From contig NZ_JAQBOD010000011.1 of NCBI RefSeq assembly GCF_028288205.1, positions 62,001-126,000 of the forward strand: a stretch of DNA of 64,000 bases, given 5' to 3'. How positions within the stretch are numbered: position 1 is the stretch's first letter; every line of letters starts with the position of its first letter. This stretch comes from Mucilaginibacter sp. (GTDB lineage: Bacteria > Bacteroidota > Bacteroidia > Sphingobacteriales > Sphingobacteriaceae). Below, one piece after another: positions 1 through 64,000 of the stretch. A program made the position numbers and the translations under genes. A model generated the notes under the pieces. It worked only from the letters and a program-made list of their open reading frames with translations, was not told where the DNA came from and ran no database searches.

Positions 1-149
1 GCAGCCGAATTAAGAAACAGGGAACATGGCGGCGAACAGCCGGCGCGGTAATCAAAATTAATTTATCAGATCGAAGTCAAAGACCAGGCCATCGGCGCTT
101 ACCGCAGAAGGCCTGGCCCGAACAACACATAGGCGAACAATCCGCAGCA

Positions 150-299
150 ATGAAAGTTAAAAAGATCAAACGGGTATGGGACGAGGTCCTTTTCTGGGCT
201 AAAAGAGAAATGAGCCTGACGCTGATTTTTTGTTTTGTCGGACTTCCCGGCCTTTATCCAATGGTTGTACCTCAAATAACCGGCCATGGAATTAACTGA
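150..299 (+). CDS. possible 49-aa small protein with one hydrophobic segment, overlapping the next CDS start
   Basis: ATG at 150 to TGA at 297-299: MKVKKIKRVWDEVLFWAKREMSLTLIFCFVGLPGLYPMVVPQITGHGIN; 14-nt overlap with the ATG at 286. Confidence 0.3.
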   Translation: MKVKKIKRVWDEVLFWAKREMSLTLIFCFVGLPGLYPMVVPQITGHGIN

Positions 300-1395
300 A
301 CTTATCCGCCAGCACATCCGGGAGAATGGACCACTCTCCTTCCGCAATTTTATGGAAACCGCCCTGTATCACCCGGAGCTGGGTTATTACATGTCTGGAC
401 ACGATAAGATCGGCGCGGGCGGTGACTTTTATACCAGTTGCTGCCTGGGGCCGGTATTCGGCGCAATGATAGCCAAACAACTGGCCGAAATGTGGCGACT
501 GTCCGGCGAACCTGAATTTACAGTCGTTGAATTCGGCGCCGGTAACGGCTGGCTCTGTCATGATATCCTTGATTATTTCCGGGAATATACCAGCGTTTAT
601 GAACGACTGCATTATGTGATCATTGAAAAAAGCCCGTTCATGCGCGAAAGTGAAAGGACGCATCTGCATGAAAAGGTTTGCTGGCACAACGATCTGGAGG
701 CGGTGGGGGCTTTTACGGGTTGTGTCCTTTCTAATGAACTGTTGGATAATTTCGCGGTACACCAGGTAGTCATGCAGGATGAGTTGATGGAGGTATTTGT
801 GGATGATCAGGATGGCCTGGTGGAAGTGCTTCGGCCCGCAAGCCCACAGTTGAAGGCATACTTTAGCGAACTGAACGTGGAATTACCCGCCGGTTACCGC
901 ACCGAAGTTAACCTGGAGGCCGTGGAATGGCTTGATAAGATCAGCCGTTATTTGCAAAAAGGCTATGTGCTCACCATTGATTATGGCTACTTGTCTGATG
1001 AGTTTTATAAATCCTGCCGCAGCCGCGGGACAGTGCTTTGCTATAACCGGCACGAGGTAAACGAACAGTTTTATCATCACGTTGGAAAGCAGGATATCAC
1101 CGCTCATGTAAACTTTTCTGCCCTATGCCATTGGGGCCACCAACACGGGATGTCCTGTTGCGGGCTGACCAGCCAGGCGGAGTTTCTTCTGGCGCTGGAC
1201 TTTAAAGACTATTTGCGCAAGCAACCAAACGCAAACGGCGATATCGTTCAACTGGCCATACAGGAAGCGCGGCTGACCCGTACGCTGCTGATTGATATGG
1301 GCAGTAAGTTTAAGGTGCTTGTCCAACAAAAAGGCATGCCGAACGCGCAGCTTAGCGGACTAAGGCCGCTTGTTCAGAATGCCCGGCCCACCTGA
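286..1395 (+). CDS. class I SAM-dependent methyltransferase, NDUFAF7/COG1565-like
   Basis: Full-length 369 aa; VVEFGAGNGWLCHDIL motif I; N-terminal SFRNFMETALYHPELGYYMS typical of the family. Confidence 0.85.
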   Translation: MELTELIRQHIRENGPLSFRNFMETALYHPELGYYMSGHDKIGAGGDFYTSCCLGPVFGAMIAKQLAEMWRLSGEPEFTVVEFGAGNGWLCHDILDYFREYTSVYERLHYVIIEKSPFMRESERTHLHEKVCWHNDLEAVGAFTGCVLSNELLDNFAVHQVVMQDELMEVFVDDQDGLVEVLRPASPQLKAYFSELNVELPAGYRTEVNLEAVEWLDKISRYLQKGYVLTIDYGYLSDEFYKSCRSRGTVLCYNRHEVNEQFYHHVGKQDITAHVNFSALCHWGHQHGMSCCGLTSQAEFLLALDFKDYLRKQPNANGDIVQLAIQEARLTRTLLIDMGSKFKVLVQQKGMPNAQLSGLRPLVQNARPT

Positions 1396-1428
1396 TGCGG
1401 CTGTGTGTGGGGTATAGTTAAAGAAAGG

Positions 1429-2187
1429 TTAATCATTCATATAGTCGCCATAATAACGGTAAAATTCATTTTCATAGGTTTCGGGCAGCGGCACGGAGGG
1501 ATCAAATTCCGGGCTGTTTTTTACCGCGTTGACCGTGATATTGACGTAGACGGCAGATTCTTCCCATTTGACCTCGCTGATCCATTTGGGCGCGATCAGG
1601 ACTTTCTTTCCGGGAAACCAGTGCCCGGTATCCACCACCAGGAAATGCATCCGCCAGCTTTGGTCATCTATGATAAAATCTTCCACATCGCCTATCTCGC
1701 CGTTCGTTGCATGGATCCGGTAACCCGTAACCTCGCCGGTGCTGCGCAAATGCGGATCAACCGGCTTGTCCTTGTTAGCCGCTGCCATGATGTTTTCCTC
1801 GAACGGGATCCGGGATTCCATCATACCCGACAAACCCATACCGCCATAAAACCCCGCGCCGGGGATACCCATATAGGGCCAGTCATAGTGCGTATAAAGA
1901 TCAATCTCTTGTTGGCGCGAAACGGTTCTTTCCGTATCAATGTCAGGGCTGTTCTCAATTTGTGCTTTGGTCAGGTTTACCGGGAAAACCTGGTTTTCCC
2001 AGTCGGGTTCCTGTAGTGCCGCAGGAGAGATCAGTACCTTGCGGCCGAACAGCCAGCCACTTGTTTTGACAACCAGGTATCGGATGGTCCAGGTCTCGTC
2101 GTCAAAATAAAAACCATCTACTTTTCCAAATTCACCGTCTGTGGCTCCCGTGCGGAAGCCCACTAAACTTTTCACATTCCGTCTCAT
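1429..2187 (-). CDS. PRC-barrel domain-containing protein (two PRC repeats)
   Basis: 252 aa; repeated TDGEFGKVDGFYFDDETWTIRYLVV / TNGEIGDVEDFIIDDQSWRMHFLVV. Confidence 0.85.
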   Translation of the reverse strand: MRRNVKSLVGFRTGATDGEFGKVDGFYFDDETWTIRYLVVKTSGWLFGRKVLISPAALQEPDWENQVFPVNLTKAQIENSPDIDTERTVSRQQEIDLYTHYDWPYMGIPGAGFYGGMGLSGMMESRIPFEENIMAAANKDKPVDPHLRSTGEVTGYRIHATNGEIGDVEDFIIDDQSWRMHFLVVDTGHWFPGKKVLIAPKWISEVKWEESAVYVNITVNAVKNSPEFDPSVPLPETYENEFYRYYGDYMND

Positions 2188-2305
2188 GATCCCTTCTGTT
2201 TATAAGCAGTGTAATAATACCATCCTGCAAAAATCATGCAGAAATGTTTGAAAAACTTTAAACATAAGCAGCGAAAAAAGTATTTATCCTATAGCAAATA
2301 CTGAT

Positions 2306-3334
2306 ATGACAAAGCCAACGGGTTTGCCGCAAACGATGCGGGCGATGATACTGGAAAAGGCAGGACAGCCCCTGACCCTAAAGGAAATTCCTTTACCCGT
2401 ACCAGCAGCCGGGCAGGTGCTGGTACAGGTACTGGCTTGCGGTGTCTGCCGGACTGATCTGCATATCATAGATGGGGAGCTTAATCATCCCAAACTTCCC
2501 CTGGTGCCAGGACATGAGATCGTCGGCCGGGTGGCTGAAATCGGCCAGCAGGTCGGGGAGCTGAAAATCGGAGATATCGTTGGCATTCCCTGGCTGGCCT
2601 ACACCTGTGGACAATGTCATTATTGCCAAAGCGGCAAGGAAAACTTGTGTGAAAACGCAGAATTTACCGGCTATACCGTCAATGGCGGTTATGCGGAATA
2701 TATGGTTGCCTACGCCGCTTATTGTTTTCGGCTGCCGCCTGATTATACCGGGCCCGGGGCCGCGCCCCTGCTTTGCGCCGGGTTGATCGGTTTCCGTTCC
2801 TATCGCATGGCGGATGCCGATGCCAAAAACATCGGTTTGTATGGTTTTGGTGCCGCGGCGCATATCCTGATCCAGGTAGCTGTGGCGCAAGGCAAGAAGT
2901 TGTTTGCCTTTACCCGCCCCGGTGATACCAAAGGACAGGCCTTTGCTATAAAGCTGGGCGCCGCCTGGGCCGGCGGAAGCGATGAGTCGCCGCCGGAAAA
3001 GCTGGACACGGCAATTATTTTTGCACCCGCGGGCGAGCTGATACCACTGGCCCTAAAAGCGACCGATAAAGGCGGCCGGGTCATTTGCGGCGGTATCCAT
3101 ATGAGCGCTATCCCCAGTTTCTCTTATGACCTGCTTTGGGAAGAAAGGATGATCCGTTCAGTGGCCAACCTTACCCGACAGGACGGGCATGATTTTTTTG
3201 CCCTGTTGCAACATATCCCTGTGCATACCCAAACGCGGTTTTTTAAACTGGCAGAAGCCAACGAGGCATTGGATCAGTTAAGAAACAGCAAGATCAAAGG
3301 CGCCGCGGTATTGGTGATGGATAAAAAAAACTGA
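2306..3334 (+). CDS. zinc-dependent alcohol dehydrogenase family protein
   Basis: CGVCRTDLHIIDGEL, GHEIVGRVAEIG, CGQCHYCQSGKENLC zinc-ADH motifs. Confidence 0.9.
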   Translation: MTKPTGLPQTMRAMILEKAGQPLTLKEIPLPVPAAGQVLVQVLACGVCRTDLHIIDGELNHPKLPLVPGHEIVGRVAEIGQQVGELKIGDIVGIPWLAYTCGQCHYCQSGKENLCENAEFTGYTVNGGYAEYMVAYAAYCFRLPPDYTGPGAAPLLCAGLIGFRSYRMADADAKNIGLYGFGAAAHILIQVAVAQGKKLFAFTRPGDTKGQAFAIKLGAAWAGGSDESPPEKLDTAIIFAPAGELIPLALKATDKGGRVICGGIHMSAIPSFSYDLLWEERMIRSVANLTRQDGHDFFALLQHIPVHTQTRFFKLAEANEALDQLRNSKIKGAAVLVMDKKN

Positions 3335-3637
3335 TGGGGCTGATTTGGAGCCTCAAATGGCCTTCCTCTATTGCCTCCCGAAAGGTATCAAGGGTTAGTA
3401 AAGCAGATTACTTATACGCAGACAAAATATTTTCAAATTATTTAAACATTGGCCAAAACCAAGTGTTATTTTATTAACATGAATGTGCGATTATAAGGTA
3501 TACAGGTGATGGCCCTGAACGCCGGGCACCGGTGAACGGCTGACGTTCAATGGATTATTCAATCTTTGATTCATTCATGAAATTTCCTACGTTATCAATA
3601 ATTAACGGTTTATCCTCAAATTTTAATAGTGCTGATT

Positions 3638-4162
3638 ATGGAAACAACCATCATGCAGGCAACCAATTCAAAACTCAAGGAGTTTTTCGTGGACCAATTA
3701 AAGGATATGTACTGGGCGGAAAAGAAGCTCGTCAAAACCCTGCCCAAGCTGCAGGAAGCCGCGACTGCGCCCGAACTGAAAAACGCCTTTGCCAACCATT
3801 GCGGGCAAACCCAGGCGCATGTCCGCCGCCTGGAAGAAGTTTTTGGCCTGGTCAACGAAGAGGTAGACGACACTAAATGCCAGGCGATGGCTGGCATAGT
3901 GGATGAAGGCGCGGATATCATCGACGATACGGAAGAAGGCACCGCCCAGCGTGATGTCGGGCTGATTTTTGCCGGGCAAAAGGCCGAGCACTACGAAATT
4001 GCCACCTATGGCGGACTGGTTACGCTGGCCAGGACCATGGGCTACCCGGTAGCCGCTGACCTGCTGGCACAGACACTCGCCGAAGAAAAGGAGGCGGATG
4101 ACCTGCTGACACAGATCGCGGAGAATAACGTCAACTACCGCGCAAGCCGCGAACAGGATTAA
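3638..4162 (+). CDS. ferritin-like DUF892 (YciE/YciF family) protein
   Basis: LKEFFVDQLKDMYWAEKKLVKTLPKLQEAATAPELKNAF is a YciE/YciF signature; ATG 3638 preferred to GTG 3629. Confidence 0.88.
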   Translation: METTIMQATNSKLKEFFVDQLKDMYWAEKKLVKTLPKLQEAATAPELKNAFANHCGQTQAHVRRLEEVFGLVNEEVDDTKCQAMAGIVDEGADIIDDTEEGTAQRDVGLIFAGQKAEHYEIATYGGLVTLARTMGYPVAADLLAQTLAEEKEADDLLTQIAENNVNYRASREQD

Positions 4163-4188
4163 TCCGGAATGTCGGAAGAATTTCGGGC

Positions 4189-4214
4189 GCCGGCAAGCAG
4201 CAACGCTTGCCGGC
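4189..4214. terminator. strong hairpin after the yciF-like gene
   Basis: GCCGGCAAGC-agcaac-GCTTGCCGGC perfect 10-bp stem, 27 bp after the stop codon; downstream T-tract is weak. Confidence 0.5.
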
Positions 4215-4245
4215 TATTGCTGTTTATACTGTAAAATAAAAAGTG

Positions 4246-4593
4246 ATGGATATCCAGGTAAAAGATCCTTCGACAGGCGCGCTGCTCATGCTTGACGCCA
4301 GGCCGGAGCAACACCGGGGCGAACACGGCTTCCGCATTCGTCACCCGAACGGATCGGGCTTCCTGATCGTTAACCGGTCGGGCACCTGGCGGGTGGCGGA
4401 CGACCACCATATTGACGCCGGGTTTTTGATCAACATCGGGCTGGCGCTGGAAGGCCATTCGGTCAGGGAGCAGACCGGGACAAATGCCAAGGAAAGCAGC
4501 CAGGCAGGTGATGATCTGCCTTATACAGATAACCAGCCTAACATCAATAGCGGATTTGGTGATGAAGGCATGATCAACCCTAACGAATCCTGA
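4246..4593 (+). CDS. hypothetical protein
   Basis: Open frame between co-directional genes; ATG 4246 (GTG at 4243). Confidence 0.6.
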   Translation: MDIQVKDPSTGALLMLDARPEQHRGEHGFRIRHPNGSGFLIVNRSGTWRVADDHHIDAGFLINIGLALEGHSVREQTGTNAKESSQAGDDLPYTDNQPNINSGFGDEGMINPNES

Positions 4594-4609
4594 ACATAAA
4601 AAAGAAGCG

Positions 4610-5260
4610 ATGCAGCGTATTTTCAAAAACAGGCAGCACGCCGGGAAAGAACTGGGCCGTTGGCTTAGGCCAAAATACCGGCAATTGAACCCGCTGGTAC
4701 TGGGCATTCCCCGGGGCGGCGTGGCGGTCGCGTATGAAGTGGCCCTGGAACTGGGCGCTGAATTGGCGGTGGTAGTAGCCAAGAAGCTGCCGCTGCCGAC
4801 TCACCCGGAGTTTGGCTTTGGCGCGGTTGCCGAAGATGGCTCTGTCTATGTGAACCCAGAGGCCGAACAGGTGTTACCCGCGGAAATGATCAGGGATACC
4901 ATTCGTGAGCAACAGGAAGAGATCCGTCGCCGGGTACAAGTTTACCGGCAAGGCAAGGCCCTGCCCGAACTGGCGGGCCGGATAGTGATAATAGTGGATG
5001 ACGGTATTGCTACCGGCGCGACCCTGGTACCTGTACTGGAACTTTGCCGTAAAATGAACGCCGGGCAAATCATTATTGCTGTCCCGGTCTCCGGAACGCG
5101 TTATGATCCGCGTCTTGAAAAAGCGGACCGGATGGAAATACTGCACCAGCCCGAAGAGTTTAATGCGGTTGGCCAGGCTTATGCCGCCTTTGACGATTTC
5201 TCTGATAGGGAGGTGGTAGCCTTGCTGGAAAAGGCAAAAAAAACACGAAGCACAATTTGA
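4610..5260 (+). CDS. phosphoribosyltransferase (COG1926-like)
   Basis: PRPP-binding motif IVIIVDDGIATGAT; LVLGIPRGGVAVAYEVA N-terminus. Confidence 0.88.
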   Translation: MQRIFKNRQHAGKELGRWLRPKYRQLNPLVLGIPRGGVAVAYEVALELGAELAVVVAKKLPLPTHPEFGFGAVAEDGSVYVNPEAEQVLPAEMIRDTIREQQEEIRRRVQVYRQGKALPELAGRIVIIVDDGIATGATLVPVLELCRKMNAGQIIIAVPVSGTRYDPRLEKADRMEILHQPEEFNAVGQAYAAFDDFSDREVVALLEKAKKTRSTI

Positions 5261-5404
5261 AAACCGGGGATACCTAAGATGGTGTGGCAAGAAAAGATAG
5301 ATGCCATGAAGATGTTTTATTTTTTTAAAGTATGGAAATCTATGTGATTGGATGAGCCGGTCTTGGTTTCGTAAGGCTTGTCAGATTTTAGGTAGCTTAC
5401 TTTC

Positions 5405-5794
5405 TTAGGGATTTGGCCGGTAGGTTTTAACCCACCAGGTATTGCCGAACGGGTCCATAAAGCCGCCGCTGCGTCCATAGGGATTGTCTTTAGGGGGCAG
5501 AATAGGCGTCGCGCCCGCTTTAATGGCTTTATGATAGATCTCATCCGCATCCGACATATAAATAAAACCGCCACCTGTACAAGGAGCCAGTTGCTGGGTG
5601 TCGCCGGAAAACATGATGACGCTTTCGCCAATGGCGAGCTCCGCATGGGCGATGGTTTGCGCATCACTTTTGAAATTCATTTTTTCTTTGGCATCAAAAA
5701 CTTCCTGCATGAAACGGATGAAACCAGCGGCATCCCTCATGACGAGGTAGGGCATGACCCGCTGGTGATCGGGTGGGAATATTAGTGTGCTCAT
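5405..5794 (-). CDS. VOC/glyoxalase family (PhnB-like) protein
   Basis: HQRVMPYLVMRDAAGFIRFMQEVF ... YGRSGGFMDPFGNTWWVKT. Confidence 0.85.
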   Translation of the reverse strand: MSTLIFPPDHQRVMPYLVMRDAAGFIRFMQEVFDAKEKMNFKSDAQTIAHAELAIGESVIMFSGDTQQLAPCTGGGFIYMSDADEIYHKAIKAGATPILPPKDNPYGRSGGFMDPFGNTWWVKTYRPNP

Positions 5795-5918
5795 AAGGTT
5801 GTTAATGTGTCTTTGGCATGCATAAATTCATGATACTTTTAAAACACTTCTCCTTAAACCGATGTTTTATAATTGTTTCGGATACATTCCGATTGTTTGC
5901 AATGATAAACGCTAAATC

Positions 5919-6713
5919 ATGAAAAGTAAAGCCAGTATCAAAGGACATCCGCTTCATCCAATTCTTGTGACTTTTCCTATTGCGTTTTTTACAGGCACAC
6001 TGGTATTTGATGTGTTAGGGGTTTTAAAGGGTAATACCGGTTATCGCCAAACCGGTGAGTTTTTAGAGCTGGCCGGTCTGATAACCGCCTGTATAGCCGC
6101 TATTCCGGGACTGGTAGATTATTTTTATACGGTACCTCCGGTTAGTTCTGCCAAAAAAAGAGCCACGCAACATGGGTTGATCAATTTGTTATTGGTTTTG
6201 ATATTTATTGCAGCCTATGTGCTTAGAAATAAAAGTATAGTATCCTTTCCTGTTATTGTAGGATCAGAACTTGCCGGGTTTATTTTGATGGGCGTTTCCG
6301 GATGGCTGGGCGGCACCCTGGTTTACCGTAACCAGATCGGTGTTGATCCGAGGTACGCGGGTGCAGGTAAATGGAATGAGGTCTATCTGAAAGATTCAGG
6401 TAATTTAATGGTGGTAGCAGTAGCAGGAGAACTACAAACCGGTCAAATGAAATTGTTGCATATTGACAGTAAGCGTATTGTATTAGGTAAAACAGCAGAA
6501 AGTTATGTGGCCTTTGACGACCGGTGCACTCACAAAGGGGGTTCACTGGCTGGCGGAATGATGATCTGCGGTACGGTACAATGCCCCTGGCATGGTTCGC
6601 AGTTTGATTGCAAAACCGGGGAAGTAAAAGCCGGTCCGGCAAAAGACAGTATCAATACCTATAAAATATCCCTAAAAGAGGGAAAGGTATATCTTTCGCT
6701 TTCACCCGATTGA
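5919..6713 (+). CDS. DUF2231 membrane domain fused to a Rieske [2Fe-2S] domain
   Basis: N-term KGHPLHPILVTFPIAFFTGTLVFDVLG (DUF2231); C-term CTHKGGSLAGG...CPWHGSQFDCKTGEV (Rieske CxH...CxxH). Confidence 0.85.
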   Translation: MKSKASIKGHPLHPILVTFPIAFFTGTLVFDVLGVLKGNTGYRQTGEFLELAGLITACIAAIPGLVDYFYTVPPVSSAKKRATQHGLINLLLVLIFIAAYVLRNKSIVSFPVIVGSELAGFILMGVSGWLGGTLVYRNQIGVDPRYAGAGKWNEVYLKDSGNLMVVAVAGELQTGQMKLLHIDSKRIVLGKTAESYVAFDDRCTHKGGSLAGGMMICGTVQCPWHGSQFDCKTGEVKAGPAKDSINTYKISLKEGKVYLSLSPD

Positions 6714-6920
6714 CAACATTCGCTTAATGCGTTCCATGAAAAGCCTTTCCTGTTTTACCCCGGCGGGCATTAAGTTTTTGATGGTAAACTCCCCGCAGTA
6801 ACCGTCAAATCCGGCAGGCTGAAAAAAACACAAACTAACAGGAATTAAAATTGTTTTATAGAGAGTTAATATATGTTGAGATGAAGGAACCAGGCCTCCG
6901 CCATTTAAAATTCTTGAATC

Positions 6921-8030
6921 ATGGAAATGAATAAAATCAAACAAATACATGAATTCGGCCAAAGTATTTGGCTGGATTTTCTCGACCGTAAGCTGATCCG
7001 TTCCGGCAGATTAAAAAGACTGATCGAGGAAGACGGCCTGCGGGGCATGACCTCCAACCCGGCCATCTTTGAAAAAGCCATCAGCGGCAGCACGGATTAT
7101 GACGAGCAGATACGGGAATTGGCAGAAAAATATCAAAATAATGAAGCCATTTTTTATGAGTTGGCAATCACCGATATTCGGGAGGCAACCGATCTGTTCG
7201 GACCCGTTTTTACGGGCGACCGGGATGGCTATGTCAGCCTGGAAGTTTCGCCACACCTGGCGCATGATACCAGCCGGACGATCCGCCAGGCGACGGAACT
7301 CTGGCGAAAAGTGGATAGAAAAAACGTGATGATCAAAATCCCTGCGACCGCCGAAGGCCTGCCCGCGATCCGCAGGGCCATTTGCGAGGGCATTAATGTA
7401 AATATTACGCTGCTTTTCGGCCTGGATCGTTATGAAGCCGTTACCGACGCTTACCTGTCGGGCCTGGAAGACCGCTTAGCAGATGGACATCCCATCGATC
7501 AGATCGCTTCGGTCGCCAGCTTTTTCCTGAGCCGGATTGATGTGCTGGTGGACCAGATGCTGGAAACCAAAGGACATCCCGAGCTAAAGGGCGAGGTTGC
7601 AATTGCCTGCGCGAAACAGGCCTACCAGATCTATAAGCAAGTGTTTAGCAGCGAGCGCTTTAAAAAGCTGCAGGAAAAAGGCGCCAGGCCACAGCATGTT
7701 TTATGGGCCAGCACCGGCACCAAGGATCCATCTTTCCCGGATACCAAGTATGTGGACGCCCTCATTGGCCCGGAAACGGTGAATACCGTTCCACTGGAAA
7801 CACTGGAAGCTTACCGCGATCATGGGCACCCCGAAAGCCGCCTGGATCAGGACCCGGATCTGGCGGCACAGACGCTGGCCCGGCTGAAAAAGATTGGGAT
7901 CAATATCGACGAGGTTACCGCGCAACTGGAAAACGAGGGCATCGAAAAATTCAACAAGCCCTATGACCAGCTGTTACAGGCTATCGAGGAGAAAAAAGCC
8001 CGGTCGCCGCTCAAGTCTTACGCGCTTTAA
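6921..8030 (+). CDS. tal: transaldolase
   Basis: GMTSNPAIFEKAISGSTDYDEQI; VMIKIPATAEGLPAIRRAICEGINVNITLLF; 369 aa. Confidence 0.92.
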   Translation: MEMNKIKQIHEFGQSIWLDFLDRKLIRSGRLKRLIEEDGLRGMTSNPAIFEKAISGSTDYDEQIRELAEKYQNNEAIFYELAITDIREATDLFGPVFTGDRDGYVSLEVSPHLAHDTSRTIRQATELWRKVDRKNVMIKIPATAEGLPAIRRAICEGINVNITLLFGLDRYEAVTDAYLSGLEDRLADGHPIDQIASVASFFLSRIDVLVDQMLETKGHPELKGEVAIACAKQAYQIYKQVFSSERFKKLQEKGARPQHVLWASTGTKDPSFPDTKYVDALIGPETVNTVPLETLEAYRDHGHPESRLDQDPDLAAQTLARLKKIGINIDEVTAQLENEGIEKFNKPYDQLLQAIEEKKARSPLKSYAL

Positions 8031-8183
8031 TAGCCTTGCTCTGGAAACGGGCGCATTGCCAGATCAGGCCAAAACGGTTGGCAATTTGATCTGTTCCGGT
8101 ATTTTGGAGTTTCCGGCTAAAATCCAGCGCTCCGGGCAGAATAGTTCGGCGGTAATTTGACCATTGCTGATTTCGCCAAAAAC

Positions 8184-8205
8184 AATGGCAGGCTTTTCTG
8201 CCATT
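8184..8205. terminator. terminator-like hairpin between convergent tal and hydrolase genes
   Basis: AATGGCAG-gctttt-CTGCCATT perfect 8-bp stem flanked by A-rich and T-rich bases. Confidence 0.5.
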
Positions 8206-8236
8206 TTAACCAGGATGGGTTGCTTTGGTGCAACCG

Positions 8237-8893
8237 CTACAGCGGCACTTCTGTTTTCAGGTATTTGCCAAACCAGCCCAGGGCATAATCCGTCACTTCC
8301 TCCAGCTTCCCTGGCTCCTCAAACAAATGCGAAGCGCCGTGCACAATGGTCAGTTCGCTGATGGATTCGATCTCATCAAAGGCCTTTTCATTTTGCTCGC
8401 GCACCACCTCGTCCTTTCCGCCGACGATCAGCAGTACCGCCGCCTGAACCTTGTTTAAAGCGCCCGGTGCCAGGTCGGGCCTGCCGCCCCTGGATACAAC
8501 GGCCAGCACTTTGTCCGGCAGTTCCGCTGCCGCAATCAGTGCCGCTGCCGCGCCCGTGCTGGCGCCAAAATACCCGATGGCCATATTAGACGTTAAAATT
8601 TCCGCAGCGATCCATTCGGTTACTTTAATCAGCCTACCGGAAAGCAGTTCGATCTGGAAGCGATAAAAATACTCGTGGCTCTCTTCTTCCGTTAACAGGT
8701 CGAACAACAGTGTCGCATAACCTTTCTCCTGTAGCCGGCGGGCGACATACCTGTTGCGCTCGCTGAAACGACCGCTGCCGCTGCCATGCACGAAAACCAC
8801 AATGGCCTCTGCGCCATGGGGAATAAACAGGTTGCCATAAAGCAGGATCCCGTTCACCGGGATCTCCACTTCTCCGTTAAAATCTTCCATCAT
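8237..8893 (-). CDS. alpha/beta hydrolase (dienelactone hydrolase-like)
   Basis: VVFVHGSGSGRFSERNRYVARRLQEKGYATLLFDLLTEEE; GYFGASTGAAAAL nucleophile elbow; ORF opens at 8962 but the core begins near MMEDFNG. Confidence 0.85.
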   Translation of the reverse strand: MMEDFNGEVEIPVNGILLYGNLFIPHGAEAIVVFVHGSGSGRFSERNRYVARRLQEKGYATLLFDLLTEEESHEYFYRFQIELLSGRLIKVTEWIAAEILTSNMAIGYFGASTGAAAALIAAAELPDKVLAVVSRGGRPDLAPGALNKVQAAVLLIVGGKDEVVREQNEKAFDEIESISELTIVHGASHLFEEPGKLEEVTDYALGWFGKYLKTEVPL

Positions 8894-9075
8894 CGTCGGT
8901 TTACCTGCTGAAAAAACAAAGGAGATGAAAGGATGTTTCGTGAAATAAAAAAATCGAAACAAACCGGAGATCCGTTTTTTTTACCTCGCTCAAGGGATCG
9001 GTCTCGCTACCTATGACATGTTTATTAAACGGTGTGAGAGGGGCACTCAGAGGCCACTCAAAGAGTGAGCGCGAA

Positions 9076-9100
9076 GGCCCTCGCATATATTTCGAGGGCC
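9076..9100. repeat. perfect inverted repeat (hairpin)
   Basis: GGCCCTCG-catatattt-CGAGGGCC. Confidence 0.6.
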
Positions 9101-9198
9101 TGCCAATGACACCCCGCTTATGTCATTTCACCTACAGAATTTTCTTAATTTTATCACTTTATCACTCGAAATGACACGTTTTTTAATTAACTACACCC

Positions 9199-10086
9199 CT
9201 ATTTCAAATACTCATTAAAAAAATCGATCGTGCGTTTCCAGGCAAGTTCCGCGGCGGCTTTATCATAACGGGGGGTTGTATCGTTATGGAAGCCATGGTT
9301 CACGTTTTCGTAAATAAATGCCTGGTATTTTTTGCCGTTCGCTTTTAAAGCGGCTTCGTAGGCCGGCCATCCCCCGGTGATGCGGGTATCCAGCGACGCG
9401 TAGTGCAGCAGCAGCGGCGCTTTAATTTTTGGCACGTCCTCAACTGCGGGCTGACTGCCATAAAATGGTACCGCTGCCGCCAGGTCGGGTATCCTAACGG
9501 CCATCATATTGGCTATGCCGCCGCCATAACAAAAACCTACCACACCAACCTTGCCATTGCAATCCGGGTGATTTTTAAGGTAATCGTAGGCTGCTATAAA
9601 ATCTTCTTCCATTTCTTTGGGGTTCCTTTTGCTTTGCATGGCACGCCCTTCTTCATCATTGCCCGGGTAACCGCCCAGGGGTGTCAGGGCGTCTGGCGCA
9701 AGGGTAATAAACCCGGCCAGGGCCGCTCTTCTGGCCACATCTTCAATGTAAGGGTTCAAACCCCGGTTTTCATGCACTACGATGATACCACCCAATTTCT
9801 TTTTAGCGTCTTTAGGTTCTGATAGTAATGCTTTGATAGTTCCGCCGCCTTTTGGCGAAGGATATTTAATGTATGCTGATTTCAATCGCGGATCATCCGC
9901 CCTGATCTGCACGTTGCCTTTATAATCGGGCATCAGGAAACTCATGAGTGTGGGTACAGTTAGCCCGCCAACGGCATAAAGCGATAGCTTTTCTACAAAT
10001 CCACGCCGGTCAAGCCGGTTGTGCGCGTAGTCATCATACAGGTCGAACACCTCCTGTTTGATATCTTCTTTTTTTATCTGGCTCAT
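9199..10086 (-). CDS. dienelactone hydrolase family protein, YghX-like with twin-arginine-like segment
   Basis: [39 protein letters not shown] (Cys nucleophile); [16 protein letters not shown]. Confidence 0.88.
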
Positions 10087-10248
10087 AGTTAATGGTTTTA
10101 TTCAAATATAATAATTTCAAGCCGGAAAAAATTAAGGGAAGAGCGCATGCGATTTCCTTCGGGGCGGCTCTTGGCCTGTCTGCACCGTGGGAATAAACTT
10201 AAATTTACGGGGGAGGAGTGGAAGTTTTGGTGACAATAGTTTGTCAGT

Positions 10249-10356
10249 ACCGCATGAGTCCTAATAAGGCGACATTACCGCCAATGCACGGCGGCGATTA
10301 CTCACCCCGACTACGCTACGCTGGTCGGCTCTCTTTCCGCGAAGCGAAGAGAGGGC
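10249..10356. repeat. palindromic intergenic repeat (CCCCGACTACGCTACGCTGGTCGGCTCTC... type)
   Basis: CTCTCTT (10329-10335) / AAGAGAG (10347-10353) inverted arms plus CCGAC...GTCGG; noncoding. Confidence 0.5.
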
Positions 10357-10368
10357 AAAGAAATTTTA

Positions 10369-11793
10369 ATGCGTCTGCCCTATCGGTATAGCGCAACACC
10401 AAACTTTTCATCTAAAATTCACTATCTTATTAGCATATTGCGAATAAGAATGCCCGGTGCGAAGTTTCCTTTCAGAAAACAGTTGGCTTATACCTGCGGG
10501 ATGATAGGCTGGAGTATGATGACCAATATGATCATCGTAATGCTGCCATATTTTTATCTGCCGCCATCAAATTCGGGATTAATTCCATTCGTGCCTCAGC
10601 TGCTTGTGTTTGGCGTGCTTAACCTGTTATCGGTAATTGCTGCCTCGGGCCGGTTTGTTGATGCTATTTATGATCCGTTGATAGCCTCATTGAGCGATAA
10701 AAGCACTCATCCAAATGGCCGGCGCATTCCCTTTATGAAGTGGGCCATATTGCCCGCCATGTTTTTTTTCTGTTTAACATTTTCGCCATTGGTTAAGGGT
10801 GAAAGCGTTTATAACGCCGTATGGCTCACGGTTAACATGATCTGCTTCTTTATGGGTGCTACTACCTATATTATTCCCTACAACGCCCTGTTGCCCGAGT
10901 TAACAGATACCGCCGCCGAAAAAGTTAAGCTGTCTTCTTTTCAGCAGGTGGGTTTTATTATTGGCATTATGTTATCGGCGCTGGTAAATAACTTTGCAGA
11001 TTTGGTGCAAAAACACTTCACGGTTATTGACCGCGATTCGGCAGTGCAATACACGATCTGGGGACTAAGCATTGTAGCCGGACTATTTATGCTGGTACCG
11101 GTGCTGTATATCAACGAAAAAAAATACTCCAGCGGCAAGCCCTCGCACCTGCCTTTGCTGCCCGCTATCCGCAAAACTTTCGGCAACCGTAATTTTAAAT
11201 ATTACCTGGTTTCTGATTTTTCGTATTACATGGCGCTAAGCATCATATCAAGCGGCTTATTGTATTTTGTTACAGTTTTACTGCACCTGCCCGAATCAGA
11301 CGGTGGTGTTTTTATGGCAACCATGGTGTTGGTATCACTGGTGTTTTACCCATTGATCAATTACCTGTCTAAAAAAATAGGCAAAAAGCCCATCGTAATG
11401 TTTTCTTTTGGGTTGTTGAGCTTAATATTTGTGGCGATATTCTTTTTGGGAAAGTTCCCGGTATCGCCCAATGTGCAGATCTATACCCTGGTATTATGTG
11501 CCGCCTTTCCGCTGGCTTCGCTGGGGATATTGCCCAATGCCATCCTTGCCGAAATTGCCCAGCAGGACGCCATTGAAACCGGCGAGAATCGCGAAGGAAT
11601 GTTCTTTGCCGTAAAATATCTGTTTGTAAAATGCGGGCAAACATTAGGGATAGCCCTGTTTGCTTTTTTAACAGTTTACGGTAAGGACCCGGGCAATGAT
11701 TACGGACTGCGCTTAAACGGCATTTGCGGCTGTGTGCTGTGCCTGGTGGCTTTAATTGTATTTAGCCGCTTTAAAGAGGTAAGAACACGTTGA
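10369..11793 (+). CDS. MFS transporter, glycoside-pentoside-hexuronide (GPH) type
   Basis: Multi-TM 474 aa; YDPLIASLSDKSTHPNGRRIPFMKWAILPA GPH-type loop. Actual start may be 10450 (MPGAKFPFRKQLAY). Confidence 0.82.
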   Translation: MRLPYRYSATPNFSSKIHYLISILRIRMPGAKFPFRKQLAYTCGMIGWSMMTNMIIVMLPYFYLPPSNSGLIPFVPQLLVFGVLNLLSVIAASGRFVDAIYDPLIASLSDKSTHPNGRRIPFMKWAILPAMFFFCLTFSPLVKGESVYNAVWLTVNMICFFMGATTYIIPYNALLPELTDTAAEKVKLSSFQQVGFIIGIMLSALVNNFADLVQKHFTVIDRDSAVQYTIWGLSIVAGLFMLVPVLYINEKKYSSGKPSHLPLLPAIRKTFGNRNFKYYLVSDFSYYMALSIISSGLLYFVTVLLHLPESDGGVFMATMVLVSLVFYPLINYLSKKIGKKPIVMFSFGLLSLIFVAIFFLGKFPVSPNVQIYTLVLCAAFPLASLGILPNAILAEIAQQDAIETGENREGMFFAVKYLFVKCGQTLGIALFAFLTVYGKDPGNDYGLRLNGICGCVLCLVALIVFSRFKEVRTR

Positions 11794-11795
11794 GC

Positions 11796-12902
11796 CTATT
11801 TAGTAATCGCTTTTAAAAAGCCATCAACTGCATAGGTTGATAGTTGCCCACTCGGGCCATTTAAATTATAATCAAACCCGTGCGTTGCCCAGGGCAGTTT
11901 GAGCCAATAATGTTTAATGCCATTTTGCTGAAGCTTTTCATTTAATCGCCGGCTATGTTCATAGGCTACTAAAACATCATTATATCCGTGAATAATTAGC
12001 GTCGGGACAGATAGCCGGTTTACAAATTCTATAGGCGAGCTTGCCACATAATTGTGCGGAACCTGTTTATACGTACCCCCTAAATAACTTTCCATTACAC
12101 CTCTTGAATCCATAACCAACGGACTGGCCGGAGCAGAATATCCCCAAACCATATCCGCAGGGCCATAAAAATCTATTACACCCTTTATGCCTTTATTGTG
12201 CAGCATATAAGCGGCCAACAAAGCTATTTGCGCACCTGCCGACCGGCCCAGCAATACAAAATTATTGGTGTCTATTTTAAGTTCGGCTGCATGCTCATGC
12301 AGGTACTTTAATGCGGCTTCCGTATCATTTACAGCCGCCGGATTATGATATTTGGGCGCCATGCGGTAATTTATGGCCGCAACATTATATCCCAATTTTG
12401 CAAGATGGCTGTTAAGTCCGGGCAATTGTTTACTATCGCCGGTACTCCAGGAGCCGCCATGTATTACAATAACGCATGGCCGTTTTCCGGGGATTTGAGA
12501 GGGATAAAAATCGAGGGTTAAAGTGGTATCCCGATACGTAACATAAGTTGCGGTGTTATAAGGCACATCCTTATTACCTGCAAATAGTTTACCAAGGCTA
12601 AAAGGTTGGGCGTTATTATTATCCTTGCCAAAGGCTGCCGCCAAACCCGGCTTTAAACTGCTTGAAATAATATACGCGCTTACAATTGGTGAAAAAAACA
12701 ACAGCACGGCCATAACACCAATAAGCATTCCGGCTAATTGAACCCATATACCCCATACGGTTAACAAAGTGGTAATACCTGCAAAAATCAGCGGAAACTC
12801 AGTTACTAAAACGGCCAACAGCCATAGGTGGTAGGTAGGCGCTTTAAAAATGGCTAATAATGAAATTAAGAAGTATAGGCTAATGGGGATTAATCGGATC
12901 AT
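11796..12902 (-). CDS. alpha/beta hydrolase (esterase/lipase-like) with N-terminal TM helices
   Basis: VIVIHGGSWSTGDSKQ; LLGRSAGAQIALLAA; IIHGYNDVLVAYEHS. Confidence 0.85.
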   Translation of the reverse strand: MIRLIPISLYFLISLLAIFKAPTYHLWLLAVLVTEFPLIFAGITTLLTVWGIWVQLAGMLIGVMAVLLFFSPIVSAYIISSSLKPGLAAAFGKDNNNAQPFSLGKLFAGNKDVPYNTATYVTYRDTTLTLDFYPSQIPGKRPCVIVIHGGSWSTGDSKQLPGLNSHLAKLGYNVAAINYRMAPKYHNPAAVNDTEAALKYLHEHAAELKIDTNNFVLLGRSAGAQIALLAAYMLHNKGIKGVIDFYGPADMVWGYSAPASPLVMDSRGVMESYLGGTYKQVPHNYVASSPIEFVNRLSVPTLIIHGYNDVLVAYEHSRRLNEKLQQNGIKHYWLKLPWATHGFDYNLNGPSGQLSTYAVDGFLKAITK

Positions 12903-12910
12903 GTTGCTAT

Positions 12911-13522
12911 CTAATCGTTAATCAACTCAACTTCAGCCACCGGGCTAAACAGGTAAATACGTTTGGTTTTTAACTCTACGCATTTATACCGCTTGCGCAG
13001 CTTCTCTTCCTTGCGGAAAATTCGGCCGTCCTTTAATTTAAATACAGCGTGCAGTGGCAGCTTCTCCACTGTATGTATATCTTCCTTGGGCGCATCATAT
13101 TTGCGGAGAGAGCGATACAGGGTCAGATCAGAACAACTGGATGCCGCGGGGTTATTCAGGTAACTAACTATGGCATGCTTAACATCCGCAGGGAAAACCT
13201 CTTTTTCAAAAAAAGGCTGCATCATTTTTTTGAAGTTGTTTTTCCACTCGGTGCCGTGGGGTTTTGCTTTTTGCTTATGCTCGTTCCAGGTGTGCAGGTG
13301 CGCGAACTCATGTACGGTGGTCACCAAAAAAGCGTAGGGGTTAAGGTCGTAATTTACAGAGATGCGGTGCCCCTTGCCCAGGTGCGGCGCACGGTAATCG
13401 CCAAACTTGCTGCCGCGATTGCGTGAAATTTTAAACTCGCACTTAAAATAATCTATCCAGCGGCCAATCAATGGTGCCGCGTCAGGCGGAAGATATTTTT
13501 CTAAAACTTTTACTTTATCCAA
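12911..13522 (-). CDS. SprT-like zinc metallopeptidase domain protein
   Basis: TTVHEFAHLHTWNEH (HExxH) and HGTEWKNNFKKMM. Confidence 0.82.
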   Translation of the reverse strand: MDKVKVLEKYLPPDAAPLIGRWIDYFKCEFKISRNRGSKFGDYRAPHLGKGHRISVNYDLNPYAFLVTTVHEFAHLHTWNEHKQKAKPHGTEWKNNFKKMMQPFFEKEVFPADVKHAIVSYLNNPAASSCSDLTLYRSLRKYDAPKEDIHTVEKLPLHAVFKLKDGRIFRKEEKLRKRYKCVELKTKRIYLFSPVAEVELIND

Positions 13523-13548
13523 TTCTTACCTCTGTTCAAAGATAGTTT

Positions 13549-13877
13549 TTTTAAGGTGAAAGGTAAAAGCTGAAAGGCGAAAGGTTTTGATGCTGTTTTT
13601 TGAAGATGGTTGCTATTACAATTTTGTTTCATCTTGTTTCATGCTGTTGAGATTAACCGATTCATAATAATTTGATTACCCAGTAAATTATATAGCAATT
13701 ACCTATAAAAAAGCAGACGAATAAAGTTGTTACATTTTGTTACATCACTTTTTCGTAATTTGTTTATTTTCAGTTGGTTAAGCCAAAATCTTGTTTCATT
13801 TTGTTTCACTCTCGCGTGAAACAAAGCACTTAGCAAACAGAAAGGCAAAACCTTACCTTTCGCCTTTTACCTTAAAA
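13549..13877. repeat. element flanked by imperfect inverted AAGGTRAAAGG-type repeats, enclosing copy 1 of the TTGTTTCA element
   Basis: Left TTTTAAGGTGAAAGG...GAAAGGTTTTG (13549-13589); right arm (13846-13877) reverse-complements to TTTTAAGGTAAAAGGCGAAAGGTAAGGTTTTG. Confidence 0.5.
13621..13826. repeat. dispersed TTGTTTCA/TTGTTACA phased-repeat element, copy 1
   Basis: TTTGTTTCATCTTGTTTCAT; GACGAATAAAGTTGTTACATTTTGTTACATCACTTTTT; CTTGTTTCATTTTGTTTCACTCTCGCGTGAAACAA; shared with 22991-23215. Confidence 0.75.
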
Positions 13878-15978
13878 GATGATACGCCACAAAACTCGCC
13901 ACATAAGCCAATACCGTCATATAAGCAAACTGTATGGCGGGCCAGCGCCAGCTTTTGGTTTCGCGGTATACTACAGCCACGGTACTGGCGCATTGCATGG
14001 CAAAGGCATAAAACATCATTAGCGAAAATGCTACCGCAAAGGTAAATACCGGCTGCCCGGTTTGGGTATTTTTAGCCTGATGCATTTTCTGCTGTACCGA
14101 TTGTATATTGTCGGCATTGCCGTTTACGCTGTAAATGGTGGCCATGGTACCTACAAATACCTCGCGTGCTGCAAAGGAGGTAATAAGGGCGATGCCTATC
14201 TTCCAATCGAAACCTAACGGACGGATAACCGGTTCAATAACGTGACCTAATACACCGGCATAGGAGCTTTCCAGCTTTTCGGAAGCGATATCTTTTTGCA
14301 GCTGATCTGCATTTACTGTTTTGTATCGCGGTTGTTGATATTTCTGATCTATCCTTTCAAAACGATTGCCCGGCCCGTAGGATGCCATTACCCATAATAC
14401 GATGGATACGGCTATAATAACGCTACCAGCATTCAAAACAAACGATTTACAGCGCTCATACATGGAGTAAGCTACATTGTTCCACCGCGGCATGCGGTAA
14501 ACGGGCAGCTCCATTATAAAGTAGCCCCGCTCGCGGCTCTTTAAAATAAACTTAAACACCCAGGCAACCACCACTGCTGATACCAGGCTGAATACATACA
14601 TGCCGGTTAAAGCTAATCCCTGTAAATTAAACAACCACCAAACATTGCGGTTAGGCACCACCAATGCGATAAGTAACGTATAAACCGGCAGCCTTGCAGA
14701 GCAGGTTACCAATGGCGTAACCATAATGGTTATCATGCGGTCCTTCCAGTTTTCAATAGTACGGGTACTCATGATAGATGGTACCGCGCAGGCAAAGCCA
14801 CCTATCAATGGTACAACAGATTTGCCGTTTAAGCCAACCTTACGCATCAGCTTATCCATCATGAAAGTAACCCGCGACATATAGCCGGTATCTTCCAGTA
14901 TAGATATAAAGGCAAACAGTATAGCTATCTGCGGTATAAACACCATTACGCCGCTTAAGCCGGCAATTATGCCATCAACCAATAAGCTGGTTAGCGGGCC
15001 GCTTGGCAGTATATGGTGCAGTGTGTTTTGCACCCATACAAACGCGTCGGCTATTAATTCCATCGGGTAGGCCGCCCACGAAAATATAGCCTGGAACATA
15101 AACATCAGTATGGCAAAAAATAATATAAAGCCAAATACTTTATGGGTAAGTACCTTATCTATTTTGTTGCTTGTTGTTTCGTCGCCGGCGGTATCGGGCT
15201 TTTTAACCGTATCATATAACAGGTCGTTAATAAAATTATAGCGGGCAATGGTTTCTGTCCCCTGTGCTTTTTGCGAGTGGAACGAATGTTCCTTTTCCAG
15301 TTCCTCAATACGGTCTGATTGTTCAACCGATAGGAATTTTAAGGTTTCGTGCTGGTGTGCAAGCTGTAAGGCAAAGTAAGGATTATCAAGATTCAGTTCG
15401 TTACTTATACTTTCGATTAATTGCGGGGCTATTGATCTTACATCTATGCTGTCTTCTTGCAGTGCTATTTTATTAGCGTAAGATACAGCTGTTTTAAGCT
15501 GCTCAATGCCCTCTATTTTCCTTGCCGATATGGGTACCACGGGTACGCCAAGGGTTTTTGAAAACAGGGCAACATCAATGATCGTTCCTGCTTTTTTGGC
15601 AAGGTCCATCATGTTCAGCGCTATGATAACCGGTATTTTCAAATCGGCAACCTGGCTGTATAGCAGTAAATTTCTTTTAAGGTTTGATGCGTCAAGAATG
15701 ACGATAACCAGATCCGGACTTAGCGGGTTTGCCCTGTCAGCCAATACAGAGAATACGATGGATTCGTCCTGGCTTTTTGGATAAAGGCTATAGGTGCCGG
15801 GCAGGTCAACAATTTCGGCTACGCGGCCATCCGGCAGTTTGCTGTAACCAACTTTTTTATCAACAGTAACCCCCGGAAAATTTCCTATTTTTTGATTTAA
15901 ACCGGTTAGTACATTAAAGAGAGTTGATTTACCGGTGTTTGGATTTCCTACAAGTGCAACTCTTATATCGGCTTTCAA
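13867..15978 (-). CDS. feoB: ferrous iron transporter B
   Basis: GNPNTGKSTLFNVLTG G1, DLPGTYSL G3, NMMD G4; FeoB gate region; 703 aa. Confidence 0.95.
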   Translation of the reverse strand: MKADIRVALVGNPNTGKSTLFNVLTGLNQKIGNFPGVTVDKKVGYSKLPDGRVAEIVDLPGTYSLYPKSQDESIVFSVLADRANPLSPDLVIVILDASNLKRNLLLYSQVADLKIPVIIALNMMDLAKKAGTIIDVALFSKTLGVPVVPISARKIEGIEQLKTAVSYANKIALQEDSIDVRSIAPQLIESISNELNLDNPYFALQLAHQHETLKFLSVEQSDRIEELEKEHSFHSQKAQGTETIARYNFINDLLYDTVKKPDTAGDETTSNKIDKVLTHKVFGFILFFAILMFMFQAIFSWAAYPMELIADAFVWVQNTLHHILPSGPLTSLLVDGIIAGLSGVMVFIPQIAILFAFISILEDTGYMSRVTFMMDKLMRKVGLNGKSVVPLIGGFACAVPSIMSTRTIENWKDRMITIMVTPLVTCSARLPVYTLLIALVVPNRNVWWLFNLQGLALTGMYVFSLVSAVVVAWVFKFILKSRERGYFIMELPVYRMPRWNNVAYSMYERCKSFVLNAGSVIIAVSIVLWVMASYGPGNRFERIDQKYQQPRYKTVNADQLQKDIASEKLESSYAGVLGHVIEPVIRPLGFDWKIGIALITSFAAREVFVGTMATIYSVNGNADNIQSVQQKMHQAKNTQTGQPVFTFAVAFSLMMFYAFAMQCASTVAVVYRETKSWRWPAIQFAYMTVLAYVASFVAYHLLR

Positions 15979-15991
15979 CTTAATTAAAAAA

Positions 15992-16207
15992 CTAATGTAA
16001 AATTATTGTTGAGGCTTCGCGTTTACGCAAGCTCAACTGGTATCCGGATACATTAATGGCAATTGGGTCGCCCATGGGGGCAATGCGGTCAACCCTTATC
16101 TCTTCGCCGGGTAAGCATCCCATTTCCATTAATTTAATTGACATTTCAAGATCAGTAAACTCTTTTACAATACCTTTTTCTCCTACTTCAAGTTGTGAAA
16201 GCCTCAT
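15992..16207 (-). CDS. feoA: ferrous iron transport protein A
   Basis: MRLSQLEVGEKGIVKEF...MEMGCLPGEEI...PIAINVSGYQLSLRKREA; immediately upstream of feoB. Confidence 0.92.
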   Translation of the reverse strand: MRLSQLEVGEKGIVKEFTDLEMSIKLMEMGCLPGEEIRVDRIAPMGDPIAINVSGYQLSLRKREASTIILH

Positions 16208-16225
16208 ATTTATACGTTAACTGAA

Positions 16226-16257
16226 CAAATGTATTGCTTATTTAAATTAAATCCAAA
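16226..16257 (-). promoter_or_regulatory. Bacteroidota-type promoter for feoAB
   Basis: Minus strand TTTG-N20-TACATTTG, exact match to TTTG-N19/20-TAnnTTTG, about 20 nt upstream of the feoA ATG. Confidence 0.65.
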
Positions 16258-16406
16258 TAAGAACCGGCAATTTTTACACTATAAAAACCTACCGTCATAA
16301 TTTTATCATTATTATTAAAAATTTATAGGTGCAGACAACTAAAACGGCATAAATTACGTTAATGTATGTGTAGGCGCAAGCTTACAATGTGATAAGGTTT
16401 AGGTTG

Positions 16407-16440
16407 AAAGCCCCCAAGCAGCGAGTGTACGGGGGCTTTT
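16407..16440 (+). terminator. intrinsic-terminator-like hairpin upstream of the 16470 gene
   Basis: AAAGCCCCC-15 nt-GGGGGCTTT followed by TATTTTGTTG. Confidence 0.6.
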
Positions 16441-16469
16441 ATTTTGTTGTAATGTTTACATTTACAGGC

Positions 16470-16922
16470 ATGAGCCATTTAAAAGAAAAGCTATACCAGC
16501 AATGTTTGGATTATGTGCAACAACGCATGCAAGCCGCCGAACAGGGAATTAAAGAGGCGCAAAAAGCGGCAAGCGATGATACCAAAAGCAGCGCCGGCGA
16601 TAAATACGAAACCGGCAGAGAAATGATGCAACAGGAAACCAACCGTAATATGGCCCAGTTAAATGAAGCTAACAAATTAAAGGTAGCGCTTAACCTGGTT
16701 AATACCACTGCAGAATTTAAACAGGTAGAAACCGGCAGCGTGGTAATTACCGATAATGGCAATTTTTATTTAGCCATAAGTGCAGGTACGCTTAATGTTG
16801 ATGGCGAACAATATTTTGCAATATCGCCGGCATCGCCTATTGCATTAAAAATGAAAGGGCTTAAGGTTGGGGATGAGTTTAGTTTGAATGGGAAGACATA
16901 TACACTAATTGACACGAATTAA
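16470..16922 (+). CDS. GreA/GreB-like protein (N-terminal coiled coil plus C-terminal domain)
   Basis: MSHLKEKLYQQCLDYVQQRMQAAEQGIKEAQKAASDDTKSSAGDKYETGREMMQQETNRNMAQL...; internal ATG 16470 better than 16389, which runs through the hairpin. Confidence 0.65.
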   Translation: MSHLKEKLYQQCLDYVQQRMQAAEQGIKEAQKAASDDTKSSAGDKYETGREMMQQETNRNMAQLNEANKLKVALNLVNTTAEFKQVETGSVVITDNGNFYLAISAGTLNVDGEQYFAISPASPIALKMKGLKVGDEFSLNGKTYTLIDTN

Positions 16923-16974
16923 GACGAATTGCACGAATTTAGTTAGTGCTAATTTGAGGCAATTCGTCTTAATT
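16917..16974. terminator. bidirectional terminator-like inverted repeat shared by convergent genes
   Basis: AATTAAGACGAATTGC (16917-16932) / GCAATTCGTCTTAATT (16959-16974), perfect 16 bp, 26-nt loop. Confidence 0.6.
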
Positions 16975-17982
16975 TAATTTAATTCCCAATCCCGGCTCAT
17001 TACCCAATATATATTTACCCTCCACAAAATCAGGCGTTTTAAACGGGTTGTTGCTAATCAGGAATGGTCCGTCAATATCGGCCCAGTCGCATTGCGGAGC
17101 CAAAGCGGCGGCGGCAAGGGTGGCGCAGCTGGTTTCGCTCATGCAGCCCATCAATACTTTTAATCCCAGCTCTTTTGCTTTTACTATCATCTGGCGCGCC
17201 TCATACATCCCTGCCGATTTCATGAGCTTAACGTTAATGCCATGATATACACCTTTTGCTTTCTCCACATCCGGCAAGCGCTGTACAGCCTCATCGCCAA
17301 TAATAGGTATGGGGCTATTTTCGGTTAGCCACGCGTTGCCATCTATATCTGTTTTTAGCATGGGTTGCTCAATTAGTACCACACCTTGCTCCTGCAGCCA
17401 GTAAATCATGTCAAGGCTTTGTGCCCGGTCTGTCCAACCCTGGTTGGCATCTACATAAATTGGCACATCGGTTACCGAGCGGATAATGTTTATCAGTTCC
17501 TGATCACTATCCCTGCCTAATTTTACTTTTATCACTTTAAAACCTTCGGCTTCTTTTACTTTTTTCAGGAAAACTTCGGGCGTATCCATGCCAATAGTAA
17601 AGCTGGTTACCGGCATTAACGCGTGGTTGCTACCTGCCAGTTGCCAGCAGGGTTTTTTTAATAACTTTCCTTCCAGGTCGTGCAGGGCAATGTCTATGGC
17701 GGCTTTTATAGCCGGGTTGCCTGGCGCAATACTATCCAGGTAATTAATTATCGCCTCAAAATTAAAGGGAAATTTAACCTGATCTATATTTACCTTACGT
17801 AAAAATGTGGCGGCGCTTTCATGGCTCTCGCCCATGTAGGGCACCATTGAAGCCTCGCCATAACCTGTTTGGCCCTCGTGCTCAACCTGTACCAGCATTA
17901 GCGGGGTTGATGTACGCGAAAATTTGGCTATGGTAAACGGGTACTTTAATTCCAGTTCGAAGGGTTGATAAGTCAGTTTCAT
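16969..17982 (-). CDS. dipeptide epimerase (enolase superfamily, L-Ala-D/L-Glu epimerase-like)
   Basis: FKVIKVKLGRDSDQELI (KxK), VPIYVDANQGW, LIEQPM, GDEAVQ, GINVKLMKSAG. Confidence 0.88.
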   Translation of the reverse strand: MKLTYQPFELELKYPFTIAKFSRTSTPLMLVQVEHEGQTGYGEASMVPYMGESHESAATFLRKVNIDQVKFPFNFEAIINYLDSIAPGNPAIKAAIDIALHDLEGKLLKKPCWQLAGSNHALMPVTSFTIGMDTPEVFLKKVKEAEGFKVIKVKLGRDSDQELINIIRSVTDVPIYVDANQGWTDRAQSLDMIYWLQEQGVVLIEQPMLKTDIDGNAWLTENSPIPIIGDEAVQRLPDVEKAKGVYHGINVKLMKSAGMYEARQMIVKAKELGLKVLMGCMSETSCATLAAAALAPQCDWADIDGPFLISNNPFKTPDFVEGKYILGNEPGLGIKLN

Positions 17983-18084
17983 GTTATAAGCTCAAAGCTA
18001 AATTATTCTTTTAAAAATGATGGCTGTTGGTGGGGTAATAATTGTTTCATATAGGCACAAGCACGCCGGGCTCCATCATGTAAA

Positions 18085-18116
18085 CACCCACCTTCATCGC
18101 ACCGTCATTGCGAGGA
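18085..18116. repeat. widely dispersed CGTCATTGCGAGGAACGAAGCAATCTC-type repeat
   Basis: Sequence accgtcattgcgaggaacgaagcaatctct is visible directly. Confidence 0.7.
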
Positions 18117-18226
18117 ACGAAGCAATCTCTTCACATGCAAATCAAATAGGATGATGTTATAAGCACATATACACCACGCTTTTGGCTTACACTGAATATT
18201 GCGCCAGCTTAGTGCATATATTTAAA

Positions 18227-18270
18227 TTTGTATCTCCACAATTCTTTATTAATTTACAGGTCTCTGTAAA
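18227..18270 (+). promoter_or_regulatory. candidate promoter with overlapping dyad operator for the RM gene
   Basis: TTTG (18227-18230)-N19-TAATTTAC (18250-18257); dyad TTTACAG-gtct-CTGTAAA (18253-18270) overlaps the -7 element. Confidence 0.4.
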
Positions 18271-18305
18271 ACATGTACCTAAGTGCTTATCACCTCTAAT
18301 ATATT

Positions 18306-21071
18306 ATGCCTTTAAGCTGGAACGAAATTAAAGACCGTGCGCTTTCTTTCTCAAAAGAATGGGCAGATACCTTTATTGAAGATGCGGATGCCAAACCATT
18401 TTTAGATGCCTTTTTTTATGTATTCGGCGTTACGCGTAAAAAAATAGCCACATTTGAACATAAGGTTAAAAAATTAGACCACCACGACGGTTATATTGAC
18501 CTGCTTTGGAAAGGCACTTTGCTTGTTGAAATGAAAAGCAAGGGCAAAAATCTGGACAAAGCATACCAACAGGCCAAGGAATATTTGCAGGGCATTAAGC
18601 AACACGAACTACCCCAATACATTTTAATTTCAGACTTTCAACACTTTCGCCTATATGATTATGAAACAGGCGATATGCATAGTTTTACCCTCGGCGATTT
18701 TGTAAACCATATACAGCATTTTGGATTTATAGCCGGATATATAAAGCGGGTTTTTAAAGAGCAGGATCCTGTAAATATAAAAGCCGCCAATTTAATGGGC
18801 AAGCTGCACGACAGGCTAAAAGAAATTGGTTATACTGGTCATGCTTTGGAGTTGTATTTGGTGCGTTTGCTGTTTTGCTTGTTTGCCGAGGATACAACCA
18901 TTTTTGAAAAAGACCTATTATTTGATTTTATAACCGACCGTACAGCCGAAGATGGCAGCGATTTGGCTGCTCGTTTATCAGAGTTGTTTTATGTATTAAA
19001 TACACCCGAAGAAAAAAGGCTTAAAAATATAGATAACCAATTAAACCAATTTCCGTATGTAAATGGCAAACTGTTCGAAGAAACCTTGCCACCTGCTTCG
19101 TTTGATACAGCAATGCGAAATACATTACTTGAATGTTGCAGTTTAAATTGGGGCAGCATATCTCCCGCTATTTTTGGTTCAATGTTTCAAAGCGTAATGA
19201 ACCCTACAGAGCGTAGAAACTTGGGCGCACACTACACCAGTGAAAAGAATATCTTAAAAATTATTAAACCTTTGTTTTTAGATGAACTTTTGAAAGAATT
19301 TGAAGTAGTTAAGAGCAATAAAAATAAATTAGCAGAATTTCATAAAAAATTAAGTGAACTTAAATTTCTTGACCCTGCTTGCGGCTGCGGCAACTTTTTA
19401 ATTATTTCTTATCGCGAACTAAGATTGCTTGAAATAGAAATTATTAGACAGCGATTGAAACTTGAGGGTATTAGACAGGAAGTAGCGCGGGAAGCGCAGA
19501 TGAATGTGAACTATCTTGTACAGTGTGATGTGGATATGATGTATGGTATTGAATATGAAGAATTCCCAGCACAAATAGCGCAAGTTGCTATGTGGTTAAT
19601 GGACCATCAGATGAATATGGCTATTAGTCAAGAATTTGGCCAATACTTTGTGAGGCTTCCATTAAAAAAATCGGCGAAAATTGTACATGCTGATGCACTA
19701 CAAACTGATTGGGGAACTGTTGTATCAAAAACAGACCTTAGTTATATATTAGGAAACCCGCCGTTTATTGGCAGCAAAATAATGAAGCAATCGCAACGCG
19801 ATGAAATTGTAAAGCTGCTTGACAACGTAGACGGAAGCGGCACATTGGATTATGTAACAGGTTGGTATATTAAAGCAGCAAAATACATTCAGGATACCAC
19901 CATCAAAGTAGCATTTGTGTCTACCAATTCAATTGTACAAGGCGAGCAAACCAGCATATTATGGGGACAAATGCTGAATAAGTATAACATTACCATACAC
20001 TTCGCACATCGCACCTTTAAATGGAGGAATGAAGCCAAAGGTAATGCTGCTGTTTATTGTGTTATTATTGGCTTGGCTAATTTTGAAACAAACAATAAGT
20101 ATATCTATGAATATGATGATATAAAAGGTGATGCGCATGAGATTAAAGCAAAAAATATAAACCCCTATTTGGTAGATGCAAAAAATATATTGATTGAAAA
20201 AAAATCAAATCCTATTTGCAATGTGCCAAAAATGAATTTTGGAAATATGCCCTTAGATGGTGGAAATTTGCTTTTTTCCGATGCAGAAAAGGATGAATTT
20301 ATTTTAAAAGAACCCGATGCAGAGAAATATATAAAGCCGTTAATTTCAGCATATGAATTTTTAAATGGCGAAAAGCGTTGGTGTTTGTGGCTTTTAAACG
20401 CAGAGCCGAGTGAGCTAAAAAAAATGCCGGAAGTATTGAAACGAGTTGAATTGGTAAAAAAATTCAGATTAAATAGTGTTGCTCCTTCAACGCAAAAATT
20501 CGCTGCTACACCAACATTATTTCGAGATAGAAATCAACCTGAAACTTTCATTGTCATACCAAGAGTATCATCCGAAAATAGGCCTTATATACCTATTGGA
20601 TTTTTTGATAAAAATTCAATAGTAAGCGATACGTGTATGTCTATCCCCAACGCAATTCCTTATCAGTTTGGCATATTAACATCAACAATGCATATGGCTT
20701 GGGTTAAGTCGATTTGCGGACGGTTAAAAAGCGACTTTAGATATTCAAAAGACATTGTTTACAATAATTACCCCTGGCCACTTAATCCTACAGATAAACA
20801 AAAGCAAGCGATAGAAAATGCAGCGCAAAATGTATTAGATGCAAGAGCATTATTCCCCAATAGCAGCCTTGCTGACTTATACCACCCCCTAACAATGCCG
20901 CCAGTATTAGCAAAGGCACACCAGGCATTAGATAAGGCAGTTGATTTGGCCTATCGCCCACAACCCTTTACAACCGATGCCAACCGTATGGAATTTTTAT
21001 TTGCCTTGTATGAGCAATATACCGCTGATTTGTTTGCGGTATTAAAACCAAAAAAGAAAAAATTAACTTAG
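18306..21071 (+). CDS. single-polypeptide Type IIL (MmeI-like) restriction-modification enzyme
   Basis: N-terminal D-X9-EXK nuclease motif (DLLWKGTLLVEMK), motif I DPACGCGNFL, motif IV GNPPF, C-terminal TRD-like region; 921 aa. Confidence 0.88.
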   Translation: MPLSWNEIKDRALSFSKEWADTFIEDADAKPFLDAFFYVFGVTRKKIATFEHKVKKLDHHDGYIDLLWKGTLLVEMKSKGKNLDKAYQQAKEYLQGIKQHELPQYILISDFQHFRLYDYETGDMHSFTLGDFVNHIQHFGFIAGYIKRVFKEQDPVNIKAANLMGKLHDRLKEIGYTGHALELYLVRLLFCLFAEDTTIFEKDLLFDFITDRTAEDGSDLAARLSELFYVLNTPEEKRLKNIDNQLNQFPYVNGKLFEETLPPASFDTAMRNTLLECCSLNWGSISPAIFGSMFQSVMNPTERRNLGAHYTSEKNILKIIKPLFLDELLKEFEVVKSNKNKLAEFHKKLSELKFLDPACGCGNFLIISYRELRLLEIEIIRQRLKLEGIRQEVAREAQMNVNYLVQCDVDMMYGIEYEEFPAQIAQVAMWLMDHQMNMAISQEFGQYFVRLPLKKSAKIVHADALQTDWGTVVSKTDLSYILGNPPFIGSKIMKQSQRDEIVKLLDNVDGSGTLDYVTGWYIKAAKYIQDTTIKVAFVSTNSIVQGEQTSILWGQMLNKYNITIHFAHRTFKWRNEAKGNAAVYCVIIGLANFETNNKYIYEYDDIKGDAHEIKAKNINPYLVDAKNILIEKKSNPICNVPKMNFGNMPLDGGNLLFSDAEKDEFILKEPDAEKYIKPLISAYEFLNGEKRWCLWLLNAEPSELKKMPEVLKRVELVKKFRLNSVAPSTQKFAATPTLFRDRNQPETFIVIPRVSSENRPYIPIGFFDKNSIVSDTCMSIPNAIPYQFGILTSTMHMAWVKSICGRLKSDFRYSKDIVYNNYPWPLNPTDKQKQAIENAAQNVLDARALFPNSSLADLYHPLTMPPVLAKAHQALDKAVDLAYRPQPFTTDANRMEFLFALYEQYTADLFAVLKPKKKKLT

Positions 21072-21093
21072 CATAAGAATTAACTATAGTCAA

Positions 21094-22173
21094 ATGAAAG
21101 AAGATAATAGTGCCAATTTAGAATTATTTCCAGAAGATGATTCTTCGAACGAAGTATTAGTCGAATATGACATTACATCGTATCCTTCGGATTTAAGCTT
21201 GCGAAGCTTAAAGGAAATGTGGGATAGAAAGGATATTGTTATACCTGATTTTCAAAGAGAGTTTGTTTGGAAAATTAAGCAATCTACTCTTTTGATTGAA
21301 TCGTTCTTGGTTGGACTTCCAGTACCCCCTATATTTTTATATATAGATGATGATAATAAAAGTCTTGTTATTGATGGGCAACAAAGGTTGTTAAGCGTTA
21401 TTTACTTTTTTGAAGAATATTTTGGAATTGAAAATTCAAAGGGTAAAAGGCAAATATTTAGACTAAGTAGTCTAAACGAAAGAAGTCCTTATTATAATAA
21501 AAGATTTTCCGATTTGGAACCAAAAGACAGGCGAAAATTAGAAGGATCAGTATTAAGAGCTATTAACATCAGACAATTGTCCCCAAAAGAGGAAAGTACT
21601 AGTGTTTACCATATTTTTGAACGGTTAAACACGGGTGGTACACCCCTTGCTCCACAAGAAATTCGAAATTGTGTTTTTAGAGGAGGTTTTTTAAACTCTT
21701 TAAGAAAGTTAAATACAGATAAGAATTGGAGGGCAATTCTTTCTAAGACTCCTATAGATAAACACCAAAAAGACGTGGAATTGATTTTAAGAGTTTATGG
21801 GTTATCATATCATCTAGATTCTTATGAAAAACCAATGAAAGAATTTTTAAACAAAGTTGCTAATAAGTATAAAAATCCTTCGCCAAGCATTATTGAAAAA
21901 TTTAGCGAGGACTTTAAAAATACTTGTAAGATAATTAATGAACAACTAAGAAAAAAACCTTTTAATGTCCGTGGACCCTTGAATACGTCGGTTTTCGACT
22001 CTGTATTTTGTGTGATATTAAAAAATTTGAATACTCTTCCAAGTAATTTACATAACAGATACGAGGACCTGATAGTAGATCCGATTTTTGTAGATTATAC
22101 TACTTTAGCAACAACAGATGAAAAAATTGTAAAAGCTAGATTTAAATATGTTAATGACAAGCTGATAAAATAG
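21094..22173 (+). CDS. DUF262 (GmrS/ParB-like, DGQQR) domain protein lacking an evident DUF1524/HNH half
   Basis: IVIPDFQREFVWK; SLVIDGQQRLLSVIYFF; HIFERLNTGGTPLAPQEIRNCVFRGGF. Confidence 0.88.
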   Translation: MKEDNSANLELFPEDDSSNEVLVEYDITSYPSDLSLRSLKEMWDRKDIVIPDFQREFVWKIKQSTLLIESFLVGLPVPPIFLYIDDDNKSLVIDGQQRLLSVIYFFEEYFGIENSKGKRQIFRLSSLNERSPYYNKRFSDLEPKDRRKLEGSVLRAINIRQLSPKEESTSVYHIFERLNTGGTPLAPQEIRNCVFRGGFLNSLRKLNTDKNWRAILSKTPIDKHQKDVELILRVYGLSYHLDSYEKPMKEFLNKVANKYKNPSPSIIEKFSEDFKNTCKIINEQLRKKPFNVRGPLNTSVFDSVFCVILKNLNTLPSNLHNRYEDLIVDPIFVDYTTLATTDEKIVKARFKYVNDKLIK

Positions 22174-22174
22174 T

Positions 22175-22675
22175 ATGGCTTATTCTGATCGATTTATTTC
22201 AACTGATAATCTTATCATTAATTTAACCCCTTACCTTTCAACGATAACCGACTCAGCAATTTTAGCAAGTTATGCAGGGTTTTTATCGGTTAGCTCAATT
22301 ACGGTTTATGAACTTGCAATCAAAGATATTTTTAGTGATTTTGCCACAAGGAAACATTTGGTTTTTGGACACTTTGTCGAAAAATATCTTTCTCGCATTA
22401 ATGGTCAAATAAAATTAGGCGATCTAAAAGGCAATCAGATAAAAGTATTTGGAGGTAAATACTTGCAAAAGTTTGAAACAAGCGTAAATAGCAAAGAAGC
22501 TTTATATTTATTGAGTCATGGGAAAAGTCTAAAAAGTTCATACGACAACCTGATCATTTGCCGTCATGTATTCGTACATAGGGGAAATCCAACATTAACA
22601 ATTAATGAAGTAGTTGATAATTATCATATTGGCAAAGAAATTATTCACAGTTTATTTGATTCTATGAAAAGGTAA
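22175..22675 (+). CDS. HEPN-superfamily protein (RiboL-PSP/MAE_28990-like), predicted RNase
   Basis: RX4H motif RHVFVHRG near the C-terminus; SSITVYELAIKDIF; ATG 1 nt after the DUF262 stop. Confidence 0.75.
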   Translation: MAYSDRFISTDNLIINLTPYLSTITDSAILASYAGFLSVSSITVYELAIKDIFSDFATRKHLVFGHFVEKYLSRINGQIKLGDLKGNQIKVFGGKYLQKFETSVNSKEALYLLSHGKSLKSSYDNLIICRHVFVHRGNPTLTINEVVDNYHIGKEIIHSLFDSMKR

Positions 22676-22681
22676 CCCATG

Positions 22682-22867
22682 TTGGTCGAGGGATATTCCA
22701 CCCGTCCTTGTTGGTCGGGATATTCTTGTTGGTTGGGATATTCCATCCCGTCCTAAAAGCGGGAGGATCTGCGATCCGGGTGCGGTGGCAATTAATCCAA
22801 AAGATGGTGCAAGGGTAGGTCAGGTGGGGTCAGGTCCAATGTTGGTCGGGATATTCCATTCCGTCCA
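22682..22867. repeat. degenerate cluster of TTGGTCGGGATATTCCATCCCGTCC units
   Basis: Copies near 22682, 22709, 22729 and 22842; a further copy at 23224 with shared CCTAAAAGCGGGAGGATCTGC tail. Confidence 0.7.
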
Positions 22868-22990
22868 CTGGTGCAAGCCAAGCGTGGCGTACTTGTGCCT
22901 ATACCACCATGCAAATAGTATTATAGTGATGTCAGAAGTACCCTTACCCGCTTGCCATCTCTACATACATGCGCCAGCAGCAATGGCGTG

Positions 22991-23215
22991 ATTTTGTTTC
23001 ATCTTGTTTCAAAATCTTGTTTCACCACTTCTAAAATTAGCAATTTGTAATTATTTGATTGTCAATGAAAAAGCATAATATTATACCTAAAAATACTGAC
23101 GAATAAGTTGTTACATTTTGTTACATCACTTTTTGGCAAAATGCTTATTTTCAATATATTAACCCGAAATCTTGTTTCACTTGTTACATTTTGTTTCACA
23201 CTCGCGTGTAACAAG
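22991..23215. repeat. dispersed TTGTTTCA/TTGTTACA phased-repeat element, copy 2
   Basis: Same architecture as 13621-13826, including GACGAATAAGTTGTTACATTTTGTTACATCACTTTTT and terminal CTCGCGTGTAACAAG. Confidence 0.75.
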
Positions 23216-23313
23216 ATTCGCTTTTGGTCGGAATATTCCATCCTGTCCTAAAAGCGGGAGGATCTGCAATTAGGGGTGTTAGAAAGATGCTAAAGAAGCG
23301 GCGGGCGGTGCGA

Positions 23314-23421
23314 TTCCCTCCCAACGGGAGGGTGCAGGGAGGGGTAAATGAAGCGATTTATATCGGCGAAACCCCTCCCTGCCACTTCACAACCAGCCGC
23401 ACCCCTCCCGTGGGGAGGGAA
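23314..23421. repeat. multi-arm palindromic element (CCCTCCC/GGGAGGG family)
   Basis: Outer arms TTCCCTCCC (23314-23322)/GGGAGGGAA (23413-23421); inner arms GCAGGGAGGGGT (23334-23345)/ACCCCTCCCTGC (23371-23382). Confidence 0.7.
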
Positions 23422-23485
23422 CTTGTTCACCCGTTCGCGGATGGCGCGGGTGAGCAGAACAAGGGAGATGAGTTAATAAACACGC

Positions 23486-23517
23486 TTTGCTTAACCTAAA
23501 TCACATTACTATCTTTG
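23486..23517 (+). promoter_or_regulatory. Bacteroidota-type promoter abutting the start codon of the 23522 gene
   Basis: TTTG (23486-23489)-N20-TATCTTTG (23510-23517); ATG at 23522. Confidence 0.6.
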
Positions 23518-23521
23518 TGGC

Positions 23522-24511
23522 ATGCCACCAAAAATATATTCGCCGTTCGATGCTTCAAACTTTAGTAACCGGAGCTGTTTTCTTACGGGCGAAACCCTAA
23601 GCAGCGAAGAGGAAAAGATACAGGTATTTCCGCAATGGTTAATGAGCCTTTATAACCTGGAGGACCAGCCATTTAAATTGCTGGACGAAAGCATGGCTAC
23701 CTACAAAGATATTAAGCTGCCCTGCTCGGCCACGGTTAACGAAACTTATTTAGAGCCGTTAGAAGCCGAAATAGCTGCTGCTTTTGATGGCGGATATAAC
23801 GCGGTTAAAGCGCTTGAAGAGTTAAAGCTATTTCAATGGGCGGGCAAATTGCTTTACGGCATCATATTTAATGAGGTACAATCCGGCATTAAACTACAGC
23901 GTTCGCAAGGCGAAGAGTTTAACATTTCGCAATCTATCATCCATAAATTCAGTAACCTGCATTTAATGCTGCAAAGCATTAATCAGCCTATATTATTTGA
24001 AGATTTTAAACCGTTCAGCCTGTTTTTATTTAAGGTTAGCAATAATGAGCAGGAATTTGGCTACCGCGATGAGATCAATACGCTTACCTTTTCTTTACGC
24101 ATAAAAGATTTTGGCCTGATAATTTGTTTCCAGGATAACGGGGCCAACCGCCACTATCACCGCGAAATGTTAGCGAAAATAGGCGATCAAACCCTGCATC
24201 CCATACAGTTTGAAGAGTTTAGCGGGCGGGTGTTTTACTCGGCCTACCTGTTTAACCGCTTGCCCGAATATAATATTCTGCCTGTTGACGAAGAGGTTTA
24301 CATTGAGGCCATGCCGCTACGCGGAATGAGCAGCAAACCCCTGTTTGATAATTGGCAAAACAAAATTTACGGACAAGTACTGGAAAGTTTCTGGAAAAAC
24401 TGGGGCTTCCTGCTGTTAGAGATCATTAAAAACCCCGAAGAGCCCATGAGTTTTTTGTTTGATGCCGATGGTAATTTTGTTAGTGAAGAATTGATTGCAC
24501 TCCCCCACTAA
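23522..24511 (+). CDS. hypothetical protein
   Basis: 329 aa continuous frame with host-like codon use; no family recognised. Confidence 0.7.
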   Translation: MPPKIYSPFDASNFSNRSCFLTGETLSSEEEKIQVFPQWLMSLYNLEDQPFKLLDESMATYKDIKLPCSATVNETYLEPLEAEIAAAFDGGYNAVKALEELKLFQWAGKLLYGIIFNEVQSGIKLQRSQGEEFNISQSIIHKFSNLHLMLQSINQPILFEDFKPFSLFLFKVSNNEQEFGYRDEINTLTFSLRIKDFGLIICFQDNGANRHYHREMLAKIGDQTLHPIQFEEFSGRVFYSAYLFNRLPEYNILPVDEEVYIEAMPLRGMSSKPLFDNWQNKIYGQVLESFWKNWGFLLLEIIKNPEEPMSFLFDADGNFVSEELIALPH

Positions 24512-25109
24512 TTTGGTGTAAAAATATAGGCACTATTTTAGGGTTAAGAATTATGGTGATGGCAATACCACAAAGCGCTCCAAACAAATGCGCGTCATGG
24601 TTAATATTATCTTTTGAATATCTGGAAGCGTAGCTGCAATAAACCATATAAAGCACGCCAAATAAAATAGCCGGAATAGGTATTGGCAATGGCATGATCA
24701 TCAACCTGGTCATGGGCGAATACATGATATAACTAAATACCACCGCGCTAACCGCGCCGGATGCGCCCAGGCTATTGTACCAAAAATCGTTTTTGTGTTT
24801 AGCAACAGATGGCAGATCACTTAAAATTAAACTTGCTATATATAATAAGCCAAATTGCCAGTGGCCAATGTATACTTCTAACTGAAAAGCAAAGAAATAA
24901 TAGGATAGCATGTTAAAGAACAGGTGCATCCAGTCTTTATGTATAAGGCCGCTGGTAAGTAGTGTATATACATACTTTTTTCGGTATACACTGTAAGGGT
25001 GCAGCATCATTTTGCCGTACAAGTTCTCGTTAGAGAACGCCAATAGCGAAGTTGCAATAGTTATAGCAAATATGAATGATGCTACAGGTGCGAATGTTAT
25101 GTATTCCAT
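24480..25109 (-). CDS. rhomboid family intramembrane serine protease
   Basis: GASGAVSAVVFSYI catalytic Ser motif; NHDAHLFGALCG His; multi-TM. Confidence 0.88.
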   Translation of the reverse strand: MEYITFAPVASFIFAITIATSLLAFSNENLYGKMMLHPYSVYRKKYVYTLLTSGLIHKDWMHLFFNMLSYYFFAFQLEVYIGHWQFGLLYIASLILSDLPSVAKHKNDFWYNSLGASGAVSAVVFSYIMYSPMTRLMIMPLPIPIPAILFGVLYMVYCSYASRYSKDNINHDAHLFGALCGIAITIILNPKIVPIFLHQISGGVQSILH

Positions 25110-26858
25110 TTATTTTTTAAAGTCGAGTTTAGTATCTGTCAATATCCGGCCTATCGGGTAGCGCCTGTTTGTTTTTTCATAATAAGGCGAATTACGGTAA
25201 ACAAATGTTAATTGCTGTTGCGCGCTGTTAGCCAATGCCGGGTTTTTTGCTTTTTCGTCATCCAGTTTCTTTTTCAGTTCCGGGTCCTTTTTGAGCAGAT
25301 CGGCAGCAACTTCCTCAAAAACGTACGATGAGAAGCCTTCCTTCTCATCTAAAACAGAATCAAAAAAGTTCCAGGCAAAAAACGAATCTACACCTGCAGG
25401 CTCCAATGTTTCCACAATATAACGGTTAAGTGGTTGGTTGGTGTATACCACGTAATCGCCGGCGTAAAATTTAATTTTCCCATCAACCGGAATCACTTTA
25501 ACACCTGTATGCAGGTAATGCCCCTCGTAGGGCCGGGTGGGTACTGGTAAATCGCCCAGATAGTATACCTGTAGATCAAGTGTAGTATCATGCGCTAATC
25601 TATGCATCACTACATTATTCAGCTTATACAGGTCAATTATTTTCCCCCATGCCTGTGGTATAACGTAGGCTAAGGGCTTATCAACGGTTTCTGTAGCTTT
25701 ATAATTATCGTAGTATTTAATGGTTCTTGTCCAAGGTTTTGTTTCATCATAATATAAACGCCGCAGCCCGCTTACCTCGCTGGTTTTATACATGGCCGCA
25801 TAACCTTTAAAGGTAATGGTATCTACTTTTGCGCGGTCAAGCTGCCAGTTCATGGCAAAGGTTTTTTGCCTGCTCACCTGCTCATCGGCTTTACGCTTTA
25901 ACTCGCCTATCAGTTTGGCATCACGCTCGTTAATATCAACCAGCGCCTGCATAAAATTATAAGTGGCATAAACTCTTTTGTCAAAAGACTTTAACATATG
26001 TGCCTCTGTTATATAGCTGATGATGTTATGCTGGGCAGTATAGCCTGTGGCGTAACGCGGCGTTTCTAAGAAGGCAACAATACCACTGTCGGGCGTGCCG
26101 CTGCGCCCGCTTTCAACATAAGGAATCATTTCAAATCCGCTCTTTTTCATCCTTTTATATAACTCGGGCGAAAGCGTTTTTGAAGTGTATTCGGCCAGAA
26201 CGGGGTTTTGCTTATCCTTTTGCGTTTCTATCAGCGTCATTACATATTGATAGTCGGCACCGTCACTGGTGTGGTTATCCAAAAATATTTCGGGGTTCCA
26301 GGTATTTACTATCTGCTCAAGCGCAAGTGTATTTCTGCTATCGGCTTTTATAAAATCGCGGTTCAGATCCAAGTTGCGGTAATTCCCCCTGAAACCATAA
26401 CTGCTTGGTCCGTTTTGGTTAATACGGCTAACACCACGATTTAGCGCCCCGTCTATATTATACAACGCTACAATACATATTATTACGTTTTTAGGCAACG
26501 CCTTCTTTTTAAGCAGATCCCGGGCAAACATCATACTGGCATCAATACCTTCAGGCTCGCCGGGATGAATGCCGTTGTTTATCAATAACACCCTTTTATT
26601 TTGCTTTTTGATGAGTGCCGGATCAAAAATCTTATCGCGCGATAAAACAACCAGCGTTAAAGGATAGCCAATATCTGTTGTGCCGTAATTGATCAACTTC
26701 ATTTGCGGATTTATAGCTGCTAACTTTTTATAGTAGGCGATAACCTCATGATAAGTTGCCGTATAGTTTTTATCCTTACTTAACTCGAAGGGGGTTAGCT
26801 GCGCATGCCCTGCGCCAAAAGTAAAACAAGCTAACAGGGCCAATAAAAGATGTTTCAT
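25110..26858 (-). CDS. M14-family zinc carboxypeptidase, secreted
   Basis: Signal peptide MKHLLLALLACFTFGAGHAQ; NNGIHPGEPEG; NLDLNRDF. Confidence 0.88.
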   Translation of the reverse strand: MKHLLLALLACFTFGAGHAQLTPFELSKDKNYTATYHEVIAYYKKLAAINPQMKLINYGTTDIGYPLTLVVLSRDKIFDPALIKKQNKRVLLINNGIHPGEPEGIDASMMFARDLLKKKALPKNVIICIVALYNIDGALNRGVSRINQNGPSSYGFRGNYRNLDLNRDFIKADSRNTLALEQIVNTWNPEIFLDNHTSDGADYQYVMTLIETQKDKQNPVLAEYTSKTLSPELYKRMKKSGFEMIPYVESGRSGTPDSGIVAFLETPRYATGYTAQHNIISYITEAHMLKSFDKRVYATYNFMQALVDINERDAKLIGELKRKADEQVSRQKTFAMNWQLDRAKVDTITFKGYAAMYKTSEVSGLRRLYYDETKPWTRTIKYYDNYKATETVDKPLAYVIPQAWGKIIDLYKLNNVVMHRLAHDTTLDLQVYYLGDLPVPTRPYEGHYLHTGVKVIPVDGKIKFYAGDYVVYTNQPLNRYIVETLEPAGVDSFFAWNFFDSVLDEKEGFSSYVFEEVAADLLKKDPELKKKLDDEKAKNPALANSAQQQLTFVYRNSPYYEKTNRRYPIGRILTDTKLDFKK

Positions 26859-26896
26859 AAAAGTGATTTAATAAATTATGCCCTTTAAGGTAAGGA

Positions 26897-27256
26897 TTAT
26901 TCAGAAATGCCAATAATTTCGGTCTGAATTTTTTTAGCGAGGCTTTGAAAGATCAGATCATAAGAATGGTCGATCATTTCAAGCAGTTGTTTACGGGTTA
27001 GTGTGCCATTCATGAAAACGGTGTTCCACATTTTTTTATTCATGTGGTAGCCCGGCTGTACTTCTGTATAACGTTCGCGAAGCTCAATGGCAAGTTCCGG
27101 ATCGCATTTTATGTTAAAACGGTCTCCATTGTCTAAACCTGCAATTAAAAAAATTTTACCGCCAACCTTAAATACCAGCGTTTCTTCTCCAAAAGGAAAT
27201 CCTTCGTTAGCGCCCGGCTTTTGCAGGCAATAATCACGCAGGTCTTCAATATTCAA
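26897..27256 (-). CDS. MmcQ/YjbR family protein
   Basis: MNIEDLRDYCLQKPGANEGFPFGEETLVFKV...MNKKMWNTVFMNG. Confidence 0.88.
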   Translation of the reverse strand: MNIEDLRDYCLQKPGANEGFPFGEETLVFKVGGKIFLIAGLDNGDRFNIKCDPELAIELRERYTEVQPGYHMNKKMWNTVFMNGTLTRKQLLEMIDHSYDLIFQSLAKKIQTEIIGISE

Positions 27257-27258
27257 TG

Positions 27259-27993
27259 TTAATTTATTTGTTTGGTATATGATGAGGCGGCACCAAAATT
27301 AAACTTAATGCCAACAACTATTTGACTGTATTGATCTTGCGAATTGTTTTTAAAATGGCTCGGCGGGTCAATATAGCCATCCAGCCCTTCGCCCCAGGTA
27401 AGGTTGTGTATGTAGCCTATATTAATGCCTATAAATGGTTCATCATAGCCATTATATATTTTAAATTCATACCCAAAGCGTATGGGTACAAGCAGGTTGA
27501 GGCTGCTGTTTTTACCGGGAAAAGTATAAGTGCCAATGGGATACCCATCATTAGGGTCAAGGTTGGTGCGCTGTATAAAGGCCATATTATTACTTATAAG
27601 CCCAACACCGGTACCAACGTAAAAATCTTTTACAATTTTCATAAAAAAATCACCCTCATAATCCAGGACCTCACCTAATCCTAAGTCGCCATGTAAAATA
27701 AACGCTTTATACTTATTATCGTATTGCCGCCTGTTGGCATCGGTAATTATACTACCACCCGAAAGCTCTCCCGTCTGAAATTCAAGACCTATAGGCATAT
27801 AGGGCGATAAATTATAATAACCGGTAATATTATATGTTTTGCCCCTGTTGGCTTCTTTCAGGTCGGCATAGGGTTTGTTATAACTGGCAAAAAAGCCAAG
27901 ACCATACTTGGAAAAATTATAGCTGTCCTGTGCTTTTAATGATAGGGCGGAAATAATTATAAGAAAAAGCAGGCTGAATTTTTTCAAAACCAA
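27259..27993 (-). CDS. outer-membrane beta-barrel protein
   Basis: Signal peptide, alternating beta-strand pattern. Confidence 0.7.
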   Translation of the reverse strand: MVLKKFSLLFLIIISALSLKAQDSYNFSKYGLGFFASYNKPYADLKEANRGKTYNITGYYNLSPYMPIGLEFQTGELSGGSIITDANRRQYDNKYKAFILHGDLGLGEVLDYEGDFFMKIVKDFYVGTGVGLISNNMAFIQRTNLDPNDGYPIGTYTFPGKNSSLNLLVPIRFGYEFKIYNGYDEPFIGINIGYIHNLTWGEGLDGYIDPPSHFKNNSQDQYSQIVVGIKFNFGAASSYTKQIN

Positions 27994-28078
27994 ATATTAA
28001 TCAATATTTACAAATTATTACAATTAATCATAGATGTACCCCAACTAAATGTACCCCAACTTGTTACAAATATAAGAT

Positions 28079-29332
28079 ATGAACTTTAATTTAAGATTAA
28101 ACTTTTCAGTTATAGACCGTTTTTTGCGCTATGTGGGTATAGATACTCAATCTGACCCCAATTCAGATAGTTATCCGTCAACAGAAAAGCAAAAAAATCT
28201 TGGTAAATTGTTAGTAACTGAACTGCAACAAATTGGGATAGAAGATGCCCATTTAGATGAATATGGATATGTATACGCAACTATTCCCGCTAATACTGAT
28301 AGGCCCGGTATACCGGTAATTTGTTTTTGCTCGCATATGGATACATCGCCCGACTGTAGCGGCAAGGATGTAAAGCCAATAATTCATAAAAACTACCAGG
28401 GGGCTGATATTATTTTACCGGACGACCCATCGCAAATATTACGTATGAACGCGCACCCCGATCTTAAAAACCAAATTGGCAATGATATTATTACAGCCAG
28501 CGGTACCACCTTATTAGGTGCCGATAATAAGGCCGGGGTGGCCGAGATAATGGATGCCTGTTACCAACTCATCAATCATCCCGAAATTAAACATGGCATT
28601 ATCAGGATATTGTTTACGCCTGATGAAGAAATTGGGCGGGGAGTTGATAAGGTAGATATTAAAAAACTGGGTGCTTATGCCGGCTACACTATTGATGGTG
28701 AAAGCGCCGGAAATATGGAAAACGAAACCTTCTCTGCAGACGGCGCCAAGCTGGTTATTCATGGTATAAGCTCGCATCCGGGTTTTGCAAAAGGCAATAT
28801 GGAAAGTGCCATAAAAATTGCAGGACAAATTGTTGCCCGCCTGCCTTATCAATTATCGCCCGAAGGAACAGATAATAGGCAGGGCTTTGTGCATCCGGTT
28901 GGTATTGAGGGGCATGTAGAACAGGCAACGGTTGATTTTATTATCCGTGATTTTGAAGATGCTAAACTGGAGGCACATGCAAATACTATCCGCAAAATTG
29001 CTGACGAGGTTCTGAAAAACTTTCCGAACTCAACCTATGAGCTGCTGGTTAAACCGCAATACCGTAACATGAAAAGCATGCTTGATAAACACCCGCAAAT
29101 TGTTGAGTACGGCATGGAGGCTATTAAACGTGCCGGGCTAAATGCCCAATTATGCAGTATACGTGGCGGCACAGATGGTTCCCGATTATCATTTATGGGA
29201 TTGCCGTGCCCTAATATTTTTGCGGGCGAACACGCTTTTCATGGCAAACAGGAGTGGATATCTGTACAGGATATGCAAAAGGCCGTTGAAACCATATTGC
29301 ATTTATGTATGGTGTGGGAAGAGCGGAGTTAA
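28079..29332 (+). CDS. pepT: peptidase T
   Basis: FCSHMDTSPDCSG, GADNKAGVAEIM, FTPDEEIGRGVD; 417 aa. Confidence 0.93.
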   Translation: MNFNLRLNFSVIDRFLRYVGIDTQSDPNSDSYPSTEKQKNLGKLLVTELQQIGIEDAHLDEYGYVYATIPANTDRPGIPVICFCSHMDTSPDCSGKDVKPIIHKNYQGADIILPDDPSQILRMNAHPDLKNQIGNDIITASGTTLLGADNKAGVAEIMDACYQLINHPEIKHGIIRILFTPDEEIGRGVDKVDIKKLGAYAGYTIDGESAGNMENETFSADGAKLVIHGISSHPGFAKGNMESAIKIAGQIVARLPYQLSPEGTDNRQGFVHPVGIEGHVEQATVDFIIRDFEDAKLEAHANTIRKIADEVLKNFPNSTYELLVKPQYRNMKSMLDKHPQIVEYGMEAIKRAGLNAQLCSIRGGTDGSRLSFMGLPCPNIFAGEHAFHGKQEWISVQDMQKAVETILHLCMVWEERS

Positions 29333-29341
29333 TATCTGGAT

Positions 29342-29989
29342 CTACTCCTTCACCCCATCAACAATAAGCGAGGTATAACCCAGCTTGCCGTCTTTATTCC
29401 GGGGATCATATCTGCGTGAGCGGTGTATCATGCCGCCGTCGGTGGTCCAGTCGGTATAATGGAACTCACCGTTTTCATCCCAATACTCCAGCAGCTCAAC
29501 TTTAAAGCCAGCCTTTTCCAGCCTGCTTTTCATCACGTCATAAGTATATAATATTTTATGGTCATCAGCACCTACGCCGGTTCCGCCTACTCTAACCCAT
29601 TCAATATATTCTTTATCCGGGTTGTTGCCGTCTGGTACAGCTATTCTTAGTCTTCCGCCCTTTTGCAGATAATCATAACAATTTTGGTTTGACAGGCGGG
29701 TTTCTTCATCGGGGATATGTTCCCATACATGCTCTGCCAAAATATTAGTTAAGCGGTTATCGCCAAACAGTCGTTGCCAGTCTGATGCTTTACTTGCATC
29801 AAGGGCATCATATTCAGAAAGTATCCACTCATTAGCAAGCTTAATTTTTGATGAGCCTATGGTTAGCTTCCTCTTTTTTAAAACATAAAAGTTAAACCAG
29901 ATCTCTAATGATCCTTTTATTCTCATTAAAATATGTTTTATCATATACCCGGATATTTTTGTTTTAATGCTGTTTATTGCAAAGCCCAA
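29342..29989 (-). CDS. predicted SAM-dependent methyltransferase (COG4627-like)
   Basis: ILAEHVWEHIPDEETRLSNQNCYDYLQKGGRLRIAVPDG. Confidence 0.75.
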   Translation of the reverse strand: MGFAINSIKTKISGYMIKHILMRIKGSLEIWFNFYVLKKRKLTIGSSKIKLANEWILSEYDALDASKASDWQRLFGDNRLTNILAEHVWEHIPDEETRLSNQNCYDYLQKGGRLRIAVPDGNNPDKEYIEWVRVGGTGVGADDHKILYTYDVMKSRLEKAGFKVELLEYWDENGEFHYTDWTTDGGMIHRSRRYDPRNKDGKLGYTSLIVDGVKE

Positions 29990-30010
29990 TTATAGGCATT
30001 TATTATCTTT

Positions 30011-30514
30011 TTAAACGGAAAGGCTAACTTCTGCCAAAGCCTCAACAGACAGATCTATACCATTAACAATATAGGTAGCCTGTTCATAAAAAACATCCCG
30101 CTCAGCTAATTTCTCAGTAATAAAAGCTACCAGTTCATCACCATGTAAGCCATGTAATAACGGACGCGTTATTTTACCCTTATCTAACCTATCTGCCAGT
30201 GTTTTGGGTGATAATTTAATATAGATGGTTTTGCCATTGGCATTCATCCATTCCATATTGTCAAAAAAGCAGGGCAGCCCGCCGCCTGTTGATATTACTG
30301 CGTTTTCAGGATATGCTGTTTCCTTTAATATTTTTGATTCCAGCTCACGAAACGAATCCTGCCCATGCACCGCAAAGTACTGGGCTATGGTCATGCCCGC
30401 TTTTTCTTCCAGGATATGGTCAAGGTCCATAAACTCATACCCCAGGTGTGCGGCCAGCTTGCGGCTCCATGTGGTTTTGCCGCATCCCATAAATCCTATA
30501 AAAAATAGCTTCAT
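30011..30514 (-). CDS. aroK: shikimate kinase
   Basis: FIGFMGCGKTTWSRKLA; STGGGLPC; internal ATG 30514 gives a 4-nt ATGA overlap with the upstream permease. Confidence 0.9.
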   Translation of the reverse strand: MKLFFIGFMGCGKTTWSRKLAAHLGYEFMDLDHILEEKAGMTIAQYFAVHGQDSFRELESKILKETAYPENAVISTGGGLPCFFDNMEWMNANGKTIYIKLSPKTLADRLDKGKITRPLLHGLHGDELVAFITEKLAERDVFYEQATYIVNGIDLSVEALAEVSLSV

Positions 30515-31569
30515 TGTAGTTTCACTCTTGGGTCTATCCAAACATAAACAACATCTACCAAAATATTTATCACCACAAAAATAAAAGCGATAAATAATAT
30601 AGACCCCATTACCACCGGGAAGTCGGACATTTCTAAAGCGTTAACGGTAGTTTTGCCCAAACCATTATAGCCAAATACATATTCTACAAAAAATGAACCG
30701 GCCAGTAGCGAAGCAAACCACGTGGCAATGGCAGTTATAACTGGGTTAAGCGCGTTTTTTAAAGCATGCCTGTAAACAATGGTATTATTGCTTAATCCTT
30801 TTGCTTTAGCGGTGCGGATATAATCCTGACCTAAAACATCCAACATGGCATTGCGGGTAAGCTGTACAATTATAGCAAGCGGCCGTAAGCCTAAAGTAAC
30901 CATAGGTAATATTAAATTCTTCCACGTTATAACCTCGCCTTTAAACGGGTCATAACTATATAAACTGCCAGACATATTTAAACCGGTGTACCTGCTCAAT
31001 ACAAAGCCAAATATCCATGCGATGATTATTCCCGCAAAAAACGATGGGGCAGAAATACCTAAGGTAGAAAAGGCTAAGGCCGAGCGGTCTACCCAGGTAT
31101 CTTTATGCACGGCGCTTAATATGCCTAAAAACACACCGATAACAATTGCAAACAGCATGGCGGTTGTGGCCAGTATTAATGTATTTGGCACCACTTGTAA
31201 TAAAAGGGATGCCACTTCTTTACTGGTTTGATAAGAGCGCCTAAGATATGGCCATTTTAAAGCAACAACCTTATATTGTGAAATAGCAAACAGGGGCACA
31301 TAGTGATATCTTAACCGTTCGGCAGGAGTATTTAAATGGATACCTATTGCTGATAGGTCATTTAAGTAATATGCAAATTGTACCGGTAAGGGTTTATCCA
31401 GCCCAAACTCTTTGCGCACTGCCTGTAATGACTGCACATCAGCGCGCTGGCCCTGCGTCATCCGGGCCGGGTCAACAGGTAAAATATTAAACAAAAAAAA
31501 TACTACTACCACAATACCCAGCATTACCGCCGAGCCATAAAGTAGCTTACGGATGAGGTAACTTATCAT
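30511..31569 (-). CDS. ABC transporter permease (DppB/OppB-like)
   Basis: FFLFNILPVDPARMTQGQRAD; DYIRTAKAKGLSNNTIVYRHALKNALNPV. Confidence 0.88.
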   Translation of the reverse strand: MISYLIRKLLYGSAVMLGIVVVVFFLFNILPVDPARMTQGQRADVQSLQAVRKEFGLDKPLPVQFAYYLNDLSAIGIHLNTPAERLRYHYVPLFAISQYKVVALKWPYLRRSYQTSKEVASLLLQVVPNTLILATTAMLFAIVIGVFLGILSAVHKDTWVDRSALAFSTLGISAPSFFAGIIIAWIFGFVLSRYTGLNMSGSLYSYDPFKGEVITWKNLILPMVTLGLRPLAIIVQLTRNAMLDVLGQDYIRTAKAKGLSNNTIVYRHALKNALNPVITAIATWFASLLAGSFFVEYVFGYNGLGKTTVNALEMSDFPVVMGSILFIAFIFVVINILVDVVYVWIDPRVKLQ

Positions 31570-32717
31570 TGATGCTGAAAATATTTTTTTACCAGATGAT
31601 CATAATCAGGCACAGTATGGTAATGCCATTTGTTAACGATAGTTCCGTTTTTAAGCAGGATAATACCTGGGTTAGCACGAACCATTGATTTTAGCGGCAC
31701 CCCGTCGGCATAAAAAATTTCGCTTATTAAATGAAATTTCTTGCCAAACGCAACCGCGTCTGTTGCCGAATTGGATGTTAACAATACGGTACGGATATTA
31801 AAGTTTTGTGTAAGATTTGTAGCCAGCGCGTTTAGGCGGTTAATGGCGCCTTCGTCTGTCTTTTTCAGATCGTACGCCACAATTACCAGGCTGTAAAAAG
31901 GGTTGGCCAATAACTCCTGCGTATAATCATTACGCTGCGCGTCTTGTATGGCAAGGTCGGCAATTTTAGGGCTGAAACCTTTTTTAACCAGTTTGCTTTC
32001 GGGGTTACCAATAACGGCCCAATTGTTATCTTTCCAGATACCTGTTTTAAGGTATTCTTTATCGCTCATGGTTTTGGTTTCGCCGGTCTTTTTGTTTTTT
32101 AAGTTATAGGTTAACTCAAATTCATCAGGCATGGCACCCGGCGGGGTTTTCATTTCGTCAGAAATATTCGCGCCTATTTTATAGGGCAAAAAATCAATTA
32201 TCGGCGAAAAGTTATAGGTATATAAACCAAAGCCGACAGATAGCATAACGGCGGCTATCAACAACCGTTCGCCGATTTTAAAGCTAAACAGGGGCATTAT
32301 ATTTTTCTTGTTTTTAAATAGTACCACAATTAATAGTAGTAACACCAGGTCCTTACTAAAAGATTGCCAGGGTGTTAGCGGTATAGCATCGCCAAAACAA
32401 CCACAGGTTTGCACCACTTTAAAAAACGCCGAATAAAAGGTTAAAAAGGCAAAGAAAATTATAATGAGCAATAAGCCCCAGGCTACTTGTTTGGCCCTAA
32501 CGCCAATTAGTAAAGCAAAGCCTAATATCATCTCTAAAGCGCAAAGCAATACAGCAAAGCTTAGCGCCAATCCGTTTAAAAAAGTGATATGGAAAACCTC
32601 GAAATATTCTTCCAGCTTATAAGAAAACCCCAGTGGGTCATTAGCCTTGATAAGGCCAGAGAAGATGAACAGTAACCCAACACTTATCCTGCAAAACCAT
32701 ATCAAGCTGTTTTTCAT
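31566..32717 (-). CDS. BT_3928-like DoxX/MauE-type membrane protein
   Basis: FIFSGLIKANDPLGFSYKLEEYFEVF; TCGCFGDAIPLTPWQSFSKDL. Confidence 0.8.
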   Translation of the reverse strand: MKNSLIWFCRISVGLLFIFSGLIKANDPLGFSYKLEEYFEVFHITFLNGLALSFAVLLCALEMILGFALLIGVRAKQVAWGLLLIIIFFAFLTFYSAFFKVVQTCGCFGDAIPLTPWQSFSKDLVLLLLIVVLFKNKKNIMPLFSFKIGERLLIAAVMLSVGFGLYTYNFSPIIDFLPYKIGANISDEMKTPPGAMPDEFELTYNLKNKKTGETKTMSDKEYLKTGIWKDNNWAVIGNPESKLVKKGFSPKIADLAIQDAQRNDYTQELLANPFYSLVIVAYDLKKTDEGAINRLNALATNLTQNFNIRTVLLTSNSATDAVAFGKKFHLISEIFYADGVPLKSMVRANPGIILLKNGTIVNKWHYHTVPDYDHLVKKYFQHQ

Positions 32718-33253
32718 TTTACACCTAATTTTATTAATGCAAATACCGAGTAGTTTAATATATCCTGGTAGTTAGCCTTTATTCCTTCAGATGCAAGTGT
32801 GAGGCCCTTATTGTCTTCTATTTGTTTTACACGCAGCAGTTTCATCAATATCAGGTCGGTTAATGAACTTATGCGCATATCGCGCCAAGCCTCGCCGTAA
32901 TCATGATTTTTTGCAAACATCAAATCCTTTGTTTCCTTAACCTTATCATCAAATAACCGGCTTACATGGTCGGGCGCCAGCTCAATAGCTGTTTCTGCAT
33001 CGCATTCCAGCTGCATCATGGCTATAACGCAATAGTTTACTATGCCAATATATTCGCCGGTAATATCTTCGCCTACTTTTGATATTTTCTTTTCTTCAAG
33101 TGTGCGTATGCGCTGCGCTTTAATAAATATCTGGTCGGTAATTGATTCAAGGCGAAGTATGCGCCAGGCGGTACCATAATCATGGGTTTTCTTCATGAAA
33201 AGCCCCTTGCAAATATTAATTACGGCTTCGTATTCGGCTGATGTATTGTTCAA
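32714..33253 (-). CDS. DUF1599 domain-containing protein
   Basis: Duplicated KTHDYGTAWRILRLESITDQI / KNHDYGEAWRDMRISSLTDLI. Confidence 0.85.
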   Translation of the reverse strand: MNNTSAEYEAVINICKGLFMKKTHDYGTAWRILRLESITDQIFIKAQRIRTLEEKKISKVGEDITGEYIGIVNYCVIAMMQLECDAETAIELAPDHVSRLFDDKVKETKDLMFAKNHDYGEAWRDMRISSLTDLILMKLLRVKQIEDNKGLTLASEGIKANYQDILNYSVFALIKLGVK

Positions 33254-33387
33254 GATGTTATAAAGTTTTAATGTTTAAAGGTTAAAATGTTATAGCATGT
33301 GGATGCATTTAGGCCACATCTAAAATCACAAAATCTAAAGTAACTTTACAACTTTACAATCTTGCAACTTTAAAACAAAAATAACCA

Positions 33388-34242
33388 GTGGCTAAAGATA
33401 CATTTTTTCATAAAAAGGCAACGCTAAATGCAGGTGGCAAACTCATTGATTTGAGTACACCAAAAGTAATGGGTATAATTAACCTTACACCCGATTCTTT
33501 TTATGCCGATAGCCGGCAACCCACTGTTGCCGACGCGCTGCAGCAAGCCGAAAAAATGCTGGACGATGGCGCTGCTTTCTTAGATCTTGGCGCTTACTCT
33601 TCCCGCCCGGGAGCCGATGATATTTCTGTACAAGAAGAAACGGATAGATTGTTACCCGTTGTTGAAGCGATAGCCGCTAATTTTCCCAATGCGGTTTTAT
33701 CGATAGATACTTTTCGCTCGTCGGTTGCCGAAGCGGGTATTAGCGCGGGGGCACATATCATCAATGATGTATCCGGCGGACAATTAGATGTGGATATGTT
33801 TGCTACTGTAGCGCGCCTGCAAGTGCCTTACATACTGATGCACATGAAAGGCAATCCTAAAACCATGCAACAACTGGCTACCTATGATGATGTTTTTAAC
33901 GAGGTGCTTGATTATTTTACCGAACGATATAACATATTAAAGCAATTAGGTGTAAATGATGTAATTATTGATCCCGGTTTCGGCTTTGCCAAAAAACCGG
34001 AACATGGTTACACACTGCTAAATCGTTTGGATGAGTTTAATAGATTAGGCCTTCCGGTATTAGTTGGCGTATCGCGTAAAAAAATGATCTATAGTTTATT
34101 GGGTGGTACAGCTGCCGATGCTTTGAATGGCACTACTGTGTTAAATACCATCGCGCTTACTAAAGGCGCTAATATTTTGAGGGTGCATGATGTAAGGGAA
34201 GCAGTGGAAGCGGTGAAAATTTGGGAGGCGGTGAGTAAATAA
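33388..34242 (+). CDS. folP: dihydropteroate synthase
   Basis: VMGIINLTPDSFYADSR; LSIDTFRSSVAEAG; DPGFGFAKKPEHG. Confidence 0.93.
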   Translation: MAKDTFFHKKATLNAGGKLIDLSTPKVMGIINLTPDSFYADSRQPTVADALQQAEKMLDDGAAFLDLGAYSSRPGADDISVQEETDRLLPVVEAIAANFPNAVLSIDTFRSSVAEAGISAGAHIINDVSGGQLDVDMFATVARLQVPYILMHMKGNPKTMQQLATYDDVFNEVLDYFTERYNILKQLGVNDVIIDPGFGFAKKPEHGYTLLNRLDEFNRLGLPVLVGVSRKKMIYSLLGGTAADALNGTTVLNTIALTKGANILRVHDVREAVEAVKIWEAVSK

Positions 34243-34321
34243 ATAAGTTTAAGTGATATCTTGATGTGCTTTAATTTATCAATCGATATTTAAATAGCCA
34301 ATTTGATGAGGACTGTATTTA

Positions 34322-34449
34322 GGCTAAAGCCAATGTCGTTTATCCTTCTATCCGTTGGTTAAAAACCAACGGATAGAATTGCTCTGAGGTAATTCATTGC
34401 CGTCCAATTTATTGGACGGATAGCAACAGAAAAGCAAATGGCTTTAGCC
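34322..34449. repeat. multi-hairpin intergenic element (GGCTAAAGCC ... GGCTTTAGCC), copy A
   Basis: Outer GGCTAAAGCC (34322-34331)/GGCTTTAGCC (34440-34449); TTCTATCCGTTGGTT-aaa-AACCAACGGATAGAA (34346-34378, 15 bp perfect); CCGTCCAAT-tt-ATTGGACGG (34400-34419). Confidence 0.85.
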
Positions 34450-34736
34450 AAACTAAGCGCACTTACACTCTCCCCATATCCCTCACAGCCCACTCCGCTA
34501 TAGCATGCAAACCAGTGTCAGATCTTGCCGCTACGCTTAATGTATAGGTTACCAAAAACGGCATAACAATTTTATTCATAATATAAGTAACCGGGGCACG
34601 CGCTTTGTGCTACTGTTTACTGGCATTGCGGGTTGAGCTTTCTTTAATTGCTGTCATGATACGCACTTTGGGATAGGTACTTGTATAAAAGTAAGTGCAA
34701 ATATGTCTTTGTCAACAAATACAAAAAATTAAAACT

Positions 34737-35612
34737 ATGAAAATTACATTAACAGGGTCAATAGGAAATATTGGCAAACCACTTACCGAAAATTTGGTAA
34801 AAGCCGGCCACCAGGTAACTGTAATAACCAGCAAACCAGCCAACGCTGCCGAAATTAAGTCCCTGGGAGCTATACCCGCGGTAGGATCAATAGAAGATGT
34901 GACATTTTTAACTAATGCCTTTACCGGTGCCGATATAGTTTATGCTATGGTGCCGCCAAATTTCGACGTAACGCATTGGAAGGAATATATAGCGGGTATA
35001 GGCCGTAACTACGCAGCAGCTATTAAAGCGGCAGGGGTAACCAAAGTAGTTCAATTAAGCAGTATTGGTGCACACTTAACAGAAGGCGCCGGACCGGTTA
35101 CCGGTCTTCACCTGGTAGAAGCTGAGCTGAATAAATTAGAAGGTGTAGTAGTAAAATATGTGCGGGCGGGCTTTTTCTATACCAACTTCTATTCGAATGT
35201 GGATATGATAAAATATGCGGGTTTATTGGGCAGTAATTATGGTGCAGGCACTTATCTTCCACTTGTTCACCCGGCAGATGTTGCCGATGCCATTGCCGAA
35301 GAAATACAACAACCATTTACTGCTAATAGCATCCGTTATGTAATTAGCGACGAACATACTGCGGGCGAATCTGCTGCTATATTAGGGAAAGCGATAGGTA
35401 AACCCGAATTGCCCTGGGTTGAGTTTACTGATGCTGATGCCTTGGGCGGCATGCTGCAAGTTGGCGTGCCCGAAGAGATAGCCAAAAATTATGTAGAAAT
35501 GGGTAAAGTTTCCCGGAATGGAAAAATGCAGGAGGATTTCCTGACACATAGATCTGTGTTAGGAAAAAGAAAGCTTGAAGATTTTGCGGTAGAATTTGCT
35601 AAAAGTTTTTAA
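34737..35612 (+). CDS. NAD(P)-binding (NmrA/SDR-like) protein
   Basis: MKITLTGSIGNIGKPLTENLVKAGHQVTVIT; start moved from 34695 to 34737. Confidence 0.82.
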   Translation: MKITLTGSIGNIGKPLTENLVKAGHQVTVITSKPANAAEIKSLGAIPAVGSIEDVTFLTNAFTGADIVYAMVPPNFDVTHWKEYIAGIGRNYAAAIKAAGVTKVVQLSSIGAHLTEGAGPVTGLHLVEAELNKLEGVVVKYVRAGFFYTNFYSNVDMIKYAGLLGSNYGAGTYLPLVHPADVADAIAEEIQQPFTANSIRYVISDEHTAGESAAILGKAIGKPELPWVEFTDADALGGMLQVGVPEEIAKNYVEMGKVSRNGKMQEDFLTHRSVLGKRKLEDFAVEFAKSF

Positions 35613-35669
35613 GCTGATAATTAAGCATAAAATGAATTTATCACAGGTAATGGATTTTAATATTTCAAT

Positions 35670-35747
35670 ACAACACTGACAAATCCTTGTCAGTGTTGTA
35701 GGTGTTGCAGGTATTGCAGGGTGTTGTATATGTTGCGCAATGCAACA
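35670..35747. repeat. hairpin followed by degenerate GGTGTTGCA repeat and second hairpin
   Basis: ACAACACTGACAA-atcc-TTGTCAGTGTTGT (35670-35699, 13 bp perfect); TGTTGC/GCAACA (35731-35747). Confidence 0.6.
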
Positions 35748-35755
35748 TCCCTCAA

Positions 35756-36736
35756 TTAATGAAACCCTGCTATAGGGTGCGGTATATACAATTCTTCCAG
35801 TTTCTTTATTTCTTCGGATGAAAGCTTGACAGACAGGGCTTTTACCGCGTCGGCTAAATGCCCCGGCTTACTTGCGCCGATAATTGGGGAAGTAATAGCC
35901 GAATTAGCTAACAACCAAGCCATAGCTACCTGCGCGTTAGGCAAACCTTTTTGCGCGGCAACTTCATTCAGGCGCCCAATCACTTCAAAATCGCCGAATT
36001 TACCATATATATCTTTTCCAAAACCATCGGTCCGGGCACGTTCTGTTTCGTTACGGTCCTTGTTTAGGGGGCGGGTTAGTAAACCCCTTGCTAATGGCGA
36101 CCACGGGATAACCGCTATTTTTTGATCTTTACATAACGGTATCATTTCGCGTTCCTCTTCGCGGTATACCAGGTTGTATTGCGGTTGCATAGATACAAAG
36201 CGTGTCCAGCCATGCAGATCAGAAACATAAAGCGATTGCGTAAACTGCCAGGCGTGCATAGATGATGCACCAATATAACGCGCCTTGCCGGCTTTCACCA
36301 CATCATGCAGAGCCTCCATGGTTTCCTCTATCGGGGTATTATAATCCCATCGATGGATTTGATATAAGTCTACATAATCGGTGCCTAAGCGCTTCAGGCT
36401 GGCATCAATTGCACTCATAATATGCTTGCGCGACAGGCCCTTGTCATTCGGCCCGGGCCCCATAGCGTTAAACACTTTGGTTGCCAGTACAATCTCATCG
36501 CGTTTAGCAAAATCTTTTAGTGCCTTGCCAACCACTTCTTCGCTGGCGCCATCTGCATATACATCGGCGGTATCAAAAAAGGTAATGCCAAGCTCCAGCG
36601 CCTCTTTAATAAACGGGCGACTCTCCGCCTCATTAAGGGCCCAGGGCCATCTTTCTGTAGGTTTACCATAGGTCATGGTACCTAAACACAGGCGCGAAAC
36701 CATCATGCCTGTATTTCCAAATCTTACGTAGTCCAT
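35756..36736 (-). CDS. aldo/keto reductase
   Basis: MDYVRFGNTGMMVSRLCLGTMTYG; GITFFDTADVYADGASEEVVGKAL; YVDLYQIHRWDYNTPIEETMEAL. Confidence 0.92.
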   Translation of the reverse strand: MDYVRFGNTGMMVSRLCLGTMTYGKPTERWPWALNEAESRPFIKEALELGITFFDTADVYADGASEEVVGKALKDFAKRDEIVLATKVFNAMGPGPNDKGLSRKHIMSAIDASLKRLGTDYVDLYQIHRWDYNTPIEETMEALHDVVKAGKARYIGASSMHAWQFTQSLYVSDLHGWTRFVSMQPQYNLVYREEEREMIPLCKDQKIAVIPWSPLARGLLTRPLNKDRNETERARTDGFGKDIYGKFGDFEVIGRLNEVAAQKGLPNAQVAMAWLLANSAITSPIIGASKPGHLADAVKALSVKLSSEEIKKLEELYIPHPIAGFH

Positions 36737-36842
36737 AATAGTTGTAAATTTCAGGCAAATTACAAATTGTAACTGAATGGGTTTATACTGTTTAATTAGT
36801 TAGTACCAAATGCCTTAATACCCGATGATGGTAAAACAGCGA

Positions 36843-38042
36843 TTAAATATAGCTTAACCACCATTGTTGGTGCGTCTTTTTATATTTGCTGAACCACCTG
36901 CATGGCAGGTATAATATTGCTATTACCACCAACCATATTACATACACGCCCAACAAGTTAAACCCAAAGCCAGCGGGTGAAAACAGGAAAGGTATTTTAG
37001 GATTAACGATTTGACTGGTAGAATAGCCTTTCGCGAAAAATATAATTACGTGGATGGCTTGAATTAAATACCAGTGGCATATGTAATAGAAAAAGGGCAC
37101 ATTACCATATACTATTACAATGGATGTAAACTTGTTTTTAACGGTTTCTATACTGGCTAATACAACCAGCGAGAGTCCTATTGTCATGCTCAGATATAGT
37201 AATGAGCACGGGTATTTGGTAACATTAAAAAACGAGATAATACTCAGCGCGGTTGTTTTTTGAACCGACCATGGCGATGGGTCCCCATAAATATTAAACG
37301 CCCTGAATATAAAGAACAGCGCCAACAGGCCCAGGCCCGAATACAATAATATTTTTCTGCGTTTTACAGCATCAACCGAGCTTTTGTAAAGTGATCCAAA
37401 AACATAGCCGAGCAGCATTACGCCTGTCCACGGTAAAAGTGCATAGGCTATTAATACGTAATGATTGCTATCAATTTGTACAAGACCGCTAAACCCGGCA
37501 GCAGATAAAAGCAGTTTCCAGCCAATAGTTGCAGTAATGGGTCCCGGGTTTACAATGTCCAGTATATTATGCCCAAAGAAAATAATTGCGCCAATAATAC
37601 CAATAACGGTTAATGAGGCTTTTAACCTTACCAATATTCCCAGCAAGACCATGCTGCCGCCAATGGCCCATATAACCTGCAATATCAAAACATTATAAAG
37701 CGGGTTAAGGGTAATAGCAAAAGTTATAAAAACAAGTTCAACTATAACAAGCCATAACCCGCGTTTAATCAAAAACGCACTTAACTCATTTCTGGTACGG
37801 CGCATACCCGCCAGGTAGGCCGACATGCCGCTTAAAAACACAAAGGTGGGTGCGCAAAAATGAGTTATCCAGCGGGTAAAAAACAAAATGGGGGTAGTTA
37901 CTGCCAGATCTGTAGGTTCGGGTTGGCCCAGGTGAAAAACATCCCTAACATGGTCAATAGCCATAATCAGCATTACTAAACCGCGTAATATATCTATAGA
38001 TTCTATGCGATACTTTGTAGTAGCAGAAGTTGTTGTTGTCAT
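36843..38042 (-). CDS. DUF1624/heparan-alpha-glucosaminide N-acetyltransferase-like membrane protein
   Basis: RIESIDILRGLVMLIMAIDHVRDVFH; multi-TM 399 aa. Confidence 0.78.
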   Translation of the reverse strand: MTTTTSATTKYRIESIDILRGLVMLIMAIDHVRDVFHLGQPEPTDLAVTTPILFFTRWITHFCAPTFVFLSGMSAYLAGMRRTRNELSAFLIKRGLWLVIVELVFITFAITLNPLYNVLILQVIWAIGGSMVLLGILVRLKASLTVIGIIGAIIFFGHNILDIVNPGPITATIGWKLLLSAAGFSGLVQIDSNHYVLIAYALLPWTGVMLLGYVFGSLYKSSVDAVKRRKILLYSGLGLLALFFIFRAFNIYGDPSPWSVQKTTALSIISFFNVTKYPCSLLYLSMTIGLSLVVLASIETVKNKFTSIVIVYGNVPFFYYICHWYLIQAIHVIIFFAKGYSTSQIVNPKIPFLFSPAGFGFNLLGVYVIWLVVIAILYLPCRWFSKYKKTHQQWWLSYI

Positions 38043-38141
38043 AAAGAGATCAGGTTAAAGAAATTGCAATGCCGAATATAAACATAATCAATTTCATAAC
38101 AAATTGATTCTTAACAATTAAACACCGTTTTAGTCTAAAAC

Positions 38142-38174
38142 AAAAAAGCCCGTAAATATAATTTACAGGCTTTT
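38142..38174 (-). terminator. intrinsic terminator downstream of the iorB-like gene
   Basis: Minus strand AAAAGCCTGTAAAT-tat-ATTTACGGGCTTTTTTG. Confidence 0.65.
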
Positions 38175-38193
38175 CTACTTATCTAAATATTAT

Positions 38194-40332
38194 TTATGCC
38201 TTCGCAAATTCAAAAGGCAATTTTCTATACCTGATACCCGTTGCGGCAAAAATAGCGTTGCCTATTGCGGGTGCCATTGGCGGCAGTCCGGGTTCGCCTA
38301 AGCCGGTTGGCGCATCTTCAGATGGTACAAATTTCACAATAACCTCTATTGGCGCGTCCTTCATCCGCAAAAACTTATAAGTGTGGAAGTTGGTTTGCTC
38401 AACAGCGCCCTTATCAAAAGTAACCTTGCTAAATAGGGCATGGCTCAGGCCGTCAATAATAGCCCCTTCTACCTGGGTTTCGGCACCGCTTTGGTTAACC
38501 ACTCTGCCGCAATTAACAGCACTGTATACTTTAGTTACCCTAAACGTTCCATCCTTCAATTTAGTTATTTCGGCCACGTGAGCAGCATAGGTACTAAACG
38601 AAAAATGCGCGGCAAAGCCTTGATATACGTTTGGTTTTTTTGTTTTGCCCCAACCGCTTATTTGCGTAACCAGGTCTATAACGCTTTTATATTTAGCTAC
38701 GTCATACCCCCCGTCGGTTTTGCCAACCGGTTGATTTTTTGCTTTTTCTAATAGTTCAAGCCTTAACGCTACCGGGTCCTTTTTCATTTGGTGGGCCAAT
38801 TCATCCAAAAAACATTCATCGGCAAATGCTACCGAGTTACTGGTAGGTGCACGCCATGGCCCCGTTTGTATATTTGTTTTAAGCGAATGATTATCTGCAC
38901 GGTAATTAGCTACAGCTTTTGCCGGGAAACCATCCGGATTGGATGCCCTGCCTCCGCTTAATACCGCGGCATTAAGGTGCCAGGCCACCAGCTCATTCGC
39001 CGGACTAATTGCCGCTTTATATTTAAACATACTTGGCGGGCGGTAAAAATCGCCCTGCATATCATCCTCGCGCATCCATAGCATTTGTATAGGCACTTTA
39101 GCAGCTTGCGATATTAGCGCTGCTTCTACTCCGTTATCCGGCTGCAGCTTGCGCCCAAAACCACCTCCCTGCCTCGGCATGCCTAAAGTTATATTAGTTT
39201 CTGGTACACCTACAGCTTTTGCAACCTCGGTGCGTAAGCGCGCAGGCACTTGTGTTGGGCCATACAGATCAACTTTACCATCTTTTACATCAGCAAAAAA
39301 GTTAAGCGGCTCCATGTTGGCATGCGATAGCGCGGGTGTTTCGTAAACCGCTTCTACAATCTTGTAGTCCTTATTATTTAAAGCAGCATCTATGTCTCCA
39401 TCATTCCTGCCCGGCTTTTCGCTGTAGTTGTTTAACAGTTCTGTAAACGAGGCATCGTGGTCGGGAGTGCTTTCCAGCTTACTTGTCTCTTCCCAAACAA
39501 CCTTTAATACATCCCGTCCTTTTTTAGCGGCCCAGGTTGAGGTTGCCAAAACTGCCACTAAGTTTCTTGAAGGTACCGAAACCACATTTTTAACACCGGC
39601 CACCTTGCGCGTTTCGGTGTCATCAAATGATTTTAAGCTTTTGCCAAACGCCGGCGGGCGGGCAACTATCGCGAATAACATGCCTTCGCGGCGGGTATCT
39701 ATACCAAATAAAGGCTTGCCGGTAATTATTTTATGGTTATCAATATTATGTACCCGAGTGCCTATTATCTTAAAATCTTTAGGGTCTTTTAATTTAACAC
39801 TGGCAGGTACCGGCAATAATGCGGCTTTAGCAGCCAGGTCACCATAGGCTAATTTCTTTCCGCTTGGCTTATGTATTACAAAGGCATTTTCGGCATAACA
39901 ATCACCCTCATTTGCTCCCCATTGCTGCGCGGCCGCGGTAATCATCATTTGACGGGCAGTTGCCCCGGCGTTGCGTATCGGTGTGAAACGGCTTCTTACC
40001 GCACCGCTGCCACCTGTTGTTTGCGAGCCGTATTTACTTTGATCAAGCGGTGCCATTTCTACCACCACTTTATCCCATTGTACCTCCAGCTCTTCGGCCA
40101 ATATCATGGGTAGCGCTGTTTTTACTCCCTGGCCAATCTCCGGATTGGGCGACATTAATGTAATTAAGCCATTAGAATCAATTGATACATAGGCATTGGG
40201 CGAAAATATTGTGCCCGCGGCATGTTTAACGGGGCTTGCATCTGTTAACAAATGGAACCCAAACATTATACCGCCCCCGGCAATTGAGCTTACTTTTAAA
40301 AAGTGGCGCCTTGAAACTGTTTGATCGCTCAT
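38194..40332 (-). CDS. iorB: xanthine dehydrogenase family molybdopterin-binding subunit (isoquinoline 1-oxidoreductase beta-like), Tat-exported
   Basis: [15 protein letters not shown] Tat motif; [36 protein letters not shown]. Confidence 0.87.
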
Positions 40333-40796
40333 TTTGTAACCCCTCCTTTACTGGCTGCCAGGTGTATGGCTTTACGTATACGATAATGTGTGCCGCAACG
40401 GCATATATTACTTATGGATAGATCAATATCCTCATCTGTTGGATGCGGGTTGTGTTTCAGCATTGCCGCGGCGGCCATAATTTGCCCTGATTGGCAATAA
40501 CCGCATTGCGGTACATCAACTTCGCTCCAGGCTTGTTGTACCGGGTGCGTGCCTTCGGCGCTTAATCCTTCAATAGTTACAATTTTAGAGTCTTTAACTT
40601 CTGATACGGGCAACTGGCACGATCGTACAGCAAAACCGTTAAAATGCACAGTACAGGCCCCGCACTGCGCAATGCCGCACCCGAATTTTGTACCAACTAA
40701 ATTTAAATGATCACGCAATACCCAAAGCATTGGGGTGTCTGGATCTGCATCAACAGTAAGCAGCTTATTGTTGACAGAAATTTTGTATGTGGCCAT
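40329..40796 (-). CDS. iorA: (2Fe-2S)-binding subunit of the molybdoenzyme
   Basis: [55 protein letters not shown]. Confidence 0.9.
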
Positions 40797-41081
40797 AATG
40801 ACTTTTGTTTTAAGTAAATCTATTAGTAAAAACTTTACTTTACAAATATTAGTGGGTAATAACTAAAATATTACATACTGTTGGTAACACTATTTAACAC
40901 CCCGATAAAAGCGGCTTTGGTTTATATCTAAGCTGGCGCCTGTTGGATTGGTGATAGTGGGCAAGCGGTCTTTTTACTTTATAAATTAAAAATATTATTT
41001 CGTTAAAAGGAAAATATTATTTAATACATTAAAAATTCAATATATTTGAAATGATTACCGATCAATTTATCTGTAAAGCGC

Positions 41082-41456
41082 GTGAAGAAAAAAGTATTGG
41101 TTATTGAAAATGACCAGGATATCCGACATATTGTTGTCTTTGTTTTAGAGGAAGAAGGCTTTACCACTTTGAGTATTGCTGAGCCGGAAAACCTGGAAGA
41201 TATCCTGCAATTCAAACCGGATGTGATCCTGATTGATGAGTTTATAAATAACCGGCCCGGGCACCGGTTATGTCTGAAGATCAAACAGGTTAAGCAATTA
41301 AAAGAGATCCCGGTCATCGTACTTTCCACCGCGAACAATATTGAATTGATCGCTACAGAATGTAAAGCAAATGATTATATCCGCAAACCTTTTGATCTGA
41401 AAGAAATAGTCGACAAGGTGGTTCGGGTGGTTAATAACCAGTCATTGATCTATTAG
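41082..41456 (+). CDS. stand-alone response-regulator receiver
   Basis: GTG start; VLVIENDQDIRH, VILIDEF phospho-Asp, VLSTAN, RKPFDL. Confidence 0.82.
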   Translation: MKKKVLVIENDQDIRHIVVFVLEEEGFTTLSIAEPENLEDILQFKPDVILIDEFINNRPGHRLCLKIKQVKQLKEIPVIVLSTANNIELIATECKANDYIRKPFDLKEIVDKVVRVVNNQSLIY

Positions 41457-41649
41457 TATCACCGGCTTGCAGTTTTCCACAAAAGTGGAAAACAACCGCC
41501 ACAATAACGGGCAATCAGATACTACATAAATAAAATACTACGTTAATATTTAATAACTATTATTCTTAACTTTATTTATCTTTTCAGCCGCTACTACTAA
41601 TCATACGTCTGCCCCCGGTTTCTATCTTTTCACTTAAAAAATTAAGTCT

Positions 41650-42039
41650 ATGGAAACGATAATGATACAAGAAGCGGATGCCGCCACCTTAGAGGTACTC
41701 ACCTTTGCTTTGCAAATGGAAGGCTACCGGGTTTGCAGCCTGACCGATAATACTGAAAATGTCCTGGATTTGATCCGGCGGCATCACCCCAAGCTGGTTT
41801 TGCTGGACTGCTGGCTCAGCAATTATTCCGGCAAGCAGGTCTGTCAATGGATCAAGGCACATTTTCCGCGCCTGCCGGTAATCGCCTTCAGTTGCGATAA
41901 TCAAATCGCTGAGCAATACCGCCTTTTGGGTTTTGATGATTACCTAAAAAAGCCATTTGACCTTGATCTCCTTTACCAGGTGATTCGAAAACATTTACCT
42001 CAACAAAAAAAGCGCCGCTATATTAGTACACCGGCTTAA
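41650..42039 (+). CDS. stand-alone response-regulator receiver
   Basis: LVLLDCWLSNYSGKQVCQWIK, IAFSCDN, LKKPFDL. Confidence 0.82.
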   Translation: METIMIQEADAATLEVLTFALQMEGYRVCSLTDNTENVLDLIRRHHPKLVLLDCWLSNYSGKQVCQWIKAHFPRLPVIAFSCDNQIAEQYRLLGFDDYLKKPFDLDLLYQVIRKHLPQQKKRRYISTPA

Positions 42040-42058
42040 TAATGATTGTCTGATTAAG

Positions 42059-42319
42059 ATGGAATTACTCCGTGAAAACATAATAGACCTTATCCGTGAA
42101 ACATGCTCATCTCATTGGGAGCTGAATGTATTTAACGGACACATTATTGTTAACCTGCCGGATGCAGAAAAGGATTTCCGTTCAATATATAATAAAGTAA
42201 AACAGGAAATCACAAAATGTATAAGGCAGCATTTTCCCGATAGGGATGAAGAGCTATTATTCGAGGTTAGGAACTGTTCATGGAATTGCAGCTTTAAATT
42301 AGGGAAGACAACTTTATAA
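42059..42319 (+). CDS. hypothetical protein
   Basis: 86 aa, co-directional, 20 bp after the receiver gene. Confidence 0.5.
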   Translation: MELLRENIIDLIRETCSSHWELNVFNGHIIVNLPDAEKDFRSIYNKVKQEITKCIRQHFPDRDEELLFEVRNCSWNCSFKLGKTTL

Positions 42320-42455
42320 TAGACAACACGGGCAAACAAGCAGTTGAACGTTTGGTTTGAAAAAGATAAAAAATGAAAAACCTGTGCTTATACTGATTGT
42401 TGTATTCTATAGCCGGGATGTTCCGGCAAGTAGGGTTTTATAAGGAGGATAAGTT

Positions 42456-42896
42456 ATGACACTGGTAAAATTTAATGAGCGAAAAGACACCGGCATGTTA
42501 AGCCCGGTCTTTAATGACATTTTTGAAAACTTTTTTAATGATGCTTTTATATCAGACCGGATGGTATCCAGAATACCGGCTGTAAATATTTTAGAAACAG
42601 AAGGGCACTATCATATCGAACTGGCTGCACCGGGACTAAAGAAAGAGGATTTTAAGCTGGACCTGAATAGGAATATGCTGACCATATCGGTAGAAAAGCA
42701 AAACGAGCAAATGGATAATGATAAAAAATATAATAAACGCGAATACACCTATACGTCATTCGTGCGCTCTTTTACGCTGCCCGACTCGATTGATGATGCC
42801 AATATTGAAGCCCAATATACTGACGGCATACTCAAAATTAATGTGGCCAAAAGCAAAGAAGCGACAACGCCCAGCCGTCAGATAAAGATTAAATAA
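42456..42896 (+). CDS. Hsp20/alpha-crystallin small heat-shock protein
   Basis: YHIELAAPGLKKEDFKLDL; ADGILKINVA-like YTDGILKINVAK; AAGGAGG ribosome-binding site at 42442. Confidence 0.92.
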   Translation: MTLVKFNERKDTGMLSPVFNDIFENFFNDAFISDRMVSRIPAVNILETEGHYHIELAAPGLKKEDFKLDLNRNMLTISVEKQNEQMDNDKKYNKREYTYTSFVRSFTLPDSIDDANIEAQYTDGILKINVAKSKEATTPSRQIKIK

Positions 42897-42919
42897 TTGC
42901 TCATCATCAATTGTTAATC

Positions 42920-42948
42920 AGGCGCTGTCTCAGCGCCTTTATTTTTTT
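42920..42948 (+). terminator. intrinsic terminator of the hsp20 unit
   Basis: AGGCGCTG-tct-CAGCGCCT followed by TTATTTTTTT. Confidence 0.8.
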
Positions 42949-43046
42949 ATGCCATGTTAATACCATGCAGCAACCGACACCCTGTTCCCCAGGCGGCTTT
43001 ATACATGTGGGAGATATATAAAGCTATCTAATTCGCCAAATGTTAA

Positions 43047-44357
43047 TTATTTAAAACCAAGAGCTACAGAGATCACATCAGATACCAGGTTAGTGCTTTG
43101 CGAATAATGTCCATATCTGATTTCAAAATCATGAAGATGTTGCCATCCCATTACCCCCGTTGGCGGTGCTATTCTAAATCCTACACCAAAAAACTGACTG
43201 TTAAACTTAGCATATTCATAATTACTGGTATAATAGGTATCAGTAGCGTTATGGACCTCATAAGGGGCAAAATATTTAGCAGCTGATTGATTGTAATACC
43301 TGTAAAACGGCGAAACCGAAAAGAAGGGTGTAATTTTATAAACCATTTCCAGGTTGGCTGTATTAGAGTTGCTGCCCCAATTGTCCGTATAGTATCGGTA
43401 ATATGATCTGAGAATAATATTGTCGCCGAGAAAATAATTAGCCCTTAATCCTAAGGGAAGCTTAAACCTTGACGATGGTAATTTCTCGATAGTGTCTTTT
43501 TTGTTCGTAAAATACACCCTGTGAAAAGGTAAACTTAAATATCCCTTTTGTGCAACCGCGTCTGCCAGGAACATTACCTGCAGCCTGGAATTTATCATCT
43601 GAGAATAGGATACTGAAATGGTATAAGTATTCCTGGGACTGGTTGGAATGCTTGGTGTTGAACTACTGCCACTCAAAACAGAGTTTCCACTGGCAGTGGT
43701 TACATAAGTAGGCCCGCTTGAGACGGCGACAGTTGATTGCGGAATAAGTTCTGAAGGATAAATAAGTGTAACATGGTCAAAATAAGCTTGCAGCTTCATG
43801 CCAAATTCTCCACTCTTATCATTTGTCTTTTTTGAGAAATGTATATCAGCGCCCAATGATTTATAATTATACTCGCCCGAATAATAAGTGCCCAACCCAA
43901 AACTGGTGCCTTTAATTTCATTTTCAATTGTCCAGTCTAATGACGGATATATGCGTGATCCGCCGGTTTTTGATGCCCCTGATGTAGATACAAAAGCTGC
44001 TGACGCCGAAGTATGATGATCAATACCTAAACCAAATGAAAGTATGTTTTTATGTTTCGGCTGCCCGTACCAGAAGAGTTTCAGATCCAGGCCATTTGAA
44101 AAATCTGTTACTTTTTCTGTTCCGATACCCCCTGTAACTGCAGAATGATCCCCATTTTGGTTATAATAACTGGATACCAAATTTATTTCTTCAACCCCGA
44201 GTTGTGTTGGATAATAGCTGGCAGTGTCATCAACATCAATTGGGGTGTATAGGCCAAATGGATTTTTATTGCGGCTGGTATCTTCCTTAATTTGTGAAAA
44301 GGCATTTAAACGGCAAATGAGTGCGAAACCAAGTATAGTTAAATATTTCTTTTTCAT
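43047..44357 (-). CDS. DUF3570 domain-containing (beta-barrel-like) protein
   Basis: 436 aa, signal peptide; ILSFGLGIDHHTSASAAFVSTSGASKTGGSRIYPSLDW. Confidence 0.82.
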   Translation of the reverse strand: MKKKYLTILGFALICRLNAFSQIKEDTSRNKNPFGLYTPIDVDDTASYYPTQLGVEEINLVSSYYNQNGDHSAVTGGIGTEKVTDFSNGLDLKLFWYGQPKHKNILSFGLGIDHHTSASAAFVSTSGASKTGGSRIYPSLDWTIENEIKGTSFGLGTYYSGEYNYKSLGADIHFSKKTNDKSGEFGMKLQAYFDHVTLIYPSELIPQSTVAVSSGPTYVTTASGNSVLSGSSSTPSIPTSPRNTYTISVSYSQMINSRLQVMFLADAVAQKGYLSLPFHRVYFTNKKDTIEKLPSSRFKLPLGLRANYFLGDNIILRSYYRYYTDNWGSNSNTANLEMVYKITPFFSVSPFYRYYNQSAAKYFAPYEVHNATDTYYTSNYEYAKFNSQFFGVGFRIAPPTGVMGWQHLHDFEIRYGHYSQSTNLVSDVISVALGFK

Positions 44358-44378
44358 GAAAAATTGATTCTTTGTAAA

Positions 44379-44600
44379 TTAATTGCAGCCGCAGCCACCA
44401 CCGGTTTTTCCGGCATTGGCGCCAGAAGCACTTTCACGGTAGGATTGAAAATTTAACTCATTCTTTTCAGCCTTACGGTTTCCAAGCGCCATTTCAGAAT
44501 CATTGAGCCGGGTTTTTTGATATTCCCGTAAACGTACACACGAAGAGAAACTTATTATTATTACAAAACAGGCCAATAGTTTTACAATTTTATTTACCAT
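44379..44600 (-). CDS. DUF4266 small lipoprotein
   Basis: Lipobox FSSC; C-terminus YRESASGANAGKTGGGCGCN; between apbE and the DUF3570 gene. Confidence 0.8.
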   Translation of the reverse strand: MVNKIVKLLACFVIIISFSSCVRLREYQKTRLNDSEMALGNRKAEKNELNFQSYRESASGANAGKTGGGCGCN

Positions 44601-44615
44601 TTTTAATCGGGGGAT

Positions 44616-45548
44616 TTATTTTATATTTATGTTTTTTGAAGGATATAAATTATTGTAATCATCAATTATAACAGCTTCAATACCTTTCATTTGGTTAATC
44701 ATATTTAACCCGGTATTAATACCCATAATCATTACCGGCGTTGTCATAGCATCGGCAATTTCTGCATTAGTTGTAATAATGGTTACGCTTTTAATACCGG
44801 TAACGGGCAAGCCTGTAAGCGGATTAATGGTATGCGAATATTTTTTACCATCCACCATAATAAACTTTTCATAATTACCTGATGTGGCAACAGCCATATC
44901 AGTGATGTCCATATACGAAAATATTTCATGTGAAGAATCCGGATTTGCAATGCCGATGGTCCACTTTTGGCCGTTTGGCTGTAACCCCCAGGCATTCAAA
45001 TCGCCAGACGCGTTTACCACCCCGCTGCTTACGCCGCCTTGTTTCATAATTTGTTTTGCACGCTCGGCAGCATAGCCCTTGCCCATACCGCCAAACCCTA
45101 TCCTCATTCCTTTTTCCCGCAAAAAAACGGTGCAGTTTTCATCGTCAAGCACAACGTTTCTGAAGTTAATAAGGCGCACCATTTTTTTTGCTGTAGCTTT
45201 ATCCGGTAATGCGGTCATTTTTTGATCAAAGTTCCATAGTTGCTTATCCACAGATCCATAAGTAATATCAAATGCACCCCGGGTTACTTCAGATATCCTG
45301 ATAGATCGGTTAATAAGATCAAATGTTTCCCGGCTTACTGCAACAGGCCGGATACCGGCATTTTGGTTAACCCGATTAGTTTCACTATCATCGCTAAAAG
45401 TGGTCAATAACTGCTCGATTCTTTTTATTTCATTAACTCCCGATTCTATTTTTTCATTGGCCCATTTTTCATTATCAGTAACTACACTCAATTCAAAACG
45501 GTTACCCATTAACTTGCAGGCCCTTTTAAAGATTTGCTGATCTGGCAT
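44616..45548 (-). CDS. apbE: FAD:protein FMN transferase
   Basis: GFGGMGKGYAAERAKQIM; VNASGDLNAWG; YSHTINPLTGLPV; MTTPVMIMG. Confidence 0.9.
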   Translation of the reverse strand: MPDQQIFKRACKLMGNRFELSVVTDNEKWANEKIESGVNEIKRIEQLLTTFSDDSETNRVNQNAGIRPVAVSRETFDLINRSIRISEVTRGAFDITYGSVDKQLWNFDQKMTALPDKATAKKMVRLINFRNVVLDDENCTVFLREKGMRIGFGGMGKGYAAERAKQIMKQGGVSSGVVNASGDLNAWGLQPNGQKWTIGIANPDSSHEIFSYMDITDMAVATSGNYEKFIMVDGKKYSHTINPLTGLPVTGIKSVTIITTNAEIADAMTTPVMIMGINTGLNMINQMKGIEAVIIDDYNNLYPSKNINIK

Positions 45549-45767
45549 CCGGTTTTAAAATAAAAATTAACAGTATTTCTGTAATTATCTTTAAACAAGA
45601 GTAAAGGGACAATCTGAAGATTAGATGAAATTAATACGTTTATATGCGTCTTTTAACGTTAATTAACATATTCAATATCATTGCTATTATAAACCACACG
45701 GATCTCTTAAGCGATAGTGAAAAACTCAAACTATGCATACGTCGCAGGGGCAGATTCTAAGTATAGC

Positions 45768-46397
45768 TTAAAGCGAGAGATCGCTTATATACAACTCTCC
45801 GTCAACCAGCCCATCCAACTCTGCCGGGTTATGACTTACTATTAAAACAGTTGCGCTTAACTCTCTAAACACAACTTTTAATCCTATTGTTAATTCTGCT
45901 TTCATATCCGGGTCCAAAGCCGAAAAGGGTTCATCCATCAATAACATTTTAGGTTTGATAGCAAGCGCACGCAAAATAGCTAAACGCTGCTGTTGCCCGC
46001 CCGATAGGTGCGCGGGTTTATGATTGGTCAGGGTATCCAGCTTGCCTAAAATTAATAGTCGCTTTATCCAATCTTTATCGTCCGTAGCGTATGCTAAATG
46101 TTCAGCAACCGTCATGTTTGGAAACAGGGCATAATCCTGGAAAACAAAACCAGTTTTTCTTTTTTGGGGCGATAGGTTTATGTTTATATTAGTATCTAAC
46201 CAGGTAGTATTATTAACGGCTATCCTGCCTTTTTCGGGCGAGATCAACCCGGCTATTATTTTTAAAAATGTGGTTTTGCCTGCTCCGGATGGCCCGTAAA
46301 TTTTGGTAATACTTCCATTGGCAAATTGGCGGTCAATTTTCAATATTTGCCGGCCATGATAAACTTTTAGTTTTTTCTCTATTGCTATGTCTATCAT
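45768..46397 (-). CDS. modC: molybdate ABC transporter ATP-binding protein
   Basis: GPSGAGKTTFLKIIAGL Walker A; LSGGQQQRLAILRAL; LLMDEPFSALD. Confidence 0.88.
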   Translation of the reverse strand: MIDIAIEKKLKVYHGRQILKIDRQFANGSITKIYGPSGAGKTTFLKIIAGLISPEKGRIAVNNTTWLDTNININLSPQKRKTGFVFQDYALFPNMTVAEHLAYATDDKDWIKRLLILGKLDTLTNHKPAHLSGGQQQRLAILRALAIKPKMLLMDEPFSALDPDMKAELTIGLKVVFRELSATVLIVSHNPAELDGLVDGELYISDLSL

Positions 46398-47065
46398 TCC
46401 AACGGAGATTTTGCCTGGTACTTATTAAACACAAACACGCTTATTACCATAATAAAAGTTATACAAAACAAGATAAGTGAATAAGCATTGGCGCTGGCGT
46501 AATCCATTCGCTCGACAGAATCATATACGGCAATTGACGCTACACGGGTAACACGGGGAATGTTGCCGCCTATCATCAGTACCACGCCAAACTCACCTAA
46601 TGTATGAGCGAACGTTAGCACAACAGCTGTTAATAATGATGGTTTGATATTTGGTATTAATATATTCTTAAAAGTTTGCCACTTTGTTTTACCCAGGGTA
46701 TAGGATGCCTGCGCTAATGATGCCGGTAATTGCTGCAGCGCTGATTTAATGGGGCCCACCATAAATGGCATGCTGTAAATAAATGAGGCCAGCACCAATC
46801 CCTGGAAGGAAAAAACAAATTGGATATCAAACGTATTTTGCAACCATTTACCCAAGCCATGCTGCGGACTAAAAGCCAGCAACAAATAAAACCCCAATAC
46901 CGATGGGGGCAATACCAGTGGCATAGTAATAATTGCCTCTATAATAGTTTTAAAAAACGAGCGGCCCTTTGATAACCACCACGCAACCGGCAAACCAACA
47001 ATTAACAATAACAGCGTGGTAATTGCTGCCAGCTTTAACGTAAGCCAAATTGGTGATAGATCCAT
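46394..47065 (-). CDS. modB: molybdate ABC transporter permease
   Basis: MPLVLPPSVLGFYLLLAF; HTLGEFGVVLMIGGNIP; 4-nt overlap with modC. Confidence 0.9.
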   Translation of the reverse strand: MDLSPIWLTLKLAAITTLLLLIVGLPVAWWLSKGRSFFKTIIEAIITMPLVLPPSVLGFYLLLAFSPQHGLGKWLQNTFDIQFVFSFQGLVLASFIYSMPFMVGPIKSALQQLPASLAQASYTLGKTKWQTFKNILIPNIKPSLLTAVVLTFAHTLGEFGVVLMIGGNIPRVTRVASIAVYDSVERMDYASANAYSLILFCITFIMVISVFVFNKYQAKSPLE

Positions 47066-47078
47066 CCGCCGGGATTAA

Positions 47079-47846
47079 TTATTGAATACGATAACCGTAT
47101 TTTTCAAATATACGCTTAGCGGGGGCACTTAAAATGTATTGATAAAATTTTTCGGCATCGGGGTTGTTTTCGGCATGTTTTAGTATAACCATTCCTTGCT
47201 GTATGGGCGCGTAGGTTTTAGGGTTTATCACTTTCCAATAAAGCGGTGTTTTATTGGCCGGGTCTTTTACTAATGCCTGGGTGGTGAAACCCACTTCGAC
47301 CACACCGGTAGTGATATAGGTATTTATCTGCGATATGCTTTCGCCATAAACCATTTTGCTTTTAACGTTTTCCAGTATGCCATTTTTCTTTAACAATTCT
47401 TCGGCAGCTAAGCCATAAGGAGCGACTGCGGGGTTAGCTATCGCGATCTTTTTTATGCGGGGAGTTAGCAGTATGCGCTCCCAATTCTGAAAACCGATAT
47501 TCTGACTGCTGCAAATTATTAAACTGCCATAGGCATAAACAACAGGTGCTTTGGCGCTAAGTCCTTCTTTATATAATTCCTGGGGAAAACTCATATCAGC
47601 CGATAAAAAAACATCAAATGGGGCACCGTTCTTTATCTGTGCAACCAGCTTGCCCGATGAGCCAACAATTGGTTCTATCCCGATACCTGTTCTTTGTTTA
47701 AAATCTTTTTGAAGTACTTCTATAATGGATTGCAGGTTGGCGGCCGCAGCTACTTTTAACCCTTGAGCATAGCATGGTACTGAAAATAACATTCCGGCAA
47801 ATAATACTATGCCCACCCGTTTAATATGGAATATGTTGAGTTTCAT
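47079..47846 (-). CDS. modA: molybdate ABC transporter substrate-binding protein
   Basis: LKVAAAANLQSIIEVLQKDFKQRTGI; GSSGKLVAQIKNGAPFDVFLSAD; start at MKLNIFHI (47846). Confidence 0.9.
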   Translation of the reverse strand: MKLNIFHIKRVGIVLFAGMLFSVPCYAQGLKVAAAANLQSIIEVLQKDFKQRTGIGIEPIVGSSGKLVAQIKNGAPFDVFLSADMSFPQELYKEGLSAKAPVVYAYGSLIICSSQNIGFQNWERILLTPRIKKIAIANPAVAPYGLAAEELLKKNGILENVKSKMVYGESISQINTYITTGVVEVGFTTQALVKDPANKTPLYWKVINPKTYAPIQQGMVILKHAENNPDAEKFYQYILSAPAKRIFEKYGYRIQ

Positions 47847-47865
47847 GTTTTGTAATTTGATCATA

Positions 47866-47935
47866 CAAATATAAAGCGTTTTTAAAACCATCGTTTTTAA
47901 ATTTAAAACATTAACCCCGGATGGTGTTAATGTTT
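47866..47935 (-). promoter_or_regulatory. modABC promoter with upstream operator-like dyad
   Basis: Minus strand TATATTTG (47866-47873); CGTTTTTAAA direct repeats (47877, 47892); dyad AAACATTAAC-N10-GTTAATGTTT (47906-47935). Confidence 0.45.
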
Positions 47936-47940
47936 ATACA

Positions 47941-47975
47941 AAAAAAGGGGTGAAAGCCGTTGGCCCTCACCCCTT
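47941..47975 (-). terminator. intrinsic terminator of the DUF6515-like gene
   Basis: Minus strand AAGGGGTGA...TCACCCCTTTTTTT. Confidence 0.65.
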
Positions 47976-47997
47976 AGTATTTTACATCGACTATTTA

Positions 47998-49074
47998 TTA
48001 ATTCCCCGGCGCATCATTTGGTGTGCCTACAATTTTAAAAACTTTGTCGCCATTGGTATCAACGGCATCCTGGAAATAATACCCTTCTTCTGATACATAA
48101 TATTTTTGTCCGTTTAGCCTCAACATTTTACAACCTTGTGGCAGGGTATCAACCAGATCGCCAACTTGTGGCAGGTCATCCTGAGCATTACCATTATTGT
48201 CTGTATTTAATTCGCCGTCTTTACCTGCTATTTGGTAAACTAATGTACCATCGTCTTTAGTAATAGGTTGGTAATACACACCATTCAACTCATAGTATTG
48301 CATGCCGTTTATGGCAATTGGCTGCGCTTTTGCAGGCAATTGGTTTATTACTGCACCAACCGGTGGTTCAACCACGGTATAATCATTATTATCCAGGCGA
48401 TAGTATAAGCCATCGCTATAAAAATATTGGTCGGCGCCAAAATAGAACGGATAATAGCCAAAAGGCAGCACATTTAGTCTTACACCTAATTGTGGCTGGT
48501 AATAAGTTCCGTAATAACCGTGGTTGCGGTAATAAAACCCTCTTGGCCTTACTGCTATATAGTTGTGCCCATAAGGCAGGCCCGGGTAGCTACGGTAGCC
48601 GGTACGGGGACTATAATAAGTATTGGTTCCTCTTTGGCCCAATCCAGAATAGCGGCGAGGGGCGTAAGCTCCATTGGTGCCGCGCGGGTTGGCCGGTGTA
48701 AAGCTCATACTCTGCTGGTGGGCAGCACCGCGTGGCGCAGATGGTGTAAAGCCATAACTGTTTGTGCTTCTTTGCGGCTGGCCGCTATTGCCGTTATAAT
48801 TAGGGTTACTACGTTGTTGAGGTGCTACGTTTACATTGTTGTTGCGCTGTTGCTGTACATTATCATTGCGTTGCACCTGCGGCTGTGGATTGCTGCGTTG
48901 CGGCTGCGGTTGAGCTTGAACGGGCGCTGCAGGAGCCGGAGCGGAACCACCATTAGTTGTGGTTTTTCCGTCACTATGATCGCCGCCTCTTTGTGCCATG
49001 GCCGGCATAGCAAGGCTGGTGCACAATATTGCACTAAAGGCAACACCAATTAATTTTATATATATCTTTTTCAT
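47998..49074 (-). CDS. DUF6515-like secreted protein with Q/N/P-rich low-complexity N-terminal half
   Basis: Signal peptide from MKKIYIKLIGVAFSAILCTSLAMPAMAQ; QPQPQRSNPQPQVQRNDNVQQQRNNN; repeated YYELNGVYYQ/YYVSEEGYYFQ motifs. Confidence 0.65.
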   Translation of the reverse strand: MKKIYIKLIGVAFSAILCTSLAMPAMAQRGGDHSDGKTTTNGGSAPAPAAPVQAQPQPQRSNPQPQVQRNDNVQQQRNNNVNVAPQQRSNPNYNGNSGQPQRSTNSYGFTPSAPRGAAHQQSMSFTPANPRGTNGAYAPRRYSGLGQRGTNTYYSPRTGYRSYPGLPYGHNYIAVRPRGFYYRNHGYYGTYYQPQLGVRLNVLPFGYYPFYFGADQYFYSDGLYYRLDNNDYTVVEPPVGAVINQLPAKAQPIAINGMQYYELNGVYYQPITKDDGTLVYQIAGKDGELNTDNNGNAQDDLPQVGDLVDTLPQGCKMLRLNGQKYYVSEEGYYFQDAVDTNGDKVFKIVGTPNDAPGN

Positions 49075-49221
49075 GTTTTGATTATAACTGATCGTCATTA
49101 AATCGTGCCGATTATTGGTGGTTTGGACTATAAAAAGTCTAAACGGTTTAATCCTTGTCATAATAACGTTATTGGCTTAATTCAAGTATCCAGTAGGTAG
49201 ACGTATTTGATGGGTGAAAAG

Positions 49222-49791
49222 TTACAACGCTTCGGCAATAAATATACAAGAATTATCAAAATGCAGCTCAAAAAAACCATCTGCCAAGGTTTTAAAACTG
49301 CTATCATTTATTTTTTGTAATCCGCTTGTTTTAAAGTTTGCAGGATGTTGTAGAAGTTTAATGCCCTCGCCCGACGGTTTCCATTTACTAAAGCCCGGGT
49401 TAACCGCATATATTTTTTGCTGATCATAAAATATTACCAGGTTAATTTTATCAGCGAAAGGCAGATAATCATTCAGATCAAATTCATCAGCTACAATATT
49501 AACAGCCGGATAGCCTTGTGCAATCAGATAGCTTAAGGCCGACGCGATTATTGTACGGTCGCCCAAAGGCAATGATTTTATATCTGATTGCAGGGACTCG
49601 TCTATTTCATCGGTTATTACCCAATCTATTTTAATCCCATACGAATTTAGTTTTTCGGCAATTAATGGAGTTACTATTAAAGTGGGGCTCCATTCTAACA
49701 ATTGGCCCAGCAATTCATCTGTAAAATTATCCAATCCCAACACCAATAGGGCCGGCTCCTGTTTTTCGCGAACGATGTGGTGGGATGACAT
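49222..49791 (-). CDS. thiamine pyrophosphokinase-like protein
   Basis: IKIDWVITDEIDES ... WKPSGEGIKL ... LADGFFELHF; adjacent to thiE in a TPP-riboswitch locus. Confidence 0.62.
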   Translation of the reverse strand: MSSHHIVREKQEPALLVLGLDNFTDELLGQLLEWSPTLIVTPLIAEKLNSYGIKIDWVITDEIDESLQSDIKSLPLGDRTIIASALSYLIAQGYPAVNIVADEFDLNDYLPFADKINLVIFYDQQKIYAVNPGFSKWKPSGEGIKLLQHPANFKTSGLQKINDSSFKTLADGFFELHFDNSCIFIAEAL

Positions 49792-49881
49792 GGAGATTTA
49801 GTGATTAGTTAATTGGAGATTGGTGATTAGTTGATCAAGCTAATCCCAAAATCTTGTCAATCATTAATTCATACAAAGGTA

Positions 49882-50505
49882 TTAATATATCTTTTGATAA
49901 AAGTCCTTTATAGCCCTACCGGGATCAAGGGCTAAGTTTATTGCAGCAGATACCGCGAGACCATAAATGCCGGTTTGCAATAATGGCTCAACATCCGTTA
50001 GCTTAATGCCGCCTACGGCTATTACTGGTATATCAATAGGCTGTTTTTGCAATTCGCGATAACCCTCAAAGCCCAGCAGCGGCTTATTATTGGGTTTGGT
50101 ATCTGTATGCGCAAATGGGCCATACCCGCAATAATCTACAACACCGGTGGCCTGGGTTGCCAGTAAACGCTTTATATTGGTTGCCGATGCGCCAAGCGTT
50201 TTATCATCACCTATGTGATTGCGGATAGCCTCAAAGTCCGCATCAAAATCTTCAATATGTACGCCTTGTGCATCAACCCTATCCAATAAATGGTAATGAT
50301 TGGTTAGAATAAGCGTTGTGCCCCATTCATCGCATATTTCGGCAATTTGATTTATCTCTTCAATCAATTCGTCATCAGTTTTGGTTAAGCAGCGATATTG
50401 CAGCCAGTTTGCACTTGCTTCGCAAGCTATTTGTGCCTGTTCAACATGGCTGCGGTTAGGCAAATCCTGGGTTAAATAATGAAACTTGGATATGTATTTT
50501 TTCAT
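49882..50505 (-). CDS. thiE: thiamine phosphate synthase (ThiE/TenI)
   Basis: LQYRCLTK; LILTNHYHLLDRVDAQGVHI; GASATNIK; VIAVGGI. Confidence 0.85.
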   Translation of the reverse strand: MKKYISKFHYLTQDLPNRSHVEQAQIACEASANWLQYRCLTKTDDELIEEINQIAEICDEWGTTLILTNHYHLLDRVDAQGVHIEDFDADFEAIRNHIGDDKTLGASATNIKRLLATQATGVVDYCGYGPFAHTDTKPNNKPLLGFEGYRELQKQPIDIPVIAVGGIKLTDVEPLLQTGIYGLAVSAAINLALDPGRAIKDFYQKIY

Positions 50506-50507
50506 AA

Positions 50508-52202
50508 TTATTTCAGCGCCTCACCGATAGGCACCCCAATAGAACCATTTGGCGCCTGTATATGTAATAACGCCGCAATGGTTGGCGCAATATCCGTCAT
50601 GTGTGTACTGCGGGTAATTGCACCGTGCTGAACGCCCCAGCCCATAAATATTAGCGGTATGTGCGCGTCATATGGGTTCCAGGTGCCATGTGTGGTGCCG
50701 GTTGGGCCCTTATCATTTGTTCCGTGCCCGGTAAAATAAGCGGGTTTCAAAATGATTTGTATAACACCGCTGTGTTCGCGGTTATAGCCATTTATTATAC
50801 GCGTACGCAGTTCTTCGGGGATACTTGCTGTTTGTGCCTTTTGCATATCAACCGCAAAAGCAACAGAAGGCAGTTTCTGCAGGTAGGCTATACAATCATT
50901 TTTTAACGCGTTTTCATCCAACCTTAAATACTTAATGATTTTATAATTAAAGTTAACCTGGTAATTATTAAAGCTAAGCACCAGACCGTCAATTTTATAT
51001 TTTTCTAATAAAAAGCTATTAATATCTTTTAATGAGATTGCCTCATCCCACACACCGGCCGGAATATTTTTATCCTGCAAAAACGCAGGGTTATGGGCCG
51101 CGCCGTGATCGGCAGTTAAAAACACGGTGTATTTTCCTTTGCCAATTTTGGCATCAAGGAAGGTTAAAAAAGTACCCAGATCGCGGTCCAGGCGCAGATA
51201 ATTATCTTCAACTTCTATCGAGTTAATACCAAACTGATGACCGATGTAATCAGGGGTAGACAAGCTCAGCGCTAAAAAATCGGTTGCATCGCGGGTGCCT
51301 AACTGTTCAAAGTTTATAGCCGCAATAGCCATATCAAGTGTAAACGTGTTACCAAATGGCACATTACGTATCAGCCCTAAATTACCCTTATATAAATTTG
51401 ATGTTTTTACCGGCAGGGTTGGTGCATCAGTGCCTTTAAACGCTCCTTCATATTTGTTGTTATCTGCCGTACTTTGTAAATAGGTATCCATTGGGTACAA
51501 AGCGCTCCAGTCTAATTTTAGATAAGTCTCCGGTAGTTTCTGATCATTAAAATCTTTTACCCATTGCGGCAATTCTTTCATGTAATAAGTGCTGGTTATC
51601 CAGTTGCCGCTTTTATCATCAAACCAGTAGGCTGCGTTTGCTGTATGTCCCCCGGGTAAAATACCGCCACGGTCCTTTAAAGCTATGCCAATAACTTTCG
51701 AACGGAAATTTGTTGCCAGCCGTAGCTCGTCAGTAACCGTTGTGGTTAATAAATTTCGCGGCGACATCTGGCCTGCCTTTGATACGGCACCCACAGCCTG
51801 TACTGTGCTGTCATCTGTACAATACATTGATTTGCCGGTGGCTTGTATTATAAAATCATTACCCGCAATGCCGTGTATAGCCGGTACAGAACCGGTATAA
51901 ATAGCGGTATGCCCCGCGGCGGTTACCGTAGGTATGTAGTCTATATTAGTATTTTCACAGCTGAAACCTTCGTTTAACAAACGTTTGAAGCCGGTATTGC
52001 CATAACGCGAATAATAACGATACAGGTAATCCCAACGCATTTGGTCAACCACTATGCCTACTACCAATTTGGGGCGAGGCAAATCTGTTGAAGCAACAAC
52101 TGCGGTAGTTGCTGCCGAAGGGATTGTTTTCTTTTTTGTTTGTGCCGATGCTATAACTGCAATAGAACAGAAAAATATAATAAAGGAGTGTTTAATTTTC
52201 AT
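50508..52202 (-). CDS. PafA-like alkaline phosphatase/nucleotide pyrophosphatase superfamily enzyme, secreted
   Basis: LVVGIVVDQMRWDYLYRYYSRYGNTGFKRLLNEGFSCENTNIDYIPTVTAAGHTAIYTG; LTADHGAAHNP. Confidence 0.88.
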   Translation of the reverse strand: MKIKHSFIIFFCSIAVIASAQTKKKTIPSAATTAVVASTDLPRPKLVVGIVVDQMRWDYLYRYYSRYGNTGFKRLLNEGFSCENTNIDYIPTVTAAGHTAIYTGSVPAIHGIAGNDFIIQATGKSMYCTDDSTVQAVGAVSKAGQMSPRNLLTTTVTDELRLATNFRSKVIGIALKDRGGILPGGHTANAAYWFDDKSGNWITSTYYMKELPQWVKDFNDQKLPETYLKLDWSALYPMDTYLQSTADNNKYEGAFKGTDAPTLPVKTSNLYKGNLGLIRNVPFGNTFTLDMAIAAINFEQLGTRDATDFLALSLSTPDYIGHQFGINSIEVEDNYLRLDRDLGTFLTFLDAKIGKGKYTVFLTADHGAAHNPAFLQDKNIPAGVWDEAISLKDINSFLLEKYKIDGLVLSFNNYQVNFNYKIIKYLRLDENALKNDCIAYLQKLPSVAFAVDMQKAQTASIPEELRTRIINGYNREHSGVIQIILKPAYFTGHGTNDKGPTGTTHGTWNPYDAHIPLIFMGWGVQHGAITRSTHMTDIAPTIAALLHIQAPNGSIGVPIGEALK

Positions 52203-52281
52203 TGTACAAGGTTAAAACATCAAATATCAATAATACAATTAAAACTGTATATGAAGTTTATGTTAATTCAAAATTCGTTTA

Positions 52282-53379
52282 CTAAACCGCAAAAGTTAAT
52301 AATGAATGTTGGCTTGCAGTATGCAGGTCGCGCCATACCCGGTTAATTTCCATATCAGGCGATGCTGCTAACAAGCCGCAATAAGGGTAAAGTATATCAA
52401 CTGTTGCAAGGGCTTGCTTTGCTAATGCCCGGCTTGTTTGGCTTACAGCTAACAATTGCTCGTTGGTGTTTTGATCCTGGTTCCGGGAGTTATCTATTGC
52501 AGCAAAAAAAACAGTCCGTGCCAATTGCAGCTTATCCGTTTCAAGGGCAAATACCTTATCGAGTTCGTGATGGTTCTCGCCGGTAAGTTTGGGTTGCTTT
52601 CTTTTTTGTTCAAAAACAGCATGGCAAAGGTCAGTAAAATGTACGGCCATACCAGAAAGGTTTACTGCCAGCGTAGCCTCTGCCAATTGCAAAAACGGGT
52701 ATTGATATAATCTACCCCGAACCTCTGCATAATCTGCATTTATACGGAAACAACGGTTCGCGTTTACCTTTAAGTTTTTTATTTGAAATGAATGGCTACC
52801 CGTGGCAACCATACCTATATATTTCCAGGTCGGCAATAAAGCAACATCCTTTTTATCAACTATAAATGGCAGTATGCAAGGCTCATTTTCGTCGTCAAGC
52901 ATAACTTCTCCATTCTTTTTTATAATACAATTAGCGGTAAAGTGTGTAGCATGGTAAGCACCGCTTGCATATTTCCAGGTGCCGTTAATAATATACCCGG
53001 TATCTGTAATTTCGGCAGTTCCGTCTGCCGCCCCGCTTCCGGCCAGGCAAACATTATCTTCTTTAAAAATAAAATCCGCAATTTCCGGCGATATAAATCC
53101 GCCAAACCAACCCGCGCCGCTGCATAGCGTTACCACCCAGCCTAAACTTCCATCTGCCCAGCTAAGGGCTTCTTGCAGCCTTACCAGATCAGTCAATGCT
53201 ATTTGCTTCCCTGTGTAAACCTGCGGCACTAACAGTTTAAACCATTTTTGCTGGTAAACAATTTTTAATTGCGGGGCGCTTAACATGCCAAGCTCTTCGG
53301 CTTCGATGGCGGCATCCCTAATTATTGTTACATCCTGGTGATTTATATATTTTGAAGGGTGGGCTACTGAATGTTCCAT
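52282..53379 (-). CDS. acyl-CoA dehydrogenase/flavin-dependent monooxygenase-like protein
   Basis: QEALSWADGSLGWVVTLCSGAGWFGGF; YIINGTWKYASGAYHATHF; GMVATGSHSFQIKNLKV. Confidence 0.75.
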   Translation of the reverse strand: MEHSVAHPSKYINHQDVTIIRDAAIEAEELGMLSAPQLKIVYQQKWFKLLVPQVYTGKQIALTDLVRLQEALSWADGSLGWVVTLCSGAGWFGGFISPEIADFIFKEDNVCLAGSGAADGTAEITDTGYIINGTWKYASGAYHATHFTANCIIKKNGEVMLDDENEPCILPFIVDKKDVALLPTWKYIGMVATGSHSFQIKNLKVNANRCFRINADYAEVRGRLYQYPFLQLAEATLAVNLSGMAVHFTDLCHAVFEQKRKQPKLTGENHHELDKVFALETDKLQLARTVFFAAIDNSRNQDQNTNEQLLAVSQTSRALAKQALATVDILYPYCGLLAASPDMEINRVWRDLHTASQHSLLTFAV

Positions 53380-53706
53380 TTATTTAGTTTATTAGTATTA
53401 ATAACGTGTTTAGCGAGGACCGCCGTGAGTTATGCAAAATATTAACATTTAAACGGCAAGCTCCTTAACTATATTAAACATGCGCTTGTTGCTTAATTTT
53501 CAATCGCTAAACATGTTAATTCAATAGTTAGTTTATTTGTCAATTACTTAACGTATTTATTTTCAGCCAATTACAGCTTTTGGTGTGCCAAGGTGTACTT
53601 AGGTGTATCAAGGTGTTCGTGGTACAGTACAGTAACAATATTTAACGGGTATAGGTTTATTGCGCATTTGCTTACTTCACGGGAGAACTAATTTTCTATA
53701 TCGAAT

Positions 53707-54339
53707 TTAATCACTAAACGCGTTATTAATAAGCTGTTCTTTTTTCCAAATGGAGCGCCAGTCAAAAAAACCAAAAATGGCTACAACAAATAAAAACAGG
53801 GTCAACGCCGAAAACAAAACGAGCTGCTTTTGCCATAGCAACGGTATAGCAAACAGGTTTGAAATATTTAATAATACCCAGTTCTCTAATTTACGCCTGG
53901 CCAGCAACCACATACCGGCCCATGCTGTTGATGATACCCACGCATCCCATACCGGAACGGTTGACGCTGTAAAGTTTTTAAGCAACAAAAATAGTATACC
54001 CCATCCCGCAAAAACAATAATCAGGGTAATTATCCACTCATTACGTGTTGTCCAGGAAATCTTTACCTGGGGATGATCGCTCTTTTTCACCCAATATATC
54101 CAGCCATAAATACTCATCACAACATAATAAACACTCAAGGCCGATTCTGCATATAGGCCCGCTATCATTAGTATATAAATACCTATTGCCGTGCCTGCTA
54201 TACCTGTTGGATAAAGCCAGATATTATTAATCTTTGCCAGTAATACTTCGGCAATGCCAAGTGATACAGCTCCCCACTCCCAAATTGTTGTTTGTTGTAT
54301 TTGTTCATTAAAAAGATGCGCCAGGGATTGAGCGGTCAT
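53707..54339 (-). CDS. pnuT: PnuC-family transporter; probable thiamine transporter PnuT by context
   Basis: EVLLAKINNIWLYPTGIAGTAIGIYI; YGWIYWVKKS; next gene after the riboswitch-controlled TonB receptor. Confidence 0.75.
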   Translation of the reverse strand: MTAQSLAHLFNEQIQQTTIWEWGAVSLGIAEVLLAKINNIWLYPTGIAGTAIGIYILMIAGLYAESALSVYYVVMSIYGWIYWVKKSDHPQVKISWTTRNEWIITLIIVFAGWGILFLLLKNFTASTVPVWDAWVSSTAWAGMWLLARRKLENWVLLNISNLFAIPLLWQKQLVLFSALTLFLFVVAIFGFFDWRSIWKKEQLINNAFSD

Positions 54340-54355
54340 AACTATTATAATATAT

Positions 54356-54401
54356 ATACTGTTTGAACAAAAAGACAGTTCCCTTATCGTTCAAACAGTA
54401 T
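54356..54401. repeat. perfect inverted repeat between the TonB receptor and pnuT genes
   Basis: ATACTGTTTGAAC (54356-54368) / GTTCAAACAGTAT (54389-54401), 13 bp. Confidence 0.7.
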
Positions 54402-54410
54402 TTTTAAATT

Positions 54411-56804
54411 TTAAAACCGAATATTTACTGATGCCAAAAAGTTAACCGGCGCCTGAGGAAAGTAGTAATTGTAGTTAACCACTTTACCACCTTCAATATC
54501 CGGGTAGGTTGCACCGTCCGACTGGTATTTGGCGCTAAATACATTGTTTATCAATAACCCAATGCCAATATTTTTAATGCCCTTTACATTAAAGTTGTAA
54601 TTCAACCGCACATCGTTCACAAAATAGCGCGGAAGCGAGCGGCTCTGCGTTGAGGTGTTATCTAAATATTGCTGACTAACGTATTTGCTGATAAAAGCGA
54701 TCTCCGCGTTTTTTAAAGGCTGATAGCTGATAGTGCTTGAGCCGGTAAAGTTTGGCGAGTAAGCGATATCCGTTTTATTGTATTGCGTTGCATCTAAAGT
54801 ATTGGTATCATAATTCTGTAAAAACTGCTGGAAGTTTTTAACCTTGTTGGTACTCAATGTAGCGTTAGCATACCAACTTAATGGCGATGCTATTTTTACT
54901 TTGGCGTTGGCTTCTATACCTGCACGGTAGCTGTCTTTAATGTTGGTACGTATGGCCGCTCCCACGTCATCTAAAGCACCCGTTAGCACCAGCTGATTTT
55001 TATACAGCATATAAAAACCATTAATGCCCGCGCTAAAGTTTGATTGGATAGTACGATAACCTACTTCAATATCTTTTAAATTCTCTGCCTTCGGGCGGCT
55101 TGCCGGCGATGAATTTACAAAATCGCTGCGGTTGGGCTCATGGTTACCCACCGCTAACGAAGCATAGATATTATTATTCATATCCAAATTATAGGTAATG
55201 CCCACTTTCGGGTTAAAGAAATTAAGCCCTACCTGTTGCTGTACATTTTTTAAGTTTTGGTCATACCCTAAAAACGAATAATAAATGTGGCGGTATTGCA
55301 CATCACCATACAGCAATACGTTACCTATATGATATTCGGCCTTGCCAAAAATATTAAAGTCGGTTTTCTTGGCGTTGTTGCGCGAATATTCATAATCGGG
55401 CAAAATATTGGTGCTTTGCTGGGTCCACTCAATATTGTTATAATGCTGGCCCCTGTACTCGTTATAGGCCCCGCCTAATGTCAGGTCCAGTTTATTGTTT
55501 GGTTTATAGTTAAAGTTATAGGTTGCGCCATAAAAGTCGTTTTTTAACCATAGGCGACGCACCAGGTCAGTATTATTAATAGTTATACCGCCAACAACAA
55601 CCGGCGTAATACCGTAATCGGTTAAAGCCTGGTCATTTTTAAACTCCTCATAATAACCATAACCACGGGTATAGTGCAGCGCACCGCTAAATGATAATTT
55701 GGAATTGATCTGTTGATTATACAGCAGCTGGTAATAATTCTGATTATAATTATCGGTTTGATTATTATAATAAGTATCGCTTGAGTTTATATAACCCAGT
55801 TCGTTATATCGCCTGTTGCCATGCTTTACACTATCCTCGGGCACGCCATCCCAGGTCTGGTGGGTTTTTTCATATCCACTAAAAACATTCAGGCGCAACA
55901 CGCTGGTTTTACCATAATAAGCACCGCTTAAAAAGAACGATTTTAAGGTTGAGCCCGACCGTTCTATATAACCATCAGATGTCATATTTGATAACCGCCC
56001 GTCAAAACTATAATGCCCGCCTAATAAACCTGTACCTACGTTAACCGTGTTTTTTACTGTACCGTATGAGCCTGCCGAGCTGTTGATCTCGGCATAAGCC
56101 GTATCACGGCGGGTAGTGGTTTGTATGTTGATGCTGGCTCCAAAGGCTCCCGCGCCATTGGTTGAAGTACCTACGCCACGCTGCACCTGTACATTATCTA
56201 CAGATGAGGCCAGGTCGGGCAAGTCAACAAAATACACGCCCTGGTCTTCCGCGTCATTCAGGGGTATGCCGTTAAGGGTTACGTTAATGCGGGTAGCGTC
56301 TGATCCGCGTATGCGGATACTGGTATAACCCACCCCTGCACCGGCATTAGAAGTTACTACCGTTGATGGCGTTTGCTCCAGCAAATACTCAAACCCGCGG
56401 CCCGAATTGTTTTTATCAATGTCCTTTTTGCTCAAATTAGTAAAAGCGGTAGGTGAATTTGCCGAAGCGCGGGTAGCACTTACCGTAACTTCTTCTGTAA
56501 GGATAGAATTATGGCTTAAAGTAAAATTTGCCGTTGTATTGGCTGATACTATAATGCTTTTTTGTGCCGATTTGTAGCCCAGGTAGCTTACCGCAATAGT
56601 ATAGGTACCGCCTGCTAAATTTGCAATAGCGTAATTCCCGCCGGCACCGGACATTATGCTAATGGCTTGTTTTTGAATGGTGATAGTAGCTCCGGGCAAT
56701 GCTTCGCCGGTTTGCTGGTCAGTAATTTTCCCTGATACAGAGAATTGGGCCGATGCCAGGACAGGCAGCAGCAAGGCAAATAATGCCGTGAATAAATTTT
56801 TCAA
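54411..56804 (-). CDS. TonB-dependent receptor with N-terminal carboxypeptidase-like domain; probable thiamine-compound receptor
   Basis: FSVSGKITDQQTGEALPGATITIQ; plug SIRIRGSDATRINVTLNGIPLNDAEDQGVYFVDLPDLASSV; directly downstream of a TPP riboswitch. Confidence 0.88.
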   Translation of the reverse strand: MKNLFTALFALLLPVLASAQFSVSGKITDQQTGEALPGATITIQKQAISIMSGAGGNYAIANLAGGTYTIAVSYLGYKSAQKSIIVSANTTANFTLSHNSILTEEVTVSATRASANSPTAFTNLSKKDIDKNNSGRGFEYLLEQTPSTVVTSNAGAGVGYTSIRIRGSDATRINVTLNGIPLNDAEDQGVYFVDLPDLASSVDNVQVQRGVGTSTNGAGAFGASINIQTTTRRDTAYAEINSSAGSYGTVKNTVNVGTGLLGGHYSFDGRLSNMTSDGYIERSGSTLKSFFLSGAYYGKTSVLRLNVFSGYEKTHQTWDGVPEDSVKHGNRRYNELGYINSSDTYYNNQTDNYNQNYYQLLYNQQINSKLSFSGALHYTRGYGYYEEFKNDQALTDYGITPVVVGGITINNTDLVRRLWLKNDFYGATYNFNYKPNNKLDLTLGGAYNEYRGQHYNNIEWTQQSTNILPDYEYSRNNAKKTDFNIFGKAEYHIGNVLLYGDVQYRHIYYSFLGYDQNLKNVQQQVGLNFFNPKVGITYNLDMNNNIYASLAVGNHEPNRSDFVNSSPASRPKAENLKDIEVGYRTIQSNFSAGINGFYMLYKNQLVLTGALDDVGAAIRTNIKDSYRAGIEANAKVKIASPLSWYANATLSTNKVKNFQQFLQNYDTNTLDATQYNKTDIAYSPNFTGSSTISYQPLKNAEIAFISKYVSQQYLDNTSTQSRSLPRYFVNDVRLNYNFNVKGIKNIGIGLLINNVFSAKYQSDGATYPDIEGGKVVNYNYYFPQAPVNFLASVNIRF

Positions 56805-56873
56805 TGTGTGTTAAATAAAAATTGTTAAACCATCTGCACACCAGGGTTGAATATGCAGTACACTTAACTTGTT

Positions 56874-57082
56874 ACCTCTCCCTACGCCGGCATTACCCGG
56901 ATCAGGTGCATGTGGGAAGTCATTAGGTCATTGGTCATTAGTCATTGGCCTGTATATTGGCTTTTAACTTTTAACTTTTGACTTTTAACTTAACACAATG
57001 GGTTTGATCTCAGCCTGTCTTTCAGTTTGGTAAAATATGCTGCAGCGATATTTATCTTTCCAAAGCAAGGCACCCCTTGAGA
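56874..57082 (-). promoter_or_regulatory. TPP riboswitch (THI element) with long insertion
   Basis: Minus strand CAAGGGGTGCC ... GGCTGAGATCAAACCC ... CACCTGATCCGGGTAATGCCGGCGTAGGGA, all conserved THI blocks in order. Confidence 0.93.
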
Positions 57083-57145
57083 ATTATGGGGCAAAGGTAT
57101 AGTTTATTTTGGATTTTGCATGTTCGATTTTTGGATTAAGGCTGA

Positions 57146-57291
57146 TTTGGCTAAAGCCGGACGATTATAGCCCTTATCAGTTGGTTGAAACCAACGGCAA
57201 TGATTGCATAATTTTTGCCGTCTTGTTTAATTCATTACCGTCCAATTTATGGGACGGCAATGAATAACAGGCGAAAAAGGCTTTAGCCAAA
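57146..57291. repeat. multi-hairpin intergenic element (TTTGGCTAAAGCC ... GGCTTTAGCCAAA), copy B
   Basis: Outer arms 57146-57158 / 57279-57291 (13 bp perfect); GTTGGTT/AACCAAC (57180-57195); CCGTCC/GGACGG (57238-57257). Confidence 0.85.
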
Positions 57292-57368
57292 CAATCCGTT
57301 TTTAATATTTGATTTCAGATCTGTTAAAACCTTTCTCCTTTTACCTTTCACCTTTCCCCTCAAAAATG

Positions 57369-57376
57369 TACTTTTG
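57369..57376 (+). promoter_or_regulatory. -7 element (TACTTTTG) of the aspS promoter
   Basis: TAnnTTTG match 22 nt upstream of ATG 57399. Confidence 0.4.
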
Positions 57377-57398
57377 CAAACTTTATAAACACGTTACT

Positions 57399-59144
57399 AT
57401 GTTAAGAACACATACTTGCGGCGAACTAAATATCAATAATTTAGGCCAGACAGTAACTTTATGCGGATGGGTACAAAAATCGCGCGACCTTGGCGGTACA
57501 ACGTTTATTGATGTGCGCGACCGTTACGGCTTAACCCAATTGGTGTTAAATATTGATACCGATGCCTCACTGCGCGAAACCAGCCGCACATTGGGCCGCG
57601 AATTTGTAATTAAAGTAAGCGGTACCGTAATTGAGCGTACCAACAAAAACACCAAAATACCTACAGGAGAAATTGAGATCGCCGTAGAATCCATCGAGGT
57701 GCTTAATTCGTCTAAGGTGCCTCCGTTTATGATAGAGGATGAAACTGATGGCGGCGAAGAGCTGAGGGCTAAATATCGTTATCTTGATCTGCGCCGTAAC
57801 CCTATACGCAACAATTTAGTGTTGCGTCATAAAATGGCGCAGGAAGTTCGCAAATATTTGGATATGCTTGATTTTATTGAGGTAGAAACCCCGGTACTGA
57901 TCAAATCAACGCCGGAAGGCGCGCGTGATTTTGTGGTACCAAGCCGCATGAATCCGGGCGAGTTTTATGCCCTGCCGCAATCGCCGCAAACTTTTAAACA
58001 GTTATTAATGGTTAGCGGTTTCGACCGTTATTTCCAGATCGTAAAATGTTTTAGGGATGAAGACCTGCGTGCCGATCGTCAGCCTGAATTTACACAGATA
58101 GATTGCGAGATGGCTTTCATTACCCAGGAAGATATCCTGAATATTTTTGAAGGATTAACCCGCCATTTATTTAAAGCCCTAAAAGGTATTGAGTTTAATG
58201 ATTTCCCGCGGATGCAATATGCCGATGCCATGCGTTTATATGGATCAGACAAACCGGATATCCGGTTTGGAATGCAGTTTGTTGAGCTTAATGATATAGT
58301 TAAAGGCAAGGGCCTGGGCATATTTGATAGTGCCGAATTAGTAGTTGGCATCAACGCCAAAGGTTGTGCCGACTATACCCGCAAGCAAATAGATGAACTA
58401 ACCGAATGGTTAAAACGCCCGCAAATTGGCGCAACCGGCATGATCTATTGCCGTTATAATACCGACGGGACCTTAAAATCATCAGTAGATAAATTTTATT
58501 CTGAAGACGATCTTACCAACTGGGCCGCCGCGTTTGAAGCAGAACCGGGCGATTTGATATTGGTATTAGCCGGCAATGCCGATAAGGCGCGCAAGCAATT
58601 AAATGAGCTTCGCCTGGAAATGGGTAACCGTTTGGGCCTGCGCGATAAAAACATTTATGCGCCTTTATGGGTGTTAGATTTTCCATTATTAGAGTTTGAT
58701 GAAGAATCCGGTCGTTACCATGCCATGCACCATCCGTTCACTTCACCAAAACCCGAGGATATTGCTTTGCTGGATACAAACCCCGGCGATGTGCGCGCCA
58801 ATGCTTATGACCTGGTTATTAACGGGACAGAAATTGGCGGCGGCTCTATACGTATTCACGACCGTGCATTACAGGCTCTGATGTTTAAGCATCTAGGCTT
58901 TACTGCCGAAGAGGCCCAAAAGCAATTTGGCTTTTTAATGGATGCTTTTGAATATGGCGCGCCTCCGCATGGTGGCATAGCTTTTGGGTTCGATCGCCTA
59001 TGCTCCATATTTGCCGGGCTGGATTCTATACGCGATGTTATAGCTTTCCCTAAAAATAATTCGGGTCGTGATGTGATGATAGACTCACCATCAACCATTG
59101 CGGATACACAGTTAAAAGAGTTGAAAATTAAAACAGCATTATAG
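57399..59144 (+). CDS. aspS: aspartate--tRNA ligase
   Basis: [56 protein letters not shown]; start 57399 preferred over 57309. Confidence 0.95.
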
Positions 59145-59205
59145 CCGATAATTTTTGATCACACATACTTTTTAAATACAAAAACAGTTATAACGTAAAA
59201 ATTGC

Positions 59206-59655
59206 ATGAAAAAATACTTTTTACTATTCGTTATTTTAACCATTGCATTGTCATCATGCAAAAAATATGATGTTAATAAACAGAACGCCCAGGATGATGC
59301 CACCATACAAACTTATTTAAAAACAAATAACATTACTGCCGTTAAAGATCCATCAGGCCTTTACTACCAGATAATTACTCCCGGTGGTAATACGCGCCCC
59401 GGGGCCTCATCGGTTGTTAATGTAAACTATGTGGGTAGCCGGTTAGACGGGTCTGTATTCGACCAAAATTTAAACGCATTACTTGCTTTAAGCCAGACAA
59501 TACAAGGTTTTCAAATAGGCGTACCTAAAATTGGTACCGGGGGCGAAATAAAGCTTTTTATGCCCTCATCATTAGGTTATGGCAATACTGATACCGGGCC
59601 CATCAAAGCTAATACCATATTAATGTTCGATATAAAACTCTTAGGCTTTAACTAA
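59206..59655 (+). CDS. FKBP-type peptidyl-prolyl isomerase lipoprotein (paralog 1)
   Basis: Lipobox ALSSC; VNVNYVGSRLDGSVFDQN; MPSSLGYGNT. Confidence 0.85.
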   Translation: MKKYFLLFVILTIALSSCKKYDVNKQNAQDDATIQTYLKTNNITAVKDPSGLYYQIITPGGNTRPGASSVVNVNYVGSRLDGSVFDQNLNALLALSQTIQGFQIGVPKIGTGGEIKLFMPSSLGYGNTDTGPIKANTILMFDIKLLGFN

Positions 59656-59799
59656 GCCGGTATTGCAGGAATACATGATTATTAGGCTGATAATTTACAG
59701 CGGATATAATTTTGTATTTTTGCGCAAATGCTAAAAAAAGTTAAAATTTAACCCTGCATATAATTTTTATATAAATTACCGGCTGTAAAGTAAAACTGC

Positions 59800-60279
59800 A
59801 TGAAAAAATATATTCTACTATTTAGTTTATTTGTTATCACATTATCATCTTGTCAAAAATCAGACGTAACTGCCGAACAGGCAACGATTGATGATGCGAA
59901 AATACAGGCCTATATAAAAGCCAATAAGCTAACACTTACCAAGGATCCTTCAGGGTTCTATTATCAAATACAAATTCTAGGAACTCCTGATCTCACAAAA
60001 ACGTCAACACCCAATCCTATAGCCACTTCTACGGTAAAGGTTAGTTTTACAAATTCATATATTAATGGTGTCGCTTTTGATCATGTGAGTAATGTGAGTT
60101 ATAAACTTAGCGATGCTACAACTATCAAAGCATTTCAACTTGCCGTAACTAAGATCAGTAATGGCGGCCGGATATATTTTATAACACCATCGGCTCTTGC
60201 CTATGGTAGTACCACGCAGTATACCGTTCCAGCCAACTCAATACTTATTTATACGATTGACCTTATAGGCTTTAATTAA
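59800..60279 (+). CDS. FKBP-like lipoprotein, divergent (paralog 2)
   Basis: Lipobox TLSSC; shares KDPSGFYYQI; degenerate core ITPSALAYGST. Confidence 0.75.
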   Translation: MKKYILLFSLFVITLSSCQKSDVTAEQATIDDAKIQAYIKANKLTLTKDPSGFYYQIQILGTPDLTKTSTPNPIATSTVKVSFTNSYINGVAFDHVSNVSYKLSDATTIKAFQLAVTKISNGGRIYFITPSALAYGSTTQYTVPANSILIYTIDLIGFN

Positions 60280-60312
60280 TACGTGTAGAAATTTAAATTA
60301 CAGAATCACAGC

Positions 60313-60780
60313 ATGAAAAAATACTTTTTATTATTTGGCCTTTTTATCTTCGCTTTATCATCTTGTAAAAAAGCGGCAACATTTGATACTGCAGCACAAG
60401 CGGCAACAGATGACGGATTAATCCAGGCTTATTTAAAACTGCATACCGAAATTACCGCTACAAAAGATCCTTCAGGCCTTTACTACCAGGTAATTAATGC
60501 CGGTACAGGAGCACACCCAACAGATGCTTCTAATATAACCGTTGGATATACATCTATGACATTAGATGGCGTTGCTCTTGACAGCAGAGCCAGCAGCTAT
60601 TTTGCACCACTTGGGCAGCTTATAGAAGGGTGGCGTATAGGTTTACCCAAAATTGGCACAGGCGGAACAATTTTATTAATAGTTCCTTCGGGGTTGGGTT
60701 ATGGTAATACAGCCCATGGCGCTATTCCGGCCAATACTGTTGTAATATTTAATAGTATTACGCTGCAAGGGTTTAATTAA
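60313..60780 (+). CDS. FKBP-type peptidyl-prolyl isomerase-like lipoprotein (paralog 3)
   Basis: Lipobox ALSSC; KDPSGLYYQVI; VPSGLGYGNTAHGAIPANTVVIF. Confidence 0.82.
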   Translation: MKKYFLLFGLFIFALSSCKKAATFDTAAQAATDDGLIQAYLKLHTEITATKDPSGLYYQVINAGTGAHPTDASNITVGYTSMTLDGVALDSRASSYFAPLGQLIEGWRIGLPKIGTGGTILLIVPSGLGYGNTAHGAIPANTVVIFNSITLQGFN

Positions 60781-60794
60781 TAGCATAATACCTA

Positions 60795-62327
60795 TCAATT
60801 TAACCTCTTAAATTCATACGGGTCGGCTTCTACAAAGTCTGCTACTTTAACTTTTACGCTTGTTATTTTTCCGTCTTGAAAGGTAAAAGGGAAAACAGTT
60901 TTACCAAATACCGGGTCAGAGAAAGTGGCATAAAACCTGTTGCCGCCTAAAGGCTGCAAGCGCACAAACATTTTGGTATGGTGCTCAAAACGGGCCTCCA
61001 GGTCATTGTTTTCGCCCTGGGTAATTATCATATTTCCATATAGTTCATTGTAATATTTACCCGTATAATTTACTACAGGCATAGCTGGCGGCAAATTTAA
61101 CGCAACCGAATCACGCAGGGTTTTATTAACTTTTTGTTCGCGGGCAATATTGGCTTTAAAAAAACTTAAATAAGCATCGCTGTAATTAAAGTAAGGCTTT
61201 TTAAAATAGGCATCCATAATTTCCCAGCGCAGAGCTTCGTAAAATGCGTTTTGATCTGTATTGGTTAAAATAATTATTCCTAAATGATCTTGCGGATCGA
61301 GTGTTACAGATGATACATAACCATTTACTCCTCCATCATGCATTACCAAACGATGGCCCGAATAATCCTGCAAAAACCACCCAAGCCCGTATAATTCATA
61401 ATTGATTTCGCCATTTAGGTGGCGGATGCTGCCTACTACGTCCTGCGGCTGCCGGGTTGCTTGTATTGCAGCCATCGGTATAACCTGTCTTGTACCAACT
61501 TTACCAAAATTTAATTGTGCCATTACCCATTTACTCATATCATTTACAGATGATGAAATGCTGCCGGCAGGTGCTATTCCATCTAATTGAGCATAAGGTA
61601 TGGCGGTAAGACGGTCGTCTACCAATGTATGTGGTACCGTTCTGTTAAATGATTTGGGCATATCGGCTGTTAGCGCTAATGTATTGGTCATACCCAAAGG
61701 GGCAAAAATATTGTCTTGTAAATATGCTTCCCATGATTTGCCCGAAACCCTTGGAATGATCTCGCCTGCTGTTAAAAATGCCGCGTTGGTATATCCCCAC
61801 TTACTTCTGAAGGGATAGGTAGCCTTCATGTGGCCCAGTTTCTCAATAATCTGCTGGCGGGTAAGATCAGTGTTATAAAAAGTAAAATCTCCCTGGAAGG
61901 TTTTAAAGCCTAATCTATGGCATAATAGATCGCGAATTATGGCTTGTTCACCTGCTGCTTTATTTTCCAGCTTAAAACCGGGCAAATATTTGGTTACATT
62001 ATCATCAAGCGATAGTTTTTTTTCCTCTTGCAGCATAGCCAGGGCGGTAGCCGTAAAGGCTTTGGTATTACTGCCTATCATAAATAGCGTATTCTCATCA
62101 ACTTTGTTTGCCAGGCCAAGTTCTTTAACGCCATAACCCTTCATTAATACCACATTATCGTCTTTTACTATACAAACAGCAACGCCGGGAATGCGCCAGT
62201 TAGTTAATGCCCGGTTTATATAAATATCAAGGCTATCTTTAATAAACGAACTTCTGTCTATACCCTGGGCCTGGGTTAAAGTGATCAATGAAATGCAGCC
62301 GAAAAATAAAATAAGCGTCTTTTTCAT
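60795..62327 (-). CDS. serine hydrolase (class C beta-lactamase-like)
   Basis: LFMIGSNTKAFTATAL (SxxK); WGYTNAAFLTAG (YxN); HDGGVNGYVS; start at MKKTLILFF (62327). Confidence 0.9.
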   Translation of the reverse strand: MKKTLILFFGCISLITLTQAQGIDRSSFIKDSLDIYINRALTNWRIPGVAVCIVKDDNVVLMKGYGVKELGLANKVDENTLFMIGSNTKAFTATALAMLQEEKKLSLDDNVTKYLPGFKLENKAAGEQAIIRDLLCHRLGFKTFQGDFTFYNTDLTRQQIIEKLGHMKATYPFRSKWGYTNAAFLTAGEIIPRVSGKSWEAYLQDNIFAPLGMTNTLALTADMPKSFNRTVPHTLVDDRLTAIPYAQLDGIAPAGSISSSVNDMSKWVMAQLNFGKVGTRQVIPMAAIQATRQPQDVVGSIRHLNGEINYELYGLGWFLQDYSGHRLVMHDGGVNGYVSSVTLDPQDHLGIIILTNTDQNAFYEALRWEIMDAYFKKPYFNYSDAYLSFFKANIAREQKVNKTLRDSVALNLPPAMPVVNYTGKYYNELYGNMIITQGENNDLEARFEHHTKMFVRLQPLGGNRFYATFSDPVFGKTVFPFTFQDGKITSVKVKVADFVEADPYEFKRLN

Positions 62328-62531
62328 TAGTATATTGTTTTGATGGGAAGAATGATGTAGCCGCATGATCTATATAAAGTAACAAGCATATAATACAAAC
62401 CAATATTATTCTAAAAGTACTAATTTAACGCAAAAATCACCCCCTCCATTACTTATTAACTTAACTTGGGATTTAAATTAACTATTCTTGTTTGAAACAA
62501 TACTGCCACAGCGAAGGAAAGATAATAGCTT

Positions 62532-62568
62532 AAAAAAACAAAAGCCCTCCTGAACTAACAGCGAGGGC
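62532..62568 (-). terminator. intrinsic terminator of ssb
   Basis: Minus strand GCCCTC-gctgttagttcag-GAGGGC-TTTTGTTTTTTT. Confidence 0.75.
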
Positions 62569-62591
62569 ATGCATTGGTTCATATATTGTGA

Positions 62592-63008
62592 TTAAATTTC
62601 TTCTGTACTGTTGTCAAAACCATTTGAACCCTCTACACTTCTTACTCCATTGCGCGGAAACGCATCCGGCTCAAAATCAGTTTTTCGGCCCAGCATGGTA
62701 AAGTTCTCGGCCACTACTTCTGTAGTATATTTTTTAATGCCTTCCTTATCTTCAAAAGATCGGGTACGTAATTTACCTTCAATGTAAACCAGTTTACCTT
62801 TTTGTAAAAATTTAGCTGCTACATCCGCAAGGCTTCGCCAGAGTACAATATTATGCCACTCGGTTTGTTCAACTTTTTTACCATCCTTGTTAAAGGTTTC
62901 TGATGTGGCCAGGGGGAAGCTTGCAACAGACACGCCACCTTCTAACTGGCGTATTTCGGGGTCTTTGCCTAAATGGCCAACCAGTATTACTTTATTGATT
63001 CCAGACAT
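62592..63008 (-). CDS. ssb: single-stranded DNA-binding protein
   Basis: MSGINKVILVGHLGKDPEIRQLEGG; TEWHNIVLWRSLADVAAKFLQKGKLVYIEGKLRTRSF. Confidence 0.93.
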   Translation of the reverse strand: MSGINKVILVGHLGKDPEIRQLEGGVSVASFPLATSETFNKDGKKVEQTEWHNIVLWRSLADVAAKFLQKGKLVYIEGKLRTRSFEDKEGIKKYTTEVVAENFTMLGRKTDFEPDAFPRNGVRSVEGSNGFDNSTEEI

Positions 63009-63032
63009 AATCTAAATGTAGGATATTTATTT

Positions 63033-64000
63033 CTAATTTAAAAAATTATCTAAAAATATAAAAATCACCTTAGGTAAAGCTGTTTTTTTTGCTTTTTCTA
63101 CTTTTATGAAAACCCAGCCTTCTTTTATTTTTATAGGCTGCTGCGATAATGTGATAAAACGAACATGCAAATGCTGATGAGTTAATAGGTGCTTTTTTAC
63201 CATTACATTTCCTGATATTTTGAGACTATTACCAAAATATGCTGCGGTTTCGGGCAATGCCAATAACTCATCAAGTGGCAATAAAGATGAAGTTTCTATT
63301 AAAGGCAAATCGTACATATTGGCCCATATATCGCTCTCATCGCGTTTGTTCATTAAAATACTGCCGCCGTCGGTATATAGAAAATAGTTGAAAAATCGCT
63401 CCCTTATTTTAACCTTATTGAGTTTTACCGGTAAAGCAGCAGCGGCATTATTTATAAAAGCATAACATCCTTCCTTAACCGGGCATGTGCCGCAAGCCGG
63501 ATTTTTTGGTTTACAAAGCATGGCCCCAAATTCCATCATGGCCTGGTTATGTACTGCCGGCATTTTTTTGTTAAGCAAATCGTTTGCAGTAGCTTGGAAT
63601 ATTTTTTTACCTGCTGTGCTGTTTATTGGCTCACTAATGCCGAAGTAACGGGCTATAACCCGATAAACATTACCATCAACCACAGCCTTTGCCTCATTAG
63701 CAGAAAATGAGGCGATGGCAGCAGCGGTATATTCGCCAATCCCTTTTAGCTTAATTAGCTGATCATACGCTTGCGGAAACTTTCCGTTAAAATGTTCCTG
63801 AACAATACGTGCGGTTTTCAACATGTTGCGTCCCCGTGAGTAATATCCCAGGCCTTGCCATAGTTTTAATATCTCATCTTCACTGGCATTGGCAAAGCGG
63901 GTAACATCGGGGTAGTTCTCAAGAAAGCGATAAAAATAGGGCAGTCCCTGCTCTACGCGGGTTTGCTGTAAAATAACTTCAGATAGCCAAATAATATAAG
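63033..64000 (-). CDS. mutY: A/G-specific adenine glycosylase, partial at window edge
   Basis: Frame stays open to 64000 (WLSEVILQQTRVEQGLPYFYRFLENYP...LWQGLGYYSRGRNMLKTA); LKGIGEYTAAAIASFS; CKPKNPACGTCPVKEGC Fe-S motif. Confidence 0.92.
   Translation of the reverse strand, partial: YIIWLSEVILQQTRVEQGLPYFYRFLENYPDVTRFANASEDEILKLWQGLGYYSRGRNMLKTARIVQEHFNGKFPQAYDQLIKLKGIGEYTAAAIASFSANEAKAVVDGNVYRVIARYFGISEPINSTAGKKIFQATANDLLNKKMPAVHNQAMMEFGAMLCKPKNPACGTCPVKEGCYAFINNAAAALPVKLNKVKIRERFFNYFLYTDGGSILMNKRDESDIWANMYDLPLIETSSLLPLDELLALPETAAYFGNSLKISGNVMVKKHLLTHQHLHVRFITLSQQPIKIKEGWVFIKVEKAKKTALPKVIFIFLDNFLN

Follow-up and report, generated by a model that had tools for sequence, protein, structure and literature searches.

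PD-T4-2, which protects against T-even phages, is an experimentally validated antiphage system that combines a DUF262 protein with a HEPN protein of family PF18735 (PMC9519451, PMC10952713). It comes from E. coli ECOR65 and was identified in a selection with phages (Vassallo et al. 2022, PMC9519451), and if it is removed from ECOR65, then T4 forms plaques (PMC9519451, PMC10952713). A 2013 survey (Anantharaman et al. 2013, PMC3710099) tabulates related operons as "RiboL-PSP-HEPN, operon with ParB" and as "MAE_28990 HEPN in operon with a ParB nuclease and DNA methylase." A DUF262 NTPase domain with the motif DGQQR is also found in GmrSD, BrxU, and SspE. Among restriction-modification (RM) enzymes, those of Type IIL (the MmeI family) methylate one strand and cut about 20 bases downstream.

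Here we describe a locus from Mucilaginibacter sp. that contains genes of both kinds. Within the 64,000 nucleotides that we analyzed (the window), an MmeI-type gene, a DUF262 gene, and a HEPN gene are the sole genes in an insertion of 5,483 bp. The open reading frames (921, 359, and 166 amino acids), their coordinates, their motifs, and the gaps between them (22 bp and then 1 bp) are as given in the original prediction. The features are, by position in the window:

16969-17982, minus strand: conserved epimerase-type gene that flanks the island
18026-23508, no strand: the insertion (island), with an empty site in 21 congeners and its junction taken from congener L044
18223-18230, plus strand: candidate Bacteroidetes-type -7 box, TAAATTTG, 75 bp ahead of the MmeI-type gene; weak, as the pattern is no more frequent than expected by chance
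18306-21071, plus strand: MmeI-type (Type IIL) single-chain RM enzyme, 921 amino acids, from Pfam MmeI domains, PDB 5hr4, the PADLOC IIG model, and specificity residues
18498-18536, plus strand: nuclease motif D65-X9-E75-M-K77, aligned with the catalytic D70/E80/K82 of MmeI
19371-19400, plus strand: SAM-binding motif DPACGCGNFL of the adenine methyltransferase domain, residues 356-365
19755-19766, plus strand: NPPF, catalytic motif of the methyltransferase domain, residues 484-487
21094-22173, plus strand: DUF262 (GmrSD_N) protein, 359 amino acids, with a ParB/Srx-like NTPase fold and without DUF1524, from Pfam (PF03235, 7.9e-29), PADLOC, and an AlphaFold model
21370-21387, plus strand: nucleotide-pocket motif IDGQQR, residues 93-98, with residues that are invariant in homologues
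22175-22675, plus strand: HEPN protein (RiboL-PSP-HEPN family), 166 amino acids, predicted metal-independent endoRNase, from Pfam (PF18735) and an all-helical model
22562-22579, plus strand: RHVFVH, the RX4H active-site motif, residues 130-135, with R130 and H135 invariant
22676-23430, no strand: repeat-rich non-coding tail of the island, with multi-copy genomic repeats at about 22988-23226 and 23275-23425
23522-24511, plus strand: conserved flanking gene of 329 amino acids

In 21 congeners, the flanking genes are adjacent, with 53-300 bp between them, and the congener L044 places the junction between GATGGCT and ATCTTTG. This bears out the proposal of a compact three-gene island: at the level of sequence, there is a single island, an exact empty site, and a tight gene order. 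An inverted repeat (18050-18072 and 22881-22903) was weighed as the possible ends of a mobile element; it sits inside the edges of the insertion, and the island contains no transposase. A search of the island against Rfam gave no match.

The layout of the three genes is operon-like, and the RM enzyme and the DUF262-HEPN pair are probably co-expressed, presumably from a common transcript. The 1,000 bp preceding the start of the DUF262 gene have no -7 box on the plus strand, although the pattern itself is no commoner than chance. A scan for terminators did no better than chance, and a scan for sigma-70 promoters, whose consensus is unsuited to this phylum, found 30 where 20.6 were expected (standard deviation 4.6).

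The first gene encodes a complete Type IIL enzyme, with both the catalytic D/E/K and the methyltransferase motifs intact. All five MmeI domains from Pfam are present and in order (methyltransferase, 1.1e-90; target recognition domain, 1.2e-78; N, 8.1e-43; C, 6.2e-34; spacer, 7.6e-24). The protein aligns end-to-end with MmeI of Methylophilus methylotrophus (PDB 5hr4; 1127 bits), whose domain order, length, and catalytic residues it shares, and it scores 1231.6 bits with the IIG model of PADLOC. Its specificity residues form a coherent set (F645, M648, R753, D775, T776, K808, D810, and R812), and the predicted recognition site is N-A-G-(R or G)-A-G. Its recognition residues depart from those of MmeI at positions 2, 3, and 6, which predicts a different site. 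The sites of CstMI (AAGGAG) and SdeAI (CAGRAG) match this pattern.

The DUF262 protein is similar to the DUF262 component of PD-T4-2 (PD-T4-2_A, 7.5e-49), and this model matches all 38 of its homologues. However, it scores higher with NsnA (1.2e-62), from the Nsn system, which we take to be Menshen (Millman et al. 2022). Unlike Menshen (NsnABC), the three-gene island has no gene for an OLD-type ATPase/nuclease, and the partner is a HEPN protein. The top fold match of the AlphaFold model is BrxU (7p9k), followed by SspE (6jiv) and ParB-type proteins. D94, G95, Q97, and R98 are invariant across the 38 homologues; one divergent member (L003) has DGFQR instead of DGQQR.

GmrSD, BrxU, and SspE differ from the protein in the window in having a DUF1524/HNH nuclease domain, either in the same protein or in its neighbor. 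We found no Pfam match to DUF1524/HNH in any of the three island proteins or in the next gene, and neither Pfam nor the fold search identified a nuclease domain of another type in the DUF262 protein; in the model, its C-terminal half is helical, after which the chain stops. The putative effector is instead a separate protein, a predicted RNase, as had been proposed. The DUF262 protein could conceivably act on DNA itself (ParB-like or as a Type IV restriction enzyme), with the HEPN protein as an accessory, as the best-known examples of the domain are GmrSD and BrxU, and the survey of 2013 called it a ParB nuclease (PMC3710099). But given the lack of a nuclease domain and the conserved catalytic RX4H motif in the partner, we consider this very improbable.

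The HEPN protein matches PF18735 (HEPN_RiboL-PSP) at 2.4e-13, which exceeds the curated cut-off, and its predicted structure is all-helical, with seven helices (mean pLDDT 93.5). R130, H135, and E46 are invariant among 36 homologues. Because the key residues are invariant, neither IDGQQR nor RHVFVH is a chance occurrence, and from the HEPN domain and its RX4H motif we infer that this protein is an RNase. PADLOC gave it no assignment: the PD-T4-2_B models do not match it even at E = 1, and they match at most 3 of the 36 members of its family. Comparing the model to PDB with Foldseek gave no significant match; the weak ones include the HEPN toxins of HEPN-MNT systems. Searching with the HEPN protein alone found nothing in IMG/VR and nothing in plasmids, although the DUF262 query did recover DUF262-HEPN pairs from plasmids, since the HEPN protein diverges faster.

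Together, the two proteins are a module of a known kind, similar by domain content and gene adjacency to PD-T4-2, although in the window an RM gene lies directly upstream. The suggestion of a little-described system is therefore not sustained, as PD-T4-2 has been validated (PMC9519451, PMC10952713) and HEPN/ParB operons were tabulated in 2013 (PMC3710099). The survey operons have the same kinds of genes (HEPN, ParB or DUF262, and DNA methylase), but their methylase is not described as a single-chain MmeI-type RM enzyme (PMC3710099). An antiphage role for the pair in the window would be transferred from PD-T4-2 at the level of Pfam families.

By comparative genomics, DUF262 and HEPN form a conserved and self-contained two-gene unit, and MmeI lies outside it. 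A HEPN-like gene immediately follows DUF262 in 37 of 38 close relatives, in 41 of 43 loci on viral contigs, and in 11 of the 12 plasmid and phage loci that we read. The distance matrices of the two proteins are correlated (Mantel r = 0.90, matched by 0 of 2,000 permutations), which shows co-inheritance. The pairs occur on plasmids of types IncX1 and IncF, in P2-like phages, and on prophage contigs, and their neighbors vary. Every close relative has a complete pair without MmeI, and the genome that carries the island has another pair, which is RM-free.

Some of these observations would also fit a toxin-antitoxin system that mainly maintains islands or plasmids, with defense as a secondary role. 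In such a system, HEPN would be the toxin and DUF262 the antitoxin, perhaps by an NTP-dependent modification of HEPN, as with MNT. The pair has a two-gene order and a gap of 1 bp, one pair (L137) is on a conjugative plasmid beside pemIK, the modeled HEPN fold weakly resembles the HEPN-MNT toxins, and the modeled ParB/Srx fold of DUF262 is akin to nucleotide-using enzymes. However, in HEPN-MNT (type VII toxin-antitoxin) systems the partner is an MNT nucleotidyltransferase rather than DUF262, the DGQQR pocket is that of the NTP-driven defense switches BrxU and SspE, and the nearest tested relative, PD-T4-2, came from a phage selection. We think that the toxin-antitoxin explanation is improbable.

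The original prediction was of a co-directional unit headed by a Type IIL enzyme. The operon-like layout stands, but a conserved three-gene system does not: MmeI-DUF262-HEPN was rejected as a conserved unit because neither MmeI nor any tight upstream methyltransferase is found at the 84 close-family and viral DUF262-HEPN loci, and the pair is absent from all 43 MmeI loci. The original prediction named, as one refutation, that such pairs never neighbor RM genes elsewhere, and this does not hold: more distant pairs are immediately preceded by unrelated methyltransferases at least 4 times (in Bacteroidota, an Akkermansia phage, and E. faecium plasmids). These are a C5 methyltransferase at L292 and L308, another and distinct C5 enzyme in Akkermansia phage Chambord, an N4/N6-type methyltransferase at L294 and L291, and an Eco57I/helicase enzyme on the E. 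faecium plasmids. Thus, judging from gene order across these loci, the partnership of MmeI with DUF262-HEPN is found nowhere else, other DNA methyltransferases repeatedly occupy the same position, and a layered arrangement of DNA restriction and RNase remains plausible.

An integrated three-part system would go further: DUF262 would read the state of MmeI methylation or cleavage, and HEPN would guard the RM enzyme in the manner of PrrC, firing if restriction fails. The shared insertion, the tight spacing, and the methyltransferases upstream of more distant pairs are consistent with this. So is the position of partners at Bacteroidia MmeI genes, where 22 of 37 have a tight co-directional partner downstream and 8 of 37 have one upstream (p = 0.002); MmeI genes are often first in operons with changeable partners. 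But besides the 84 and 43 loci without the combination and the RM-free second pair, the GC content at third codon positions is unequal (0.327 for the MmeI-type gene and 0.234 for the pair, z = 3.7), as expected for two modules that differ in origin. We consider an integrated system unlikely. A broader idea, which we regard as doubtful, is that DUF262-HEPN pairs serve as RNase alarms of a general kind and have joined DNA methyltransferase genes again and again, so that DNA methylation status would trigger RNA destruction. In the window, the gene joined would then be that of a complete Type IIL enzyme; islands with a solo C5 methyltransferase (L292, L308, and the Akkermansia phage) would be restriction-like systems with an RNase effector.

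The best reading is that the RM enzyme and the DUF262-HEPN pair were co-acquired and that the pair is an independently working RNase alarm. We give a probability of roughly 0.6 to this explanation, in which two defense modules, an MmeI-type RM enzyme and a pair of the PD-T4-2 kind, are stacked in one acquired island of 5.5 kb. It is favored because one island holds both an intact MmeI-type enzyme and the pair, while the pair is conserved without MmeI, the modules differ in GC content at third codon positions, and the second pair is RM-free. The self-sufficient MmeI-type enzyme would methylate the host at its predicted six-base site (N-A-G-R/G-A-G) and cleave incoming DNA that is not methylated. 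By analogy to the NTPase switches of BrxU and SspE, the DUF262 protein may be an NTP-dependent sensor or regulator that keeps HEPN inactive; we propose inhibition as the direction, rather than activation. Infection would alter the state of DUF262, and the trigger might be phage DNA whose modified bases protect it from cutting by MmeI, in which case the pair would complement MmeI. The freed HEPN RNase would then cut RNA and halt growth or phage production.

In summary, DUF262-HEPN is a well-conserved and mobile module of the antiphage kind, and this locus is a clean natural construct, with one 5.5-kb insert, an exact empty site, and an RM-free second pair in the genome. It could serve to find out if the modification of DNA is read by DUF262, and if RM enzymes and RNase effectors work in layers. 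Unrelated methyltransferases have repeatedly come to lie upstream of such pairs, which makes this question testable by comparison.

The original prediction joined an MmeI-like restriction-modification (RM) gene, a DUF262 gene and a HEPN gene into one defence island. We confirmed the three genes exactly as predicted, in coordinates, lengths and spacings:

18306-21071, plus strand, MmeI-type enzyme, 921 aa
21094-22173, plus strand, DUF262/GmrSD_N protein, 359 aa
22175-22675, plus strand, RiboL-PSP-HEPN protein (PF18735), 166 aa

The gaps are 22 bp and 1 bp. The island is real and well formed, but its interpretation as a single system was partly overdrawn: it sets known kinds side by side.

The MmeI-type enzyme is complete, with five MmeI Pfam domains and an end-to-end match to MmeI (PDB 5hr4). 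Its D65, E75 and K77 align with MmeI residues D70, E80 and K82; MmeI loses cleavage when these are mutated (PMC4833311). Reading the recognition residues after the same study gives a predicted site for positions 2-6 and none for position 1: M648, which corresponds to K645M, points to A at position 2, R753 and D775 to G at position 3, T776 and R812 to G or R at position 4, and K808 and D810 to G at position 6, with the methylated A at position 5. DUF1524 is absent from the DUF262 protein, and its AlphaFold model (pTM only 0.52 despite a mean pLDDT of 82.7) is nearest to BrxU, then to Noc/ParB and SspE. The HEPN model has seven helices (mean pLDDT 93.5).

The DUF262 and HEPN genes form a unit. 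When one genome per species was scanned, close relatives of the DUF262 protein turned up at 39 loci; the hosts are Bacteroidota, Pseudomonadota, Omnitrophota, Verrucomicrobiota, Acidobacteriota, cyanobacteria, a Micrarchaeota MAG and others. A HEPN gene directly follows in 37 of the 38 loci with room for one; the genes flanking these pairs have almost nothing in common. Furthermore, pairwise distances for the two proteins are correlated (r = 0.90 across 31 core loci, a value reached in 0 of 2000 permutations). R130, H135 and E46 are invariant across 36 HEPN sequences, and the DGQQR motif of DUF262 is nearly so. In IMG/VR, a protein with RX4H (the HEPN active-site motif) adjoins DUF262 in 41 of 43 cases, and the profile built for the HEPN family of the window recognises 10 of these neighbours. 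Plasmids (IncX1, IncF and others) and phages carry the same pair, its genes usually within a few bases of each other; one plasmid (L259) has DUF262 without its partner, alongside a resistance gene and IS26. Contig 47 of the host genome itself encodes another pair, this one free of RM genes (L213, 3992-5778), in which the DUF262 gene (PF03235, 3.2e-22) and the HEPN gene (PF18735, 5.9e-10; motif RGEIAH) overlap by 1 bp and are not adjacent to an RM gene. Across the broader and more divergent DUF262 family in Bacteroidota, only 27 of 60 loci had a recognisable HEPN-like neighbour; DUF262 therefore has further partners.

MmeI-type enzymes are present in 43 of 395 sampled Bacteroidia-type genomes, and relatives of the pair are near none of these 43 loci. 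Among 37 intact MmeI-type genes having both neighbours, a co-directional gene lies within 60 bp downstream in 22 versus upstream in 8 (Fisher p = 0.002, indicative only, given the relatedness of the genomes and the simple ORF rules behind the gene calls). In Bacteroidia (loci L111-L113 and L171-L210), these genes are often first in a short operon whose second gene varies by genome and often resembles an abortive-infection effector. At L111, in a congener with an MmeI 72% identical, the downstream partner is a putative AbiC-like protein, and at L172 it is an AbiU2 HEPN; at L171, L181 and L200 the partners have a HEPN-like RX4H, with a family that Pfam did not confirm. Schlafen AlbA proteins and a KAP NTPase also occur as partners, and a subfamily with about 40% identity has a helicase plus GIY-YIG. 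At another locus (L333, 1512-5357, minus strand), an MmeI-like fragment is upstream of DUF262 and an ATPase-like gene, a Menshen-like arrangement next to a decayed RM gene.

The island is an insertion. Its flanking genes, one of enolase-superfamily epimerase type and one of 329 aa with no assigned family, are 53 to 300 bp apart in 21 congeners. Compared to the closest spacer (L044), the window is longer by 5,483 bp (18026-23508), inserted at GATGGCT|ATCTTTG, and the insert holds the three genes, a repeat-rich tail and nothing else. Across the host genome and 59 related genomes, the HEPN gene is found only in the host. All three genes are richer in AT than the DNA around them, the pair more so than MmeI (GC3 of 0.234 versus 0.327; z = 3.7), so a single arrival need not mean a single origin.

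The island edges (18102-18145 and about 22988-23425) carry repeats with many copies in the host genome: the GTCATTGCGAGGAACGAAGC family, a ~230-bp element with ~13 copies, and a genus-wide GGGAGGG repeat. A 23-nt inverted repeat (18050-18072 and 22881-22903; 87% complementary) brackets the three genes and could mark the ends of an element; no transposase was seen with it. The insertion point (23486-23517) falls at the -7-like box TATCTTTG belonging to the gene downstream, and the right end of the island contributes TTTG 20 nt upstream. The island may thereby have rebuilt that gene's promoter, or this may be chance.

PD-T4-2, an antiphage system with the same two domains as the pair (PMC10952713), blocked T4 in both its native strain and K-12 (PMC9519451). 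In BrxU and SspE, DUF262 acts as an NTPase and has a nuclease under its control (PMC10952713). By analogy, the window's DUF262 protein would sense infection and control the HEPN protein, whose RX4H site would cut RNA; the MmeI-type enzyme would restrict unmodified DNA independently of the pair. The tight spacing, and the lack of a candidate -7 box just before DUF262, suggest that all three genes may be co-expressed from a promoter located upstream of 18306.

A profile search in Bacteroidota and a reading of plasmids and phages found more distant pairs in the tight order DNA methyltransferase-DUF262-HEPN. Three of these loci are:

L292, 3395-6201 (reverse-strand coordinates of the locus), solo C5-methyltransferase, DUF262 and HEPN
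L308, 3201-6239, solo C5-methyltransferase, DUF262 and HEPN
L264, 4296-11445, reverse strand, tight four-gene operon of E. faecium plasmid pK195-6b-A

The C5 enzymes of L292 and L308 are 57% identical, and both islands lie between housekeeping genes and are without an endonuclease gene; they may be restriction-like systems that use an RNase as effector. In Akkermansia phage Chambord (L138, 1854-4664), a C5 methyltransferase unlike these (about 24%) overlaps the DUF262 gene, which is followed by the HEPN gene. An N4/N6-type methyltransferase precedes the pair at L294 and at L291, where an endonuclease-like gene follows HEPN. On E. faecium plasmids, an annotated restriction endonuclease and an Eco57I/helicase RM protein precede the pair; eight of these plasmids share an identical DUF262 gene, and the last gene of L264 encodes a 273-aa protein with the motif RHRYAH. 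Of 60 Bacteroidota loci from the broader family, 4 have the methyltransferase-pair order; the close-family and viral sets have it at 0 of their 84 loci. A 2013 survey (PMC3710099) had already tabulated HEPN operons that include ParB and DNA methylase.

Among the loci seen, MmeI and the HEPN pair are together only in the window, whose arrangement is one more instance of a DNA-modifying enzyme upstream of a DUF262-HEPN pair. Methyltransferases in front of such pairs are a recurrent theme, possibly one with meaning.
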